NCBI RefSeq assembly: GCF_003852715.1
Contig: NZ_RIAV01000002.1
Span: 186,001-250,000, forward strand
Length of the DNA stretch: 64,000 nucleotides
Source of the DNA: Ectobacillus antri
GTDB taxonomy: Bacteria; Bacillota; Bacilli; Bacillales; Bacillaceae_G
Direction: 5' to 3'
Part shown: in pieces, positions 1 to 64,000 of the stretch
Layout of the letters: each line of letters starts with the position of its first letter
Numbering within the stretch: the first letter of the stretch is position 1
Notes under the pieces: model-generated
Told to the model about the DNA's origin: nothing
Database searches by the model: none
Seen by the model: only the letters and a program-made list of their open reading frames with translations
Made by a program: the position numbers and the translations under genes

Positions 1-17
1 TTGCGGCATTTAGGCTT

Positions 18-773
18 TTACTTTTTTGGTGGAATTTCTTTTATAGTCAAATATAAAACAAAAATCGCTGTAAATAGAAATACGAATAGATGCGCACTTA
101 CATGAATTCGTAAAGAATCCATGATAATAAAGAAGACAGTCGGTAATGTAAAACTATAGGCTGTAAGCGTCCAAGCTTGTTTATACTGCATCGGGCGCTG
201 TAAAGAACGAGCCAGTATATTACCGATAAAAGCAACAAAGGTAACACCAATAAAAGTTGTAAAGGCGTTTACTAAGAATAAAAAGAACCCGATAATGAAC
301 AATGCGATTGGATACATAGATTTCACACGTGATAAAAATGTTTCTATATCTTCCTTTGTAACTGTCCACTCTTTGAAAGTATCATACGTGTAGGTTTGTA
401 CTTGCCCTGCCGAAACTGTAATGGCCCGATCTTGTAAGATATATAACCCGTTTAGGGCATCGCTTTTGTATTCTGTTGTATTTGGGTCAAATAAAAAGGT
501 AAACGTTTCGTCTTCTTTTATAATGGGTTCAGAGATGTTAGCGCGCAGCTCCCCGTTTTCAATTGTAAAGTCCGGGAGCTCTGAAGTAACCATATTTTGC
601 AACTGTGAAAATTGCTGCTTAAGCATTGTGCCGAATTGGGTTGTCTCAGGGATGGTTGCAAGCAATGAAAGGAGTAATATGTATAAAATGGTTTTTCCGA
701 CTTTTTGAAAGCGAAAACGCGCTATATCTTTCGGTGAGTATATGCTTTTTACAAGCTGTGTAAATATGGACAT
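18..773 (-). CDS. yqgB: DUF1189 family membrane protein (YqgB-like)
   Basis: A 251-residue integral membrane protein. A hydrophobic segment lies at about residues 27-43, followed by a roughly 100-residue extracytoplasmic region, then hydrophobic segments at about 153-185, 205-222 and 227-243. This layout, and the position next to sodA, fit the DUF1189/YqgB family, whose function is unknown. The ATG is preceded by AAGGAGG at good spacing. It is transcribed away from sodA and reads toward the window edge, so downstream partners cannot be seen. Family assignment is from recall of sequence and synteny. Confidence 0.75.
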   Translation of the reverse strand: MSIFTQLVKSIYSPKDIARFRFQKVGKTILYILLLSLLATIPETTQFGTMLKQQFSQLQNMVTSELPDFTIENGELRANISEPIIKEDETFTFLFDPNTTEYKSDALNGLYILQDRAITVSAGQVQTYTYDTFKEWTVTKEDIETFLSRVKSMYPIALFIIGFFLFLVNAFTTFIGVTFVAFIGNILARSLQRPMQYKQAWTLTAYSFTLPTVFFIIMDSLRIHVSAHLFVFLFTAIFVLYLTIKEIPPKK

Positions 774-940
774 TGTATTCCTCCTTCTACGTACTCTTCA
801 TATTGTAACGCAAAACCGGGATAGTCTACAAGATTGTACAATTGGCATGTGCAAAACATATCATTTGAAATCCCTTTTAAAATTTGATACTTTTATGATG
901 AGAAGTGTACCTTGTAATTCTCACTTTTCTGAAAATGTTG

Positions 941-946
941 TAAAAT
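941..946 (+). promoter_or_regulatory. candidate sigma-A promoter of sodA (-10 box)
   Basis: TAAAAT at 941-946 with a TG two bases upstream of the preceding base, and TTCTCA at 918-923 at 17 bp spacing. It lies in the gap between the divergent yqgB and sodA. The -35 match is weak. Confidence 0.35.
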
Positions 947-1001
947 AAAGCTGAGCAGCTTATATATTGCTCAAAATACATATCTTTAGGAGGAATTTAC
1001 A

Positions 1002-1613
1002 ATGGCGAAATACGAATTGCCTCAATTGCCTTACGCTTACGACGCTTTAGAACCACATTTTGACAAAGAAACTATGAATATCCATCATACAAAGCATCAC
1101 AACACGTACATCACAAATGTGAACGCTGCTTTGGAAAGCTATCCGGAGCTTGCTGCAAAGAGTGTGGAAGCTTTAATTTCTGATTTGAACGAAGTACCGG
1201 AAGCAATTCGGACAGCTGTTCGTAACAACGGCGGCGGTCATGCGAACCACTCTTTATTTTGGACAATCCTTTCTCCAAATGGCGGTGGCGCTCCTGTAGG
1301 TGAGCTTGCGACTGCAATTAACGAGAAATTTGGAAGCTACGATGCATTCAAAGAAGAGTTTACAAAAGCGGCAACAACTCGCTTCGGTTCTGGTTGGGCA
1401 TGGCTTGTTGTAAACAACGGCGAATTAGAAGTAACAAGCACACCAAACCAAGATTCTCCACTAATGGAAGGTAAAACGCCGGTATTAGGTCTGGACGTTT
1501 GGGAGCATGCATACTACTTGCACTACCAAAACCGTCGTCCTGACTACATTGGTGCGTTCTGGAATGTAGTAGATTGGAACGCAGTAGAAAAACGTTACCA
1601 AGACGCAAAATAA
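1002..1613 (+). CDS. sodA: superoxide dismutase, Mn/Fe type
   Basis: A 203-residue cytoplasmic superoxide dismutase that converts superoxide to oxygen and hydrogen peroxide. The four metal ligands are visible: His28 in the MNIHHTKHH stretch, His83 in [10 protein letters not shown], and Asp165 and His169 in DVWEHAYY. Length is normal for the family. The start is set by AGGAGG eight bases upstream. The gene is monocistronic, ending in a strong palindromic terminator. Gly78 beside the second ligand and the position in the yqg cluster fit the manganese enzyme of bacilli, but Mn versus Fe use is inferred. Confidence 0.96.
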
Positions 1614-1620
1614 TGCAATA

Positions 1621-1662
1621 AGTAAAACCCCCTTTCTCATGAGAAAGGGGGTTTTACTTATT
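1621..1662 (+). terminator. terminator after sodA
   Basis: A perfect palindrome (AGTAAAACCCCC paired with GGGGGTTTTACT around CATG) followed by T-rich sequence. The symmetry would let it work in both directions. Confidence 0.9.
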
Positions 1663-1755
1663 TATGGGGTTAAAAGTGAGCCCGGTTTAGCAGTTTTGTG
1701 TATACTCTTTGCTCTTTTTGAGAGACTAAAGCGTGAAGCAAAGGAGAGTTATATC

Positions 1756-3027
1756 ATGAAGATGAAGTATTTACTTGGTGATGTGCAAGTGAATCGCGAC
1801 TTGGTTTTACTTTTAATCGTAGGTGGGCTTTATACACTTGCCATATCCCTATCAAACACATTTGTAAATATCTATCTGTGGAAACAAACAAAGGACTTTG
1901 TTAATTTAGGATTGTACAATTTATCAGTTGTTGTCTTGCAGCCTCTTACATTTGTGATAGCTGGAAAACTGGCGAAACGAATTGACAGAATTATTATTTT
2001 GCGACTTGGTGTAAGTGCACTTGCAGTGTTCTTTATTACAGTACTAGTCTTAGGTACAAACGCCTCCCAATTCATTCTTCTAATTGGTGCAATTTTAGGT
2101 ACGGGCTATGGATTTTATTGGTTAGCATTTAATTTGTTAACATTCGAAATTACGGAACCAGAAACACGCGACTTTTTTAATGGCTTTTTAGGGTTGTTAA
2201 CATCATTTTCCGGCATGATTGGTCCTATTGTAGCCGGACTGATTATTTCGCACATGAAAAAGTGGAATGGTTATACGTTTATTTTTATTTTATCTTTAAT
2301 TATGTTTAGCATCGCTGTTGTATTAAGCTTTTTCCTGTCACGGCGTGAATGTGATGGAAAATATGAATTAATAGAAGCATTTCAGGAACGGCAGCACAAC
2401 CGAAATTGGAAGCGAATTACATGGGCACATTTTTTTCAAGGACTGCGCGAAGGAACATTTATATTTGTTATTTCTGTATTTGTGTTCATTGTGACTGGCA
2501 GTGAACTTGCGATCGGAAAGTTTGGATTAATCAGCTCTGGTATTTCCTTTTTAATGTACTATATGGCTACACGTCTTATTAAAGATCGTTTTCGTAAAAA
2601 AGCGATATTGATTGGCGGGCTTATTTTATATGCCGCTGTCTATTTAGTGGCAATTGATGTTACATATCCCAAACTACTATTGTATGCTGCTTGTATCTCA
2701 GTGGCATACCCTATCTTGTTGGTGCCTTATAATTCTATGACATACGATGTAATTGGAAGAGCGACTAAAGCAAAGGAGCGTCGTGTAGAATATATTGTTG
2801 TTCGTGAATTATTTTTAAATGGTGGCCGAATTTGTTCTATACTCGCGTTTTTATTTGCAGTTTGCTTTTTTGATCCAAAAGAGAGCCTTTCATATTTACT
2901 CATGATTGTCGGAATCGGACATTCACTTATTTATTTTGTGATTCGAAACATTGATCATACTCAAAAAGCACCAGAAGGTTTAGATGTTTCTAGATCAAGA
3001 CAAGGAGTTACAGAGGGTGATGGTTAA
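1756..3027 (+). CDS. yqgE: MFS transporter (YqgE-like)
   Basis: A 423-residue membrane protein with about twelve hydrophobic segments, typical of a major facilitator exporter or permease. The reading frame is open from 1639, inside the sodA terminator, but the start at 1756 is chosen because AAGGAG lies nine bases upstream and the preceding 39 codons are not membrane-protein-like. Its place between sodA and pbpA matches YqgE of B. subtilis. The substrate cannot be predicted from the sequence. It ends about 85 bp before the next gene. Confidence 0.82.
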   Translation: MKMKYLLGDVQVNRDLVLLLIVGGLYTLAISLSNTFVNIYLWKQTKDFVNLGLYNLSVVVLQPLTFVIAGKLAKRIDRIIILRLGVSALAVFFITVLVLGTNASQFILLIGAILGTGYGFYWLAFNLLTFEITEPETRDFFNGFLGLLTSFSGMIGPIVAGLIISHMKKWNGYTFIFILSLIMFSIAVVLSFFLSRRECDGKYELIEAFQERQHNRNWKRITWAHFFQGLREGTFIFVISVFVFIVTGSELAIGKFGLISSGISFLMYYMATRLIKDRFRKKAILIGGLILYAAVYLVAIDVTYPKLLLYAACISVAYPILLVPYNSMTYDVIGRATKAKERRVEYIVVRELFLNGGRICSILAFLFAVCFFDPKESLSYLLMIVGIGHSLIYFVIRNIDHTQKAPEGLDVSRSRQGVTEGDG

Positions 3028-3052
3028 CTTAGTTGTTTATTTATGCTACAAT
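3024..3052 (+). promoter_or_regulatory. candidate sigma-A promoter of pbpA
   Basis: TTAACT at 3024-3029 and TACAAT at 3047-3052 with 17 bp spacing. A short GACACCT/AGGTGTC hairpin follows at 3069-3086, just before the pbpA ribosome binding site, and could act in the leader. Confidence 0.4.
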
Positions 3053-3111
3053 AAACTGTACGTACAAGGACACCTGCTGAGGTGTCTCTTTGCTGTAAAA
3101 GGGGGACCGTC

Positions 3112-5244
3112 ATGAAAAAGAAGCAAAAGAAGAAAAAGAGTCATGTGCCAATTCGGCTGAATATATTGTTTTTCATCGTGTTTGTTATGTTTTCTGCGCT
3201 CATTTTGCGATTGGGTGTTGTTCAAATTGTATATGGAGAAGACTATACTAAAGAAGTTGAGCGTACGGAAAATTTAACGGTTAACACACCTGTACCGCGC
3301 GGAAAGATGTTTGATCGCTATGGTAGAACAGTTGTTGATAATACACCACTTCGAACTATTACATATACACGTATGAAAGGATCGAAGAGCGAAGAGCGCC
3401 TTGAGCTTGCAAAAGAATTGGCTAAGCTTATGGATATGCCTACAGATAAGTTGACAGAGCGAGATAAAAAAGATTTTTGGATTGAATTGAACCCAGATAA
3501 GGCTAAAAAGAAAATTACCAAAAAAGAATGGGATGCATTTGAAGCAAAGAAGCTGAGCGATAAAGACATTTATAATTTGCAATTAGAACGTGTCACTGCT
3601 GCAGATTTAAATCAATTTACGCCTGCAGACTTAGAAGTGTTAGCGATTAAGCGGAAAATGGACGGTGGTTATGCCATGACACCGCAAATTATCAAAAATA
3701 AAGATGTAACGCCTGAAGAATATGCGCGCATCAGCGAAAATCTAGATCGCTTGCCGGGAGTGGATACAACTACAGATTGGGAACGTAATTATACGTATGG
3801 TGATATGTTTACATCTGTACTGGGAAGAGTCACTAATGCAGATGAAGGTCTACCGCGCGAACAGCTTGATTATTACTTGGTGCGTGATTATAACCGGAAT
3901 GACCGCGTTGGAAAAAGCTATATTGAGCAGCAATATGAAGATGTGCTGCACGGAACAAAGGCACAAATTAAAAATGTGACAGATAAAGATGGGAATATTT
4001 TAGAACAGGTGTATTTGTCTAAAGGAGAGCGCGGCAAGGACTTGATTTTGACCATCGATATGGAATTACAAAAAAGAGTAGAGCAAATTATTGAAGAAGA
4101 GCTAAAGGTGGCCAAGTCTAAGGGTGGCACCCAATTTTTAGACCGCGCGTTTGTTGTGATGATGGATCCGCGCAACGGAGAAATTTTATCTATGGCGGGC
4201 AAGCAACTTGTCACGAATGAACAAGGACAGCTACAGGTGAGTGATTACGCGCTTGGAACTATGACCAGTTCTTATCAAGCGGGTTCAGCAGTAAAAGGTG
4301 CGACTGTGCTAACTGGTTTTCAAACAGGCGTTATTCAGCCTGGTAGCAAACTAATAGATGAACCCATCAGAATCAAAGGTACACCAGTTAAAAAGTCTTA
4401 TAAAACAATGGGAGAAATTAATGATTACTACGCGTTAGCGCGTTCATCTAACGTATATATGTTCCGAATTGCGATGGAAATTGCAGGAGCCAAATATGTA
4501 CCTGGCGCACCGCTATATATTCCTTCTAAGGCATATGATACAATGCGCTATTATTTCAGCCAATTTGGGCTAGGTGTACCGACAGGTATTGATCTTCCAA
4601 ATGAATCGGTCGGATTTAAAGGAGCAGAAACAAAAGTGCCCGGACTATTGCTTGACTTATCCATTGGTCAATACGATACCTATACACCTCTTCAATTGGC
4701 ACAATATGTTTCAACCATTGCCAACGGTGGATATCGTATCAAACCGCAAATTGTAAAAGAAGTGCGCGATCCAGTTTCAAAACCAGGTGAAATTGGTAAA
4801 GTGGTAAAATCAATGGAACCCGTAGTATTAAATCGGATTGATATGAGCACAGAGTATATTAAACGTGTACAAGAAGGCTTTCGAGCTGTAATGTCCGATT
4901 CAGAAGGAACTGCGACAAATGTGTTCGGCACAGCTCCATATCAGCCTGCGGGTAAAACGGGCACAGCACAGACCTTTTATGATGGTCCTGATGAAGCAAA
5001 ACGAAAGAGCGGTCCAAAGGGGACATTGCCACCAACGTACAATTTAACGTTAGTTGGATATGCACCTTACGATAATCCAGAGGTTGCTTTCTCAGTAGTT
5101 GTACCATGGGTTTCTGATGATAATAATCGCATTAATAAAGTTATCGGTCGCAGAGCGTTAGATGCATATTTTGAACTGAAAAAAGAAGCTGTTAAAATAG
5201 AAGCAGATCCTACCATTGTACCGGAGAGTACAGATAATCCATAA
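3112..5244 (+). CDS. pbpA: class B penicillin-binding protein 2 (elongation transpeptidase)
   Basis: A 710-residue monofunctional D,D-transpeptidase that cross-links peptidoglycan on the outer face of the membrane during rod elongation. It has a very basic N-terminus, one membrane anchor at about 17-38, a dimerisation domain, and a transpeptidase domain with S392-A-V-K395, S445-S-N447 and K615-T-G617, so the active site is intact. The start at 3112 follows GGGGGA; the earlier in-frame start at 3082 lies in a hairpin. Synteny and length match B. subtilis PbpA (PBP2A). A terminator follows directly. Confidence 0.92.
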   Translation: MKKKQKKKKSHVPIRLNILFFIVFVMFSALILRLGVVQIVYGEDYTKEVERTENLTVNTPVPRGKMFDRYGRTVVDNTPLRTITYTRMKGSKSEERLELAKELAKLMDMPTDKLTERDKKDFWIELNPDKAKKKITKKEWDAFEAKKLSDKDIYNLQLERVTAADLNQFTPADLEVLAIKRKMDGGYAMTPQIIKNKDVTPEEYARISENLDRLPGVDTTTDWERNYTYGDMFTSVLGRVTNADEGLPREQLDYYLVRDYNRNDRVGKSYIEQQYEDVLHGTKAQIKNVTDKDGNILEQVYLSKGERGKDLILTIDMELQKRVEQIIEEELKVAKSKGGTQFLDRAFVVMMDPRNGEILSMAGKQLVTNEQGQLQVSDYALGTMTSSYQAGSAVKGATVLTGFQTGVIQPGSKLIDEPIRIKGTPVKKSYKTMGEINDYYALARSSNVYMFRIAMEIAGAKYVPGAPLYIPSKAYDTMRYYFSQFGLGVPTGIDLPNESVGFKGAETKVPGLLLDLSIGQYDTYTPLQLAQYVSTIANGGYRIKPQIVKEVRDPVSKPGEIGKVVKSMEPVVLNRIDMSTEYIKRVQEGFRAVMSDSEGTATNVFGTAPYQPAGKTGTAQTFYDGPDEAKRKSGPKGTLPPTYNLTLVGYAPYDNPEVAFSVVVPWVSDDNNRINKVIGRRALDAYFELKKEAVKIEADPTIVPESTDNP

Positions 5245-5246
5245 AA

Positions 5247-5278
5247 AGCTTTGCGCATATTGGCGCAAAGCTCTTTTG
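5247..5278 (+). terminator. terminator after pbpA
   Basis: AGCTTTGCGC pairs with GCGCAAAGCT across a short loop, followed by CTTTT. Confidence 0.85.
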
Positions 5279-5664
5279 TCAAGGTTTTGTTAACCTTTGA
5301 TTGCAATGATTGACAGATGTTAATGAGATAGGTTCGCAGACCTCTTTCGAATCTGCTGCAAAAATTTATAAGTAATTTTAGGAATTTTTTGTTAAAGAAA
5401 GTGTCTCTATTTACAAAACATTTACAAAGTATTAAAACCGCATTAATAGTTAAACCTTATTCTTATAGTTATGGTCAGTACGTTTGCCGTGTATACGATT
5501 AAACCACGTTACATTTATATTCGTAATTAAGGAAGAATTGTAATAATTTTTTCGGTCATACTAATGTATATATGATTACGTACTGTATGTTATCAGAGTG
5601 TGGCGCGGACAAACGGAATGCAAGACAGATGCTTCCTGACATGTGGATGAAAGGGGAAAACAAA
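5279..5664 (+). other. long leader region upstream of pstB, no gene seen
   Basis: About 385 bp without a supported gene. It is AT-rich and holds the candidate Pho box and promoter listed separately. In B. subtilis the space between pbpA and pstB carries pstS, pstC and pstA; none of these, nor a clear fragment of them, is visible here. Confidence 0.7.
5410..5469 (+). promoter_or_regulatory. candidate Pho box and promoter of pstB-phoU
   Basis: Four TTWAHA-like hexamers lie exactly 11 bp apart: TTTACA at 5410, TTTACA at 5421, TTAAAA at 5432 and TTAATA at 5443. A TATAGT -10 box follows at 5464-5469, so the last hexamer occupies the -35 area. This is the arrangement known for PhoP-activated promoters of Bacillus. 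Activation under phosphate limitation is inferred. Confidence 0.65.
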
Positions 5665-6480
5665 ATGGTTTCTACAGTTGTAAATGTAAAAACAAAAGAA
5701 CAAGTGACTAAGGCAGAAGCGCCTAAAAATATTGTATTTGATACAAAAGATTTAAACTTATGGTATGGTGAAGATCACGCGTTAAAAGATATTAATTTAA
5801 GTATATATGAAAACGAAGTAACAGCAATCATTGGTCCAAGCGGGTGCGGAAAATCTACTTATTTAAAAACGTTAAATCGTATGGTTGAACTTGTACCTAT
5901 TGTACGTACAACAGGTGTAATTGAATACCGAAACAGAAATATTTTTGATAAGGCATACCATGTAGAAGAATTGCGCACACATGTAGGAATGGTATTCCAA
6001 AAGCCAAATCCGTTCCCAAAATCCATTTATGAAAACGTTGTTTATGGTCCGAAAATTCATGGTATTCGAGATAAGAAGACACTCGATGAAATTGTGGAGA
6101 AGAGCTTGCGCGGTGCGGCGATTTGGGATGAATTAAAAGATCGTTTACATGACAACGCGTATGGATTATCAGGTGGACAGCAGCAACGTCTTTGTATTGC
6201 GCGTTGCTTAGCAATTGAACCGGATGTAATTCTAATGGATGAGCCAACGTCCGCGTTAGACCCAATCTCTACTTTAAAAGTGGAAGAATTGATTCAAGAG
6301 CTGAAAAAGGACTTCAGTATTGTCATTGTAACACACAATATGCAACAAGCGGCACGTATCTCTGATCGTACAGCATTCTTCTTAAGCGGTGAAGTTGTGG
6401 AGTATACAGATACAAACCGATTGTTTACAACACCAACTGACAAGAGAACAGAAGATTATATCACAGGACGATTTGGCTGA
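5665..6480 (+). CDS. pstB: phosphate ABC transporter ATP-binding protein
   Basis: A 271-residue ATPase that powers phosphate uptake through the PstSCA permease. Walker A GPSGCGKS lies near residues 57-64, the Q-loop region follows, then the LSGGQQQR signature and the VILMDEP Walker B with SALDP. The frame is open upstream to 5572, but AAAGGGG nine bases before 5665 and the typical short N-terminal extension favour 5665. It is followed 25 bp later by phoU. Its membrane and binding-protein partners are absent from this locus. Confidence 0.95.
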
Positions 6481-6505
6481 TTCATTTATCTCAGGAGGTA
6501 ATGGC

Positions 6506-7162
6506 ATGGTACGTGAGCAATTTGATTACGATTTAAAAACGTTGCGAGCTAAGTTGGTTGAGCTAGGGGCGTTGTCTAAGGAAGCGTTGGAAATAGCGAT
6601 GGAAGGACTGCGTACTCGCAACGTAGAGTTGGCTTTGCAGGTCATTGATAATGACAACCGTATGGACGATTTAGAAGAAGAAATTAACGAGTTAGCACTA
6701 ATGTTAATTACAAAGCAGCAACCAGTTGCAACAGATTTGCGACGTATTTTTGTTTCCATTAAAATTGCAACCGATTTAGAACGAATTGCTGATCATGCTG
6801 TTAACATTGCAAAGTCAACAATTCGTTTAGGAGACAAAGAAGTAGCTGTAACAATAAATGTACTAGAAACTATGTTTCAACAAGCTGGTTCTATGTTGGA
6901 ATTATCTATGGATGCGTATCAAGAAGAAAATTTAACATTTGCGAAACAAATTGCTGAAATGGATGATGTGGTGGATGAACTATACGGACAAGCCGTACGA
7001 GACTTCATGTCTTCTATTCCACAGAACCCTGAAGGAATCAATCAGATTACACAATTATCATTCATTGCCCGCTACATTGAGCGTATAGCAGATCACATTA
7101 CCAATATTGCTGAGAATGTGTTCTACCTTGTTAAAGGTAAGCATTATTTATTGAACGAATAA
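6506..7162 (+). CDS. phoU: phosphate signalling protein PhoU
   Basis: A 218-residue, almost wholly helical protein with two tandem PhoU repeats. Each repeat carries the metal-cluster motif: the E-R-I-A-D-H-A/I stretch appears in both halves (near residues 93-99 and 195-201). PhoU links the Pst transporter to control of phosphate uptake or the Pho response. The ATG at 6506 follows AGGAGG; the upstream open frame overlapping pstB is not needed. It is the last gene of the pstB-phoU unit. Confidence 0.92.
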   Translation: MVREQFDYDLKTLRAKLVELGALSKEALEIAMEGLRTRNVELALQVIDNDNRMDDLEEEINELALMLITKQQPVATDLRRIFVSIKIATDLERIADHAVNIAKSTIRLGDKEVAVTINVLETMFQQAGSMLELSMDAYQEENLTFAKQIAEMDDVVDELYGQAVRDFMSSIPQNPEGINQITQLSFIARYIERIADHITNIAENVFYLVKGKHYLLNE

Positions 7163-7192
7163 AAGCGTTCCCTTAAGGGACGCTTTTTTATT
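7162..7192 (+). terminator. terminator after phoU
   Basis: AAGCGTTCCC and GGGACGCTT form a hairpin around TTAA, followed by a run of six T. Confidence 0.88.
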
Positions 7193-7312
7193 TATTTTCA
7201 GTTCGTTGCAACAAATTTTTTGTTTATTTGACAAAATAGGCTTATTGTGGATGGAAAAGACTGGTGCTATCATTTTTGTATACGAGAAAATAAAAATATA
7301 AGGGGGGAAGGT

Positions 7313-8494
7313 ATGGAACGAAAGCGTGTATTGATTTTGTCATGGGAGTATCCGCCTATGCTGATTGGAGGGCTTGGGAGGCATGTGCACGAATTGTCAA
7401 AAGCATTGGCCAACGCAGGTCATATCATTCATATTATCACTACGTATGTAGAAGGTTCCCAGTTATACGAAGAAGTGGAAGCTGTACACGTACACCGTGT
7501 ATGCCGTAAGGGTAGCCGGGAACATTTTTATCATTGGATTAGCGAACTTAATGAAGCTATCTTACAATATGCTTTATGTTTATGTGAAGAAGTAGCTTTT
7601 GACCTTGTTCATGCTCATGATTGGCTGGTAGGTGAAGCAGCAAAACAGCTTCAGAAAAGCAAGGGCCTGCCGCTTATTACTACCATCCATGCGACTGAGC
7701 ATGGCAGAAATCAAGGCATCCATACACCCCTGCAATGGGAAATACATATGAAAGAAAAGGAATTAGTAAAGGAATCGCAAGCTGTCATCGTATGTAGTGA
7801 GTATATGAAAAAAGAAGTACTACGCATATTAAATCCTTCTTTGCAAAATATATTTGTGTTTCCAAATGGTATTAATGAAGCATTCTTCTGTAATGCAAAG
7901 CCTTTAGCTACTGTGTATCGGACCTATGATTTGCAAAATCGTACTATTGTATTTGCAATTGGTCGCATTGTAAACGAAAAAGGTTTTTATACAATTATTG
8001 AAGCTGCGCCTGAACTGATTCGATTTGATTCAACCTTAATCTTTATCATAGCAGGAAAAGGTCCGATGCTTGAATTTTACAAGCACGTAGTTGCTGAGCG
8101 TGGTTTAGGACAATTCATCCATTTTGTCGGTCATGTGAGTGAAGAAGAACAACGTGCTTTTTTGCAAAGTTGTCATATTGTTGTTGTACCGAGCTTATAT
8201 GAGCCTTTTGGAATTGTTGCATTAGAGGGGATGCTTGCTAACAAGCCAACTATTGTTTCAGATGTAGGAGGACTTAGTGAAGTAGTACAGCATGGCCATA
8301 ACGGCTATAAAATGGAACCGGGCAGTGCTCACAGCTTAACCATGCGAATCAAAGAAATTATAAATGCACCTGAAATTGCATGTCAAATTGCACAAAACGG
8401 ATATAACCTCGTCAAAAAACAGTACAGTTGGAGCAAAATTGCTATGGATACCGTTCGTGTATATGAGGATAGTGTCTATCAAAAGGGGAGGTAA
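7313..8494 (+). CDS. family 4-type glycosyltransferase (glycogen synthase-like)
   Basis: A 393-residue retaining GT-B glycosyltransferase. The N-terminus has the EYPPMLIGGLGRHVHEL loop of starch and glycogen synthase relatives, and the C-terminal domain has the nucleotide-sugar signature PSLYEPFGIVALEGMLA with the E-x7-E pattern. The start at 7313 has GGGGGAAGG upstream; a longer frame begins at 7247. It ends five bases before the next gene, a nucleotidyltransferase, so the two probably make and use an activated sugar together. Donor and acceptor cannot be told from the sequence. Confidence 0.82.
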   Translation: MERKRVLILSWEYPPMLIGGLGRHVHELSKALANAGHIIHIITTYVEGSQLYEEVEAVHVHRVCRKGSREHFYHWISELNEAILQYALCLCEEVAFDLVHAHDWLVGEAAKQLQKSKGLPLITTIHATEHGRNQGIHTPLQWEIHMKEKELVKESQAVIVCSEYMKKEVLRILNPSLQNIFVFPNGINEAFFCNAKPLATVYRTYDLQNRTIVFAIGRIVNEKGFYTIIEAAPELIRFDSTLIFIIAGKGPMLEFYKHVVAERGLGQFIHFVGHVSEEEQRAFLQSCHIVVVPSLYEPFGIVALEGMLANKPTIVSDVGGLSEVVQHGHNGYKMEPGSAHSLTMRIKEIINAPEIACQIAQNGYNLVKKQYSWSKIAMDTVRVYEDSVYQKGR

Positions 8495-8499
8495 ACAGG

Positions 8500-10824
8500 A
8501 TGAAGGGAGTTATCTTAGCCGGGGGCAAAGGCATGCGTTTAAGGCCGTTAACTTGTAATCTCCCAAAACCTATGCTGCCTCTAATGCATAAACCTGTTAT
8601 GGAATATAGCCTGGAATTGTTGAGAAAGCATGGTATTCGTGAAGTAGCAGTTACGGTTCAATACATGGGAGCGGCAATTCGTAACTATTTTGGAGATGGC
8701 AGTAAATGGGGAATGAAGTTATATTATTTTGAAGATACACCGCCTTTAGGTACTGCAGGCAGTATAAAGCAGGCGGAAGAATTTTTAGATGAGACGTTTG
8801 TGGTTGTAAGCGGAGATGCTCTTACAGATTTTCATTTATTAAAAGGCATGGATTTTCATAAAAGTACAGGTGGGATGGTTACAATTTTTCAAAAGGAAGT
8901 TGCTAATCCGCTCAACTTCGGCCTTGTTGTTACAGAGGAAGAAGGCCGGGTTATGAAGTATATTGAAAAGCCCAGTTGGAATGAAGTTGTATCTAATACA
9001 GTAAACACGGGTATTTATATTATAGAACCGTCCATCTTTTCTTATATGAAGGCACACACTTTTTATGATTTTAGTCATGATATTTTTCCTACACTTCTTA
9101 GTAAAGGAGAACCTTTGTATGGTTATATGAGTGAAGGGTATTGGTTGGATATTGGTACATTTCAAAACTACCGACAAGCTCATTTTGATGTACTTACCAA
9201 AAAAGTGGAAGTATCAATGGAATGTACAGAAGTATTCCCCGGAGTATGGATGGGGGAGGGAGCCAGGATCGAGAACGGTGCAAAAATTCAAGGACCAGCC
9301 TTAATTGGCGATTGTGTTACGATTAAGAAGGGAGCTGTGATTCATCCGTACACAATTATCGGAAAAAACAGCTTTATTAGTGAGGATGTGCAAATCAGTA
9401 AATCCATTATAGGCAATGATGTACATGTAGGACAATGTTCGGAAGTAAATGGGACTGTTATTTCATATGGTACGATTATTGAAGAATGTGTTACTCTTTT
9501 CGACAAAAGCGTTGTTGCAGATCGAAGTGTGATTGGTAAAAATACAGTTATTAAGTCAAATGTAAAGGTTTGGCCAGATCGAATCATTGAAGGCGGCTCT
9601 GTTCTTCTTTCGTCTGTCACAGCACAAGAGGAGCATGATGCGTCGTTATTTTATCGAGGCGAAATTAAAGGTAGGGCAAATATACACATCAAGCCTGAAA
9701 CCATTGTGAAAATTGCACATGCATATAGTATCGCGCTTACATCAAAAGCTACTATTTTAATAGGATATGACTGTCATCGCTATGCGGAGATTGTAACTCG
9801 TGTTTTTATGGAGACTTTACATGCTGCAGGTATTACAACGCGTGAGTGCAAACACACAAATGATGCTTGCTTTAGATATATGATTTCAAAGGCTCGTGTA
9901 CAGGGAGGTGTGTTTATTTACGTGCAAAGTAACGGAGAGGTTGTATTGCGTTTTTATGATAGCTGCGGAACCATTATATCAGGTCGCTTTGAAAAAGAAG
10001 TAGAGTCGGCATATGTTCTAGATGAATCCAAATATGTAGAGATGGAACAATTAGGAACAAATGTATTGTGTCCTCCTCAACACATAGAATATGTAAGTGC
10101 TATTCTTCAAATAATTCGCGTCAGCAGCATTCGCCAATGTGCATTTCATCTATGTGTATATCAATCCAGCTCCCTACAGAGAGAGATGCTATCACATTTC
10201 TTCAAACAACTGCATTGCCGGATTACATGGGTGGAGACAAATCCTAATGATGTCATGGGTATGATACGAAGCAGTGGAGCAGATGCAGGCATGGTGTTGC
10301 AAGAACAAGGCAATGATTTTGAATTATATGATGTATACGGCAATGTATATACGAATATTAAAGATACGGTTGCATCTCACATTTTACGACATGTATATCC
10401 CCTTACTATTAAGCAAAGAGGCAGTTATATATGCTGCTCTGAACACGAAGATCGTTCCGGTCAGTTCGGTCAGGATGCACTATTACAAGTTGGAAAAATT
10501 ATGGAGATTATGGCAGTGGAGAATGCTCCTTTACATACCATTGTACAGAATCGTCCCCACTTTCATTTGCTATGGGACGAAGTACTATGCCCATGGAAAG
10601 AAAAAGGGCGAGTCATGCGCATGCTAACTGAAGAAGGAGCACAACAAGAACTTGAAGTGTCTGAGGGAATTAAGTTTTTGTATGAGCATGGTGAATGGTC
10701 ATACATTATATCTGACGCCCAGCAGCCAAAAATTATTGTATATGCTCAGTCTGCAAATGCAGCTAAAGCACGTAAGAAAATCCTTAACATAATAGAAAAA
10801 ATTAGACAATATCAAAAGGTGTAG
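8500..10824 (+). CDS. sugar-phosphate nucleotidyltransferase with degenerate phosphomannomutase-like domain
   Basis: A 774-residue three-part protein. Residues 1-235 form a nucleotidyltransferase domain with the GGKGMRLRPLT and PKPMLP motifs and look active, so it probably makes an NDP-sugar from a sugar 1-phosphate. Residues 250-360 are hexapeptide repeats of a left-handed beta helix. Residues 375-774 resemble phosphomannomutase, but the catalytic TASHNP loop reads IYVQSN (473-478) and the metal loop DGDADR reads QEQGND (601-606). The tail is therefore probably not a mutase and may be regulatory. It is translationally close to the glycosyltransferase upstream. Confidence 0.85.
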   Translation: MKGVILAGGKGMRLRPLTCNLPKPMLPLMHKPVMEYSLELLRKHGIREVAVTVQYMGAAIRNYFGDGSKWGMKLYYFEDTPPLGTAGSIKQAEEFLDETFVVVSGDALTDFHLLKGMDFHKSTGGMVTIFQKEVANPLNFGLVVTEEEGRVMKYIEKPSWNEVVSNTVNTGIYIIEPSIFSYMKAHTFYDFSHDIFPTLLSKGEPLYGYMSEGYWLDIGTFQNYRQAHFDVLTKKVEVSMECTEVFPGVWMGEGARIENGAKIQGPALIGDCVTIKKGAVIHPYTIIGKNSFISEDVQISKSIIGNDVHVGQCSEVNGTVISYGTIIEECVTLFDKSVVADRSVIGKNTVIKSNVKVWPDRIIEGGSVLLSSVTAQEEHDASLFYRGEIKGRANIHIKPETIVKIAHAYSIALTSKATILIGYDCHRYAEIVTRVFMETLHAAGITTRECKHTNDACFRYMISKARVQGGVFIYVQSNGEVVLRFYDSCGTIISGRFEKEVESAYVLDESKYVEMEQLGTNVLCPPQHIEYVSAILQIIRVSSIRQCAFHLCVYQSSSLQREMLSHFFKQLHCRITWVETNPNDVMGMIRSSGADAGMVLQEQGNDFELYDVYGNVYTNIKDTVASHILRHVYPLTIKQRGSYICCSEHEDRSGQFGQDALLQVGKIMEIMAVENAPLHTIVQNRPHFHLLWDEVLCPWKEKGRVMRMLTEEGAQQELEVSEGIKFLYEHGEWSYIISDAQQPKIIVYAQSANAAKARKKILNIIEKIRQYQKV

Positions 10825-10894
10825 AATTTTTATTTAAAAAGTGATATCATAGTAAAGTCTGATTTATGTTATTAAAGACTGGAGGGAAATTAAC

Positions 10895-11044
10895 ATGCGC
10901 GTAAACATTACTCTAGCATGCACAGAGTGCGGAGATCGTAACTATATCACTAAGAAAAACAAGCGTAATAATCCTGAGCGTATCGAACTAAAAAAATACT
11001 GCCCAAGATTAAAGAAAGTTACATTACACCGCGAAACAAAGTAA
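10895..11044 (+). CDS. rpmG: 50S ribosomal protein L33, zinc-independent-like form
   Basis: A 49-residue ribosomal protein beginning [13 protein letters not shown] and ending LHRETK, typical of bacterial L33. It has one complete CxxC (CTEC) and a single later cysteine in KKYCPRLKK, so the second CxxC needed for a full zinc ribbon is missing. Bacillus has both zinc-binding and zinc-free paralogues; this resembles the zinc-free kind. The start follows GGAGGG. The gene stands alone and ends in a terminator. Confidence 0.94.
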
Positions 11045-11071
11045 ACAGTAGGGATTCCTACTGTTTTTTTG
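11044..11071 (+). terminator. terminator after rpmG
   Basis: A perfect nine-base-pair stem, AACAGTAGG with CCTACTGTT, loop GATT, then seven T in a row counting the stem end. Confidence 0.92.
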
Positions 11072-11331
11072 TTGGAAAGATATAAGGATGCAGGTGGAGC
11101 TAATGTACATGGCTATCAGTGGAGGCATTCGCTTTTTGTATGTAAACATGGATTTGCTTGCTTAGGTAGCTCTAAAGCTTAATATTAATAAGTGTCGCTT
11201 GTTCATTGGAGCGAGAAACACTCGTTTGGAAAAAGTCAATCACTGTAACGAAAATCAACAAGGAACTTTAGCAGGGTTTTATGTGACATACAATTTACTT
11301 TGCAGTTTTTGTAATGTACAGAGGTGAAGTG
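11072..11331 (+). other. intergenic region before yqgN, no clear gene
   Basis: About 260 bp. It holds a 20-codon open frame at 11103-11165 with a modest GGTGGA site upstream and an imperfect hairpin near 11192-11223 (AGTGT...GCT...AGC...ACACT). Neither is convincing on its own. It may be the leader of yqgN. Confidence 0.4.
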
Positions 11332-11895
11332 ATGAAAACAGAGCTGAGAAAAGCAATATTAATGGAATTGAAGCATATGACGTTGAAAGAGCGTACAGAG
11401 AAATCACTAGTGCTTGCACAACAGTTATATAAACAAGCTGAATGGAAAAAAGCAAAGACTATTGCAATTACAATCTCAATGGGACATGAGCCGGATACAC
11501 ACAGCATTATCAAACATGCATGGCAAATGGGCAAAAAGGTAGCTGTTCCAAAATGTACACCTAAAACAAGAGACATGGAATTTCGGTATATTACCTCATT
11601 CAAACAGTTAGAGACTATTTATATGGAACTTCAAGAGCCAATTCCTGCTGAAACTGTACTTGCAACTCCCGATGAAATTGAACTTATGCTTATTCCTGGT
11701 GTAGCTTTTACAAGGGAAGGTGCCAGGATAGGGTATGGTGGTGGTTATTATGACCGGTATTTATCAAAGTACAAAGGGAGAACAGTTGCCTTAGCATTTG
11801 CTGAGCAAATTATTTCGTCGATACCGATGGATATGCACGATCAATATGTACAAAAAGTAATTACAGAAACAGATATTTTTATAGGAAAGCTATAG
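11332..11895 (+). CDS. yqgN: 5-formyltetrahydrofolate cyclo-ligase
   Basis: A 187-residue ATP-dependent enzyme that returns 5-formyltetrahydrofolate to 5,10-methenyltetrahydrofolate. It starts with the LRK-x-hydrophobic helix typical of the family, and the C-terminal signature IPGVAFTREGARIGYGGGYYDRYL is complete and carries the ATP-binding glycine and arginine residues. The start at 11332 follows GAGGTG; 11314 has no site. An 11-bp sequence is tandemly repeated over the stop codon. No rhomboid gene (yqgP) lies between it and yqgQ, unlike in B. subtilis. Confidence 0.92.
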   Translation: MKTELRKAILMELKHMTLKERTEKSLVLAQQLYKQAEWKKAKTIAITISMGHEPDTHSIIKHAWQMGKKVAVPKCTPKTRDMEFRYITSFKQLETIYMELQEPIPAETVLATPDEIELMLIPGVAFTREGARIGYGGGYYDRYLSKYKGRTVALAFAEQIISSIPMDMHDQYVQKVITETDIFIGKL

Positions 11896-11921
11896 GAAAG
11901 CTATAGGATTCATGTCACAAA

Positions 11922-11950
11922 TTGACGCATGATGTGCTTCTTTTTATAAT
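11922..11950 (+). promoter_or_regulatory. strong sigma-A promoter of yqgQ-glcK
   Basis: TTGACG at 11922-11927 and TATAAT at 11945-11950, spaced by exactly 17 bp, 45 bp before yqgQ. Confidence 0.75.
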
Positions 11951-11956
11951 AAAAGA

Positions 11957-11970
11957 TGTGAACGTTTTCT
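11957..11970 (+). promoter_or_regulatory. candidate cre site (CcpA) at the yqgQ-glcK start point
   Basis: TGTGAACGTTTTCT matches the cre consensus TGWNANCGNTNWCA at all defined positions but the last. It sits just downstream of the -10 box, where CcpA binding would block transcription. Confidence 0.5.
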
Positions 11971-11994
11971 TAAGGATAGGTAAAGGGTGAGAAG

Positions 11995-12198
11995 ATGACA
12001 TCCATTTATGACATTCAGCAGCTTTTAAAACGGTTTGGAACCATTATTTATACAGGTGATCGCATTGCGGACCTAGAATTGATGGAAGATGAGTTACGTG
12101 AGTTGTCACAATCACAGCTGATTGAAAAACAAACATATGAAGCGGCATTGATGGTGCTTCGCAGTGAAGTGCAGCAATTAAAAGAAAAAATGCGGTGA
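11995..12198 (+). CDS. yqgQ: YqgQ family small protein (DUF910)
   Basis: A 67-residue soluble, helical protein with the family opening [20 protein letters not shown]. Its molecular role is unknown, though it is regularly found just before the glucokinase gene in bacilli, as here (14 bp gap). It shares the promoter and candidate cre site upstream. The ATG follows AGGGTGAGA. Assignment rests on recognised sequence and synteny. Confidence 0.88.
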
Positions 12199-12211
12199 GG
12201 ACGGTAATAAA

Positions 12212-13168
12212 ATGGAAGACAAATGGTTGGTTGGTGTCGATCTTGGTGGAACGACGATTAAGTTAGCATTTATCAGTATGTACGGTGAAATCCTTCATAA
12301 ATGGGAGATTCCAACGAACATCAGTGAAAGCGGTAAGCATATCACTTTGGATATTGCCAAAGCGATTGATAAAAAGTTGCATGAGTTAGGTGAGATGAAG
12401 CAACGCTTGTTAGGTATCGGTATGGGGGCACCTGGTCCGGTTGATTTAACAACAGGTGTGATTTATGAGGCGATTAACCTAGGGTGGAAAAACTATCCAT
12501 TAAAGGATTTATTAGAAGTTGAAACAGGGCTTCCGGTTATTGTTGATAATGATGCTAATATTGCAGCTCTTGGTGAGATGTGGAAAGGTGCCGGAGAAGG
12601 TGCTAAAGATCTTGTTTGTGTAACGTTGGGAACAGGTGTAGGTGGCGGTGTGATTGCGAACGGCGAAATTGTACACGGTGTGAGCGGTGCCGCTGGCGAA
12701 ATCGGTCATATTACGGTTGTACCCCATGGAGGAGCGCCTTGTAACTGTGGAAAAACGGGATGCTTGGAAACTGTAGCATCAGCAACAGGTATTGCACGTT
12801 TGGCTAGAGAAGCCCTTGCAAAAAGTGAAGAGAGTCAATTGTCTCAGCTTGAAATGGTTACGTCTAAAGATGTGTTTGAAGCAGCAGAAGCAGATGCTTT
12901 GGCAAAGCAAGTGGTAGAAGAAATGGCATCTTACCTCGGTTTGGCAATTGCTAATATCAGTAATATTATGAACCCGGAAAAAGTTGTTATTGGTGGTGGT
13001 GTATCAAAAGCTGGTGATGCACTTTTGAATCCCGTACAACGTTATTTTGAACAGTATGCATTTTCACGTGTTGCTAAGAGCACGAAATTGGCAATTGCTA
13101 CACTAGGTAACGATGCAGGGGTAATTGGGGGAGCTTGGTTAGTAAAAACAAAAATTGGGCAACACTAA
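12212..13168 (+). CDS. glcK: glucokinase, ROK family
   Basis: A 318-residue cytoplasmic kinase that phosphorylates glucose to glucose 6-phosphate with ATP. The phosphate loop VDLGGTTIK is at residues 8-16, the sugar-binding and catalytic region includes [10 protein letters not shown] and EIGHI, and the ROK zinc motif [10 protein letters not shown] is complete. It is co-transcribed with yqgQ and ends in a terminator. The ATG follows GAGGACGG. The candidate cre site upstream of yqgQ suggests carbon-source control, which is an inference. Confidence 0.95.
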
Positions 13169-13179
13169 ATAAAACAAAA

Positions 13180-13206
13180 AAGTCTGCGTAATAGCAGACT
13201 TTTATA
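13180..13206 (+). terminator. terminator after glcK
   Basis: AAGTCTGC pairs with GCAGACTT across a six-base loop, followed by TTTATAT. Confidence 0.82.
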
Positions 13207-13377
13207 TATACCTGTATTGCTTTAGACAAGTAATTTTAGCAATTTAGGAGCAGGTATTAGTAAATTACAGAGTGATTAGGAACGGACTTTCGCGGATATT
13301 ATTATCATTCTAGTGTGGTATGCGGCGCTTTCTTAACAATAGAGGGAAGAAATATACAGAAAAAGAATACAGCTATG

Positions 13378-13403
13378 AAAAAAGCTCTGAGATATCAGAG
13401 CTT
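13378..13403 (-). terminator. terminator of yqgW (reverse strand)
   Basis: AAGCTCTGA and TCAGAGCTT form a nine-base-pair stem. Read on the reverse strand it is followed by a T run directly after the yqgW stop codon. Confidence 0.8.
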
Positions 13404-13583
13404 TTAATGTGTAGGCGGATAGCCATTTTTGATGATTGTCATGATTGTGAACCAACCGAATACAACCAGTGTGGCAACAGAAAGTGACGCACCAAGCATA
13501 TTCTTTTCTTTTAATGTTTTGTAGCTGGAATACACAGATAAAAGTGTTACTAGTACGAAAATCACAACAAGACCGTATTTCAT
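13404..13583 (-). CDS. yqgW: small membrane protein, DUF2759/YqgW-like
   Basis: A 59-residue protein starting MKYGLVVIFVLVTLLSVYS, with two predicted membrane segments (residues 4-18 and 32-51) and a short tail ending PPTH. AAAGGGGG lies upstream of the ATG and a terminator follows the stop, so it is a complete single-gene unit. Position between glcK and yqgX matches YqgW of B. subtilis. The function of the family is unknown. Confidence 0.78.
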   Translation of the reverse strand: MKYGLVVIFVLVTLLSVYSSYKTLKEKNMLGASLSVATLVVFGWFTIMTIIKNGYPPTH

Positions 13584-13771
13584 ATAAATCCCCCTTTATT
13601 ATCCCGCTCTTTCTAAGATTTGCAATATTTCTTCTTTTATTATTGTACAACTTACATTTTCAAATGTCGAGGGTTAACGGAAAGCGAATACAACACTTAT
13701 TTGTACATTTTGCAAAATGTTGTATCATGAAGAAGAAGGTAGAGCAGTAAAAAAAGGAGGAAATGATACAT

Positions 13772-14401
13772 ATGAAATGGAGACAATTGCCGTTAGGTCC
13801 ATTGCAAACCAATGCATATATCTTACATAATGAACAGGGGCAATGTATTGTCTTTGATCCAGGTAGTGAAGGGAAACGTCTTATTACTTATTTACGAAAG
13901 CATCATTTACATCCATTAGCGATCTTACTGACTCATGCACACTTTGATCATATTGGTGCTGTGGATGAGGTGAGAAATGCTTTCTCTATCCCTGTGTATG
14001 TGCATGAAGCTGAGCAAGATTGGCTGGCGGATGCAACTCTTAATGGTTCTAACTATTTTGGACAGGGAAGTATTACAGCAAAGGCTGCAGATTGTATAAT
14101 TACGGAAGAAAGCACGCTTAAAATAGGTGATTTTACTTTTGAGGTTCTTGAGACACCGGGTCACTCCCCTGGAAGTGTATCGTATTATTGTAAAGAAGCA
14201 GGTGTAGTATTTTCTGGTGATGTCTTATTTCAAATGAGCGTAGGACGTACGGATTTACGTGGCGGTAGCTTTCATGAATTGGTGTTAAGTATTGAAGAGA
14301 AACTTTTTACCTTGCCTGATGATACCGTTGTAATGTGCGGACACGGACCGGAAACAACCATTGGATTTGAAAAACAACATAATCCATTTTTAAATGCGTA
14401 A
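13772..14401 (+). CDS. yqgX: metallo-beta-lactamase-fold hydrolase (YqgX-like)
   Basis: A 209-residue enzyme of the glyoxalase II-like group. It has the dinuclear metal motif THAHFDH near residues 55-61, a further His in ETPGHSPGS, the bridging Asp in FSGDVLF, and a final His in MCGHGPET. The start at 13772 is chosen because AAGGAGG is 11 bases upstream, whereas the ATG at 13763 is only two bases from it. B. subtilis YqgX begins the same way (MKWR). Substrate is uncertain; hydroxyacylglutathione-type or bacillithiol conjugates are possible. Confidence 0.88.
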   Translation: MKWRQLPLGPLQTNAYILHNEQGQCIVFDPGSEGKRLITYLRKHHLHPLAILLTHAHFDHIGAVDEVRNAFSIPVYVHEAEQDWLADATLNGSNYFGQGSITAKAADCIITEESTLKIGDFTFEVLETPGHSPGSVSYYCKEAGVVFSGDVLFQMSVGRTDLRGGSFHELVLSIEEKLFTLPDDTVVMCGHGPETTIGFEKQHNPFLNA

Positions 14402-15521
14402 CATGATGCAAGCAATTATAGAGGGGATTAAAGCAAGTAAATTGCAGGCTATTTCGTACGCAGATTTTATGGAAAAAGCATTATATGATCCCGCTTTTGG
14501 TTATTATATGAAATACAAACAGAAGATTGGAAAACAAGGTGATTTTTATACAAGTAGTAATATATCCATATTTGCAAAGCAATGGGCTAAATTTTTTGTT
14601 TCGTTAGTAGAAGCCAATGTCACTTCCCCTGTTATTTGTGAAATAGGTGGGGGAACAGGACAATTTGCATATGATGTGCTAACGGAATGGCAACGTATTT
14701 CCCCGCAAACCTATAAAACTTTAACTTATATAATGGTGGAAGTTAGTCCGTATCATCGAACGTTGCAACAAGAGAGATTAGTAGACTTAGGCGTACGCTG
14801 GTGCACATCTATCCAAGAAGTAGATAGCTTTAAAGGAATTGTGTTTGCAAATGAACTGTTTGATGCATTTCCTGTCCATGTTGTGGAACAGCAAGATGAG
14901 TTGTTTGAAATATATATCACTTTTAATGAACAACAGCAACTGATAGAGCGTGCTATTGTATTAGAGAATCCAGAGGTTATATCTTATTTACAAAAGCAAG
15001 ATCTCAAGTTGAAGTATGGACAAAGAATGGAAGTGCCTCTTGCGATGAAATCTTATATTGCTGAAATCGGCCGTGTCTTGCAGCAGGGGCTATTTATCAC
15101 TGTAGACTATGGCTATACCAATGAAGAATGGTGTGAGACTGTTCATCGCCAAGGAAGCTTACGAGGATATTATAAGCATCAATTGATTTCAAATCCATTG
15201 TTATATCCAGGGGATATGGATTTGACGACGCATATACATTGGGATGGTCTGCAGTCAGTTGCAGCAGAAAATCAAATGGAAACGCTGCTTCGTGTTAAAC
15301 AAACAACATTTTTGCTTGCGACAGGTATCCTCGAACAGTTGATTGATCATGTTGATTTAGACCCGTTTTCTACAGTAAGTACTCATAATCGAGCGGTGCG
15401 ATCCTTGCTAACAGGTGGTATAAGTGACGCCTTTCAAATAGCGATTATGGGGAAGAAACTAGAAGGTTACCATGATTTGTTTATAGCTATGACTGATGAA
15501 ATGCGTCATGCATCTTTATGA
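14394..15521 (+). CDS. SAM-dependent methyltransferase, MidA/DUF185 family
   Basis: A 375-residue protein of the MidA/NDUFAF7 type. The opening (YADFMEKALYDPAFGYYM), the SAM-binding motif EIGGGTGQFAYD near residue 80, the FANELFDAFPVHVV stretch and the late HVDLDPFSTVSTHNRAVRSL region are all characteristic. Family members methylate protein arginine; the bacterial substrate is unknown. The start overlaps the yqgX stop by eight bases and lacks a strong Shine-Dalgarno, so translational coupling is likely. ATGs at 14403 and 14406 are alternative starts. Confidence 0.82.
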   Translation: MRNMMQAIIEGIKASKLQAISYADFMEKALYDPAFGYYMKYKQKIGKQGDFYTSSNISIFAKQWAKFFVSLVEANVTSPVICEIGGGTGQFAYDVLTEWQRISPQTYKTLTYIMVEVSPYHRTLQQERLVDLGVRWCTSIQEVDSFKGIVFANELFDAFPVHVVEQQDELFEIYITFNEQQQLIERAIVLENPEVISYLQKQDLKLKYGQRMEVPLAMKSYIAEIGRVLQQGLFITVDYGYTNEEWCETVHRQGSLRGYYKHQLISNPLLYPGDMDLTTHIHWDGLQSVAAENQMETLLRVKQTTFLLATGILEQLIDHVDLDPFSTVSTHNRAVRSLLTGGISDAFQIAIMGKKLEGYHDLFIAMTDEMRHASL

Positions 15522-15541
15522 GCGACCATATACAAGTAGTA

Positions 15542-15577
15542 TGTAAAAAGCGCGGCAAATGCCGCACTTTTTACATA
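15542..15577 (+). terminator. terminator after the MidA-family gene
   Basis: TGTAAAAAG-GCGGCA pairs with TGCCGC-CTTTTTACA with one mismatch. The outer A/T arms let it serve both strands. Confidence 0.8.
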
Positions 15578-15606
15578 TAAAACAAGGGCCCTATTTAATT
15601 TTTCAC

Positions 15607-15640
15607 ATAAGAAAAGCAACATTTTATAAATGCTGCTTAC
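15607..15640 (-). terminator. probable terminator of the ArsR-type regulator
   Basis: Read on the reverse strand, AAGCAGCATTTA pairs imperfectly with TAAAATGTTGCTT and is followed by TTCTT, close after the stop codon of the regulator. Confidence 0.6.
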
Positions 15641-15651
15641 CTTTCCCCTAA

Positions 15652-15939
15652 TTAAAATAATATCTTTATAAGTTGTGTTACTTTTTCGTTATCAACACTA
15701 TAAAAGATTTCTAAACCTTTTCGCTCACTCGTAACAATTTTAGAGCTTTTTAACTTAGCTAAGTGCTGTGAAATGGTAGACTGTGGCATGTCAAGGCTTG
15801 TATACATGGTTGATACATTACATGCCCCTTTTTCAATTAATCCCTTCACAATACAAAGGCGAACGGGATGAGCCAGTACTTTCAACATCTCAGCATTTTC
15901 TTCAAATAAATTGGCTTCATTTTCGAATGTTTCAATCAT
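15652..15939 (-). CDS. ArsR family winged-helix regulator
   Basis: A 95-residue DNA-binding repressor. The family core LKVLAHPVRLCIVKGL is followed by the recognition helix region DMPQSTISQHLAKLKSSKIV and a wing with KGLEIFYSV. It has only two cysteines, Cys29 and Cys40, flanking helix 2, and no obvious histidine-rich metal site, so it could sense a metal, a metalloid or thiol oxidation. The ATG follows GGAGGTG. It stands next to metI-metC on the same strand, but a 390-bp gap separates them, so a role in sulfur metabolism is only a guess. Confidence 0.82.
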   Translation of the reverse strand: MIETFENEANLFEENAEMLKVLAHPVRLCIVKGLIEKGACNVSTMYTSLDMPQSTISQHLAKLKSSKIVTSERKGLEIFYSVDNEKVTQLIKILF

Positions 15940-16330
15940 TTGCTTTTACACCTCCGTATATGCTCTTGACATTAAGATATACAAAAAATTGTAAGGTAAA
16001 AAGAATCTCCTTTGCAAATCTTTTGACCAAACGTAAAGATAATGTAAAGAAAGAGATTGCTGTGTAATCATATAAGTACCTGCAGTCATAGACTTTTTTT
16101 CTTAACTCTATTCAGATTTGGAAATTGATTTACAAGGCTCCTGTTGATGCATTTTTCAAACCTAATCAAATACAGTTAATTTTTTAAAAAGAAGATATAA
16201 ATGTACTTATATAAATAACATTGTAGCATAATTTTTGTTCTTTATATAGTGCCATAATACAAGCAGTTGCGAAAATACTTCTTTAGCAACTGCTTGTATC
16301 TCTTGATTGTTATAGAAGATATGTTTTTTG
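15940..16330 (-). other. intergenic region between metC and the ArsR gene
   Basis: About 390 bp, AT-rich, with no supported gene. It must hold the regulator promoter. At 16258-16300 there is a perfect 14-bp inverted repeat (ATACAAGCAGTTGC and GCAACTGCTTGTAT, 15-base loop) just after metC, probably its transcript end although no T run follows. Confidence 0.6.
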
Positions 16331-17500
16331 TTAGGATAATTGAATGTGACTTTTTGTTCTCTCAAAAGCATTTTCAAAGTCACATACAAGATCATCAATA
16401 TGTTCTAAGCCAACAGATAAACGAAGCAAATTCGATGAGATGCCTCGTTTTTCTCGTTCTTCCACAGACATAGCGGCGTGAGACATCTTAGCTGGGTAAG
16501 ATAATATAGATTCAACAGCGCCTAAACTCACAGCAAAGACTGGCAGTGTAATACATGATAAGAATGAGTTTAGAGATATTTCTTCGTGCAATTCAAAGGA
16601 AAGAACAGCACCGGGATGTGATGCTTGACGTTGGTGTACGTCATAGCCTGGATGATGAGTAAGCCCCGGATAATGTACATGCTTTATTTTCGGATGTTGA
16701 TCGAGATAGGCGGCCATAGCTGATGCATTTTGTGCACTTCGCTCTAAGCGAACTTGTAATGTTTTCAGCCCGCGAAGTACGAGCCAGGCATCTTGTGGCG
16801 CGAGCACTGCACCGAAAGCATTTTGTAAAAAGCCGAGTTGTTTTGCTAAAGATGCATCCTTTACCACAGCTAAACCCGCAGTTACATCGCTATGCCCAGC
16901 AATAAATTTTGTTGCACTGTGTAAGACTACATCAGCTCCTAGAGATAAGGGACGCTGATACAAAGGTGTCATAAAGGTATTATCTACAAAGGTCAAAGCG
17001 CCGTGTTTTTTAGCAATTTGACATACAGCAGCTAAGTCGGTGACTTTTAAAAGTGGATTGGAAGGAGTTTCTACATATAGTACTTTTGTATTTGGCCTAA
17101 TTGCGTTTTTTACAGCTTGTAAATTACTCATATCAACAAAGGTGTTCTCTACACCGTAACGTGCCAGTACTTCTGTTACAACTCTAAAGGTTCCGCCGTA
17201 TACATCTTCAGAAATGAGAACATGATCTCCTTGTGATAGGAGCAAAAAGGTAGTTGAGATAGCAGCCATACCTGATGAGAATGCAAATCCTTTCACACCG
17301 TCTTCAAGATCGGCAATTACCTCTTCTAGAGCTTCGCGAGTAGGATTTCCGGAACGACTATAATCGTATTTGCCAAATGTATCGGGATTTATTTGATGAA
17401 AAGTGGACGTTTGATAAATAGGTACACTGACAGCACCTGTTTGTGAATCAAATTTATGTTTATTATGCAATAAGCGCGTATCAAAGGATAAGTTGCTCAT
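16331..17500 (-). CDS. metC: cystathionine beta-lyase
   Basis: A 389-residue PLP enzyme that cleaves cystathionine to homocysteine, pyruvate and ammonia. The Cys/Met metabolism signature is clear: YSRSGNPTRE, SSGMAAIST, the VDNTFMTPLYQRP stretch, and the PLP lysine in HSATKFIAGHSD. It overlaps the end of metI by four bases (ATGA) and has GAGGAGG before its start, so the two are translated together. The pair matches B. subtilis metI-metC and lies under a SAM riboswitch. Beta-lyase rather than gamma-synthase is assigned from order and closeness to MetC. Confidence 0.9.
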   Translation of the reverse strand: MSNLSFDTRLLHNKHKFDSQTGAVSVPIYQTSTFHQINPDTFGKYDYSRSGNPTREALEEVIADLEDGVKGFAFSSGMAAISTTFLLLSQGDHVLISEDVYGGTFRVVTEVLARYGVENTFVDMSNLQAVKNAIRPNTKVLYVETPSNPLLKVTDLAAVCQIAKKHGALTFVDNTFMTPLYQRPLSLGADVVLHSATKFIAGHSDVTAGLAVVKDASLAKQLGFLQNAFGAVLAPQDAWLVLRGLKTLQVRLERSAQNASAMAAYLDQHPKIKHVHYPGLTHHPGYDVHQRQASHPGAVLSFELHEEISLNSFLSCITLPVFAVSLGAVESILSYPAKMSHAAMSVEEREKRGISSNLLRLSVGLEHIDDLVCDFENAFERTKSHIQLS

Positions 17501-18606
17501 ATTTGAACCTCCTCGTGTACAAGATAAAGTGCGTGCGTTAAATCTTGTATCAAATCCTCAACATGCTCAATGCCCACCGAAAAGCGAAGAAGACGATTGC
17601 ATACACCACGTTGTAGCCGCACCTCAGCAGGAATATCTGCATGTGTTTGAGTAGCCGGATATGTAATAAAGCTTTCCGTACCACCTAGACTTTCTGCAAA
17701 TGTGATTAGAGACAGAGACTGCAGAAATGGGTCAATCCATTCTTCGTGTTGTAAACGAAACGAAATCATTCCCCCTTTGCCAGGGTACAGGACATCTGTT
17801 ACTGATGCGGAAGATTGCAAGAAAGAAACCAAGGCTTTTGCGTTCTCTTCATGCTGCTTCATGCGCAGTGCTAGAGTTTTCATGCCTCTCATTAAAAGCC
17901 AAGAGTCAAAGGGACTTAAAACAGCACCGGAAGCGTTATGAAAATGACCGAGTGCCGTGCAAAGTGCTGCTCCTTTCGCTACAACAAGACCAGCCAATAC
18001 ATCATTATGCCCTCCTAAATATTTTGTAGCACTATGAATGACAATGTCGGCACCAAGCAAGATAGGCTGCTGTAGCACCGGTGTGTAAAAGGTATTATCA
18101 ACTATGAGCAGTAAATTATATCTTTTCGCAATGTCAGCTACGCCGGAAAGGTCTGTGACTTCCATGAGTGGGTTAGTAGGTGTTTCAATGAAAATAGCCT
18201 TTGTGTTTGATGTAATGGCTTCCTCGATATGATGTAGATCATGAGTTGATACATATCTACATCGAATGTTCCATCTGTTTTCTAAATCATTAAATAAGCG
18301 GAAAGTACCGCCGTATAAGTCTTCTGATACAATCAATTCCTCTCCAGATTTAAATAAAGAAAGTACAAGAAGAATAGCTGCCATACCTGAGCTACAGGCA
18401 AACCCTTTATCTCCGTGTTCCAGCTCTGCAATGGCTTGCTCGAGAATCTCACGCGTTGGATTGCCTGTACGCGTATAGTCATATCCGGTTGATCTGCCAA
18501 TTCCTTCATGTCTGTAGGCTGTAGATAAGTAAATAGGAGCGCTCACAGTTCCTGTAGTGTGTTCACTTCTATTTCCAATTTGAGCCAACTTTGTTTCCTG
18601 TCTCAT
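17497..18606 (-). CDS. metI: cystathionine gamma-synthase / O-acetylhomoserine thiolyase
   Basis: A 369-residue PLP enzyme that joins acylhomoserine with cysteine to give cystathionine, or with sulfide to give homocysteine. It shares the fold of the next gene, with YTRTGNPTRE, SSGMAAI, VDNTFYTPVLQQP and the PLP lysine in HSATKYLGGHND. The ATG follows AAAGGGGGAG. A 285-nt leader upstream carries a SAM riboswitch, so expression should fall when S-adenosylmethionine is plentiful. Length is normal. Confidence 0.92.
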   Translation of the reverse strand: MRQETKLAQIGNRSEHTTGTVSAPIYLSTAYRHEGIGRSTGYDYTRTGNPTREILEQAIAELEHGDKGFACSSGMAAILLVLSLFKSGEELIVSEDLYGGTFRLFNDLENRWNIRCRYVSTHDLHHIEEAITSNTKAIFIETPTNPLMEVTDLSGVADIAKRYNLLLIVDNTFYTPVLQQPILLGADIVIHSATKYLGGHNDVLAGLVVAKGAALCTALGHFHNASGAVLSPFDSWLLMRGMKTLALRMKQHEENAKALVSFLQSSASVTDVLYPGKGGMISFRLQHEEWIDPFLQSLSLITFAESLGGTESFITYPATQTHADIPAEVRLQRGVCNRLLRFSVGIEHVEDLIQDLTHALYLVHEEVQI

Positions 18607-18732
18607 ATTTTCTCCCCCTTTAATATAAGGTTTTCTAGTTCGTTGTTGATTTTCGTTACAGGTGTTCGCGTTGCGCAGGAGTCTCCCTCCTCTACATCAA
18701 CAATTGCCAATTATTAAAACACAATCTAACAT

Positions 18733-18891
18733 AAAAAAAGCCTTCTAAAGAAGAAGGCTTTTGATGCAGAATACGCTTCTTCTTATCTGTCAAATTCCTT
18801 TGAATTTGCTGGAGTTAGCACCTTTTTAACAGAATTGTTAATGGTTGCTGAGGTATCTAAGGGCCAGTCCCTCCACCTCTCTGGATAAGAA
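18733..18891 (-). promoter_or_regulatory. SAM-I (S-box) riboswitch of metI-metC
   Basis: Read on the reverse strand, the aptamer begins CTTATCCAGAGAGGTGGAGGGA, carries the GGCCC, CAGCAACC and GGTGCTAACTCCAGC core elements, and closes with GATAAGAAG near 18778. A terminator follows (AAAAGCCTTCT paired with AGAAGGCTTTTTT, 18733-18766). SAM binding stabilises the terminator and shuts off the operon. Confidence 0.95.
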
Positions 18892-18998
18892 ATACATATG
18901 AAGTTCGAAGTCTTTTTTATACTGTATACTTAATACCTAGAAAAAAGCAATGATTTTTTTGTTAATTTAAAATTTAAAAATAATTCTGCTTATTTTTA

Positions 18999-19027
18999 TT
19001 GACTTCTAAAAAGCGAATATGCTAAAT
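18999..19027 (+). promoter_or_regulatory. candidate promoter of yitJ-metH
   Basis: TTGACT at 18999-19004 and CTAAAT at 19022-19027 with 17 bp spacing, about 30 bp before the riboswitch begins. Confidence 0.5.
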
Positions 19028-19058
19028 TATCATGAAAAGCGCATAAGTTGTATCAAAC

Positions 19059-19215
19059 TCTTATCGAGAGCGGCGGAGGGAAAGGCCCTGTGAAGCCCGG
19101 CAACCTTCAAACGAATTGTTTGAAACGGTGCTACAACCTGCAAAACAACAAGTTTTGCGTGATAAGGGGCGGATGTTTCCGAATCCTCTCCTTTCATAAA
19201 GGAGAGGATTTTTTG
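19059..19215 (+). promoter_or_regulatory. SAM-I (S-box) riboswitch of yitJ-metH
   Basis: The aptamer opens CTCTTATCGAGAG, contains GGAGGGA, GGCCC, CCCGGCAACC and GGTGCTA, and closes GTGATAAGG at about 19168. A strong terminator follows at 19182-19214 (AATCCTCTCCTTT, loop, AAGGAGAGGATT, T run). It is the divergent partner of the metI riboswitch. Confidence 0.96.
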
Positions 19216-19250
19216 TGAAATCATTTGCCCTACAAAAAGGGGTGCGATGA

Positions 19251-21059
19251 ATGTTACGAAAAAGAATTGAGGAAGGTATCTTACTAGGTGATGGAGCCAT
19301 AGGAACATTGCTCCATTCTCATGGATTGCAGAGTTGCTTGGAAGAACTCAATCTAGAACAACCAGAGCGCATCATTGATATACATCGTCAATATAGAGAT
19401 GCAGGAGCAGAGGTTATCCAAACGCATACATATGGTGCTAATGAAGGGAAATTGCGCGCATATGGCTTGGAGGAGCAGGTTGTTGCCATTAATAGAGCTG
19501 CGGTTAGAAACGCTAGAGTCGGTGCAGAGGGTGCTTATATCCTTGGAACGATTGGCGGCGTGAAGCATACGGGAGCCATGATAACAACAGAAGCAGAACG
19601 TGAGTTTATGTTGCTTGAGCAAGCGTATGCTTTGCTTGAGGAAGGTGTGGATGGGCTTATTCTGGAAACCTTCTATGACGAAAGGGAATTGGTACGGGCT
19701 CTACGTATTTTGCGATCAAGAACAGATGTGCCGATTATTACGCAGGTAACTTTACATGAGGCTGGCTTGACACAAAGCGGAAGATATATTGAAGATGTAT
19801 TTGCTGAACTATTTCAATCTGGCGCTGATGTTGCGGGCCTAAATTGTCGATTGGGACCGCTTCATATGATTGAATCGTTGACCTATGTTCCACTTCCAAA
19901 GAAGGGGCATCTTTCTGCCTACCCGAACGCAGGTCTTCCTAAATATGTAGATGGTACATATGTGTATGAGGGAACACCTGAATACTTTAAAGATATGGTC
20001 AATCAATTCGCCAATCAAGGTGTCAAACTGATTGGTGGTTGCTGTGGTACTACACCTGCACACATTCGGGCGATGAGAGAAGCGTTACAACAAGTACCAG
20101 TCTTAAGGAAAGAGGTAGAGAGAAGAAATATCATTACCATAGCAGAGACTCGTTCCCGTCAGACAGGAAAGGGTTTATCTGCAAAGGCAAAAGAGGAAAG
20201 AACAATTATCGTTGAGTTAGACCCTCCTAAAACTTTGGATACGAGTCGCTTTTTTGAAGGAGCAAAGGCGTTAAAACGAGCAGGAGCTGATGCGATTACT
20301 CTCGCTGATAATTCATTAGCCAGTCCACGTATTTCTAACATGGCGCTTGGCACGATGCTAATGAGGCAGAACATACCTGTGTTAACACACTTAACATGTC
20401 GAGATCACAATTTAATTGGTTTACAGTCCCATTTACTGGGTCTTGCTTCCCTCGGTATGAATGAGGTGCTTGCTTTGACGGGAGATCCAGCTCGTGTCGG
20501 CGATTTTCCAGGAGCCACGTCTGTTTATGATGTTTCCTCATTCGAACTTATTTCTATGATGAAACAAATGAATCAAGGAAAATCACCTCTTGGCAAATCA
20601 ATTGGCGATGCTACTTCTTTTTCAGTGGCTGCTGCATTTAATCCAAATGTACGACATATCGATGCTGCTGTAAAAAGAATGGAAAAGAAGATTGCTGCTG
20701 GCGCAGATTATTTCCTTACACAGCCTGTATATGATGTGGAAACACTTCTAAGAACCTACGAAGCAACGAGACATATAAAAGTACCTATTTTCATAGGAAT
20801 CATGCCGCTGGTCAGTAAGAGAAATGCAGACTTTTTACATTATGAGGTGCCGGGCATCACCCTTCCTGAAAACGTAAGGCAAAGGATGGATTGCCAGCCG
20901 CAGCGAGCTATACAAGAGGGCTTGGCCATTTCCAAAGAGCTGTTGGATGCTGCAGTAACAATGTTTCATGGAATCTATTTGATTACGCCTTTTCTGCGTT
21001 ACGAGCTAACGGAAGAGCTTGTGCAATATGCAAAAATACAACAGGAGGCGAACGTATGA
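19251..21059 (+). CDS. yitJ: bifunctional homocysteine S-methyltransferase / methylenetetrahydrofolate reductase
   Basis: A 602-residue two-domain protein. The N-terminal half is a homocysteine methyltransferase with the zinc ligands GLNC and GGCCGTTPAH (near residues 200 and 265). The C-terminal half, from about residue 315, is a methylenetetrahydrofolate reductase with DPPKT, ADNSLASPRISN, TGDPARVGD and FLTQPVYD. It supplies methyltetrahydrofolate and probably a methionine-forming activity. The start follows AAAAGGGG, behind a SAM riboswitch. Its stop overlaps the metH start (ATGA). Length fits B. subtilis YitJ. Confidence 0.93.
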   Translation: MLRKRIEEGILLGDGAIGTLLHSHGLQSCLEELNLEQPERIIDIHRQYRDAGAEVIQTHTYGANEGKLRAYGLEEQVVAINRAAVRNARVGAEGAYILGTIGGVKHTGAMITTEAEREFMLLEQAYALLEEGVDGLILETFYDERELVRALRILRSRTDVPIITQVTLHEAGLTQSGRYIEDVFAELFQSGADVAGLNCRLGPLHMIESLTYVPLPKKGHLSAYPNAGLPKYVDGTYVYEGTPEYFKDMVNQFANQGVKLIGGCCGTTPAHIRAMREALQQVPVLRKEVERRNIITIAETRSRQTGKGLSAKAKEERTIIVELDPPKTLDTSRFFEGAKALKRAGADAITLADNSLASPRISNMALGTMLMRQNIPVLTHLTCRDHNLIGLQSHLLGLASLGMNEVLALTGDPARVGDFPGATSVYDVSSFELISMMKQMNQGKSPLGKSIGDATSFSVAAAFNPNVRHIDAAVKRMEKKIAAGADYFLTQPVYDVETLLRTYEATRHIKVPIFIGIMPLVSKRNADFLHYEVPGITLPENVRQRMDCQPQRAIQEGLAISKELLDAAVTMFHGIYLITPFLRYELTEELVQYAKIQQEANV

Positions 21060-24000
21060 GCAGGATTGAACAAGCATTGCAGGAACGAATTTTAATTCTT
21101 GATGGCGCAATGGGAACAATGATTCAACAATATGATTTAACAGCAGACGACTTTGGTGGCGAAGTATATGAAGGATGTAATGAATATCTTGTAAAAACAA
21201 GGCCAGATATTATTTTATCCATCCATAAAGAATATTTAGAAGCGGGTGCCGACATTATTGAAACCAATACATTTGGAGCTACTAATATTGTATTAAGCGA
21301 CTATCATTTATCTCATTTAGATGAGGAATTAAATGAATTAGCAGCCAAACTTGCCAAACAAGCAGTTGCTGAAGTGGGAAAAGAAGCCTTTGTGGCAGGA
21401 GCAATGGGACCGACAACAAAAGCCATTAGCGTAACAGGTGGTGTTTCATTTGAAGAGCTTATTCAGGCATATATGCGACAAGCGCTTGGTTTATTGCGGG
21501 GCGGTGTGGATGTATTGCTTGTAGAAACAAGCCAAGATATGCGCAACGTAAAGGCTGCATCAATTGGGATACGCCAGGCATTTGAAGAAACGGGTATTAC
21601 GGTGCCTCTTATGATATCAGGTACGATTGAACCGATGGGAACGACACTTGCGGGTCAAAGTATAGAAGCCTTCTACTTATCTATTGAACACTTAAAACCA
21701 CTCGCGGTTGGTCTGAACTGTGCGACTGGTCCCGAATTTATGCGTGATCATATCAGAACTTTGAACGAGGTATCGGAAAGTTATATTTCTTGTTATCCCA
21801 ATGCAGGTTTGCCAGACGAAGACGGTCATTACCATGAATCGCCGCAATCGCTCGCAAAAAAAGTGAAAGCATTCGCAGAAGAAGGCTGGATAAATATTGT
21901 TGGGGGCTGCTGCGGGACTACACCCGCTCATATTCGTGCAATGAAGCAGGAGCTTGTATCGCTTTCGCCGAGAACCAAAAAAGTAAGACAAGGTCATGCT
22001 GTAAGCGGCCTCGAGAGCCTACAATATGAAGATTCCATGCGTCCGCTTTTTGTAGGTGAACGCACCAATGTTATTGGCTCTCGAGCATTCAAACGTTTAA
22101 TCGCTGAGGGCAAATTCGAAGAAGCAGCAGAAATAGCTAGGGCACAAGTGAAGCGGGGTGCCCATGTCATCGATATTTGTATGGCAGATCCTGATCGCGA
22201 TGAAAAAGAAGATATGGAAAAGTTTTTACAAACTGTGACCAAAATGCTGAAGGTTCCCATTGTTATTGATTCTACTGATGAAGACGTCATGGAACGTGCA
22301 CTTACGTATATCCAAGGTAAAGCGATTTTAAATTCTATTAATCTCGAAAACGGAGAGGAGCGCTTTGAAAAGGTAATTCCGCTTGTGCATAAATACGGTG
22401 CTGCAATTGTAGTAGGGACGATTGATGAAATCGGAATGGCGGTCACTGCGGAGAGAAAATTGGAAATCGCATTAAGAAGTTATAAATTGTTGACTGAAAC
22501 ATACGGTGTAAGACCTTCAGATATTATTTTCGACCCACTTGTATTTCCAGTCGGAACAGGTGATGAAGAATATATAGGATCAGCTCTAGCGACTGTAGAA
22601 GGCTTGCGGTTAATAAAAGAGGCGTTGCCGGAATGTTTAACAATACTTGGTGTTAGTAATATTTCATTTGGATTGCCACCCGCTGGGCGAGAGGTTTTAA
22701 ATTCTGTATTTTTATATCATGCGACAAAAGCTGGTCTTGACTATGCAATCGTTAATACTGAAAAGCTAGAGCGCTATGCTTCTATTTCAGATGAAGAAAA
22801 AGCATTGGCAGACCGCTTGCTATTTCAAACAAATCAAGAGACGTTGGAAGAGTTTACATCCTTTTACCGCGTTGCAAAGCAGAAAAGTGTTGAGGTGCAA
22901 GAAACACTTACACTGGAGGAAAGATTAGCAAATTATATTGTAGAGGGAACAAAGCAAGGTTTATTTGATGACTTGCAAATCGCTTTAGATGAAGGTTGGA
23001 AGCCGCTTGATGTTATCAATGGACCGCTTATGTCAGGCATGGATGAAGTAGGGCGTTTGTTTAACAATAATGAGCTCATTGTGGCGGAAGTGCTGCAAAG
23101 TGCAGAAAGTATGAAGGCAGCGGTAAGCTATTTGGAACCACATATGGAGCAAAGAGATGTGAAAAAGAAAGGAAAGGTTGTACTGGCAACAGTCAAAGGA
23201 GATGTACACGATATTGGAAAAAATCTTGTTGAGATCATTTTAGCAAACAATGGCTTTGAAATCGTTAACTTGGGTATTAATATTCGCTCGGATGAGTTGA
23301 TTCGTCAAGTGAAGGAGCATAAACCTGATATTATTGGCTTATCCGGTCTTCTGGTGAAATCAGCACAGCAGATGGTTACTACAGCCGAGGACCTAAAGGC
23401 AGCAGGTATTCATATGCCGATTTTGGTAGGTGGAGCAGCTTTGACACGAAAGTTTACAGATACACGCATTTCACCATCTTATGAAGGATTGGTTTTATAT
23501 GCAAGTGATGCAATGAATGGTCTTGATCTTGTCAATCGTTTACAGCATCCTGATGAACGTGAAAAACTAATGGTAGAAAAAAGAGAGAAAAAAGTAACGC
23601 TTGCCCCTTCAGTAGCGATAGTACCGGAAGAATATGTACCTGTTCCACTAGAAGTAGCGGAAGTATTGCATCCTCATACATTGCAACGTGTTGTTATGAA
23701 AGATATTCCTGTGTCATATATTACTCCTTTTTTAAACAGGCAGATGCTCCTTGGGCATCATCTGGGTGTGAAAGGAAATGTACAAAAATTATTGGCACAA
23801 GGAGATGAGAAGGCTGTCGAATTAAATGCGCTTATTGATGAGTTGCTACAGGAAGAAACTTGGCTTCGTCCGCAAATTGTATATCAGTTTTTCCCTGTTA
23901 AAGCAGATGGACAGAATATTTATATCTATGATCCATCTCAAGAGAAACTACTTGAAAGCTTCACTTTTCCTCGTCAGCAAAAGACACCGCATCGCACTCT

Positions 24001-24439
24001 TGCTGACTACTTACATCCAACAGAACGTGATTACGTAGCGTTTTTCTCCGTTACTGTCGGGTCTGGTGTACGAGAAGTAGCTGAAAAGTGGAAGCAAGAG
24101 GGAGATTATTTACGCAGTCACACCATTCAATCATTAGCGCTTGAATTGGCCGAGGCTTTGGCTGAATATACGCACATGTTAATTCGTGACCGCTGGGGCT
24201 TTCCAGATTCGGTGCGTATGACAATGGAGGAACGTTTCCGCGCAAAATATAGAGGTATTCGAGTTTCGTTCGGTTATCCAGCTTGTCCGGAGCTTGCTGA
24301 TCAAGAAAAATTGTTTCGTTTGCTACGTCCGGAAGAAATTGGTGTTGAATTGACGGACGGTTATATGATGAACCCTGAGGCTTCGGTTACGGCAATGGTA
24401 TTTTCACATCCGGAAGCAAGATATTTTAGTGTAATGTAA
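21056..24439 (+). CDS. metH: cobalamin-dependent methionine synthase
   Basis: A 1127-residue enzyme that moves the methyl group from methyltetrahydrofolate through cobalamin to homocysteine. In order it has a homocysteine domain with the GLNC and GGCCGTTPAHI zinc cysteines, a pterin domain (about 325-600), a cobalamin cap and Rossmann domain with the D716-x-H718-x-x-G motif, and a C-terminal SAM reactivation domain (about 890-1127) with RxxPxxGYPACPE. All four modules are complete. AGGAGG precedes the start, which overlaps yitJ. B. subtilis 168 relies on MetE instead, so this distinguishes the lineage and implies a need for B12. Confidence 0.96.
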   Translation: MSRIEQALQERILILDGAMGTMIQQYDLTADDFGGEVYEGCNEYLVKTRPDIILSIHKEYLEAGADIIETNTFGATNIVLSDYHLSHLDEELNELAAKLAKQAVAEVGKEAFVAGAMGPTTKAISVTGGVSFEELIQAYMRQALGLLRGGVDVLLVETSQDMRNVKAASIGIRQAFEETGITVPLMISGTIEPMGTTLAGQSIEAFYLSIEHLKPLAVGLNCATGPEFMRDHIRTLNEVSESYISCYPNAGLPDEDGHYHESPQSLAKKVKAFAEEGWINIVGGCCGTTPAHIRAMKQELVSLSPRTKKVRQGHAVSGLESLQYEDSMRPLFVGERTNVIGSRAFKRLIAEGKFEEAAEIARAQVKRGAHVIDICMADPDRDEKEDMEKFLQTVTKMLKVPIVIDSTDEDVMERALTYIQGKAILNSINLENGEERFEKVIPLVHKYGAAIVVGTIDEIGMAVTAERKLEIALRSYKLLTETYGVRPSDIIFDPLVFPVGTGDEEYIGSALATVEGLRLIKEALPECLTILGVSNISFGLPPAGREVLNSVFLYHATKAGLDYAIVNTEKLERYASISDEEKALADRLLFQTNQETLEEFTSFYRVAKQKSVEVQETLTLEERLANYIVEGTKQGLFDDLQIALDEGWKPLDVINGPLMSGMDEVGRLFNNNELIVAEVLQSAESMKAAVSYLEPHMEQRDVKKKGKVVLATVKGDVHDIGKNLVEIILANNGFEIVNLGINIRSDELIRQVKEHKPDIIGLSGLLVKSAQQMVTTAEDLKAAGIHMPILVGGAALTRKFTDTRISPSYEGLVLYASDAMNGLDLVNRLQHPDEREKLMVEKREKKVTLAPSVAIVPEEYVPVPLEVAEVLHPHTLQRVVMKDIPVSYITPFLNRQMLLGHHLGVKGNVQKLLAQGDEKAVELNALIDELLQEETWLRPQIVYQFFPVKADGQNIYIYDPSQEKLLESFTFPRQQKTPHRTLADYLHPTERDYVAFFSVTVGSGVREVAEKWKQEGDYLRSHTIQSLALELAEALAEYTHMLIRDRWGFPDSVRMTMEERFRAKYRGIRVSFGYPACPELADQEKLFRLLRPEEIGVELTDGYMMNPEASVTAMVFSHPEARYFSVM

Positions 24440-24459
24440 AGTTTGCAGCAAAAATGTAC

Positions 24460-24465
24460 TATAAT
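24460..24465 (+). promoter_or_regulatory. candidate -10 box for murG
   Basis: TATAAT at 24460-24465, extended by TGTAC upstream, 35 bp before the murG start. The -35 region is poor. Confidence 0.4.
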
Positions 24466-24499
24466 GATATAGGACGTTTATAGTAAAGGAGCTGCAAAA

Positions 24500-25564
24500 G
24501 TGAAAACAATCGTATTTACAGGTGGAGGTTCCGCCGGTCATGTAACGCCAAATTTAGCCTTAATCCCTAAGCTGCAAGAGGGCGGCTGGAATATACACTA
24601 CATTGGATCTAAAACAGGAATCGAAAAAGATATTATTGAAAAAGAAGGTATTCCTTATCATGAAATTTCAAGTGGTAAATTGCGTCGTTACTTTGATATG
24701 AAAAATTTTAAAGACCCGTTTCTTGTAATGAAGGGGGTAGCGGAGGCTTACTTTTTAATTCGTAAGCTCAAACCCGATGTTATTTTTTCAAAAGGTGGTT
24801 TTGTTTCTGTACCTGTTGTGATTGCGGGCTGGATGAACCGTATTCCCGTGTTTCTTCATGAGTCTGATATTACGCCGGGGCTTGCTAATAAAATTGCGAT
24901 TCGATTTGCCACCAAAATTTTCGTTACATTTGAAGAAGCAATCAAACATTTACCGGCAGGTAAGGCGGTACATACTGGCTCTCCGATTCGTGAGGATATT
25001 TTAAAAGGAAATCGCGAAAGCGGTCTTCGCTATCTTGGATTCACAAGTACAAAACCAGTCATTACGATTATGGGCGGAAGTCTAGGGGCAAAGCGTATTA
25101 ATGAAACAGTACGCGAAGCATTGCCACAACTGCTTGAAATGTTTCAAATTGTGCATCTTTGCGGAAAAGGAAATCGTGATGAGTCATTGAATGAAGTAAA
25201 AGGATATCAACAGTTTGAATATGTAAGCGATGAATTGCCTGACATTATGGCGGCTACGGACATGGTGATTTCACGTGCTGGTTCAAATGCAATTTTTGAA
25301 TTTTTAACATTGCAAAAGCCAATGATTTTAATTCCACTTCCAAAGGCCTCTAGCCGTGGCGATCAAATTTTAAATGCAGCAGCGTTTGAGAAGAAGGGAT
25401 ATTGCCGCGTTTTGCAGGAGGAACAGCTAACAGAAGCATCATTATTACAGTCTGTGAATGAGGTATATGGATACCGTCTTCGTTATAAAGAAAACATGCG
25501 TGGCTATTCCGCGTCTAGTTGTTTAAAAGAAATTATTGAATATATAGAAAAAGCATCAAAATAA
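24500..25564 (+). CDS. murG: MurG-type UDP-GlcNAc:undecaprenyl-PP-MurNAc-pentapeptide GlcNAc transferase
   Basis: A 354-residue peripheral membrane glycosyltransferase that converts lipid I to lipid II. The N-terminal glycine loop [13 protein letters not shown], the [12 protein letters not shown] region, the [10 protein letters not shown] loop and the [27 protein letters not shown] donor site are all present. The GTG start follows AAAGGAG. It lies outside any division and cell wall cluster, as the second MurG of the B. cereus group does, so a paralogue in the dcw cluster is likely. It is monocistronic with its own terminator. Confidence 0.9.
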
Positions 25565-25590
25565 CCCTGCGTTTGCAGGGTTATTTTTGT
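25560..25590 (+). terminator. terminator after murG
   Basis: AATAACCCTGC pairs with GCAGGGTTATT around GTTT, followed by five T. Confidence 0.92.
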
Positions 25591-25606
25591 AAGTAGCCGT
25601 ACTCTA

Positions 25607-25891
25607 CAGATTCGGTAATTAATTATAAAACCGCTTCTAAAGGATGCTTTAAACGCTGCTTGTCCAAATGGCATAGACATATATTTTGATAACGTTGGCG
25701 GTGAAACCTCAGATCGTGTGCTACGTTTTATTAATAAAGGGGCACGTATTCCTATTTGTGGACAAATTGCTTTATATAACTTAGAAAAAACAGATCTCGG
25801 TATGCGCACACAAACAACTTTGCTTCTCAATAGTGCTCTGATGCAAAATAATCTCTTTCTTGTAGGCTATGCATCTCAGTATCTGAATTGA
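25607..25891 (+). pseudogene. remnant of an NADP-dependent zinc-type oxidoreductase (YfmJ/CurA-like)
   Basis: The 3' part of a medium-chain oxidoreductase gene with no start. Codons from about 25611 read VINYKTASK, then an extra base near 25640 shifts the frame, after which about 80 codons continue as DALNAACPNGIDIYFDNVGGETSD and on through NKGARIPICGQIALYNLE to a stop at 25889-25891. The FDNVGGE motif and the ARIPICGQI stretch are typical of the YfmJ family. The 5' two thirds are missing and a frameshift is present, so no protein is expected. No transposon sequence flanks it. Confidence 0.8.
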
Positions 25892-25916
25892 AAAAAATGT
25901 GATACAATGATATAAA
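25888..25916 (+). promoter_or_regulatory. candidate sigma-A promoter for the small gene at 25946
   Basis: TTGAAA at 25888-25893 and TATAAA at 25911-25916 with 17 bp spacing, overlapping the stop codon of the remnant gene. Confidence 0.5.
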
Positions 25917-25945
25917 GTGTCATATTCATTAAGCGGGAGGACTAT

Positions 25946-26116
25946 ATGCTTGCATTTTATGACAATATAATGCTCGTTGCTTGTATCGGGCTATGTGTTT
26001 TATGGATTGGATATCACATTGTTAAACGATTTATAAGAGAAAGAAAGTTAAAACGTTTAGAAATTATTGCTGAATTAAATATTTTACTAGAAAAGAATAA
26101 AACGGAGGAAAAATGA
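25946..26116 (+). CDS. 56-residue single-span membrane protein, unknown
   Basis: The frame starts MLAFYDNIMLVACIGLCVLW, giving one membrane segment at about residues 8-24, then a basic and heptad-like cytoplasmic tail (KRFIRERKLKRLEIIAELN). GGGAGG lies upstream of the ATG and a hairpin terminator overlaps its end. It has its own candidate promoter. I do not recognise the family. The tail could form a short coiled coil. Confidence 0.65.
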   Translation: MLAFYDNIMLVACIGLCVLWIGYHIVKRFIRERKLKRLEIIAELNILLEKNKTEEK

Positions 26117-26153
26117 AGCCCTGCTTGTAGTGGACATTTTCTTCCGTTTTTTC
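26098..26153 (+). terminator. terminator overlapping the end of the small membrane gene
   Basis: AAACGGAGGAAAA and TTTTCTTCCGTTT form a long stem with one mismatch around a 23-base loop, followed by T. It includes the last codons of the gene. Confidence 0.65.
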
Positions 26154-26220
26154 TGTTTATACTGCTTCTCTCCTGTTGTATGATTAATATATTCAAAGAC
26201 AGCCAGGAGGAAGAGCAAGC

Positions 26221-27351
26221 ATGAGAAGTGAGTGGAGAAAAAAGAAGCGATTGATTATGATAGGCATTATTTCTGCATTAACCATAGTTTGTGGAATAGG
26301 CCTATTTATCATGGTATCTCAAAAGCAACACGCTGTGGCGGTTGCTAAGCCTACAAAACAAGCGCAAGATCAAGTAGTGGTTCCACCTCCTCCATCAGAA
26401 GCGGAAATTTCTATTGCATTTGCAGGTGATACGATGTTTGATTGGCAGCTTAGACCTGTTATTGAACGAAATGGGGCAGATTATCCATTTCAATACGTGA
26501 AAAAGGAAATTGAAGCAGCTGATTACGCATTTGTCAATTTAGAAAGTGCTTTTACAGAACGAAACGAAAAGTATCCTGGGCAATTGTTTTGGATTAAAAG
26601 TCATCCCAGTACATTACAAGCTATTAAAAATACAGGATTTGATATTGTTTCATTAGGTAATAATCATACACTTGATTACGGACAAGCAGGTATGATCGAC
26701 ACGATTAAGTATGTAGAAAACATGGGCTTTAAGTATATAGGTGTTGGTCGCAATGAAACGGAAGCTTATACAGCTAAAGAAGTTGTTATTAAAGGAAAGA
26801 AATTTAAATTCTTATCCTTCGTTCGCTTTATGCCTGACAGCGCATGGGTTGCGACTGGCGACAAGCCAGGGGTTGCTGGCGGATATGACTTAAATAAAGT
26901 AACAAATACTATTCGAGCGCAAAAAGGTGATGCAGACTATTTAATTGTTTATATGCATTGGGGTGTGGAAAAAACAAATCGTCCAGCACCGTATCAAAAG
27001 GAATATGCAACACAAATGAAAGCAGCGGGGGCAGATGTAATTATTGGTAGTCACCCACATTGGCTACAAGGTTTTGAATATTACGGTGACATGCCTGTAG
27101 CTTATTCACTGGGTAATTTTCTGTTTCCTGATTATGTGAGTGGTCACTCGGCTGAAACGGGTGTACTTACAATTACGTTTAAAGGAAAAGAAAAGAAGAT
27201 GTCTTTTCAGCCCTATGTCATTCGTAATAATCAAATTCAACCGTTGAATGGACAAGAGCGAGAGCAAATGCTTCGCTATATGCAATCTATTTCATATGAT
27301 GTAGAAGTAACGGCTGAAGGGACTATTATAAACAAGAAGAATAGTCAATGA
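26221..27351 (+). CDS. CapA/PgsA-like membrane-anchored metallophosphatase family protein
   Basis: A 376-residue protein with a basic N-terminus and a signal anchor at about residues 11-30, so the rest faces outward. The domain from about 60 carries FAGDTMFD, NLESAFT, GNNHTLDYG, HWGVE and GSHPHWLQG, the metal-site motifs of the CapA family linked to poly-gamma-glutamate or capsule anchoring. No pgsB or pgsC lies beside it, so that role is uncertain. AGGAGG precedes the ATG. It is followed 16 bp later by a nucleoside-processing gene. Confidence 0.85.
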   Translation: MRSEWRKKKRLIMIGIISALTIVCGIGLFIMVSQKQHAVAVAKPTKQAQDQVVVPPPPSEAEISIAFAGDTMFDWQLRPVIERNGADYPFQYVKKEIEAADYAFVNLESAFTERNEKYPGQLFWIKSHPSTLQAIKNTGFDIVSLGNNHTLDYGQAGMIDTIKYVENMGFKYIGVGRNETEAYTAKEVVIKGKKFKFLSFVRFMPDSAWVATGDKPGVAGGYDLNKVTNTIRAQKGDADYLIVYMHWGVEKTNRPAPYQKEYATQMKAAGADVIIGSHPHWLQGFEYYGDMPVAYSLGNFLFPDYVSGHSAETGVLTITFKGKEKKMSFQPYVIRNNQIQPLNGQEREQMLRYMQSISYDVEVTAEGTIINKKNSQ

Positions 27352-27367
27352 TAATGGAGGAGAGAGA

Positions 27368-27757
27368 ATGCGCTTTTATATCGCCTCAGAATTTGCAAAT
27401 CAAGAAATGGTTCGTAGGTTGACATTGCACTTAACAGAAGCTGGCTGGATTCATACATATGATTGGACCCAAAATAAGAAGGCAACTGATAGTAAGCGAT
27501 TGAAAGAAATTGGTGTTCTTGAGAAAGCGGCTGTGAAGGAGGCAGATGTATTCATCTTGCTGCTTCCTGGGGGCAAAGGCAGTCACACGGAATTGGGAAT
27601 GGCTTTGGCATGGGGCAAATCTATTGTGGTTTGTCATGATAATGATGAACTAGCTACCACATTTTATCATTTACCTGAAGTGAACATCGTGCAAGGTGAT
27701 ATTGGTATGTTAGGTGATTATCTATTGAATAATATTCATATATATAATTCGAGGTGA
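27368..27757 (+). CDS. nucleoside 2-deoxyribosyltransferase-like protein
   Basis: A 129-residue single-domain protein. It opens FYIASEFANQ, has ADVFILLLPGGKGSHTELGMALAWGK, and ends in a short Rossmann-like half. The Glu in SHTELG corresponds to the catalytic nucleophile of nucleoside 2-deoxyribosyltransferases, and the D-x-F-I-L-L preceding it is also typical. The substrate is unknown; 2'-deoxyribonucleoside 5'-monophosphate hydrolases share this fold. It forms a tight group with its neighbours, with the next start beside its stop. Confidence 0.75.
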   Translation: MRFYIASEFANQEMVRRLTLHLTEAGWIHTYDWTQNKKATDSKRLKEIGVLEKAAVKEADVFILLLPGGKGSHTELGMALAWGKSIVVCHDNDELATTFYHLPEVNIVQGDIGMLGDYLLNNIHIYNSR

Positions 27758-27762
27758 GTCGT

Positions 27763-28233
27763 ATGGAGCGAAATAAACTGTTTTTGAAGGTTGTACAGGA
27801 AAGTGATTTTAAAAAACAAGCTTCTAAAGAGCAATTATTATGTGAAGCTCGTGAGGAAATAGAGGAACTCGTAGATGATTATGGATATGAAGAAATATTA
27901 TCCGGTGAGCATGATGATGAATTATGTGAGCTTTTAGGGGAAGAGTTGTTTCAGCAGTGGCTGGATACTGTGAGAGGTAGTTCTGATATGCGTCACCAAG
28001 CCATTGCGTTTATCAATGGTCTTGGCTTTGAAATCTTGGATCTGATTGTAATACTGGAAACAGAATGCGCCATCTCAAGTGATATGTTTACATCAGAAAT
28101 AATAAAGAAGATGGAAAAGCAATTATATGAATTTCCTATGCTTGGCGATATGTCTATTTTTGATTTAACAATGGAAGAAGTGGATGCTCATTTGTTACGA
28201 ATAACAAATGGAAAGATTGGTTTATATTTATAA
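27763..28233 (+). CDS. 156-residue acidic protein, unknown
   Basis: A soluble, strongly acidic, mostly helical protein with no signal or membrane segment. Clusters such as EEIEELVDDYGYEEI and EHDDELCELLGEEL suggest a helical bundle. The start at 27763 is chosen because GAGGTG lies seven bases upstream; the GTG at 27754 is inside that site. It follows the deoxyribosyltransferase-like gene and is probably co-transcribed. I do not recognise the family. Confidence 0.7.
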   Translation: MERNKLFLKVVQESDFKKQASKEQLLCEAREEIEELVDDYGYEEILSGEHDDELCELLGEELFQQWLDTVRGSSDMRHQAIAFINGLGFEILDLIVILETECAISSDMFTSEIIKKMEKQLYEFPMLGDMSIFDLTMEEVDAHLLRITNGKIGLYL

Positions 28234-28327
28234 CCGGTAAGGTTTATATAAAGGTAAAAAGGCACGTCCATACAACTTAGAAAATTAATACTCTTTTAGA
28301 CAGAAGAGACGAGGTGGTAACAATAGT

Positions 28328-28411
28328 ATGCATACCACTTTTTGCCCTACCATAGCCATTTCAGCTATAGTAGGTTTTTTAATTCTTATTCAAATTAAAT
28401 TATCTCAATAA
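28328..28411 (+). CDS. possible 27-residue hydrophobic peptide
   Basis: A short frame reading MHTTFCPTIAISAIVGFLIL then IQIKLSQ. It has one membrane-length hydrophobic segment and a GAGGTGG site 11 bases before the ATG. It could be a small membrane or toxin-like peptide, or chance. No homologue is recognised. Confidence 0.35.
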   Translation: MHTTFCPTIAISAIVGFLILIQIKLSQ

Positions 28412-28507
28412 AATGTTATGGTATGAAAAAAGATAGCTGATAAGGGACTATTTCTCCGTTTGTATCATATATATACAGAAATAACGAACGGATAAGAGGT
28501 GAGTCTC

Positions 28508-28711
28508 GTGGACTTTGATATTATAGGGCAAAAAGCATATATTAATCATGGACCGTATCGCAATCAACTTGGGATTGTTGACAAAAAAAAGCCGTCAGGA
28601 TACGTATTGAAAGTAGGTTATACGTATTTAGATGTTGAGTTAAAGGATTTGGTCTTAGTAGATGTGGATGTTGCACAATTTCATGATTGGTGTGAAAAAA
28701 ACGGTATATAA
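28508..28711 (+). CDS. 67-residue KOW-like small protein, unknown
   Basis: The predicted product has an all-beta look: IGQKAYINHGPYRNQLGIVDKK, then VLKVGYTYLDVELKDLVLVD. The GPYRNQLGIV stretch resembles a KOW motif, which often binds RNA or ribosomal proteins. The GTG at 28508 has AGAGGTGAG at good spacing; an earlier GTG at 28499 overlaps that site. It stands alone. The KOW resemblance is weak and the function unknown. Confidence 0.6.
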   Translation: MDFDIIGQKAYINHGPYRNQLGIVDKKKPSGYVLKVGYTYLDVELKDLVLVDVDVAQFHDWCEKNGI

Positions 28712-28764
28712 AAGAGAAATCTCTTTTATATACTCCGTAATGTCGCCTTCAATCCATCTATAAC

Positions 28765-29030
28765 ATAAAAGTACTTCCACAACCATTTTGCCCGATGGAA
28801 ACGCCAAAGGATGCGGCAATTCCTTCAGATACACCGAGCTTCTTTGTTTGCGTTTCAATATTTAATGGCATTGTACCTGCGCCTGTACGAGAAGTGAATG
28901 CAAATGCTCACACCGAGAATACTTTTTTACATACTGAACCGGGTTTAGACCTGTTGCTGCAATTAATACCAGGTGAATCACAAACATCACCAATAATTCT
29001 ACGTAAGAAGCTAACATGAAATTGCTAATA
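28765..29030 (-). pseudogene. remnant of a TcyP-like sodium/cystine symporter
   Basis: Read on the reverse strand, the sequence gives ASYVELLVMFVIHLVLIAAT and GLNPVQYVKK, then after a frameshift near 28937 continues as [20 protein letters not shown] with [20 protein letters not shown] before in-frame stops. This matches the conserved transport core of L-cystine uptake protein TcyP (dicarboxylate/cation symporter family). The 5' and 3' parts are missing, there is an in-frame stop at the frameshift, and a few codons are deleted after EGIA. It cannot make a working transporter. Confidence 0.82.
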
Positions 29031-29049
29031 TTTAACAGAATGAAAAGAA

Positions 29050-29215
29050 AAAGAGGTCGGGACATAACTGCATCATGTAACTCTAAAGCCGAAAGAATAG
29101 AGAATAACGAACATTCATAAAGGAAAAATCCGAACTAAATCGAATTCTGTGTAGAGAATTTCGACTAATAGTTCGGATTTTTCTTTGGATAAAAACCTTT
29201 TGTCCCAGTATCTTT
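29050..29215. repeat. structured non-coding element, possible dispersed repeat
   Basis: An AT-rich block bounded by GGGACA (29059-29064) and its complement TGTCCC (29201-29206). Inside is a perfect 15-bp stem, GAAAAATCCGAACTA (29123-29137) with its complement at 29169-29183, enclosing a second weaker hairpin. No protein is encoded. Its size and GGGACATAA opening recall short mobile repeats of Bacillus, but I cannot confirm other copies. It also lies where yqgY transcription should end. Confidence 0.5.
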
Positions 29216-29228
29216 TAGTGTTGTTCTT

Positions 29229-29471
29229 TTAATGCCCTACGCCAGGGGTGAACAAGAACGTTGTATAGTAGGTAAAGCCGATAAAGAATACAGTTAAGTA
29301 CGCGCCAAACACATAGATATACATACGCTCTGTTAATTTTAAATAACCTAAAAGTACAAAAAAGCCGGTTTGTCCGAAAAATAAAAGGGCTGTTGCGTGC
29401 ATATCTCCTAGATAAAACATTACTGCGAAAATTCCTGTCCAAAACCCTAAAACGCGAAACATGCGGTCCAT
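29229..29471 (-). CDS. yqgY: small membrane protein, DUF2626/YqgY-like
   Basis: An 80-residue protein with three hydrophobic segments (about 5-22, 27-44 and 49-73), starting MDRMFRVLGFWTGIFAVMFY and ending FTPGVGH. Length and sequence fit YqgY of B. subtilis, a DUF2626 member of unknown function. GGGAGGGGG precedes the ATG. The structured element downstream can act as its terminator on the reverse strand. Confidence 0.85.
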   Translation of the reverse strand: MDRMFRVLGFWTGIFAVMFYLGDMHATALLFFGQTGFFVLLGYLKLTERMYIYVFGAYLTVFFIGFTYYTTFLFTPGVGH

Positions 29472-29558
29472 CTTTTTCCCCCTCCCCTTTTGAACGCATA
29501 ATCATTTATTATTATAAGGTACTTTTCTTACTATTGTAAACATTTACAACAGTTTTTC

Positions 29559-30245
29559 TTATTGAGCTAAAAGCTGATAATTACAGGATTTGCAGCTGTG
29601 TAACATACTATCAGTACGCTGTAAGTCGATATCTGTAAATAATGTTTGAAACACACCCTCCATAAATGCACCATGCATATCACAAATTGCATGCGTAGTG
29701 GTAGCTAGTTCTTTAAAAGGACAATTATAGACTTGATAAAACACTTGTTTTGTCTCATTGTTCACTTTGAACTCTGGTGATAAGCCAGCTGTATGAAAAG
29801 CTTCTTTAGCAATGTTAATTTTATCCTCAAAAGATAGCTCAGTAGTATGTTGTAGTATATGCTGTTGTATAGCTACGTGCCCAAATTTTTGTCCTACTTG
29901 AAATAGCGCTTGTTTTCCAGGGTCTCCAAGACTGATTAATGCTTCAATTGCGATCTTTGATAGTGTTTGATAATCACGAAATGGAAATTGTAGCTGCACA
30001 ACTGTTGTAGATACGCGGTACACTCTACTTGGGCGTCCTCCTTTTCCTGTTTTTTGTGTATCAGAAACAAGCATGTGAACATCTTCAAGTTTTGTAAGAT
30101 GCAAGCGTGCTACATTCGGATGAACAGCAAACGCATCAGCAATTTCTTGTACAGTTACGTCTCCATGTTTTTTAGAAATATATTGATAAATATGATAACG
30201 TGTTGGGTCCGCCAGCACGTTTGTAATTTTTAAAGCTTGATCCAT
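29559..30245 (-). CDS. SufR/DeoR-type winged-helix regulator with four-cysteine C-terminus
   Basis: A 228-residue transcription regulator. The N-terminal winged helix (residues 5-80) has LADPTRYHIYQYI and VHPNVARLHLTKLE with a basic wing GKGGRPSRVYR. The C-terminal domain carries Cys175, Cys188, Cys218 and Cys221 (C-x12-C-x29-C-x2-C), resembling the iron-sulfur sensing part of SufR-like proteins (COG2345). The ATG follows AAGGAGG. It is divergent from comGA and shares a 217-bp intergenic region with it. A cofactor and target genes are inferred, not shown. Confidence 0.8.
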   Translation of the reverse strand: MDQALKITNVLADPTRYHIYQYISKKHGDVTVQEIADAFAVHPNVARLHLTKLEDVHMLVSDTQKTGKGGRPSRVYRVSTTVVQLQFPFRDYQTLSKIAIEALISLGDPGKQALFQVGQKFGHVAIQQHILQHTTELSFEDKINIAKEAFHTAGLSPEFKVNNETKQVFYQVYNCPFKELATTTHAICDMHGAFMEGVFQTLFTDIDLQRTDSMLHSCKSCNYQLLAQ

Positions 30246-30393
30246 TGCTACTACCTCCTTAGATAGGCATAGTACTATTATAATATAGAGTACATATGTA
30301 ATAGAAAAAATTTACAAAATTTCATCAATTGTTCAAAATTAAAGTTGCTTTTATTGTAAATGTTTATGGTCTTTTTTTTGTAATGACTATTAT

Positions 30394-30406
30394 AAAAGAT
30401 TGTTTT
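30394..30406 (+). promoter_or_regulatory. candidate ComK AT-box upstream of comGA
   Basis: AAAAGATTGTTTT is a perfect AAAA-N5-TTTT half site. It lies about 57 bp before comGA in a very AT-rich region where ComK sites are expected. A second box of equal quality is not evident. Confidence 0.5.
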
Positions 30407-30462
30407 ATATATTTTTCCCTCTACTTTATTTGTGATATATATAAAAGAGAGGAGGCGATGCT

Positions 30463-31515
30463 ATGAATACCATTGAACAATTTGCTGATACGGTTATTAA
30501 GGAGGCATTTGAGTTAAAGGCATCTGATATTCATGTGATACCGAGACAGCGTGATGCTGTGATTGAAATGAGGGTAGATAGAGATTTAATTCAGAAGCAT
30601 GTGATTGCTAAAGCATTTGCAGAAAAACTCATTTCACATTTTAAATTTTTGGCTTCTATGGACATTGGTGAAAAACGAAAACCGCAAAATGGGGCTCTTG
30701 AAGTCAATGCTCATTACGCCAATCTTCATTTACGTTTATCCACACTTCCCACACTCAATCAAGAAAGTTTGGTAATTCGCGTTCATCTGCAAGCAGCCAC
30801 TAAACCGCTGTCCCATCTCTCGTTATTCCCCAATTCAGCTAAAAAACTTCTTTCACTTCTTCATTATTCACACGGACTGATTGTGTTTACAGGTCCTACA
30901 GGATCTGGAAAAACGACAACCATGTATTCTCTGCTACATACTGCACAGCATACCTTAAATCGCAGAGTGGTCACACTTGAGGATCCTATTGAAAAACGTA
31001 AAGATGGCATGCTCCAGATTCAAATTAATGAGCGTGCTGGTATCACATATGCGAGTGGCTTAAAGGCCATTCTTCGTCACGATCCTGACATTATTTTGGT
31101 AGGTGAAATCCGGGACGAGGAAACAGCAAAGATAGCAGTGCGTGCGAGTTTAACAGGTCATCTTGTTCTGACTACATTGCATACAAATGATGCGAAGGGA
31201 GCTGTTCTTCGATTATTGGACTTTCACATTACACATGCTGAGGTGGAGCAAGCGCTTCTTGCTGTAGCTGCGCAACGTCTTGTAGAAATACCGTGCCCGT
31301 TTTGTCGAGAAAAGTGTTCTCCCCTTTGTAAAAAGATGCGTAAAATCCGTCGTCTAAGTGTATATGAGCTGCTCTACGGAAAAGACTTGGAACAAGTTTT
31401 ATTGGAAGCACGAGGAATAAAGGGAACGTATAGCTATCCAACACTACAGAAAATGATGCAAAAAGGCTATGCGCTTGGTTTTGTAGAAGCGGATGATCTT
31501 CAAAGAGAAAACTAA
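30463..31515 (+). CDS. comGA: competence traffic ATPase ComGA
   Basis: A 350-residue GspE/PilB-type ATPase that drives assembly of the competence pseudopilus for DNA uptake. It has KASDIHVIPR near the N-terminus, Walker A GPTGSGKTT from Gly144, the Asp box VVTLEDPIEK, Walker B DIILVGEIRDEETA, and a His box LTTLHTND. Four C-terminal cysteines in CPFCREKCSPLC could hold zinc. AGGAGG precedes the start. It is the first gene of the seven-gene comG operon. Confidence 0.95.
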   Translation: MNTIEQFADTVIKEAFELKASDIHVIPRQRDAVIEMRVDRDLIQKHVIAKAFAEKLISHFKFLASMDIGEKRKPQNGALEVNAHYANLHLRLSTLPTLNQESLVIRVHLQAATKPLSHLSLFPNSAKKLLSLLHYSHGLIVFTGPTGSGKTTTMYSLLHTAQHTLNRRVVTLEDPIEKRKDGMLQIQINERAGITYASGLKAILRHDPDIILVGEIRDEETAKIAVRASLTGHLVLTTLHTNDAKGAVLRLLDFHITHAEVEQALLAVAAQRLVEIPCPFCREKCSPLCKKMRKIRRLSVYELLYGKDLEQVLLEARGIKGTYSYPTLQKMMQKGYALGFVEADDLQREN

Positions 31516-32530
31516 GTGGAGTTTACACGAACAGGCTGAGTTGCTTCGGCAACTTGGTGGATTGCTGGAGAAAGGCTATGCTCTTTTACATGCACTGGAG
31601 TTTTTGCAGCTGTATATGCATGAGAAGCGAAAGCAACAACTGGAGCATGCAATTCAAGAATTGAAGACGGGCAGCAGTTTGTATGTTGTATTCCGTAATT
31701 TGCAATTTCATTCTGATTTGCTAGGATATATGTTTTACGCTGAGCTACATGGTGACGTTGTTTTTGCCTTGCAACAAGGAGGAAAGATTTTAGAAAGAAA
31801 GCAAGGGCATATAAAGAAAATAAAAAAATCTTTACAGTATCCACTTATGCTTCTATTATTTCTGCTTGCTATGGTCTGGGCATTTAACGGTGTGTTGGTT
31901 CCTCAGTTTTCCTTGCTTTATAGTTCTATGCAGTCTTCTTCTCCTTTATCAGACTATATTTTCATGGTGTTGCATCTGTTACCTTATGTTTGTTTGGGAT
32001 GTGTAGGTTTAGGTGGTCTTGGTGTTGTTGGATACTTTATATGTATTAGAAAAGTGACCCCAAGAAGGCGTATGGACATTTGGCTAGCCATTCCTGGCAT
32101 TAAAGATTTTGTTATGTCCTTTAATTCTTACTATTTTGCAGTACAAATCAGTAGCTTACTACAAGGAGGATTATCGGTACGTGAAGCATTTATATTGATG
32201 GAAAAACAGCCACATTACCTGTTCTTTCAATGTGAGGCGAAGGTGATGACAAAGATGCTAGCAGAAGGTGAAACGCTTGAGCGTATTTTAATGCAGCGCT
32301 CTTACTATGAACCTGAGCTGGCATATATTGTGTCTCATGGTCAAGCCAACGCTAATTTAGCAGAGGAATTAGGCGCATATAGCGAACTTGTCATAGAGAA
32401 GCTTGAAAACCGTTTACATCGTTTCATGATGATTATTCAGCCCATGTTGTTTTGCTGCATTGGTATTATTGTTGCTCTAATGTACTTGGCGATGATGCTA
32501 CCTATGTTCCAAATGATGAATTCTTTATAG
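31493..32530 (+). CDS. comGB: competence pseudopilus membrane protein ComGB
   Basis: A 345-residue GspF/PilC-family protein with two homologous halves and membrane segments near residues 115-135, 160-190 and 315-335. It is the inner-membrane platform for pseudopilin assembly. It overlaps comGA by 23 bases and lacks a strong Shine-Dalgarno, so translation is probably coupled. No in-frame ATG lies just downstream, which supports the start chosen. Confidence 0.9.
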   Translation: MIFKEKTKWSLHEQAELLRQLGGLLEKGYALLHALEFLQLYMHEKRKQQLEHAIQELKTGSSLYVVFRNLQFHSDLLGYMFYAELHGDVVFALQQGGKILERKQGHIKKIKKSLQYPLMLLLFLLAMVWAFNGVLVPQFSLLYSSMQSSSPLSDYIFMVLHLLPYVCLGCVGLGGLGVVGYFICIRKVTPRRRMDIWLAIPGIKDFVMSFNSYYFAVQISSLLQGGLSVREAFILMEKQPHYLFFQCEAKVMTKMLAEGETLERILMQRSYYEPELAYIVSHGQANANLAEELGAYSELVIEKLENRLHRFMMIIQPMLFCCIGIIVALMYLAMMLPMFQMMNSL

Positions 32531-32542
32531 GGAGTGAACTGT

Positions 32543-32842
32543 ATGAATGAAAAAGGCTTTACTTTATTGGAGATGCTTTTAGTATTGGTTGTAATTTCTG
32601 TTTTATTGCTTCTAATTATTCCAGGTGTTGTTCAGCAGAGAGAGCGTGTAAACGCTAAGGGATGTGAAGCATTGGTAAAATCTACGGAGGCACAGGTGCA
32701 GGCGTATCAACTTGAGAACAATACATGGCCAACAGCAGCACAATTGGTTGACGGGGATTATATCTCTACCGATAAATGTCCGAATGGTAAGGTTATTGTT
32801 GTAAGTGATGAAGGAGCAGTTACTTTAAGTGATACGGAGTAA
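32543..32842 (+). CDS. comGC: major competence pseudopilin ComGC
   Basis: A 99-residue prepilin. The leader MNEKG is cut by ComC before FTLLEMLLVLVVISVLLLLI, which forms the polymer core helix. Cys41 and Cys79 can form the intramolecular disulfide known for ComGC. The ATG at 32543 follows GGGAGTG; the GTG at 32534 is too close to that site. Length matches the B. subtilis protein. Confidence 0.95.
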   Translation: MNEKGFTLLEMLLVLVVISVLLLLIIPGVVQQRERVNAKGCEALVKSTEAQVQAYQLENNTWPTAAQLVDGDYISTDKCPNGKVIVVSDEGAVTLSDTE

Positions 32843-33278
32843 GCTTAGTAAAAGGCAGCAGGGCTTCACGTTTTTGGAGACCCTGCTTGTATTAAGTATT
32901 GTAGCTATATTGCTCATAGTGTCATTTGGGTTATATCCCAAGTACGAAACAAGAGTAATTGAGCATTTTTTGGAGCAATTGCAAAAGGATATTATGTTTA
33001 TGCAGCAGACGGCCATGAGTCATAACATGCGACATCGGTTGCATTGGTTTTCTTCTGATTCGCGTTATGTAATTACCGGTGAAGGGGCAGTGGCAATATT
33101 GGTGCGGGATTATGATGCAGATATTAAAGTTCACTTTGGAACATTGTCACTTCCTCTTATTTACAGTGCGAACGGCAACATAGCGAGAGGAGGTACTATG
33201 TATGTCTCCTACAAGAAAAGCACATATAAGGTTGTGTTTCATCTTGGAAAAGGGCGCTTTTATTACAGTTCGATCTGA
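32829..33278 (+). CDS. comGD: minor competence pseudopilin ComGD
   Basis: A 149-residue minor pseudopilin. The cleavage motif KRQQG then FTFLETLLVLSIVAILLIV is intact. The proposed GTG overlaps the end of comGC by 14 bases, with AAGGAG 12 bases upstream. The C-terminal region is beta-rich. It should prime or cap the pseudopilus with the other minor pseudopilins encoded next to it. Confidence 0.88.
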   Translation: MIRSKLSKRQQGFTFLETLLVLSIVAILLIVSFGLYPKYETRVIEHFLEQLQKDIMFMQQTAMSHNMRHRLHWFSSDSRYVITGEGAVAILVRDYDADIKVHFGTLSLPLIYSANGNIARGGTMYVSYKKSTYKVVFHLGKGRFYYSSI

Positions 33279-33570
33279 CAGGGGTACTACATTGTTAGAA
33301 ATGCTCGTCGCGCTTAATTTATTAATGGGGTTATGCATGGTTGTATTTCCTCAAATTATAATAGTGTTGCGGGAGAGAGAGCATGTTAAGCAACACTATT
33401 ATGCCTATGCAGCATTGCGTAATGAAGTATCCGCACATTATCAAAATGTATCGATGATACAGGAAAAACAATATCGAATCTTTTGGGACGATAAACAAAA
33501 AGTATGTGTAAAGTGGGGAGATCTGCAAGCGCGGGAAAGGAAGATATGCACATATGTCAGTCAGAGGTGA
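33202..33570 (+). CDS. comGE: minor competence pseudopilin ComGE
   Basis: A 122-residue protein with a pseudopilin-like segment SDRG then TTLLEMLVALNLLMGLCMVVF. The start at 33202 overlaps comGD by 77 bases; it is favoured by AGGAGG eight bases upstream, but gives an unusually long 28-residue leader before the cleavage glycine. TTG codons at 33232 and 33244 would give shorter leaders. Position and motif make the ComGE assignment firm. Confidence 0.8.
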   Translation: MSPTRKAHIRLCFILEKGAFITVRSDRGTTLLEMLVALNLLMGLCMVVFPQIIIVLREREHVKQHYYAYAALRNEVSAHYQNVSMIQEKQYRIFWDDKQKVCVKWGDLQARERKICTYVSQR

Positions 33571-33976
33571 ACAAGGCTTTACTTTGTTAGAAATGGTGAT
33601 GTGTCTCTCCATATTAGGTCTGTTTTTTGTAATTGCACCTGCGTTATTTCATGTACAATCTAAGAAAAGCGCTCCGTTTAATGAATTAGAATGGTTGTTG
33701 TATGTAGAACAATTACAAATAGAATTTAGAGAAGCGCAAGATGTACAAACTTACGATAGAAGACTTGTACTTACAGATCAAACTGGCAACGTAGTTTCTC
33801 ATGTCATGCAGGGCATGAATGTGATTCGGAAAGTAGGAGACAAAGGTCATGAGATCGCGCTGCAACGTATAAAAAGTATTACTTATATATATTATCCTGC
33901 ATATTTGGTTATAAGAGCGGAGGATAATGAGGGGGAGATACATACAGGTATGGTAACAACGTTTCAGAAGGAGTGA
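33554..33976 (+). CDS. comGF: minor competence pseudopilin ComGF
   Basis: A 140-residue protein with leader MSVRGEQG and core helix FTLLEMVMCLSILGLFFVIA. The remainder is beta-rich. It overlaps comGE by 17 bases and is followed four bases later by comGG. It should join the ComGD-E-F-G tip complex of the pseudopilus. Confidence 0.87.
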   Translation: MSVRGEQGFTLLEMVMCLSILGLFFVIAPALFHVQSKKSAPFNELEWLLYVEQLQIEFREAQDVQTYDRRLVLTDQTGNVVSHVMQGMNVIRKVGDKGHEIALQRIKSITYIYYPAYLVIRAEDNEGEIHTGMVTTFQKE

Positions 33977-33980
33977 TTAT

Positions 33981-34340
33981 GTGAAGGAACGCGGTTTTGT
34001 AATGCCGGTTACCATTGCTTTCTCTTTCATATTACTTGCCTTGCTTATTCATCAGGCTAATATTTTGCTAATGGAAAAGAGGTTTTATCAAGAGGGAGAA
34101 GCACTATTAGCATTAGATATAATCATGTACCGAGCGCTTGCAGATTTACATACTGATATTGTTAATGGTCATGTGAAAGATACTTATGTATATGAAGAGG
34201 GTCAAGTAACCTTTGCAGCCATTGATTCTTCAAAATACAGAGTCGAGTGTCGCACCAAACAAAATCACGTATATAAAGCTGTTTTCAGCTATAATAAAGA
34301 AACAAAACAGATTTTAATTTGGTCGGAGGAACGAACATGA
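33981..34340 (+). CDS. comGG: competence pseudopilus protein ComGG
   Basis: A 119-residue protein with the N-terminal sequence MKERGFVMPVTIAFSFILLA: a short basic leader and a hydrophobic helix but a less typical cleavage site, as in known ComGG proteins. The GTG start has AAGGAG at good spacing. It is the last competence gene of the operon, and aroK starts within its stop codon. Confidence 0.85.
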   Translation: MKERGFVMPVTIAFSFILLALLIHQANILLMEKRFYQEGEALLALDIIMYRALADLHTDIVNGHVKDTYVYEEGQVTFAAIDSSKYRVECRTKQNHVYKAVFSYNKETKQILIWSEERT

Positions 34341-34828
34341 GATTGTATTTAACGGGCTTTATGGGAGCTGGAAAAACCACAATTGGTAAGGCGTTAAGTA
34401 AGCAATGGAATATACCGGTTGTCGATACGGATGAGTTAGTGGAGCTTTTTACTGGTAAAGCTATACGTGATATTTTCCTAGAAGAAGGAGAAGAAAAATT
34501 TCGGCAATATGAAACTGCAGCACTGCAGTCAATTCAAGAAGATCCTGTTATTATTACGACTGGAGGAGGTGCGGTACAAAAACAGGAAAATCGTGAATGG
34601 ATGCTAACGCACGGAATAGTATTATACGTATACTGCGATGTTGAACACATCTTTAATCGATTACAAGGGGATACATCAAGACCATTATTAAAAGATCGTA
34701 GCGCATTTATTGAGCTTTTTCAAAGTAGGCAAGCGTACTATAAACAGGCGCACTACCAAATTGATACGACCGGGAAATGTATTGAACACATTGTAGAAGA
34801 GCTCACCTTCTTGATTAAAGAAAGGTGA
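34337..34828 (+). CDS. aroK: shikimate kinase
   Basis: A 163-residue kinase that makes shikimate 3-phosphate in the aromatic amino acid pathway. Walker A GFMGAGKTTIGK is near residues 8-19, the substrate-binding DTDE and FR in EEGEEKFRQYE follow, GGGAV is near 78, and the lid region holds SRPLLKDR. GGAGG precedes the ATG, which overlaps the comGG stop (ATGA). The linkage after comG is the same as in B. subtilis. Together with aroQ at 54 kb it belongs to the shikimate pathway. Confidence 0.94.
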   Translation: MRLYLTGFMGAGKTTIGKALSKQWNIPVVDTDELVELFTGKAIRDIFLEEGEEKFRQYETAALQSIQEDPVIITTGGGAVQKQENREWMLTHGIVLYVYCDVEHIFNRLQGDTSRPLLKDRSAFIELFQSRQAYYKQAHYQIDTTGKCIEHIVEELTFLIKER

Positions 34829-34871
34829 AGCCGGACATACTGGGAATATCATTGTAAGTGGAGATGATAGT

Positions 34872-35075
34872 ATGTCTATGAATGATTATATTAAGTTTAT
34901 GACACAACAGTTTGTATCTTATATGGATAGCCCTAAAGAAGAAAGAAAAGAGAAGCGGCAACAAAAGAAAAATCAAAAAGCACCGTTTTTAAATCGCTGG
35001 TTTGGCGTTTTGCCGTTAGGTGTAACGTTATTGTATCGCAAAGCATCTGATAAGCAGTCTAAAAAGCAAGCATAA
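34872..35075 (+). CDS. yqzE: YqzE family small protein
   Basis: A 67-residue basic protein with the family pattern MSMNDYIKFMTQQFVSYMDS, a lysine and glutamate-rich middle, and FLNRWFGVLPLGVTLLYRK. Function is unknown; it lies after comG-aroK in many bacilli. GGAG lies nine bases before the ATG, and a terminator follows at once. Confidence 0.85.
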   Translation: MSMNDYIKFMTQQFVSYMDSPKEERKEKRQQKKNQKAPFLNRWFGVLPLGVTLLYRKASDKQSKKQA

Positions 35076-35102
35076 AAAACACCGGATACGGTGTTTTTTA
35101 TA
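35075..35102 (+). terminator. terminator after yqzE
   Basis: AAAAAACACCG pairs with CGGTGTTTTTT around GATA. Confidence 0.9.
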
Positions 35103-35144
35103 TGAATTTTTACATATATTCATGACAAACAAGGAGGTTTTAAT

Positions 35145-35258
35145 ATGCAAAAAAAAACAAGTCTTTGGTTATGGACTTTGTTGAGTTTAAGTATTGGTAT
35201 TGTAACTGGATGGATAACATTCATTATGATGATAGCACTACAAGCTATTCATAAATGA
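35145..35258 (+). CDS. 37-residue membrane peptide, unknown
   Basis: The frame reads MQKKTSLWLWTLLSLSIGIV then a second hydrophobic stretch ending ALQAIHK. It has a perfect AAGGAGG seven bases before the ATG, which is strong support for translation. The product would be a basic-headed peptide spanning the membrane once or twice. I do not recognise it. Confidence 0.6.
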   Translation: MQKKTSLWLWTLLSLSIGIVTGWITFIMMIALQAIHK

Positions 35259-35404
35259 AGGTTTTAAGGTATGTATAAAAAGTCAGATAATTGTCATAAA
35301 TTAATGAAAAAAATATATAAACATTATGTCAATATTGTTTTATAATGTACACATACACTACAACACAACATATATTATTGTGAAATTTATAACATGAATA
35401 AAAA

Positions 35405-35418
35405 TGAAAACGTTATCA
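35405..35418 (+). promoter_or_regulatory. candidate cre site (CcpA)
   Basis: TGAAAACGTTATCA matches the cre consensus TGWNANCGNTNWCA at every defined position. It lies just before the Shine-Dalgarno of the 75-residue gene at 35433, where binding would block transcription. Confidence 0.6.
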
Positions 35419-35432
35419 AAAGGAGGGGGACT

Positions 35433-35660
35433 ATGAGTAAGTTTTTTTGCAACAATCATTCTTCGAATGTAGAGGATTCAAAGTTGATTGCGTATGCCGA
35501 AGCAATCTATGGAAAAAGCGGTCGTTCTGTACTAGAGAATTTATTGGCAAAAGCATTGATTCGCTTACGTGATAAATATCCGCACGAATCTGATGAACAA
35601 ATTGCTGTAAGGGCCAATCGCGGTTTGTATGATATGTTAAGTCGCTATGTAGAAGAGTAG
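35433..35660 (+). CDS. 75-residue helical protein, unknown
   Basis: A soluble, mostly helical protein: MSKFFCNNHSSNVEDSKLIA, then YGKSGRSVLENLLAKALIRL and ESDEQIAVRANRGLYDMLSRYVEE. The start at 35433 is set by AAAGGAGGGGG; the frame is open from 35394. A perfect cre-like sequence precedes it, suggesting control by carbon source. The family is not recognised. Confidence 0.68.
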   Translation: MSKFFCNNHSSNVEDSKLIAYAEAIYGKSGRSVLENLLAKALIRLRDKYPHESDEQIAVRANRGLYDMLSRYVEE

Positions 35661-35916
35661 CTAATAAAGTGTTTCTTTTTACTAATTAGTTACAAAAAGA
35701 AAAGCCGATATTTTTGGGATGGGAAAGAAGAATAGACAAGGTAGGCAATGTCTTAAATTTATCCCAAGTAACAATACCGCAATTGGGCACTTCGTTTTTG
35801 TTACCTTCTAAAAAAGAAGTATTTATATGCAAAATATACTGCTAAATGACCTTCTTTTGTATAAAATGCAAACGATAGCATAAGCTACGAATAACTTATA
35901 TGAGGGAGGGATTGCA
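35661..35916 (+). other. intergenic region, no gene seen
   Basis: About 255 bp of AT-rich sequence with no supported frame. Near 35858-35888, TGTATAA and CATAAGCT are spaced by 14 bp, a loose fit to sporulation sigma-factor promoters ahead of the next small gene. Confidence 0.35.
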
Positions 35917-36063
35917 GTGAGCAACGGAGCAGGAGGTTCTAAAAAGAACGAAGAAAATGATGCGAATCATGTAAGTGCCAGAACAAAGGCATATCAAAAG
36001 CGCATAACTGAACATCAGCAGCAAGAACATAATAATGGTCGCAAATATAACGGTAAAATATGA
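35917..36063 (+). CDS. 48-residue hydrophilic protein, unknown
   Basis: A GTG-started frame with GAGGGAGG upstream, encoding MSNGAGGSKKNEENDANHVS and a basic, glutamine-rich tail (QKRITEHQQQEHNNGRKYNG). It is low in complexity and probably disordered, like several small spore proteins, but I cannot place it in a family. A strong terminator follows one base after the stop. Confidence 0.62.
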   Translation: MSNGAGGSKKNEENDANHVSARTKAYQKRITEHQQQEHNNGRKYNGKI

Positions 36064-36091
36064 GTCATTGACAAGTGTCAATGACTTTTTT
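36064..36091 (+). terminator. terminator after the 48-residue gene
   Basis: GTCATTGACA and TGTCAATGAC form a perfect ten-base-pair stem with a two-base gap, followed by six T. Confidence 0.9.
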
Positions 36092-36109
36092 GTCTCATTA
36101 CCATGAAAA

Positions 36110-36123
36110 TGTAAACGTTTTCT
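36110..36123 (+). promoter_or_regulatory. weak cre-like site upstream of the metNPQ promoter
   Basis: TGTAAACGTTTTCT matches the cre consensus except at the last base. It lies 22 bp upstream of the -35 box. Confidence 0.3.
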
Positions 36124-36145
36124 AAAATAAACTAAAAATATAGTG

Positions 36146-36174
36146 TTGACAAGTTGAATTCTAAGGTGTATTAT
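36146..36174 (+). promoter_or_regulatory. sigma-A promoter of metNPQ
   Basis: A perfect TTGACA at 36146-36151 and TATTAT at 36169-36174 with 17 bp spacing, 28 bp before the riboswitch. Confidence 0.8.
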
Positions 36175-36202
36175 TCGGACTAATCAGAAAATAAATAATT
36201 CA

Positions 36203-36353
36203 CTTATCAAGAGAGACTGAGGGATCAGGCCCAATGACGTCCGGCAACCACCATAACTGGAAAGGTGCCACTTCCTGCAGAATGTACCCATTCTGAAAGA
36301 TAAGTCGCGACTATAGTTGACGATGTCTCTTTCGGATGAAAGAGGCTTTTTTA
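36203..36353 (+). promoter_or_regulatory. SAM-I (S-box) riboswitch of metNPQ
   Basis: The aptamer opens CTTATCAAGAGAGACTGAGGGA, contains AGGCCC, CCGGCAACC and GGTGCCA, and closes AAAGATAAG at about 36304. The terminator is at 36325-36353 (GTCTCTTTC, GGAT, GAAAGAGGC, T run). It places methionine import under the same SAM control as synthesis. Confidence 0.96.
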
Positions 36354-36375
36354 TTGTGTTAAAGGAGGTCTAGAT

Positions 36376-37389
36376 GTGATTGAGATACGTAATCTTACAA
36401 AAGAGTATGAAACAACGAAAGGAACTGTAATAGGGGTAGACCGTGTTTCTTTAAAAATTCACAGTGGTGAAATCTTTGGAATTGTAGGTTATAGTGGTGC
36501 GGGGAAAAGTTCACTGCTGCGTTGTTTAAACTTATTAGAACGCCCTACTGCTGGACAGGTACTGATAGGTGGAGTGGATTTAACAGCCTTACATAAAAAC
36601 CAATTGCGACAAGCACGGCTTAAAATAGGAATGATTTTTCAGCATTTTCATCTTATTAGCTCGAAAACGGTTTATGATAATATTGCGTTTTCTTTAAAGG
36701 CGGCAGGAAAAAGCAAACAAGAAATTGAGAAAAAAGTAATTGAATTGCTGCATTTGGTAGGTTTAGCAGATAAGAAGGACGTATATCCAGCACAGCTTAG
36801 CGGCGGTCAAAAGCAACGTGTGGGTATCGCAAGAGCGCTTGCTAATGATCCATCTGTTTTACTGTGTGACGAAGCTACATCAGCGCTCGATCCCAAAACA
36901 ACTAAAAGTATTTTGCGCCTATTAAAAGATATCAATCATGAATTAGGGATTACAATTGTTCTCATTACACATGAGATGGAGGTCGTTAAAGAGATATGCG
37001 ATCGAATGGCTGTGATGCAGGATGGCAAAATCATAGAAGAAGGTCCTGTATATGAATTATTTGCAAACCCACGTGAAAAATTAACACAGCAATTCATTGA
37101 AAGTGTATTGCAATTTGAAATACCAAAGAGAGTATTAGAACATCGTAAAGGTACTATCATTAAAATCCAATTTCAAGGCTCAATTGCAGAAGAGTCCGTT
37201 GTATCAGATGTATTTCAGAAGTTTCGTGTACAAGGTAATATTTTGCATGGAAAAATTGAGTATATACAAGAAACACCACTTGGAATTTTTGTGATGGAGC
37301 TAATTGGTGATGCTGCGGAAGTACGACAAGCAATTGCTTATATTACAGCCAAAACGAAGCGATTGGAGGTAATGTATGATGCCGCTTGA
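36376..37389 (+). CDS. metN: methionine ABC transporter ATP-binding protein
   Basis: A 337-residue ATPase for D- and L-methionine uptake. Walker A GYSGAGKSS is near residues 38-46, the LSGGQKQR signature near 140, Walker B VLLCDEATSALDP follows, and the C-terminal 90 residues form the NIL domain that binds methionine and inhibits transport. The GTG start follows AAAGGAGG. It overlaps metP by 14 bases. Confidence 0.94.
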   Translation: MIEIRNLTKEYETTKGTVIGVDRVSLKIHSGEIFGIVGYSGAGKSSLLRCLNLLERPTAGQVLIGGVDLTALHKNQLRQARLKIGMIFQHFHLISSKTVYDNIAFSLKAAGKSKQEIEKKVIELLHLVGLADKKDVYPAQLSGGQKQRVGIARALANDPSVLLCDEATSALDPKTTKSILRLLKDINHELGITIVLITHEMEVVKEICDRMAVMQDGKIIEEGPVYELFANPREKLTQQFIESVLQFEIPKRVLEHRKGTIIKIQFQGSIAEESVVSDVFQKFRVQGNILHGKIEYIQETPLGIFVMELIGDAAEVRQAIAYITAKTKRLEVMYDAA

Positions 37390-38044
37390 TAGTTTAATAG
37401 AAATTTTACCAGATTTAAATAAAGCATTTTTCCAAACGTTGTATATGGTCAGCATTTCATTGGTTGTAGCAATCATTGTTGGGTTGCCACTGGGCGTTTT
37501 GTTATTTGTGACAGACCGAGGTTTGTTTTTAGAAAACATTCCTGTCAGAAATGTGGTAGGGTTTGTGGTTAATATGGTTCGATCAATCCCCTTCATTATT
37601 TTACTTGTGGCACTCTTGCCATTAACGAAGTTAATTACAGGAACGACAATTGGTCCGACAGCTGCTTCTGTTTCTTTGTCTGCTGCCGCCATTCCGTTTT
37701 TTGCTCGTATCGTAGAAACGGCGTTGCGAGAGATTGATAAGGGTGTGATTGAGGCTGCTGTTGCTGCAGGTGCCACGCCGTGGATGATTATTAAAGATGT
37801 GCTGCTACCAGAAGCACGCTCTGGGATTCTACAAGGTGTGACGCTAACAACTATCAGCTTGGTTGCATACTCTGCAATGGCAGGTATTGTTGGTGGTGGT
37901 GGCGTTGGTGATTTGGCTATTCGCTTCGGTTATTACCGTTATGATAATGCAATTATGATTACAACAATCGTTATACTTATTTGCTTGGTACAAATCATTC
38001 AAATTGGCGGCGATCGTTTGGCAAAAGTACTAGATAAGAGATAA
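37376..38044 (+). CDS. metP: methionine ABC transporter permease
   Basis: A 222-residue membrane protein with about five spans. The permease coupling motif EAAVAAGATPWMIIKDVLLPEA is complete. GGAGG precedes the start, which overlaps metN, with a second ATG at 37379. It forms the channel with MetN as motor and MetQ as receptor. Confidence 0.93.
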   Translation: MMPLDSLIEILPDLNKAFFQTLYMVSISLVVAIIVGLPLGVLLFVTDRGLFLENIPVRNVVGFVVNMVRSIPFIILLVALLPLTKLITGTTIGPTAASVSLSAAAIPFFARIVETALREIDKGVIEAAVAAGATPWMIIKDVLLPEARSGILQGVTLTTISLVAYSAMAGIVGGGGVGDLAIRFGYYRYDNAIMITTIVILICLVQIIQIGGDRLAKVLDKR

Positions 38045-38060
38045 AAAGGAGAGCTACACA

Positions 38061-38888
38061 ATGAAAAGATATATGATGATATTTTTGGTATTCCTAGTAG
38101 GAATGTTAGCTGCATGTGGAGGAGAAACAACAACTAAAGAAGCGGGAACATCCAAAACGATAAAAATTGGTGCCACAGCAGGACCATATAGTGATATGGT
38201 AACAAAAGCGATTAAGCCGCAGCTTGAGAAAAAGGGGTACAAAGTAGAGGTTGTGGAGTTTAGTGACTACATCCAACCGAATAAAGCGTTGGCAGAGGCG
38301 AGTATTGATGCAAACTTATTTCAACACAAAATATATATGGAAACATTTGCGAAACAAAATAATATGCAGTTATCAGAAGTAATTGTTGTACCGACTGCAC
38401 CAATGGGTGTATATTCAAAAAAATTTAAGTCATGGAAAGAAGTAAAGGATGGCAGCACCATCGCAATCCCAAATGACCCTGTTAATGCAGCACGTACATT
38501 AACGATGCTACAAAGTGAGGGAATCATTAAACTGAATGCTTCTGTGGACCCGTTAAAGGCATCTGAAAAAGATGTAACAGAAAACCAAAAGAGTTTAAAA
38601 TTCCAACCAATTGAAGCTGCACAATTGCCAAGGTCTGTAGAAAGTGTTGATTTGGCAGCTGTTCCGGGCAATTTTGCATTGGCAGCTAAAATGAACTTGT
38701 TAGACGCCATCCAACTGGAAAAAATGCCTGATTTATATCGCAATCGAGTGGTGGTCAATACAAAAGATTTAGATAAAGCATTTGCTAAGGATTTAAAAGA
38801 AGCTGTTGAGTCTAAAGAATTTGATACAATCATTGATAAAGAATTTAAAGGTTTTGGTAAACCAGAGTGGATGGTAAATCGTAAATAG
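38061..38888 (+). CDS. metQ: methionine-binding lipoprotein
   Basis: A 275-residue NlpA-family lipoprotein. The signal peptide ends in the lipobox MLAAC with the lipidated Cys at residue 19, so the protein sits on the outer face of the membrane. The core has KIGATAGPYSDM and the DANLFQHKIYME ligand region. AAAGGAGAG precedes the ATG. It ends the metNPQ operon. Confidence 0.95.
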   Translation: MKRYMMIFLVFLVGMLAACGGETTTKEAGTSKTIKIGATAGPYSDMVTKAIKPQLEKKGYKVEVVEFSDYIQPNKALAEASIDANLFQHKIYMETFAKQNNMQLSEVIVVPTAPMGVYSKKFKSWKEVKDGSTIAIPNDPVNAARTLTMLQSEGIIKLNASVDPLKASEKDVTENQKSLKFQPIEAAQLPRSVESVDLAAVPGNFALAAKMNLLDAIQLEKMPDLYRNRVVVNTKDLDKAFAKDLKEAVESKEFDTIIDKEFKGFGKPEWMVNRK

Positions 38889-38922
38889 TAAAAGCAGCGC
38901 CTTTGGAGCGCTGCTTTTACTA
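38886..38922 (+). terminator. terminator after metQ
   Basis: AGTAAAAGCAGCGC pairs with GCGCTGCTTTTACT, a 14-base-pair stem. Confidence 0.9.
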
Positions 38923-39125
38923 TCGATAGAGGTGATGAAGATAGAACGTAAGTTAGGGAAGCAATAATCTGTATGTTCCAAACGGGCTAGACAGAACCTC
39001 TTCATCTAAATTGAAAGATCATATCAAGCGTTGTCCCTCTAAACAAAGGCATGTATGTTATGGAGCATGTAATTGGAAAAAACAATCCCTATTAAAAGCA
39101 TGCTAAGTAGCGCCATACTAGGATG

Positions 39126-39920
39126 TTACTGCATGTACCGAGGCGATAAATAAAATAACCCCGCATTAATCACTTGCATAACGATTTGCGGCTCGTATTG
39201 TTCTTTGAGTGCTTGCTTTTCTACTTCAAAGCTATCGGGTAACTCTTCCTTATCTTCATAAAACTTGTGAAGTAGCTGCAAATCGTGATTCCAACGCTTT
39301 CTTGCCTCAGCTGCCCATGTGTGATCTTCCCGGGCAATGATAGCTTTTAAAGCCTCTTCTACCCGTTTTATGCCGCTTTGTGGCTTAATGATGGGACTAA
39401 GGGTAAAACAAAAATCAGGAATTTTTGGTGTAAGCGGAATCTCCTGCAATGTTTCATGAAAATTGTTCATCATCGTCCCTGTTAACAGGTGAAGGCCGAG
39501 TGAATACAGCGTATCTTTTTTTCTATCACATTGATAAGAGATTTTCATATTTACACCAAGCCACGGATGTAGTGGTGTTTGTTGTCCTTGTGCGTGTACG
39601 CGCTCATACATACGTATATAAGAGCCAAGACTTCGTGACACGCCAAAAATTTGATGTAAACGAGGCGACCCATAGTGAATAGGTTCGCCTTTCAAATCTT
39701 TGGGCGCTTTATTTTGATCTGTAATAAATGTAAGGCGCATTGGATTTGGTACGCCTCCAGTTTTCTCTAAATAATGCCAATAAAATGGTCTGTTCATGAG
39801 CAGTTTATCCATTTCAATCGTAAGCTGCACATCTAGATGATAATCTGTTTGTGCGAGAACTTCACAGTGATTGGCAGTGAAAAAGCGATGTAAGTAGTGA
39901 TGAATTTCATGTTGCTGCAT
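39126..39920 (-). CDS. yqhG: YqhG family protein
   Basis: A 264-residue soluble protein. It opens MQQHEIHHYLHRFFTANHCE and contains MDKLLMNRPFYWHYLEKTGG, as in YqhG of bacilli. No catalytic motif is evident and its function is unknown. The start at 39920 is preferred because AGGAG lies about nine bases upstream; a longer frame begins at 39959. It overlaps the end of the SNF2 helicase gene, as in B. subtilis, so the two may act together. Confidence 0.8.
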   Translation of the reverse strand: MQQHEIHHYLHRFFTANHCEVLAQTDYHLDVQLTIEMDKLLMNRPFYWHYLEKTGGVPNPMRLTFITDQNKAPKDLKGEPIHYGSPRLHQIFGVSRSLGSYIRMYERVHAQGQQTPLHPWLGVNMKISYQCDRKKDTLYSLGLHLLTGTMMNNFHETLQEIPLTPKIPDFCFTLSPIIKPQSGIKRVEEALKAIIAREDHTWAAEARKRWNHDLQLLHKFYEDKEELPDSFEVEKQALKEQYEPQIVMQVINAGLFYLSPRYMQ

Positions 39921-41586
39921 AGCGGTCAACTCCTGTATCGTGGCGTCGGGCAAAGTCAATAATAGATGTCAAATTATCCATTTTAATACGAATTTCCCCA
40001 TCGCTTTTGGAATGGGCAAAAATGTCTTGAATGTGCTCTTCAATATTTTTCATATCAATACGTGTCAAAATTTCATCGAGCTCACCAATTACACGCTCAA
40101 ATAAATCAATTTTTTCATACAAAAGTTTTAAAATATGCTCTTCGACTGTATGTTTTGTCGCCATATTGTAAATATGAACATCATTTTGCTGACCAAGGCG
40201 ATGAATGCGACCAATACGCTGCTCAAGACGCATTGGGTTCCATGGCAAATCATAATTAATCATGTAGTTACAAAATTGGAGATTGATACCTTCACCGCCA
40301 GCTTCTGTAGCGATTAATACCTGTGCATGATTTTGGAATAGCTCTTTCATCCAATCTTTTTTTCCGCGCTTAAATCCCCCGCGGAACGGAACGGAAGAAA
40401 TACCATTTTGTTTTAAGAACCATTGTAAATACATTTGTGAGGCGCGGTATTCCGTAAAAATGACTACTTTGTCGTCAATCTCTTTAATGATTTCTAAAAT
40501 TCGCTTTGCTTTTGAGTTAAAAGGAATGCTATTAACGTGGCTCATTAATAGATGAATGTAAGGATCGACTTCATAGGAAGAGTCTTCCTTGGTGCGTTTT
40601 TCTACTAGTTTTTGCAAAGAAAAATATACAGCTTCTCTGCTACTACATGCTTCTCGCTTTAATGTTAAAGCGGAAAAAGCAGAAGAATAGGCATTTTCTT
40701 TCCAATTTTCAATTGTTGTGTATAATGCACGTTCTTCGTTATTAAATTCCACAAATTCTGTGTACACATGGCGCTTTGGCCATTCAATGCCAGTATCGTT
40801 GCGCCGATTGCGCACCATAACACCGTTTATTAGTTCTTTTAAATGCTGATCAGTTTCAAGTGTCCTATTTTTAGAAGTGTAATATTCGTCAAAGTTTGAC
40901 TGATTTCCTAAATGACCTGGCTTTAGTAATGAAACAAGATTAAAAATTTCTTCAATTTTATTTTGTACAGGTGTTGCGGTTAGCAATAAGCAAAATCGTT
41001 TCTTTAAAAGCTGTGCAAATTCATAGTTTTTTGTTTTATTGTTCTTTAACTTATGTGCTTCATCAATAATGATTAAATCGTATTCCTGACTCAGTACGAT
41101 ATCCCGGTGCGGCGCTCGTTTTGCAGTATCGATAGAAGATACAATAACATCTACTTGCTCCCACGAATAGCTTTTTTTCTGAGCGACCGCCGGGATATGA
41201 AACTTTGTATTCAATTCATAAGCCCATTGTGATACTAAAGAAGCAGGTACAAGTATCAATACTTTTTTGACAAGACCACGAATCATATATTCTTTTAAAA
41301 TAAGTCCGGCTTCAATGGTTTTGCCAAGACCTACCTCATCAGCCAAAATTGCTTTTCCGTTCATCTCTTCAAGTACAGTACGTGCAACTTCAAATTGATG
41401 CGGTAAAATAGTGAGTTCAGGTAAAAAAGACGGGGCCTGTAAACCTTCGAAAGAAGGAATAAGGAGCTGCTTTTCCGTTGCATAAGCTAGATTATATAAC
41501 TCCCAATTTGTCCAAGGACCATCTTCCATTACGCGCTGCAGAAATTCGTCGTACCAAGATGAATCCGTTGTAATTGTCACATTCAT
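39907..41586 (-). CDS. yqhH: SNF2-type helicase YqhH
   Basis: A 559-residue superfamily 2 ATPase. Motif I DEVGLGKTIEAGL is near residues 78-90, motif II is DEAH, motif III LTATPVQN, and the C-terminal lobe ends in GGEGINLQFCNYMINYDLPW and QRIGRIHRLGQ. This is the RapA/HepA-like SNF2 pattern for ATP-driven movement on DNA or remodelling of RNA polymerase. It lacks the flanking domains of full RapA. It is the first gene of the yqhH-yqhG pair and diverges from gcvT. Confidence 0.9.
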   Translation of the reverse strand: MNVTITTDSSWYDEFLQRVMEDGPWTNWELYNLAYATEKQLLIPSFEGLQAPSFLPELTILPHQFEVARTVLEEMNGKAILADEVGLGKTIEAGLILKEYMIRGLVKKVLILVPASLVSQWAYELNTKFHIPAVAQKKSYSWEQVDVIVSSIDTAKRAPHRDIVLSQEYDLIIIDEAHKLKNNKTKNYEFAQLLKKRFCLLLTATPVQNKIEEIFNLVSLLKPGHLGNQSNFDEYYTSKNRTLETDQHLKELINGVMVRNRRNDTGIEWPKRHVYTEFVEFNNEERALYTTIENWKENAYSSAFSALTLKREACSSREAVYFSLQKLVEKRTKEDSSYEVDPYIHLLMSHVNSIPFNSKAKRILEIIKEIDDKVVIFTEYRASQMYLQWFLKQNGISSVPFRGGFKRGKKDWMKELFQNHAQVLIATEAGGEGINLQFCNYMINYDLPWNPMRLEQRIGRIHRLGQQNDVHIYNMATKHTVEEHILKLLYEKIDLFERVIGELDEILTRIDMKNIEEHIQDIFAHSKSDGEIRIKMDNLTSIIDFARRHDTGVDRYAAT

Positions 41587-41821
41587 ATATTCACGCCCTC
41601 TACAAATTCGAAATTATTTTTTTTGCTAGAATATTGATGAAATAGAAAGAAAAATGTTAGGATAATGATGAGTCATATATAGAATCTTTCGTATTTTATC
41701 CGTAAATAATAACTTTTATTTACGTTTTCACGAAAAAACTTATGAAGATTCCGTATATCTGATAGGTTTTGTGCAAAAAATGTTTAGTTGTTTGCCAGTT
41801 TGCGATAAGGGGGAACACAGG
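41587..41821 (+). other. yqhH-gcvT intergenic region with an inverted repeat
   Basis: A 235-bp region with divergent promoters. It contains a perfect inverted repeat, CGTAAATA (41701-41708) and TATTTACG (41717-41724), which may be an operator. The conserved parts of a glycine riboswitch, which precedes gcvT in B. subtilis, are not visible. Confidence 0.5.
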
Positions 41822-42919
41822 ATGACGTTACAACGTACACCGCTGTTTGATGTTTATGCTAAGTACGGTGCAAAGACAATCGACTTTGGCGGTTGGGATT
41901 TGCCGGTTCAATTTTCAAGCATTAAAGAGGAGCATGAAGCCGTTCGAACGGCCGCAGGACTTTTTGACGTATCTCATATGGGAGAAATCGAAGTAAAAGG
42001 AACGGACAGCTTGGTCTATTTACAACGTATGCTGACAAATGATATCGCACTTTTAAAAGATGGTGGTGCGCAATATACAGCAATGTGTTATGAAGACGGC
42101 GGTACAGTAGATGATCTATTGGTTTACAAAAAAGCAGATCATGATTACTTGTTAGTTGTGAATGCTGCGAATCTTGTAAAAGATTATGATTGGCTTGTTT
42201 CACATGTACAGGGAGATGTAACAGTAACAAATGTTTCCGAAGAAATTGCACAATTGGCTCTGCAAGGACCAAAAGCAGAATCTATTTTACAAAAGCTTAC
42301 AGAGCAAGATTTGAAAGAAATCAAATTTTTTAAATTTAAAGATCATGTAGATATAAAAGGTATTCCTGCTCTTGTATCTCGTACGGGCTATACGGGAGAA
42401 GATGGCTTTGAAATCTATTGCAAAAGCGAAGATGCAGCTCAGCTATGGGATATGATGTTAGAAGTTGGACGAGAAGAAGGCTTACAGCCCTGCGGATTGG
42501 GTGCGCGTGATACGCTGCGATTTGAAGCAACACTGCCTTTATATGGGCAAGAGCTGACAAAAGATATTACTCCCATTGAAGCGGGAATTGGCTTTGCAGT
42601 AAAGCCTAACAAGGAAGCTGATTTCATTGGCAAAGCCGTGTTAAAGGCACAAAAAGAAAATGGTACGAAACGAAAGCTAGTGGGTATTGAGATGCGTGAC
42701 CGTGGTATCCCGCGCAGCCATTATGAAGTATTTAAAAACGGTGTTAAAATCGGGGAAGTAACAAGCGGTACGCAATCACCAGGCAGTAAAAGAAATATTG
42801 GTCTTGCCTTGCTTGATCTAGAATATACAGAGTTAGGTACAGAAGTAGAGGTACAAATCCGCGGAAAGCTTGCTAAGGCGGTTGTGGTACCAACACCATT
42901 CTATAAGCGTTCTAAGTAA
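41822..42919 (+). CDS. gcvT: glycine cleavage system T protein (aminomethyltransferase)
   Basis: A 365-residue enzyme that transfers the aminomethyl carbon of glycine to tetrahydrofolate, releasing ammonia. It opens [20 protein letters not shown] and has [11 protein letters not shown] with the Asp needed for catalysis, [13 protein letters not shown], and [12 protein letters not shown]. The start at 41822 follows AAGGGGGA; the longer frame from 41771 is not needed. It leads the gcvT-gcvPA-gcvPB operon. Confidence 0.95.
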
Positions 42920-42936
42920 CAGAGAGGGGAATTTTG

Positions 42937-44280
42937 ATGTTGCATCGCTATCTTCCAATGACAGAAGAAAACAAACAGGAGATGTTGCGCACGATTGGTG
43001 TTGAAACAGTCGAGGAATTGTTTGCAGATATTCCTGAGCGCGTAAGGTTTCAAGGAGAACTTAATATTAAGGCAGCTAAATCAGAGCCGCAACTAATGAA
43101 GGAACTCTCTAAAATGGCAGCCAAAAATGCCAATTTAAAGGAGTATGCATCTTTTCTAGGAGCAGGTGTATATGATCACTATGTTCCGGTTATTGTAGAT
43201 CATGTTATTTCACGTTCAGAATTTTATACAGCATATACACCGTATCAGCCGGAAATTTCACAAGGCGAGCTACAAGCCATTTTTGAATTTCAAACTATGA
43301 TTTGTGAATTAACGGGAATGGACGTTGCAAACTCATCCATGTACGATGGTGGAACAGCTTTAGCAGAAGCAGCAATGTTGGCTGCCGGACATACAAAACA
43401 AAAGAAAATTCTTGTTTCTCAAGCAGTTCATCCGGAAACAAGAGATGTGTTACAAACTTATGCAATCGGTCAAAATTTACAAGTGGTTGAAATTCCATAT
43501 AAAGATGGTGTAACCGATATTGATGTGCTAAGACAGGAAATGGATGAGCAAGTGGCTTGTGTTGTTGTACAGTATCCGAACTTCTTTGGTCAAATCGAAA
43601 AATTACAAGAGCTCGAGGCAATTGCGCATCAACATAAAGGGTTGTTTGTTGTATCCTCCAATCCACTTGCACTTGGGGCATTGACACCACCAGGAAAGTT
43701 CGGTGCGGACATTGTAGCTGGGGATGCACAGCCGTTCGGTATTCCTTCTCAGTTTGGCGGACCACATTGCGGCTATTTTGCTACGACAAAAGCACTTATG
43801 CGTAAAATTCCAGGACGCTTGGTAGGTCAAACAAAGGATTCGGAAGGACGACGCGGCTTTGTACTTACGTTACAAGCGCGTGAACAGCATATTCGTCGTG
43901 ATAAAGCAACATCCAATATCTGTTCTAATCAGGCGTTAAATGCATTGGCTGCCTCCGTAGCAATGACTGCGCTTGGCAAAAAAGGTATAAAAGAAATTGC
44001 CGTTCAAAATATTGCAAAAGCGCAGTATGCCAGAAAGAAATTTGAGGAAAATGGCTTTACAGTGACATTTACAGGACCGTTTTTTAATGAATTTGTCGTA
44101 GATTGCAAGCGCCCAGTAGCTGATGTGAATAAAGCTCTTCTTCAAAAAGAGATTATTGGCGGCTATGATCTGGGTACATACTACCCTGAACTGCACCATC
44201 ATATGCTTCTTGCAGTAACAGAACTTCGTACAAAAGAAGAGATCGATGCACTTGTGAAGGAAATGGGGGATCAGCAATGA
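42937..44280 (+). CDS. gcvPA: glycine dehydrogenase (decarboxylating) subunit 1
   Basis: A 447-residue N-terminal half of split P protein, which decarboxylates glycine. The opening [32 protein letters not shown] and [11 protein letters not shown] are typical. It carries no PLP lysine and must pair with GcvPB. The ATG at 42937 is chosen over the TTG at 42934; GAGGGG lies upstream. It overlaps gcvPB by four bases. Confidence 0.94.
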
Positions 44281-45734
44281 CATATCAAGACCAACCGCTC
44301 ATTTTTGAAATCAGCCAACCAGGACGTATTGGTTATAGCTTACCTGAACTGGATGTAGAAATGGTGGAACTTAGCGATATTTTTGACAGCGTCTATATTC
44401 GCCAAGAGGAGCCTGAGCTTCCAGAAGTATCGGAATTAGATATTATGCGTCATTACACAGCATTATCGCGCCGTAATCATGGTGTTGATTCTGGCTTTTA
44501 TCCGCTGGGCTCTTGTACCATGAAATACAATCCAAAAATTAATGAAAATGTAGCTCGCTTTCCTGGATTTTCATATATTCATCCGCTGCAAGATGAAAGT
44601 ACTGTGCAAGGCGCACTAGAATTAATGTACGATTTACAAGAACATTTAAAAGAAATCACAGGCATGGACGAAGTAACACTTCAGCCTGCTGCCGGTGCGC
44701 ATGGTGAATGGACAGGCTTAATGCTCATTCGTGCTTATCATGAGGCACGGCAAGATTTTAAACGTACAAAGGTTATTGTACCGGATTCTGCACACGGTAC
44801 AAATCCAGCCTCTGCAACGGTAGCTGGGTTTGAAACAATCACTGTAAAATCTAACGAAGCTGGGCTTGTTGATCTTGAAGATTTAAAACGTGTTGTTGAT
44901 GAATATACAGCTGCACTTATGTTGACCAATCCTAATACGCTCGGTTTGTTTGAGGAGCATATTTTAGCAATGGCAGAAATCGTCCATGAGGCGGGCGGTA
45001 AGCTATATTATGATGGAGCGAACTTAAACGCTGTATTAAGTAAAGCGCGTCCAGGTGATATGGGCTTTGATGTGGTGCACTTGAACTTGCACAAAACATT
45101 CACAGGTCCTCATGGTGGCGGTGGTCCGGGTTCAGGTCCAGTTGGCGTGAAAGCGGACTTAATTCCATATTTGCCAAAACCAATTTTAGAAAAGACAGCA
45201 GAAGGATATCGTTTCAACTATGACCGCCCGCAATCAATTGGGCGAGTAAAACCATATTACGGAAACTTCGGGATTAACGTACGTGCATATACGTACATCC
45301 GTTCTATGGGACCTGATGGATTAAAACGGGTAACAGAAGAAGCGGTTCTGAATGCAAATTATATGATGCGACGTTTGGCGCCGTACTATGATTTGCCATT
45401 TGATAAGCATTGTAAGCATGAGTTTGTATTATCTGGAAGGCGTCAGAAAAAGCTTGGTGTTCGGACGCTTGACATTGCGAAGCGTTTGCTTGACTTTGGG
45501 TATCATCCCCCAACAATTTACTTCCCGCTCAATGTGGAAGAATGTATTATGATTGAACCAACAGAAACAGAGTCAAAAGAAACATTAGATGCATTCATTG
45601 ATGCAATGATTCAAATTGCAAAAGAAGCAGAAGAAAATCCGGAGATTGTGCAAGAAGCACCTCATACAACTGTTATTAAGCGTTTGGATGAAACAATGGC
45701 AGCGCGTAAACCAATTCTTAAATATGAAAAGTAA
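44277..45734 (+). CDS. gcvPB: glycine dehydrogenase (decarboxylating) subunit 2
   Basis: A 485-residue PLP-bearing half of the P protein. The PLP lysine is Lys273 in [20 protein letters not shown], and [12 protein letters not shown] and [12 protein letters not shown] are conserved substrate-site elements. It starts within the gcvPA stop codon, so the subunits are made together. The H and L proteins (gcvH, lpd) are not in the window. A terminator follows. Confidence 0.95.
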
Positions 45735-45763
45735 GCAATTCTTTCTTTGTATAAACGGACTTA

Positions 45764-45797
45764 CCCCTACAAGACAAACTAGTAGGGGGATTTTTTA
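45764..45797 (+). terminator. terminator after gcvPB
   Basis: CCCCTAC pairs with GTAGGGG across an 11-base loop, followed by six T. Confidence 0.82.
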
Positions 45798-45884
45798 TTA
45801 TTTTTTCTTTACACTTGTGGCATAGAACAAGTTTCGTTACAATAAACATTTAAACGTTGAGTTTGTAGGAAAAGAGGGAATCGG

Positions 45885-46076
45885 ATGAACCAAAAGGTGA
45901 GTTTTTATTTGTTTTTAACAGCATTTGTTTTGGTTGCTGCTTTGACTGTCTACTTAATTTTTGATAACGGATGGTACGGAGCGGTAAACTCTTATGTACT
46001 TTTATTTATGTACATCGGATTAGCAGTTGTAAGCTTTGGTATGCGAGAAGAAATGCTTCGTCGCTTTGAGAAGTAA
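45885..46076 (+). CDS. 63-residue two-span membrane protein, unknown
   Basis: A small protein with hydrophobic segments at about 7-25 and 33-51 and a charged end MREEMLRRFEK. GAGGGAATCGG lies before the ATG and a strong terminator follows the stop. It is a single-gene unit between gcvPB and the BsuPI lipoprotein. I do not recognise the family. Confidence 0.7.
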   Translation: MNQKVSFYLFLTAFVLVAALTVYLIFDNGWYGAVNSYVLLFMYIGLAVVSFGMREEMLRRFEK

Positions 46077-46079
46077 TGT

Positions 46080-46107
46080 AAAAAGCTGAACAGTTGTTCA
46101 GCTTTTT
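46080..46107 (+). terminator. terminator after the 63-residue gene
   Basis: AAAAAGCTGAACA and TGTTCAGCTTTTT form a 13-base-pair stem with a two-base gap. Confidence 0.9.
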
Positions 46108-46383
46108 AATTTTGACGCTGTTAAAGTTTCTTGTTGCGCTCGCTTTTCTTGGTGTGTCTTAATTGTACTCCTCCCGCACTTCTATAAACAAATCTCACTC
46201 AGTAACTTAAGTTGTCATTTCCTTTTTTACATTTTCTTTATTTCTATCGCTGTTATCTGAGGAGTTACTGGCGATTGTATAGAATGTATATCTATGGTGT
46301 GGACATATATGCTTAAAGATGGTAGATTGTGGATAGAAAAGAAGTAGACGTCTAAATTAAAAAAGAAGGGAGTGGTGGCAGGG

Positions 46384-46896
46384 ATGAAGGTTAGGGTTAT
46401 ATTTATTCTTTTCTTGCTATGTCTTGTAGGGTGCGGAGTGGAAAAGGATGGACAAATAAGAGAAGTTTCTTCAAAGGAAAAATCTAAAACAGAGGTACAA
46501 AAGGAGGAGGACGATATGTACACATTTGAGGTAGAAGCTCAGCCGCAAGAGAGTCAATTAGAAGTGCGCTTAACGTTAACAAACACAAGTGAAAATCAAT
46601 TGATTATGACATTTCCTTCTTCGCAACAATTTGAAGTAATCATTTCGACAAAAGAGAGACAGGTCTATAAATATTCTGCCGATAAAATGTTTTCACAGGC
46701 ACTTACAAAAGTCGAGTTAGAACCGGGTGAAACAAAGATTTGGAAAACCGCTTGGAAATACGATGTACCGGGCGCTAAAGAAAAAAGTTATAAAGTGGTG
46801 GCAGGGCTACAACCAATTGAGGTTAACGATGATAGTGTCAAGCCGGGTGCATTTCAAAAAGTACTATTGGTTGGGGGAGCTAAGCAGGAACAATAA
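46384..46896 (+). CDS. BsuPI-domain lipoprotein
   Basis: A 170-residue surface lipoprotein. The signal MKVRVIFILFLLCLVGC places the lipidated Cys at residue 17. After a charged linker, residues 45-160 resemble the BsuPI fold, a small beta-sandwich first described in an intracellular proteinase inhibitor: LEVRLTLTNTSENQL, then YKYSADKMFSQAL and LEPGETKIWKTAW. Whether it inhibits a protease is unknown. The ATG at 46384 is preferred to the GTG at 46372, which is too near the AAGGGAG site. Confidence 0.8.
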   Translation: MKVRVIFILFLLCLVGCGVEKDGQIREVSSKEKSKTEVQKEEDDMYTFEVEAQPQESQLEVRLTLTNTSENQLIMTFPSSQQFEVIISTKERQVYKYSADKMFSQALTKVELEPGETKIWKTAWKYDVPGAKEKSYKVVAGLQPIEVNDDSVKPGAFQKVLLVGGAKQEQ

Positions 46897-46928
46897 ACAA
46901 GGTGTCCTATGTCAGGACACCTTGTTTA
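46894..46928. terminator. bidirectional terminator between the lipoprotein and yqhL
   Basis: A perfect 15-base-pair stem, TAAACAAGGTGTCCT with its complement, loop ATGTC. It serves both convergent genes. Confidence 0.92.
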
Positions 46929-47309
46929 TTTTGCTTTAATTTTTCCTGTCCACATTTTAAAACCGCCTTGTAGCTGATAGAGCTCTTTATAGCCTTTTTT
47001 CTTGAGGAGCTGTGCAGCACGGCCTGTACGCAATCCATTTTGACAGTAGAAGTAAACAGGTTGATCAGCACGAATTTCTTTATAGCGCATTCTAAGTTGT
47101 GAGAGCGGGATGTTACGCGCGCCGAGAATATGACCTGCTTTATATTCATCCGGCTCACGAATATCGATAAGCTGTGCTTTTCGATAACCGGCACGAAACT
47201 CTTCTTCATTTAAATTTTTAATCAGTTTTTTCTGATAGAAGTACATCGCCACACTATATGCAACGAGCGCCACTACAGTGCCTAAAATGATAATTAAGCT
47301 TGTTGACAC
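46926..47309 (-). CDS. yqhL: membrane-anchored rhodanese (YqhL-like)
   Basis: A 127-residue sulfurtransferase. An N-terminal anchor (residues 4-25) is followed by a rhodanese domain with DIREPDEYKAGHI and the active-site loop CQNGLRTGR, the catalytic Cys being residue 89. The GTG at 47309 is chosen because AAAGGGGG lies about nine bases upstream; the frame is open to an ATG at 47342 that precedes this site. Position beside lipM fits YqhL. The sulfur acceptor is unknown. Confidence 0.87.
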   Translation of the reverse strand: MSTSLIIILGTVVALVAYSVAMYFYQKKLIKNLNEEEFRAGYRKAQLIDIREPDEYKAGHILGARNIPLSQLRMRYKEIRADQPVYFYCQNGLRTGRAAQLLKKKGYKELYQLQGGFKMWTGKIKAK

Positions 47310-47466
47310 CAAAATTGCCCCCTTTATCTTATCTATCATCAATATTATAATGTTCGTGCCTATTTATGCAAGAACAAGGTTCATTTTCATATCTTTTCAC
47401 AAAGTGTATCTGATTTGTTACACTAAAGTGAAAGAAAAGCTATGACTACAGCATGAGGTGTTAATT

Positions 47467-48303
47467 ATGGAAAAAGAAAAATGGTATTATATTGATTCAG
47501 GTGCGCGTTCCGCTGCTTATAATATGGCACTTGATGAATGTTTATTAAATTGGCAAAGTGAACGAAAAATGCCTCCTATTGTTCGATTTTATCAATGGGC
47601 AACACCGACTTTGTCTATTGGTTATTTTCAAAGAGTAGAAAAGGAAATTAATATGGATGAAGTCGAAAAAAGAGGTTTTGAATTTGTACGTCGTCCAACG
47701 GGAGGCCGCAGTGTTCTTCATGATAAAGAATTGACGTACAGCGTAATTGTATCAGAAGATCATCCGGATATGCCGAAAACGGTTACAGAAGCATATCGGG
47801 TCATTTCACAAGGAATTTTAGAAGGATTTCAATCGCTCGGCTTGGATGCTTATTTCGCTGTTCCTAAAACGCAGCAAGAGCGAGATGATTTGAAAAATCC
47901 ACGCTCTTCCGTTTGTTTTGATGCACCTTCTTGGTATGAAATTGTTGTAGAAGGAAGAAAAATTGCCGGTAGCGCGCAAACGCGCCAAAAGGGTGTTATT
48001 TTGCAACATGGTTCAATTCCGCTTGAAATTGACTTAGACACGCTCTATGATTTATTTTTGTTTCCTAATGAACGCATTAAAGAAAGAATGAAGAGCATGT
48101 TTTCTTCTAAAGCAGTCGCTGTAAATGCGTTAACAGATAAAACATTTACGATAAAGCAGTTAAAAGAAGCATTCCGAGATGGTTTTGAAAAGGGACTTCA
48201 TGTAGAATTGCAGACGTATGAGTTAACGAACGAACAAAAAGCTGAAGTAGAGCAGCTTATGAAAGAGAAGTATGAAACAAAAGAATGGAATTATAAAAAA
48301 TGA
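47467..48303 (+). CDS. lipM: octanoyltransferase LipM
   Basis: A 278-residue enzyme that moves octanoate from acyl carrier protein to GcvH, the first step of lipoate assembly in bacilli. The active-site Cys150 in [12 protein letters not shown] and the substrate motif [19 protein letters not shown] are present, and the length equals that of the B. subtilis protein. GAGGTG lies seven bases before the ATG. Nearness to gcv genes fits the role, since GcvH is the octanoyl acceptor. Confidence 0.95.
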
Positions 48304-48332
48304 GAGGCACTAGAGTGCCTCTCATTTTTATC
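48299..48332. terminator. bidirectional terminator after lipM
   Basis: AAATGAGAGGCACT pairs with AGTGCCTCTCATTT around a two-base centre, with T or A runs on both sides. It also serves the convergent gene. Confidence 0.9.
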
Positions 48333-49104
48333 ATACAAGGTCTAAAATTTTATGAAGGTCAATGCCTTTTAATTTTAATGTGCGCAGTTGTGCTACTATG
48401 TCTAAAATATCTTTATCAGGTACTACTTTAACCCCTTGTATTTCTAGCTCGCCTTTTAAGTCGGAGATAGAATCATCCACGTCCATGCCCAGCTCATAAT
48501 CCTGACATACACTGACTGCTTTTGCAATTAAGCGGCTGTAGCGTTCCTGCCATTCTGCTGATGGTGTTTGTAAGGGAATGGTTTGGGAAGTGTTTTTCAC
48601 TGTTTGCATCAGTGGTTCTTCAGCCTGCGCTGCTTCTACAGGTTTTGCTACTGTAATCGTTTTTGCTTTTTGACTTGTTTCTACAGTTTGTGTCATAGGC
48701 TGGGGCGCGGCTTTTTCAGGAACAAGAGTTAGTGTAGCTTCAGGCTCTGGTGTTTTAGGTTCGGGAGCTGTTTCGATATGGCCTTGCTTATCCTTGCTCC
48801 ACATAATCCGCTCAATGGAAAGGGATAAGTTATTTTTTTTCATTTCTGTTAGAATGGCTTTCCCTACCTCAACCTTGCCTGAGAAATCCACGATTTTATA
48901 TATAACGTTACTGTTCCAATCTATATCTCCGCTAATGAATAGTTCTTCGTTAGATTTTGGATTTAAGCCCTCCACCTTAATTTCCTTATTTACATTTGAC
49001 TCACTATATACCATCACTAGAGATGCTGTGACGTCTAAGTCTGCAAGCATGAGTTCTCGAACCATCTTGCCTGTGCGTACTTCTGTTTTTTTCTTTAATG
49101 ACAT
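48331..49104 (-). CDS. 257-residue protein with Pro/Ala-rich linker, unknown
   Basis: A protein without signal or membrane segments, in three parts. Residues 1-110 are probably beta-rich (KMVRELMLADLDVTASLVMV and ELFISGDIDWNSNVIYKIVD). Residues 112-180 are a low-complexity linker rich in Pro, Ala, Glu and Thr. Residues 182-257 are helical and acidic (AEWQERYSRLIAKAVSVCQD). GAGAGGGGAAG precedes the start. It stands between lipM and an MscS channel. I do not recognise it, and the linker suggests two binding domains joined flexibly. Confidence 0.7.
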   Translation of the reverse strand: MSLKKKTEVRTGKMVRELMLADLDVTASLVMVYSESNVNKEIKVEGLNPKSNEELFISGDIDWNSNVIYKIVDFSGKVEVGKAILTEMKKNNLSLSIERIMWSKDKQGHIETAPEPKTPEPEATLTLVPEKAAPQPMTQTVETSQKAKTITVAKPVEAAQAEEPLMQTVKNTSQTIPLQTPSAEWQERYSRLIAKAVSVCQDYELGMDVDDSISDLKGELEIQGVKVVPDKDILDIVAQLRTLKLKGIDLHKILDLV

Positions 49105-49252
49105 TCTGCTTCCCCTCTCGTCTTTTATGTCGTCCTTTATGTGCTCACGAAGAAATATAATACTGGTAAGAAAAGAGATGCGTCAACTGTTTCTATCTGT
49201 ATTTTTCTATTTTGTCAGCTGTTTATGAAAGTTTTAAATTTTGGAAATGCGT

Positions 49253-50104
49253 TTAGCTCTGCATGGATCTTGTATAAACCGCTTGCACGGTTGGCAAGAT
49301 GATACCTTCCTCATGTATTTTTTTAGCCAGCAAAAATTTGGTTTCTTGTGCAGCTTTTAAGTAGTGAACATCATGTACTGTTGCTACGATGGAGAAACGA
49401 AATCCGTATGGACATGCATCAAGTGAAGACATGCCCCAATACTGATATGGCTCTACAATTTCACCGTGTGGGTGACGGAGTAAATAGTCATCGTGCAGTT
49501 CATTTAATAATTCGCAAACTTCTTCAAGGAATATGCGAATACGAGTAGGATCTTCTTGAAATCCTACAACCACACTTTCGAAAATACGACGATGATGTAC
49601 ATTCCCGTTAACCACTTTGCGCACTTCTCCGTTTGACACGGTCATCAATTTGCCATCCATTAATCGGACGCTGACAACTCGAAATCCTAAATCTTCTACA
49701 GAACCTGCTTGTTCATTGTTTATCGTTACAAAATCCCCTTTTTTTAATTGACCTTCAAATAAAAAGAAAAAACCATACAGAAAATCTCTAATTGCAGACT
49801 GCGCGCCAAAGCCAATGATAATCCCGATAACTCCTCCAGCCACGAGCAACTGCTTTAAATCAATAAAAGGTTTGATAGCTACTAGCAACACAATAATTAA
49901 GGTTGCATATTTCGATGTATTTTTTACGACCGTTTCAATCGTTTGTTCTTTTTTCTCTTCAATGAGATTGGTTCGTTGAAAAAGCTGATGTAAAAAATAG
50001 CGTATTAACGCAAATCCAAAGTAGGAGATAAAAAATGTGAGCAACACAGAAAAGATATATGCTTTTGTTTTACTCCAGTCTAAGGAAAGAATTGTTTCTA
50101 GCAT
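49253..50104 (-). CDS. MscS family mechanosensitive ion channel
   Basis: A 283-residue small-conductance channel protein. Membrane segments lie at about 16-36, 60-80 and 85-110; the third is the pore helix with AGGVIGIIIGFGAQSAIRDFLYG and leads into the beta domain (FEGQLKKGDFVTIN...GSVEDLGFRVVSVRL). It would release solutes after osmotic downshock. The start at 50104 follows AAAGGAGG; an earlier ATG at 50134 lacks a site. It diverges from splB. Confidence 0.9.
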   Translation of the reverse strand: MLETILSLDWSKTKAYIFSVLLTFFISYFGFALIRYFLHQLFQRTNLIEEKKEQTIETVVKNTSKYATLIIVLLVAIKPFIDLKQLLVAGGVIGIIIGFGAQSAIRDFLYGFFFLFEGQLKKGDFVTINNEQAGSVEDLGFRVVSVRLMDGKLMTVSNGEVRKVVNGNVHHRRIFESVVVGFQEDPTRIRIFLEEVCELLNELHDDYLLRHPHGEIVEPYQYWGMSSLDACPYGFRFSIVATVHDVHYLKAAQETKFLLAKKIHEEGIILPTVQAVYTRSMQS

Positions 50105-50292
50105 ATAATCGCCTCCTTTTACTATAGTCCCCAATCATATAGCATTACAAAGAAAAAAGTGATTGGCAAGAGTTTTTTGAGTGAAGAGAAGGAGAATTTT
50201 TATATGGAAATTATTGATGGTTGTGGTGGCTGATGAAAAAATGTGCAGCGCTTATACTACATAAAGAGAAAGTAACGAAGGGAATGAGTCGC
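50105..50292 (+). other. region upstream of splB with a nine-codon peptide frame
   Basis: A 188-bp divergent region. At 50204-50233 an ATG preceded by AGAAGGAG opens a frame reading MEIIDGCGG then stop. B. subtilis has splA here, but no SplA-like protein is visible. The frame may be a leader peptide or a degraded gene. Confidence 0.35.
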
Positions 50293-51318
50293 TTGAAGCC
50301 ATTTTTGCCCAAATTGGTATATTTTGAGCCACAGGCCTTAGAATATCCACTTGGAAAAGAGTTGTACGAACAGTTTACAGCAATGGGCCTTGAAATTAGA
50401 GAAACTACTTCACATAATCAAATTCGTGATCTGCCTGGAGAAAATGAACTACAAAAGTATCGATATGCTAAAGCGACGCTTGTTGTAGGTGTGCGCCGGA
50501 CTTTAAAATTTGATACGTCTAAGCCATCAGCTGAATATGCCATTCCGTTGGCGACAGGTTGTATGGGACATTGTCATTATTGTTACTTACAGACAACGTT
50601 AGGGAGCAAACCGTATGTACGTGTATATGTCAATTTAGAGGAAATTTTTGAACAAGCGCAAAAGTATATGGAAGAGCGTGCTCCGGAGATAACTCGTTTT
50701 GAGGCAGCATGTACATCAGACATTGTTGGTATTGATCATTTAACACATGCTTTAAAGAAAACGATAGAATTTATTGGTCAAACTGAATACGGACAATTGC
50801 GGTTTGTAACGAAGTATTCACATGTCGATCATCTCCTAAATGCGAAGCATAATGGGAAAACGCGTTTTCGCTTTAGCATTAATTCACGTTATGTTATTAA
50901 AAACTTTGAGCCCGGTACATCGCCGTTTGAAGACCGAATTGAAGCGGCACGTAAGGTAGCAAATGCCGGTTATCCGCTTGGGTTTATTGTAGCCCCCATT
51001 TATATGCACGATGATTGGGAAGAGGGGTATCGAGAATTATTTGAACGATTGCATGCTTCTCTTAAAGACATAAGTTTACCCAATTTATCTTTTGAAATGA
51101 TTCAACATCGTTTTACCAAACCAGCGAAAAAGGTGATTGAAAAGCGGTATCCAAATACAAAGCTTGAGATGGATGAAGAAAAGCGTAAATATAAATGGGG
51201 TAGATACGGAATTGGAAAGTATGTGTATCCTACTGAAGAAGCGGCTCTTTTAGAAAAAACTATTCGTTCGTATATCAATACTTACTTTCCTGATGCCCAT
51301 ATACAATACTTTACTTAA
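50293..51318 (+). CDS. splB: spore photoproduct lyase
   Basis: A 341-residue radical-SAM enzyme that repairs the spore photoproduct in UV-damaged spore DNA during germination. With the TTG start at 50293, the iron-sulfur cysteines are Cys90, Cys94 and Cys97 (CMGHCHYC) and the hydrogen-donor cysteine is Cys140 in FEAACTSD. The N-terminus then reads MKPFLPKLVYFEP, the usual start of the family, with GAAGGGA ten bases upstream. Longer frames from 50233 or 50284 are possible. A forespore (sigma G) promoter is expected but not clear. Confidence 0.93.
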   Translation: MKPFLPKLVYFEPQALEYPLGKELYEQFTAMGLEIRETTSHNQIRDLPGENELQKYRYAKATLVVGVRRTLKFDTSKPSAEYAIPLATGCMGHCHYCYLQTTLGSKPYVRVYVNLEEIFEQAQKYMEERAPEITRFEAACTSDIVGIDHLTHALKKTIEFIGQTEYGQLRFVTKYSHVDHLLNAKHNGKTRFRFSINSRYVIKNFEPGTSPFEDRIEAARKVANAGYPLGFIVAPIYMHDDWEEGYRELFERLHASLKDISLPNLSFEMIQHRFTKPAKKVIEKRYPNTKLEMDEEKRKYKWGRYGIGKYVYPTEEAALLEKTIRSYINTYFPDAHIQYFT

Positions 51319-51418
51319 AGGTTTCTTCCCTTGTCACTTCGCTGTTTCTGTTGTATGATTTTATTGATTGCTTAGAGACGGAAAAAAAGCGAAGAAAACG
51401 TTTGGATGGAGGAAACCA

Positions 51419-51847
51419 ATGCCTACTCCGAGTATGGAAGATTATATAGAACAAATTTATTTGTTAATTGAAGAAAAAGGGTATGCACGCGTTTCAGACA
51501 TTGCAGAAGCGCTAAATGTACACCCATCTTCGGTTACTAAGATGGTACAAAAGCTTGATAAAGATGAATATTTGATTTATGAAAAGTACAGAGGCCTTAT
51601 TTTAACGACAAAAGGTAAAAAAATTGGCAAACGCCTTGTATATCGTCATGAATTATTAGAACAGTTCATGCGTATCATCGGACTGAACGAAGCCAAGATT
51701 TATGACGATGTAGAAGGGATCGAGCATCACCTAAGCTGGGAAGCGATTGATCGCATTGGTGATTTAGTACAATTTTTTGAAGAAGATAAAACGCGCATTG
51801 AGGTATTACGTGCTATCCAAAAAGTGAATGAAGAACAAAATCAATGA
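51419..51847 (+). CDS. mntR: manganese transport regulator MntR
   Basis: A 142-residue DtxR-family repressor that binds DNA when loaded with Mn(II) and represses manganese uptake genes. The metal ligands Asp8, Glu11, His77, Glu99, Glu102 and His103 are all present, and the Asp8 typical of manganese rather than iron selectivity is kept. GGAGG precedes the ATG; the frame is open from 51368. Length equals B. subtilis MntR. No mnt transporter is beside it. Confidence 0.96.
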
Positions 51848-51849
51848 CA

Positions 51850-51882
51850 GGAAGCTGTGTTTGTACAGCTTTCTTTTTTATT
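51850..51882 (+). terminator. terminator after mntR
   Basis: GGAAGCTGT and ACAGCTTTC form a stem with one wobble pair, followed by a T run. Confidence 0.82.
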
Positions 51883-51954
51883 GTAAAAAACTGTTTATTC
51901 TTAAAGTTTAAACATGTATAATTTGTATATAAAGGTAAAATTAGGAGGTGTGAA

Positions 51955-52128
51955 TTGATTACAGAAGAGATGCGTAAGTACTTAAGTGGCAATCCATACG
52001 GCTTTGAAAAGAGCAAATTATTGACTGAAGAAAAAAAGGGGAAACATGTGCAAGTTGCAACAGCCCCGATTATTCAAATTACTCCTGATATGCGCGCTGT
52101 GATAAGTGGTAATCCATATGAAATCTAA
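51955..52128 (+). CDS. 57-residue protein with duplicated SGNPY motif, unknown
   Basis: A TTG-started frame with a strong TTAGGAGG site five bases upstream. The product reads MITEEMRKYLSGNPYGFEKS at the start and ITPDMRAVISGNPYEI at the end, so ITx(E/D)MRxx(L/I)SGNPY occurs twice, separated by a charged linker of about 28 residues. The gene is bounded by terminators on both sides. I know no family for it. The repeat suggests two copies of a short binding motif. Confidence 0.7.
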   Translation: MITEEMRKYLSGNPYGFEKSKLLTEEKKGKHVQVATAPIIQITPDMRAVISGNPYEI

Positions 52129-52168
52129 AAAAGACCGTGCTAGAATGAAGCACGGTCTTTCTTTTTAC
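52129..52168. terminator. bidirectional terminator between the SGNPY gene and yqhP
   Basis: AAAGACCGTGC pairs with GCACGGTCTTT across a nine-base loop, with A run before and T run after. It overlaps the last codons of yqhP. Confidence 0.9.
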
Positions 52169-52508
52169 CTTTTTTTCCTTCAATAACAGTCAGGTGGGAT
52201 GGTTTGCGCTTTTTCTTAAATACAGAGCCGTTTTTTCCCTTCTGCGCATCCTGCATTTTCAATGGTGCAGTAAATGATTTTGCATACTTACGTTTTGATT
52301 GCTTTGCAGCACGATTATAAGATGAGCGCGCACTTCCGCTACTGGAAAATAACTTGAATAGCAAAAAGAAGGCGCCGATAACAATACCAATAGTCAACAC
52401 GTTTTGGATCATACCTGCCGGGTCATTCATAGTGGAAGTAATCATCTGATATGCTGCTAGCCCAATAACAAGTAGAAATAGAATTAGCGCAAATGAACGG
52501 CCGCTCAC
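52140..52508 (-). CDS. yqhP: YqhP family membrane protein
   Basis: A 122-residue protein with two membrane segments (about 4-21 and 33-53) and a very basic C-terminal tail (KQSKRKYAKSF, KKKRKPSH, GKKGKKKDRASF). This fits YqhP of B. subtilis (SA1362-like), function unknown. The GTG at 52508 is chosen because AGGAGG is eight bases upstream; the GTG at 52517 overlaps that site. It is followed by yqhQ in the opposite order on this strand, as expected. Confidence 0.78.
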   Translation of the reverse strand: MSGRSFALILFLLVIGLAAYQMITSTMNDPAGMIQNVLTIGIVIGAFFLLFKLFSSSGSARSSYNRAAKQSKRKYAKSFTAPLKMQDAQKGKNGSVFKKKRKPSHLTVIEGKKGKKKDRASF

Positions 52509-52561
52509 GGCACACACCTCCTAAAGGCATTTATTTAATCATATTGAGAAGAGCGGAATAT

Positions 52562-53485
52562 TTATGAATGCTTTTGCTCTAAACGAAGTAATTCATTAAA
52601 AGAAGCAATCGCAACCTCAACCTGTTGGTCATTCGGTTCTTTTGTTGTAAGCAATTGTAACCAAAGTCCCGGATAGCCCAGAAAGCGAAGCACCGGAACG
52701 TCTCGCAATTTGTTTGTGAGCTGCAGTACTTCAAATGAGATACCAAGAACCACAGGGATTAATGCTAAGCGGTTTACAAGACGTAGCCAAAGCGGTTCTG
52801 TTGGCACCAATAAATAAATAAACATACTGATGATAACGGTAAAGAGAATAAAACTGCTACCGCAGCGATAATGAAGTCTCGTTTGAAGTTGCACATTCTC
52901 TACGGTAAGTGGTAAGTTGTTCTCATATGCATTAATTACTTTGTGTTCAGCCCCATGATATTGAAAAACTCGTTTTACGAGCGGTGTAAGCGAAATCATA
53001 TAAATGTAACCTAATAAAAAGAACAATTTTATGATGCTTTCTAAAAGTACCTGCGCAGTGTGTGTTGGAAAAATGGGTTTAGCTAAGGCTGCAAGAATGG
53101 CAGGTACTGCCGTAAAAACCACTTTGCCAAAGATAAAAGATAAAACACCTACAACTGCAACCCCAAGTAGCATCGTCAGTTTGGATTGATTTTCATTTTG
53201 CTTAGCAATCTCATCATCGTCTTCTGGATTTACGCCAAATCGTTCCGAAGAAAAGTTTAAGTGCCTAGCTCCAGTTGCACTGGCATGTACAATTGCTGCG
53301 ATACCGCGTATAAAAGGAATTTTTTTTGTAACTTGCAAAAGCCTGTTATTTGTTCGAGGTAATCGAAAAAATTCAATTTCTTTATTTTTTCGACGAATTG
53401 CTGTAACTGTATATTCTCTACCGCCAAACATAACTCCTTCTACAACAGCTTGTCCCCCATATATTTGTTTTGTCTCCTCTGTCAT
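52562..53485 (-). CDS. yqhQ: DUF1385 membrane protein YqhQ
   Basis: A 307-residue membrane protein with the DUF1385 hallmarks YGGQAVVEGVMFGG near the N-terminus and FQYHGAEHKVINAYE in the middle, the latter with invariant His and Glu residues. About four membrane segments lie at 118-140, 155-180, 215-235 and 245-262. The molecular role is not established. The start at 53485 gives the usual MTEE...IYGGQ opening; 53503 is an alternative. Confidence 0.88.
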   Translation of the reverse strand: MTEETKQIYGGQAVVEGVMFGGREYTVTAIRRKNKEIEFFRLPRTNNRLLQVTKKIPFIRGIAAIVHASATGARHLNFSSERFGVNPEDDDEIAKQNENQSKLTMLLGVAVVGVLSFIFGKVVFTAVPAILAALAKPIFPTHTAQVLLESIIKLFFLLGYIYMISLTPLVKRVFQYHGAEHKVINAYENNLPLTVENVQLQTRLHYRCGSSFILFTVIISMFIYLLVPTEPLWLRLVNRLALIPVVLGISFEVLQLTNKLRDVPVLRFLGYPGLWLQLLTTKEPNDQQVEVAIASFNELLRLEQKHS

Positions 53486-53657
53486 GTAAACACCAACCTG
53501 CATTTGTTTTTCTTCATTGTATCTGTAAAACTAACCGCATGACAAGAGAAACTGAAAGGGGCTATGTCAAAGTGTATAAAGTTAGCTACAAATTCAGCCG
53601 TACTAACCGACATGATTTTTCATAGGAAGGATATACTAACGAGCGGAGGTGTACCTA

Positions 53658-54161
53658 TTGAATAATCATAAAAATCAATCAAAACCAACATCGTTAGCGA
53701 AAAAAGCAATACAAATTGGTTTATTTGCCGGTCTTTTTTGGGGATTGGTCTGGTATTTCTTTCATATCTTTTCCTTTACAAATGTTGGACCGAATCATCT
53801 CCTTATGCCGTTTGCTTTAGGAAAATGGAAGGAAGGGGTATGGGGAAATTTATCCGGGGTAATCGTCATGACAATCTTGTCCATTTTACTTGCGATATTG
53901 TACGGTGCATTCTTTAAGAAGTTTCAGGGGGTTATACCCGGTGTGATACAGGGGTTAATATTGTGGAGTATTTTATTTTTTGGAATTGGCTTTCTATCCC
54001 CTGTTGTCGATATGCCTTTTGAACTTTCAAGAGCTACACTCGTTACAACTATATGTATTTTCATCTTACACGGTGTATTCATCGCCTATTCCGTCTCTTT
54101 TGAAGCAAGCGAACAAAAATTGACGGGTGTAGGGAAAGAGGCGAACTATTCAAATAAGTAA
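53658..54161 (+). CDS. yqhR: YqhR family membrane protein
   Basis: A 167-residue protein with four hydrophobic segments (about 20-40, 65-90, 95-120 and 128-148). WYFFHIFSFTNVGPNHLLMPFALGKWK is a recognisable YqhR stretch. The TTG at 53658 has GGAGGTG at good spacing; the GTG at 53649 lies inside that site. Function is unknown. Synteny with yqhQ and aroQ supports the name. Confidence 0.8.
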   Translation: MNNHKNQSKPTSLAKKAIQIGLFAGLFWGLVWYFFHIFSFTNVGPNHLLMPFALGKWKEGVWGNLSGVIVMTILSILLAILYGAFFKKFQGVIPGVIQGLILWSILFFGIGFLSPVVDMPFELSRATLVTTICIFILHGVFIAYSVSFEASEQKLTGVGKEANYSNK

Positions 54162-54172
54162 AGGGTATGGTA

Positions 54173-54198
54173 GAATGTTGTATGAACATTCTTTTTTG
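54173..54198 (+). terminator. terminator after yqhR
   Basis: GAATGTT pairs with AACATTC around GTATG, followed by six T. Confidence 0.85.
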
Positions 54199-54306
54199 TC
54201 ACGTTTTAACACAAAGCAGTTCTATACGAGGCGATATGATCTAGCTTGCTATCCATCAGAAGAGTAGTTCGTATTGATGGAAGTTTTACTTGATAAGGAG
54301 TTTGCG

Positions 54307-54747
54307 ATGAAAAAATTACTACTTATTAATGGACCTAATTTAAATCGTCTTGGTGTGCGAGAAGTTGGCGTGTATGGCGTCGAAACCTTGCAGTCCCTTG
54401 AGTCTGGATTGCGTCAATTTGCAAGTGAGCACGGTGCTGTACTTGATTGCTTTCAATCTAATCTAGAAGGCGCTATTATTAATAAGTTACATGAAGCGGA
54501 TGAACTATATGAAGGGATTGTACTGAATCCTGGCGCTTACACGCATTACAGCTATGCAATCCGGGATGCAATTGCAAGCATTTCAGTTCCTGTAATTGAA
54601 GTACATATTTCTAACATTCATAAGCGTGAAGAATTTCGTCATATTTCAGTTACAGCACCAGTTACAGCAGGACAAATTGTAGGTCTGGGGTTTTATGGAT
54701 ACAAACTAGCCGTTTTGGCATTATTGGGGGAGGAACATAATGGATAA
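54307..54747 (+). CDS. aroQ: type II 3-dehydroquinate dehydratase
   Basis: A 146-residue enzyme that dehydrates 3-dehydroquinate in the shikimate pathway. It has LLINGPNLNRLGVRE with the active-site Asn, the flexible lid with Arg and Tyr of EVGVYG, FQSNLEGAIINKLHE, NPGAYTHYSYAIRDA and EVHISNIHKREEFR with the catalytic His. AAGGAG precedes the ATG at 54307; the longer frame from 54274 is not needed. It overlaps the next start by eight bases. Confidence 0.95.
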   Translation: MKKLLLINGPNLNRLGVREVGVYGVETLQSLESGLRQFASEHGAVLDCFQSNLEGAIINKLHEADELYEGIVLNPGAYTHYSYAIRDAIASISVPVIEVHISNIHKREEFRHISVTAPVTAGQIVGLGFYGYKLAVLALLGEEHNG

Positions 54748-55801
54748 GTTATTACAATTACGTTCTTTGTTTGCCAACAAGGAAATTGATGCGTTATTAA
54801 TCACAAGTCAGTATAATCGTACATATATGACAGGATTTACTGGCTCAGCAGGTGTTGCAGTCATTACAAATAATCGTGCTATCTTCATTACAGATTTTCG
54901 TTATGTGGAACAAGCGCAAAACCAAGCGGTTGGGTATGAGATTGTGCAACATACAGGTACGTTAGTAGAAGAAGTGGCAAAACAAGTGAAGGAATTAGGC
55001 ATTCAAAAGCTGGGTTTTGAACAAGATGCATTAACATACGCCTCTTTTAAATTATATGAAACAGCAGTAGAAGCGGATTTAGTCCCAACATCTGGACTTG
55101 TGGAAAAGTTACGCTTGATTAAGACGGAATCTGAGATTAAGATATTAAAGGATGCGGCTCAAATTGCAGATGCGGCGTTTACTCATATTTTGTCTTTTAT
55201 TCGACCGGGTGTTACAGAATTAGAGGTTTCTAATGAGCTTGAATTTTTCATGCGCAAGCAAGGGGCCACTTCTTCTTCCTTTGACATTATTGTGGCTTCA
55301 GGACTTCGTTCGGCATTGCCACATGGCGTAGCTTCTGACAAAGTGATACAACAAGGCGAATTGATTACACTTGATTTTGGTGCATACTATAAAGGCTATT
55401 GCTCTGATATTACGCGCACGGTTGCTGTCGGAGAACCTGCAGCTGATTTGAAGAATATTTATGATATTGTTTTAGAAGCGCAGTTGCGTGGTGTAAACGG
55501 CATTAAAGCAGGTATGACGGGACGCGAAGCAGATGCTTTGACTCGTGATTACATAACGGAAAAAGGCTATGGTGAGTATTTCGGTCATTCTACAGGACAC
55601 GGAATCGGTATGGAGGTTCATGAAGGACCGGGATTAGCGTTCCGCTCTGAAGTGATACTGGAACCGGGCATGATTGTAACAGTAGAGCCTGGCATTTATG
55701 TTCCGGGTCTTGGCGGTGTGCGCATTGAGGATGACGTGCTTGTTACTGCAGAAGGCAATGAAATTTTAACGCATTCACCAAAAGAGCTGATTATTCTATA
55801 A
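54740..55801 (+). CDS. papA: Xaa-Pro aminopeptidase family protein
   Basis: A 353-residue pita-bread metallopeptidase (M24B) that removes N-terminal residues before proline. The metal ligands are in LDFGAYYKGYCSDITRT (two Asp), GHSTGHGIGMEVHEGP (His), VEPGIYVPG (Glu) and GGVRIEDD (Glu). GGGGAGGAA precedes the ATG, which overlaps the aroQ stop. It corresponds to YqhT of B. subtilis and lies just before efp, which is of interest because EF-P serves polyproline translation. Confidence 0.93.
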   Translation: MDKLLQLRSLFANKEIDALLITSQYNRTYMTGFTGSAGVAVITNNRAIFITDFRYVEQAQNQAVGYEIVQHTGTLVEEVAKQVKELGIQKLGFEQDALTYASFKLYETAVEADLVPTSGLVEKLRLIKTESEIKILKDAAQIADAAFTHILSFIRPGVTELEVSNELEFFMRKQGATSSSFDIIVASGLRSALPHGVASDKVIQQGELITLDFGAYYKGYCSDITRTVAVGEPAADLKNIYDIVLEAQLRGVNGIKAGMTGREADALTRDYITEKGYGEYFGHSTGHGIGMEVHEGPGLAFRSEVILEPGMIVTVEPGIYVPGLGGVRIEDDVLVTAEGNEILTHSPKELIIL

Positions 55802-55819
55802 TACAGGAGGATTTTTTTC

Positions 55820-56377
55820 ATGATCTCAGTAAATGATTTTCGTACTGGTTTAACAATCGAAACAGACGGCGGTCTTTGGCAAGTATTGGAGTTTCAACAC
55901 GTAAAGCCTGGAAAAGGAGCGGCTTTCGTACGTTCTAAACTGCGTAACCTACGTACAGGTGCAATTCAAGAGAAAACATTTCGTGCAGGTGAAAAAGTAG
56001 AAAAAGCGCACATTGAAAACCGCCGCATGCAATATTTATATGCAATGGGTGATGAGCATGTATTTATGGATAACGAAAGCTATGAGCAATTAGAATTACC
56101 AACTCAACGTATTGAGCGCGAGTTGAAATTCTTGAAAGAAAATATGGAAGTGTATATTATGACTTTCCAAGGAGAAGTGCTTGGTGTTGAGCTTCCAAAT
56201 ACAGTTGAGTTAAAAGTTGTAGAAACAGAGCCTGGTATCAAAGGTGATACAGCTTCTAACGTTACAAAGCCAGCTACAATGGAAACAGGACTTGTAGTGC
56301 AAGTTCCGATTTTCATCAACGAAGGCGAAATATTGGTTATTAATACAGCCGAAGCGAAATACGTTTCACGCGCATAA
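55820..56377 (+). CDS. efp: elongation factor P
   Basis: A 185-residue three-domain factor that helps ribosomes through proline runs. The loop that is modified reads KPGKGAAF with Lys32 at its tip, as in B. subtilis. The C-terminal signature [17 protein letters not shown] is complete. AGGAGG precedes the ATG, 18 bases after papA. A strong terminator follows. Confidence 0.97.
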
Positions 56378-56381
56378 GAAA

Positions 56382-56411
56382 AAGGCATTCCCTAGGGAAT
56401 GCCTTTTTCTT
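56382..56411 (+). terminator. terminator after efp
   Basis: AAAAGGCATTCCC and GGGAATGCCTTTT form a long perfect stem around TA. Confidence 0.92.
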
Positions 56412-56505
56412 ATGCGCGTATTTACATGCAAAATTGTTCTGAAACGGACAACCTCTGCATAATGTGTTACAAAACGTATTTTGCGAATGGAAAGAAGGTG
56501 GATCG

Positions 56506-56784
56506 TTGAAATGGCTGACGTGGATTGAGTCTGCCGTATTGGCAATGGCATTGCTTCGGCTCATATCAGGTAGCATTGAGATTACGGCCGCCTTGTCCAT
56601 GCTGTATGTAAATGATGTAAAAAAAGCGTTATTCATTAATGGGATGTTAGCTCTTGTCGGACCGACTGTATTGGTCATTACCATGATTATCGGTGTGACG
56701 CAAGTGGCAGGCGGCCTGTCGTTTGTAAAACTGTTCTTTCTGATTTTAGGGGTTGGCTGTATATTTATCGCACTTTTAAAATGA
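56506..56784 (+). CDS. yqhV: DUF2619 membrane protein YqhV
   Basis: A 92-residue protein with three hydrophobic segments, containing VLAMALLRLISGSIEITAAL, MLYVNDVKKALFINGML and a final membrane helix. It matches YqhV of B. subtilis, which lies just before spoIIIAA and is expressed in sporulation there. The TTG at 56506 follows AGAAGGTGG. The function is unknown. Confidence 0.82.
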   Translation: MKWLTWIESAVLAMALLRLISGSIEITAALSMLYVNDVKKALFINGMLALVGPTVLVITMIIGVTQVAGGLSFVKLFFLILGVGCIFIALLK

Positions 56785-56856
56785 TGGCTATGTTAAAACC
56801 AACTATCGACAATCAGTACAGAACTTTGACAGAACTACAATGATAAGGAGCCGCGT

Positions 56857-57771
56857 ATGAGGGAATTGTTAGAAATGTTACCAATGCGAGTACAAGAAAT
56901 ATTGCAGACTGTACAGTTAGATGATTTAGAAGAAATTCGTATGCGTGTGCAGCGCCCGTTAGAATGCAGTGCCGCCGGTTGTGTAAAAGTATATCCCTAT
57001 GTTGTGACAACAGAAGATGCGATGCAGTTGCTAAATAGAATTAGTCAATTTTCAATTTATACACTAGAGGAAGAGCTACGCAGAGGATATATCACTATAC
57101 GAGGTGGACATCGTATTGGGTTGGCAGGACGAGTTGTTACAGAAAAAGGATTTGTTAAATTGATTCGTGACGTATCTTCATTCAATATTCGAATTGCCAG
57201 ACAAAAGCTAGGGATTGCTGAACCGCTACTTTCATACGTCTATGAAAACAATTGGAAAAATACAATGATTGTCGGTCCACCCCAAACAGGGAAAACCACA
57301 TTGCTACGAGATTTTGCACGAATTATCAGCATAGGCCACAAAGGAATTCCTTCGGCAAAGGTAGGTATTGTGGACGAGCGCTCGGAAATTGCCGGATCAG
57401 TCAAAGGGGTCCCGCAATATGAGCTTGGGGTAAGAGTAGACGTGTTGGATGCTTGTCCAAAAGCAGAAGGGATGATGATGTTAATTCGTTCAATGAGCCC
57501 TGAAATAGTCATTGCGGACGAAGTTGGAAGAGAAGAAGACGTCGAAGCGATATTAGAAGCGGTTTATGCAGGTGTTGGTTTATTTATTACAGCGCACGGT
57601 TATGGGTATGAAGACGTGAAAAAACGACCTTCTCTACGAAAGATGATAGAGTATGGTGTATTTGACCGCGTGATTGAGCTTTCTAAAACAAAAGGACCTG
57701 GAACGATTGTAGCTGTAAAAACGGGTCAAGGTCAGATGCTTCGAGTACAGGGGGCGGGGCAAATATGTTGA
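56857..57771 (+). CDS. spoIIIAA: stage III sporulation protein AA (ATPase)
   Basis: A 304-residue ATPase related to secretion ATPases, acting in the mother cell to drive or assemble the SpoIIIA-SpoIIQ channel between mother cell and forespore. Walker A GPPQTGKTT is near residues 139-147, VGIVDERSEIAG follows, and the Walker B region is EIVIADEVGREED. AAGGAG precedes the ATG. It is the first of eight tightly spaced genes. Confidence 0.95.
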   Translation: MRELLEMLPMRVQEILQTVQLDDLEEIRMRVQRPLECSAAGCVKVYPYVVTTEDAMQLLNRISQFSIYTLEEELRRGYITIRGGHRIGLAGRVVTEKGFVKLIRDVSSFNIRIARQKLGIAEPLLSYVYENNWKNTMIVGPPQTGKTTLLRDFARIISIGHKGIPSAKVGIVDERSEIAGSVKGVPQYELGVRVDVLDACPKAEGMMMLIRSMSPEIVIADEVGREEDVEAILEAVYAGVGLFITAHGYGYEDVKKRPSLRKMIEYGVFDRVIELSKTKGPGTIVAVKTGQGQMLRVQGAGQIC

Positions 57772-58280
57772 AGTTGATTGGTGCGGTACTAGTGGTCAGC
57801 GCAACGACATGTATTGGATTTCAATACGCAAAAAAAATGAGCGAGCGTCCACGACAGATTCGACTTCTTAAAACAGCATTGCAGTCGCTAGAGGCAGAGA
57901 TTATGTATGGACATACCCCTTTGCGAGAAGCAGCACAGCGACTTGAAGCACAAATGCCAAAACCAATCAATTGGTTGTTTCAAAGCTTTCAAAAGCGCTT
58001 GGAGAACGGAAATCAAACGGTTCGTGAGGCGTGGGATGACAGTTTGGGAGAGATATGGAAGCTTACGGCGTTAAAGCAAACAGAGAAAGAAATTTTAAAA
58101 CAGTTTGGAGAGACGCTTGGTCAGCATGATCGAGAATCACAGCAAAAGCATATCCTCCTTTGTATTAATCATCTGGAGCGAGAAGAAGACGAGGCAAAGG
58201 ATGCGCAGGCACGATATGAAAAAATGATGAAAAGTTTGGGAATATTAGCTGGGCTGCTCATCGTCATTTTATTGTACTAG
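57765..58280 (+). CDS. spoIIIAB: stage III sporulation protein AB
   Basis: A 171-residue protein with an N-terminal membrane segment, a helical middle (RPRQIRLLKTALQSLEAEIMYGHTPLREAA) and a C-terminal membrane helix. It is related to GspF-type assembly proteins and should be an inner part of the channel base. It overlaps spoIIIAA by seven bases. Confidence 0.93.
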   Translation: MLKLIGAVLVVSATTCIGFQYAKKMSERPRQIRLLKTALQSLEAEIMYGHTPLREAAQRLEAQMPKPINWLFQSFQKRLENGNQTVREAWDDSLGEIWKLTALKQTEKEILKQFGETLGQHDRESQQKHILLCINHLEREEDEAKDAQARYEKMMKSLGILAGLLIVILLY

Positions 58281-58290
58281 GGGGATTGTG

Positions 58291-58494
58291 ATGTCTATGG
58301 AAGTAGGACTTATTTTTCAAATCGCAGGCATCGGTATTATCTTGGCGTTCATTCACACAGTGTTAAAAGAGCTGAAGCGAGAAGATATTGCAAACTGGAC
58401 CATTTTAGTTGGCTTTGTTGTGATCCTGCTTCATGTTGCAGCATTAATCAATAGTTTGTTCGATAAAATCAAGAGTGTGTTTTTGTTTCAGTAA
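58291..58494 (+). CDS. spoIIIAC: stage III sporulation protein AC
   Basis: A 67-residue protein with two membrane helices, opening MSMEVGLIFQIAGIGIILAF and ending VFLFQ, as in other SpoIIIAC proteins. It lies in the mother-cell-side membrane complex. ATG at 58291 is preferred over GTG at 58288 on spacing from GGGGG; ATG 58297 is also possible. Confidence 0.92.
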   Translation: MSMEVGLIFQIAGIGIILAFIHTVLKELKREDIANWTILVGFVVILLHVAALINSLFDKIKSVFLFQ

Positions 58495-58508
58495 AGGAGG
58501 CGCTACGT

Positions 58509-58904
58509 ATCGAAATTTTACAAATTGTAGGTCTCGGATTAATTGCCACCTTTTTAGCGGCAGTGTTAAATCAGCAAAAATCAAGCATTACTTCGATGTT
58601 TATCGTGTTTGTCGGTGCAGTGATGTTTTTGCTTTTAATTGATCAAATTGGGGCCATATTGGACATGATTCAGCGCATCGCTAGCGAAGCGAACGTGAAT
58701 AACGTGTATGTAGAAACGTTACTAAAAATTATCGGCATCGCTTATATTGCTGAATTTGGTGCACAAATTACAAAGGATGCAGGGCAGGGAGCAATTGCTT
58801 CTAAAATTGAATTAGCTGGTAAAGTTCTTATTCTTGTAATGGCCATCCCCATTTTAACAGTAGTTATTGAAACTATTTTAGGCTTTTTACCAAAGGGAGG
58901 ATAA
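58509..58904 (+). CDS. spoIIIAD: stage III sporulation protein AD, apparent ATC start
   Basis: A 131-residue four-span membrane protein. Homology to SpoIIIAD extends upstream of the first canonical start: codons from 58509 read (I)EILQIVGLGLIATFLAAVLN, matching the first helix of the family. No ATG, GTG or TTG exists between the spoIIIAC stop (58492-58494) and this region. An AAAGGAGG site ends eight bases before an ATC codon at 58509, which is the likely start. Beginning at GTG 58563 would remove the first helix and lacks a ribosome site. The rest (EFGAQITKDAGQGAIASKIELAGK) is typical. Confidence 0.85.
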   Translation: MEILQIVGLGLIATFLAAVLNQQKSSITSMFIVFVGAVMFLLLIDQIGAILDMIQRIASEANVNNVYVETLLKIIGIAYIAEFGAQITKDAGQGAIASKIELAGKVLILVMAIPILTVVIETILGFLPKGG

Positions 58905-58907
58905 ACA

Positions 58908-60074
58908 ATGAAGCGAAAAAGAGGTATGCTGTTTCTCTTTTTCTTTCTTTTCTTTTGTTCCGTATCTGTACAAGCCTCCCCTGTACAACAAGAAATTGCA
59001 AATAGTCAGCTAGAACAGATTGGTGTTACAGAGATTAAGCAGTACTGGGACGAGCTTGTCAGCAAATACGGTGTGTATTTGCCGGAAAGTCAAAAGGGAA
59101 GTTTTATGGAATTTATTAAAGGAGAGAAACAATTTTCATTAGAAGAATGGGTTGGTGGATTTCTTTCTTACTTATTTCATGAATTAATTGCCAACGGCAA
59201 GTTGCTTGGTACTTTGATTATGTTAACAATCTTCAGCGCGTTGCTACAGTCTTTGCAATCTGCATTTGATAAAAGTAATGTGGGTAAAATTGCCGATGTG
59301 GTCGTTTACATGGTGCTGATGATTTTTGCGCTTAATAGCTTTTATGTTGTTACAACGTATGCTAAAGACACGATTCAAATGATGATTGATTTTATTCTGG
59401 CATTGCTACCGATTCTATTGGGGTTGATTGCCGCAGGCGGCGGTGTTGTGTCCGTATCTTTCTTTCACCCAATTATCGTATTTCTCATGAATACGAGTGG
59501 TGTGCTCATGAATTATGTTGTACTACCTCTTTTATTCTTGGCAACGATTTTAAGCATTGTGAGTACGATGAGTGATCAATACAAGGTAACAAAATTGGCG
59601 AAGTTGTTTCAAAATGTAAGCGTAGGATTAATAGGAATTTTTTTAACGGTTTTTCTTGGCGTTTTGTCCGTACAAGGAACTGCAACGGCGGTAGCGGATG
59701 GTATTGCGGTTAAGACAGCTAAGTTTGTTACGGGTAATTTTATTCCAGTAGTCGGACGCATGTTTACCGAGGCTGCTGATACGGTTGTGACTGCTTCCGC
59801 ATTGCTGAAGAATACAGTAGGAATTGCGGGTGTCATCATTCTGCTGTTGATTGTTATCTTTCCGGCGATAAAAATCTTTGCGATTGCGTTTATTTATAAA
59901 TTTGCCGCTGCAATTTTACAACCGGTAGGTAGCGGTTCTATCATCCAATGTTTGGATATTATCGGAAAAAGTATTATTTATGTATTTGCATGTTTGGCAA
60001 TTGTTTCTCTCATGTTTTTTTTAAGTATTACCATTATTATCGCGGCTGGTAATGTCACGTTGATGATGCGGTAG
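58908..60074 (+). CDS. spoIIIAE: stage III sporulation protein AE
   Basis: A 388-residue polytopic membrane protein with a cleavable-looking signal peptide (MKRKRGMLFLFFFLFFCSVSVQA), an extracellular N-terminal part and about seven further membrane segments. It is thought to form the membrane conduit of the feeding channel. AAGGGAGG precedes the ATG, three bases after spoIIIAD. Confidence 0.94.
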   Translation: MKRKRGMLFLFFFLFFCSVSVQASPVQQEIANSQLEQIGVTEIKQYWDELVSKYGVYLPESQKGSFMEFIKGEKQFSLEEWVGGFLSYLFHELIANGKLLGTLIMLTIFSALLQSLQSAFDKSNVGKIADVVVYMVLMIFALNSFYVVTTYAKDTIQMMIDFILALLPILLGLIAAGGGVVSVSFFHPIIVFLMNTSGVLMNYVVLPLLFLATILSIVSTMSDQYKVTKLAKLFQNVSVGLIGIFLTVFLGVLSVQGTATAVADGIAVKTAKFVTGNFIPVVGRMFTEAADTVVTASALLKNTVGIAGVIILLLIVIFPAIKIFAIAFIYKFAAAILQPVGSGSIIQCLDIIGKSIIYVFACLAIVSLMFFLSITIIIAAGNVTLMMR

Positions 60075-60084
60075 GAGGGATATC

Positions 60085-60702
60085 GTGGCTTATATTACAG
60101 AGTGGATCCGAACCATTATCGTTTTTTTGCTGCTGGCAACCGTACTTCACATGTTGCTTCCGAATACGAGCTTACAAAAATATGTTAAGTTTGTGGTGAG
60201 TCTATTGCTTATCGTATTAATTCTTACACCTGTTTTTAAATTATTGCGCACAGACGTACAAGAGGTCATTGCCGGCTTTAACACTTCTGCATCAAAAAAA
60301 AATATAGAAAATGTAATAGATCAGAAGAAAAAAGAAATACAAGCCTCACAACGTGCATATATTTTAGAACAGATGGCTGTCCAAATGAAAAAACAGGTTG
60401 CAAAAGATCTGGAAGTCGAATATGGCGTGCAAGTGGTCGATTTACGTATTACTGCTGTGAGTGAAGTAAAATCACCAGAAGATATTCAAGAAATCTCAGT
60501 CACTTTCAAAGAAGCGGACAGAAAAACATCTGGTACAGTTGAAGCAGTGAAGCGCATTAAAATTGACACAAGCACGCCACATCAGCAGACCGTCGACAAG
60601 CAAGCAACACAAGATATACAACAATTCCTGGCGCGGGAGTGGCAACTAGAGGAAAGCAAAATAATGGTACAGGAAGGAGGGAGGGGACATGAACGACAAT
60701 AA
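60085..60702 (+). CDS. spoIIIAF: stage III sporulation protein AF
   Basis: A 205-residue protein with two N-terminal membrane helices (about 7-25 and 33-50) and an extracytoplasmic ring-building-like domain. GGAGGGA precedes the GTG start. It overlaps spoIIIAG by 14 bases. Confidence 0.92.
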   Translation: MAYITEWIRTIIVFLLLATVLHMLLPNTSLQKYVKFVVSLLLIVLILTPVFKLLRTDVQEVIAGFNTSASKKNIENVIDQKKKEIQASQRAYILEQMAVQMKKQVAKDLEVEYGVQVVDLRITAVSEVKSPEDIQEISVTFKEADRKTSGTVEAVKRIKIDTSTPHQQTVDKQATQDIQQFLAREWQLEESKIMVQEGGRGHERQ

Positions 60703-61327
60703 ACAAAGTGTTTGGCAAAAGTGGCTACGGCCAAATGAAGAAGAGAAGAAGCGGAAAAAGTTTAACCCGAAGTTCATTGCGCTGTTGCTGGTCGCTGGCA
60801 TTTTACTGATGTTTTCCGGGAGTTTGTTTCAAAGCAAACCGCAGGAAGCGCCTGTATTTCGTACCGATCCAGAAGAGCCTAAAGATGTAGCTGCTTTTGC
60901 GCAAAAAAGTACAAGCGGTTCTGCCATTGAAAAATACGAAAAGCAGTATGAAGAAGATTTACAGGCGCTACTGGAAGGGATGCAAGGAGTTAAGGATGTA
61001 ACAGTAATTGTAAACTTGGACTCTACTGCAGTGAAAGTGCTAGAAAAAGAGCGCATTAACCGCCATCAAAAAACGAATGAAACCGATCGTGACGGTGGGA
61101 CACGAACCGTTGAAGATGAATCTGTGGAAGAAAGACCAAAGACCATCCGCGTAGGTGACAAGGAAGAGCCCATTGTACTTAAGGAAGATAAACCGCCTGT
61201 GCGAGGAGTGGCCATTACGGCAAAAGGAGCCGACAACATAGAAGTGAAAAAAGCAATGATTGAAATGGTTACGCGTTACTTAGATGTTCCAAGTCACCGC
61301 GTATCTGTAGCACCTAAAAAGAGCTGA
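60689..61327 (+). CDS. spoIIIAG: stage III sporulation protein AG
   Basis: A 212-residue single-span protein (membrane helix about 29-48) with a ring-building domain that forms the large SpoIIIAG ring of the channel. The insertion between the domain halves is rich in charged residues (TNETDRDGGTRTVEDESVEE). GGGAGGGGA precedes the ATG. Confidence 0.93.
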   Translation: MNDNKQSVWQKWLRPNEEEKKRKKFNPKFIALLLVAGILLMFSGSLFQSKPQEAPVFRTDPEEPKDVAAFAQKSTSGSAIEKYEKQYEEDLQALLEGMQGVKDVTVIVNLDSTAVKVLEKERINRHQKTNETDRDGGTRTVEDESVEERPKTIRVGDKEEPIVLKEDKPPVRGVAITAKGADNIEVKKAMIEMVTRYLDVPSHRVSVAPKKS

Positions 61328-61339
61328 GGAGGATTTAAA

Positions 61340-61861
61340 ATGGTAAAAAAGCAAACGATTTGGTTGTTAACAATGCTGAGTTTAGTGGTTGTATTGTCCG
61401 TATATTATGTAACAACGCCAGATGGACCGAAATCTGATATGGTGAGCAAGTCTGTAGAACAGCTAAGAACTGACAGCAAAAAAGCGGGTGAAATAGCAGT
61501 CAAAACATCTGGTGATGAGCAATTTGCACAGCTGCGTTTGGAAATGGAAGATAAGCGCAGCGAAGCCAAAGAGAAATTACAAGAAGTAATTACATCAGTT
61601 GGCACTTCTGCAGAAGAAAAAAGCAAAGCAAAAGATCAACTAGAAGCAATTGAAAAAGTGTCTGCGAAAGAAGCAGTGTTAGAGACATTAATTAAATCAC
61701 AGGGCTATAAAGACGCTTTAGTACGAGCTGACGGAACAGATGTACAAATTACTGTTAAAGCTGATAAGTACTCCAGCAAAGAAGCAAACAACATCATCCA
61801 GCTTGTCACAAAAGAAATTGGCGCACAAAAAGTTGCAGTACGTTTTGATCCAGCCAAGTAA
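61340..61861 (+). CDS. spoIIIAH: stage III sporulation protein AH
   Basis: A 173-residue single-span protein (helix about 7-24) with a YscJ/FliF-like domain, which binds SpoIIQ from the forespore. It is shorter than B. subtilis SpoIIIAH (about 218), mainly in the linker after the membrane helix. The C-terminal VRADGTDVQITVKADKYSSKEANNIIQLV is conserved. GGAGGA precedes the ATG. It ends the operon. Confidence 0.94.
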   Translation: MVKKQTIWLLTMLSLVVVLSVYYVTTPDGPKSDMVSKSVEQLRTDSKKAGEIAVKTSGDEQFAQLRLEMEDKRSEAKEKLQEVITSVGTSAEEKSKAKDQLEAIEKVSAKEAVLETLIKSQGYKDALVRADGTDVQITVKADKYSSKEANNIIQLVTKEIGAQKVAVRFDPAK

Positions 61862-61863
61862 AT

Positions 61864-61899
61864 GAAGAAACCGCCTTTCATGGCGGTTTCTCTTTTTGT
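61864..61899 (+). terminator. terminator after spoIIIAH
   Basis: GAAACCGCC pairs with GGCGGTTTC across a six-base loop, followed by TCTTTTTG. Confidence 0.9.
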
Positions 61900-61970
61900 A
61901 TAGCGCTGCTACAGCTTGATGTTAATTATCAATATCAAACTGTAATAAGCCTTTTGTTTAGTAGAGAAAC

Positions 61971-62010
61971 GCGAAAAAAAACGTGTCAGTTTCGAATGGG
62001 GCGTTTTTCT
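61971..62010 (-). terminator. probable terminator of the 61-residue gene (reverse strand)
   Basis: On the reverse strand AAAAACG pairs with CGTTTTT across an 18-base loop and runs into further T. The stem is short. Confidence 0.45.
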
Positions 62011-62171
62011 ATAACACAATATCTTTCTCTGTATAACAAGTGATGTGTGTTCATGTGGAAAATGGAGGGTTCTTGTAGCATTCGGGCATTTTTCTTTGCT
62101 TGATACTCGATCCATACAACGGCAAGCCACACGAAAACCATGGGAACGAACAAAAACAACCAAATGTTCAT
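61986..62171 (-). CDS. 61-residue single-span membrane protein, unknown
   Basis: The product opens MNIWLFLFVPMVFVWLAVVW, giving one membrane helix, and continues with a basic cytoplasmic tail (IEYQAKKNARMLQEP). AAGGAG lies about nine bases before the ATG, which supports translation. It is convergent with spoIIIAH and divergent from accB. The family is not recognised. Confidence 0.6.
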   Translation of the reverse strand: MNIWLFLFVPMVFVWLAVVWIEYQAKKNARMLQEPSIFHMNTHHLLYRERYCVIEKRPIRN

Positions 62172-62482
62172 GACACACGCTCCTTAACGAGGAATTAAAT
62201 TACAGGAACATCATAGCAGTCTTATATTAATCGTCTGTGAAGGAAATGTTAAAGATTATGGCGAAAAGGATAGTATTACAATTCCTTATTGATTTCCATA
62301 AAATGTGATATAATTTATTTTGAAAGTGGTCTTGCCAATTTTGTATTGTAGTTGATATTATTACTAGGTAATAATATTTAGCTATATTAACAGAGAAGGT
62401 ATGTTAAAATTTTGCGTGGTTGGAATTTTCAAAAAACTGTCGTAAGATAAAGTAGTAAACAAGTATATGGGAGTGAATGATA
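62172..62482 (+). other. accB leader and promoter region
   Basis: About 310 bp without a gene. It holds an extended -10 promoter, TG-A-TATAAT with the hexamer at 62309-62314, and a perfect 10-bp palindrome at 62355-62377 listed separately. Confidence 0.6.
62355..62377 (+). promoter_or_regulatory. palindromic operator candidate before accB (FapR-like)
   Basis: ATATTATTAC and GTAATAATAT are perfect inverted arms around TAG. The inner 17 bases match the FapR operator pattern TTAGTACCTGATACTAA at 12 positions. It lies about 40 bp downstream of the TATAAT box, a position suited to repression. AccB-mediated autoregulation is another possibility. Confidence 0.5.
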
Positions 62483-62965
62483 ATGTTCAAAATTCAAGAA
62501 GTACGTGAATTGATTAAGTTGATTGATAACTCAAACATTGATGAATTTGAATACACTTTAGATGGTGCGACTATTAGGATGAAGAAGCAAATCAGTACTG
62601 CGCTAACTTATGAAGCACCTCGTTCTATGATAGTGGAAGAAAAAGCAGCTGCAACGGAATCTATACCTGTTTCTGTACCTGTTTCAGTGCCGGTACAAGA
62701 AGCTCCGAAAGCGGCTACTTCTGAAGACAATCTCCATAAAATCACTTCGCCAATGGTAGGTACATTCTACGCTTCCCCATCTCCGGATGCGTCGGCTTAT
62801 GTAAAAGTAGGTGACCGCATTTCTGCAGATACAGTGGTATGTATTGTAGAAGCAATGAAACTATTCAATGAAATCGAAGCAGAAGTTGAGGGAGAAATCG
62901 TAGAGATCCTAGTGAAAAACGGACAACTTGTAGAATACGGACAGCCTTTATTTTTAGTACGATAA
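62483..62965 (+). CDS. accB: biotin carboxyl carrier protein of acetyl-CoA carboxylase
   Basis: A 160-residue carrier that swings carboxybiotin between the two halves of acetyl-CoA carboxylase, the first step of fatty acid synthesis. A helical N-terminus ([18 protein letters not shown]) is followed by a Val/Pro-rich linker with a short tandem repeat ([10 protein letters not shown]) and a biotinyl domain with Lys126 in VEAMKLF. GGGAGTG lies eight bases before 62483; the ATG at 62477 is too near. accC follows 32 bases later. Confidence 0.95.
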
Positions 62966-62997
62966 TTGACTAAGCACGTAAGAGGGAGTTTTGTCTT

Positions 62998-64000
62998 ATG
63001 ATTAAAAAGGTATTGATAGCAAACCGAGGTGAGATTGCTGTACGCATTATTCGCGCTTGCAAAGAATTAGGTATTGAGACTGTTGCCATCTATTCTGAAG
63101 CTGACCGTGAAGCACTTCATGTACAGCTTGCAGATGAGGCTTATTGTGTAGGACCTACAGCATCTAAAGAAAGCTATTTGAACTTTACAAATATTATTAG
63201 TGTAGCAAAATTAACAGGATGTGATGCTATTCATCCTGGTTACGGCTTCTTGGCTGAAAACGCTGATTTTGCGGAACTATGTGAAGAATGCAATTTAATT
63301 TTTATTGGTCCTAGCCCCGAGGCTATATCTAAAATGGGAACAAAGGATGTAGCGCGTGACACAATGGAGCAGGCGGGTGTTCCAATTGTACCTGGATCTA
63401 AAGGAATCATCAAAAGTGTAGAGTCTGCAGTTGAACTTGCATCAAAAATGGGCTATCCTGTTATTATTAAGGCAACGGCCGGAGGTGGCGGGAAAGGAAT
63501 TCGCGTAGCCCGAACCGAGCAGGAACTTGTAAAAGGCATCCAGATTACACAGCAGGAAGCAAGTACAGCTTTTGGAAACCCTGGCGTGTACATCGAGAAA
63601 TACATAGAGGATTTCCGTCACGTTGAAATCCAAGTTATAGCTGATTCGCATGGACAAGTTATTCATTTGGGAGAACGGGATTGTACCATTCAGCGACGCC
63701 TGCAGAAATTGCTTGAAGAAACACCATCTCCTGCTCTTGATGCAGAGATTCGCGCCCAAATGGGTGAAGCCGCGGTGAAAGCAGCACAAGCCGTAAATTA
63801 TCGCGGTGCCGGCACAGTTGAGTTTATCTACGAGCATAAGCAAAAGAAATTTTATTTCATGGAAATGAATACAAGAATTCAAGTAGAGCATCCTGTTACT
63901 GAAATGGTGACCGGCGTTGACTTAATAAAAGAGCAATTACGTGTGGCAGCCGGAGAACCATTATCTTTGAAGCAGCAAGATGTTCAATTCCAAGGATGGG
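62998..64000 (+). CDS. accC: biotin carboxylase subunit of acetyl-CoA carboxylase (partial)
   Basis: The first 334 codons of biotin carboxylase, cut by the window end; the full protein is usually about 450 residues. It opens [20 protein letters not shown], and has [14 protein letters not shown], the ATP loop [26 protein letters not shown] and [20 protein letters not shown]. It carboxylates the biotin on AccB using ATP and bicarbonate. AGAGGGAG precedes the ATG. No frameshift is seen in the visible part. Confidence 0.95.

Follow-up and report, generated by a model that had tools for sequence, protein, structure and literature searches.

A Double-Box Microprotein Gene of Ectobacillus antri and Its Relatives Among the Small Proteins of Bacillales

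Introduction

A 64,000-nucleotide stretch of the Ectobacillus antri genome (contig NZ_RIAV01000002.1, positions 186,001–250,000; hereafter, the window) contains an open reading frame (ORF) of only 57 residues that starts with TTG and carries a similar short motif at each end of its product. This locus raises the question of whether so small a frame encodes a protein and, if so, which proteins are its relatives and how they might act. The ORF very likely codes for a protein and groups with a widespread, uncurated family of Bacillales microproteins. This family is an order-wide group of tiny proteins that is new to curated libraries and of a known general kind, the small proteins of sporeformers, and the double-box form found in the window is a variant inside it.

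The Window Gene and Its Signals

The 57-codon ORF (51955–52128, + strand) sits between the splB–mntR pair and a convergent gene. Profile matches of the Pfam/NCBIfam type assign these context genes as splB, encoding spore photoproduct lyase (50221–51318, + strand), mntR (51419–51847, + strand), and a gene for a SA1362-family protein (52140–52517, − strand). A ribosome-binding site, AGGAGG (51943–51948, + strand), is located 6 nt 5′ of the TTG codon, and is preceded by a candidate sigma-A-type promoter (51894–51922, + strand) in which TTTATT, a weak −35 hexamer, is separated by 17 nt from TATAAT; this arrangement was missed by a promoter scanner that demanded 4 of 6 matches per hexamer. A hairpin scan identified terminator-like structures 3′ of mntR (51849–51874, + strand) and between the ORF and the SA1362-family gene (52130–52160, + strand), i.e., two within 51700–52300 versus a mean of 0.3 in shuffled sequences. 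By eye, a sequence resembling the second hairpin is also present 3′ of mntR in relatives. The frame, TTG start, strong ribosome-binding site, and terminators on either side that were described in the first-pass annotation are all borne out.

The encoded protein contains two copies of a 14-residue box with the form ITx(E/D)MRxx(I/L)SGNPY, termed the C-box after its position in other family members. C-box 1 (ITEEMRKYLSGNPY; 51958–51999, + strand) and C-box 2 (ITPDMRAVISGNPY; 52078–52119, + strand) have 9 of 14 residues in common, and no internal 14-mer repeat this good arose in 20,000 shuffles of the window protein, which confirms the duplicated motif ending in SGNPY noted previously. Both copies represent the family C-box (T-[DE]-[ED]-M-R-x-x-[IL]-[SG]-G-N-P-[YF]), C-box 2 having P for D/E after T. 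A C-box pattern occurs twice in the six frames of the window, both times in the 57-residue ORF. Across 1.19 million six-frame residues from 100 loci, it was found 92 times inside family members and never outside them.

The first-pass annotation also held that the two halves are closer in protein than in DNA and saw selection in this. The contrast does not hold up: there is no clear difference between 9 of 16 residues and 29 of 48 bases, and 9 codons differ between the 14-codon boxes, 4 of them synonymously. Selection is argued from the dN/dS values of relatives instead.

An Order-Wide Family of Two-Box Microproteins

Ordinary members of the family are 44–64 residues long and mostly acidic (median pI 4.6), and a variable linker joins their N-box (KPxHYDGS) to their C-box (LTDEMRKNISGNPY). 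With a full-length profile built from 57 members, the family is detected in 137 of the order's 397 genomes and 38 of its 135 genera (E ≤ 1e-6), with genome G017, from a sister genus of the window's genus, counted through its double-box gene. At E ≤ 1, the motif profile (A2) has matches, often weak ones, in 279 of the 397 genomes; a scan of the collection gave 19 loci. Two-box proteins occur in Sutcliffiella, Rossellomorea, Metabacillus, Mesobacillus, Neobacillus, Priestia abyssalis, and others; in Gottfriedia (genus g2, assigned by the identity of its proteins to those of named records), small genes away from mntR encode an N-terminal KPxHYDGS and one C-terminal C-box. In a class-wide draw, 15 of 398 genomes had matches at E ≤ 0.01, and 13 of these genomes were within the order. 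The remaining two matches (E 0.005 and 0.007) are partial and were disbelieved, and to judge by these sequences the family does not convincingly extend outside the order.

In total, 118 distinct members were gathered from earlier loci and from 100 stretches taken around 100 of the matches listed, one of which (L203) lacked a member. Among the 118 C-boxes, R is present in 117, T in 113, and E in 101, in a set gathered with a pattern that prescribed N and P and demanded R or K. The search of bacillar genomes for the SGNPY repeat that had been proposed as a check thus finds the motif conserved across the order, and the objection that it might lack conservation fails. The N-box is absent from the window ORF, and the two pattern matches to KPxx(Y/F)DG in the same genome both lie outside any comparable small ORF. 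Since its N-box is missing, the window ORF is regarded as a derived, box-sharing relative rather than a regular family member.

Family members evolve under purifying selection, as the proposed Ka/Ks comparison in relatives reveals. Over 26 close pairs, each member being used once, the pooled dN/dS is 0.20, and pN is above pS in two pairs. By part, dN/dS is 0.07 for the N-box, 0.13 for the C-box, and 0.31 for the linker. Given the low pooled value and the lowest values in the boxes, translation of the frame is very probable, and the two boxes are both important.

Curated resources returned no credible relative of this family. Pfam, scanned with 57 of the 118 members, gave single-member matches to four families (best E 0.038), and NCBIfam, scanned with 57 members, gave one (E 0.07); all are attributed to chance, as are DsbC_N for the window ORF (E 0.017, below the cut-off) and PUA_3 for the G017 form (E 0.025). 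Small acid-soluble spore protein (SASP) families, namely alpha/beta SASP (PF00269) and the other Ssp families of Pfam, were unmatched by the window ORF, the 57 members, three Gottfriedia proteins, and two double-box relatives. A PHROGs search with five proteins gave no credible match (best E 0.042), and a PDB sequence search with the family profile gave no relative; its best match, to FKBP (E 0.45), is chance-like and was rejected as a structural relative. One query against a plasmid collection found nothing, and one against a phage collection found a single chance match inside a homing endonuclease. A literature search found no publication linking SGNPY and Bacillus, and among the matches listed for the family motif strings, none concerned Bacillales by title. 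The earlier statement that the protein cannot be connected to any family is correct for the curated libraries searched; a large uncurated family exists. Roughly one in three of the genomes sampled from the order carries a strongly conserved microprotein without a Pfam or NCBIfam match.

The Double-C-Box Form in Close Relatives

The double-C-box form, without an N-box, is located beside mntR in three of the four genomes of the window's genus and in one genome of a sister genus. Within the taxonomic family of the window, 4 of 19 genomes carry the gene 3′ of mntR (the window's own genome, G000; G002 and G003 of the same genus; and G017), and in the other 15 (G001 of the same genus, G018, and 13 of Gottfriedia) no double-box gene was found within about 1.5 kb 3′ of mntR. 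This distribution suggests that a second C-box took the place of the N-box arm in the window's lineage.

Both boxes of the G002 gene are divergent. Between G000 and G003, dN/dS is about 0.29 (54 codons). The G003 gene has lost one base from an A/G run and is thereby split, its boxes lying in different frames; its halves have pN of 0.086 and 0.088 and pS of 0.25 and 0.27. Because both halves still show pN below pS, the deletion probably arose recently or reflects a sequencing error. With this split copy, and with no copy after mntR in G001, retention of the double-box gene is not strict even among members of the genus. Between the two boxes of the window gene (52036–52050), AAGGGG is located six bases 5′ of an in-frame GTG, so that it is conceivable that this GTG serves as a start giving the second box alone; the split G003 copy would require something similar.

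In G001, a 49-residue ORF (L235, 1465–1614, − strand) carries an N-box alone (KPLYYDGSGS...) and no C-box, and an N-box protein was not found in G000, G002, or G003. Taken together, these findings indicate that the boxes behave as separable modules. Between the split gene of G003 and its SA1362-family gene there is also a 509-residue ORF (L024, about 3062–4591), secreted-looking by eye, which is missing at the corresponding place in the window.

Promoters and a Probable Link to Sporulation

For 81 non-redundant members out of the 118, upstream regions were scanned with sigma-factor consensus models, which for sigma-G is TGAATA-N16–18-CATACTA. At ≤2 mismatches, sigma-G-type matches precede 14 of the 81 members versus 1.1 expected in shuffles, and four scrambled sigma-G consensus controls gave 0 to 2 matches (0.8 to 0.9 expected). 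Other genes in the same loci had matches in 3 of 286 cases (Fisher p about 1e-7, a value that, like the other promoter p-values, is too small because of kinship among members) and azoreductase genes in 3 of 48. As a positive control, SASP genes had matches in 4 of 25, a score lowered by the scripted placement of at least 8 of the 25 starts at an internal Met. In 13 of the 14 sigma-G cases, the −10 element begins 29 to 44 bases 5′ of the start codon; in one it begins 57 bases away. At ≤3 mismatches, the counts are 40/81 for members, 31/286 for neighbours, 20/48 for azoreductase genes, and 9/25 for SASP genes, and this level is weakened because azoreductase genes score hardly differently from the small genes.

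The sigma-F model is also enriched (26/81 members versus 29/286 neighbours at ≤2 mismatches), and PMC3789822 describes the promoters of sigma-F and sigma-G as similar. The sigma-K model is weakly enriched (32/81 versus 73/286), and no enrichment was found for sigma-E at ≤2 mismatches (1/81 versus 2/286) or, in ordinary members, for sigma-A (3/81 versus 24/286). Instead of the sigma-G boxes, an unbiased motif search, whose control used single-base shuffles and 60 seeds versus 200 in the real run, returned AGTAMAATAG in 40 of the 81 upstream regions; AGTAMAATA is found in 22/81 members versus 2/286 neighbours. An inverted repeat, TTAGTA-N-TACTAA, lies over the promoter (three perfect and five one-mismatch cases of 80; 0 and 0.9 expected) and overlaps both the sigma-G boxes and the AGTAMAATAG element, such that operator and promoter are indistinguishable here. 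In loci such as L123, L074, and L170, TTAGTA-N12/13-TACTAA occurs with AGTAMAATAG about 45–52 bases before the start.

The enrichment of sigma-G-type promoters makes forespore expression of ordinary members likely, as far as upstream sequences can indicate. None of the 15 genomes that lack spoIVA has the family, versus 137 of 382 that possess it, a correlation that is weak because the 15 genomes fall in few clades. The window copy is different: its best sigma-G match has 4 mismatches, and its upstream region has TATAAT at −38 as well as sequences that fit the models for sigma-F and sigma-B with 2 mismatches. A perfect TATAAT is located 31 to 39 bases 5′ of the start in all four double-box genes, which are related and thus represent fewer than four independent cases, versus 19/432 control genes and 10/118 ordinary members over roughly that interval. 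The suggestion of a spore-associated peptide consequently suits the ordinary members, by their promoter statistics and weakly by co-occurrence with spoIVA, and finds no support in the window copy.

Structure and Proposed Mode of Action

AlphaFold2 predictions, of low confidence for both forms, depict mainly extended chains with a short helix per C-box: one helix at residues 30–36 in the ordinary form (mean pLDDT 69.7, pTM 0.25), and helices at residues 4–10 and 44–51 in the window protein (mean pLDDT 62.1, pTM 0.25). The helix has Thr ahead of it and Gly-Asn-Pro behind it, classical capping residues in keeping with a short helix that becomes ordered when it binds.

The explanation that we tentatively favor as a whole, at somewhat less than an even chance, is that the family consists of disordered, two-armed adaptors of the forespore and that the window form has two like arms and a sigma-A-like promoter. 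The protein would be largely disordered and serve as a peptide adaptor with two arms. Each C-box would form a short helix (DEMRKNI), its start capped by (L)T and its end closed by S/G-G-N-P, with Y/F behind; a putative partner protein may read this self-capped helix, and the N-box would supply a second, putative docking motif. For ordinary members, synthesis would probably take place in the forespore, with transcription by sigma-G (or sigma-F) polymerase. In the window's lineage, where a second C-box would take the place of the N-box arm, the peptide would hold two copies of one putative partner, or one dimer, and the gene, beside mntR and under a sigma-A-like promoter, would probably be expressed vegetatively. 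The idea of a small bivalent adaptor, raised in the first-pass annotation, agrees with the anatomy of two boxes in both the ordinary and double forms, although G001 has an N-box-only ORF. A bolder formulation, which we consider rather doubtful, is that a large, undescribed family of forespore peptide adaptors with two portable docking boxes spans Bacillales, and that in one lineage a box was swapped and the gene came under vegetative control, so that a hetero-bivalent linker became a homo-bivalent clamp for a putative conserved partner.

Both boxes can serve straight away as bait peptides for finding a putative partner, and the promoter evidence directs attention to the forespore. As a natural box-swap experiment, the double-box form could help to tell the roles of the two boxes apart.

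Alternative Explanations and Neighbouring Genes

The product might instead be a minor structural protein of the spore core that works by mass, as filler, nitrogen store, or DNA binder, in the manner of small SASP families. Like SASPs, the family comprises tiny proteins of Bacillales sporeformers with sigma-G-type promoters at a similar rate; all 137 genomes of the order that have it possess spoIVA, and the genes are small and often followed by a terminator-like hairpin (within 80 nt 3′ of the stop codon in 74 of 118 members versus 3.0 in shuffles). SASP families nevertheless give no credible sequence match, the acidic composition is unlike that of DNA-binding SASPs, and two separate, short, strongly conserved boxes around a freer linker look like specific recognition, so that this explanation seems unlikely. 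Still less probable is that the ordinary gene encodes a small regulator or inhibitor of a redox enzyme, acting on the adjoining FMN azoreductase. An AzoR-type gene is near the member in 71 of 97 loci of the order (25 genera; L154 and L186 are left out of the neighbour counts), lying 3′ on the same strand in 69 with a median gap of 190 nt, and the one such neighbour scanned is an FMN-dependent NADH-azoreductase. A terminator-like hairpin, however, intervenes in 42 of 64 scanned members followed by azoR, indicating that the two are often separate units, and the neighbours are different in Gottfriedia, P. abyssalis, genera g63 and g64, and the window's genus; the small gene therefore looks like an independent unit.

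The repeated SGNPY in a short, precursor-like protein, near the radical-SAM gene splB in the window, could also mark the core of a modified or secreted peptide. This we hold to be very improbable: splB encodes a normal spore photoproduct lyase, no maturase or peptidase recurs across clades (30 largest neighbour clusters, first 110 residues, by eye), the N-box is conserved as much as the C-box, and no signal peptide was seen by eye. The hairpins that are frequent before azoR, the other gene positions in other genera, and the amino-acid-level selection in both boxes make it scarcely credible that these short ORFs 5′ of azoR genes are leader or regulatory ORFs whose translation matters and whose product does not.

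Under the favored adaptor reading, other sporulation microproteins offer a parallel. SpoVM, CmpA, Sda, MciZ, and Fin are thought or known to dock on a larger partner; they resemble the present family in being microproteins and differ in that the family has two box types, and to our knowledge none of them shares its boxes. YpzI of B. subtilis contains HYDG and SspO a stretch like LTEAER; neither protein was named in the scan of the 57 members against Pfam, a library that may lack either. MFS-type transporters also recur near the family gene (11 Gottfriedia loci and 12 Rossellomorea loci). In L104 and L168, inverted repeats of the type ATCTCG...CGAGAT were seen by eye between the small gene and azoR, and are reminiscent of the MhqR operator of quinone-response genes.
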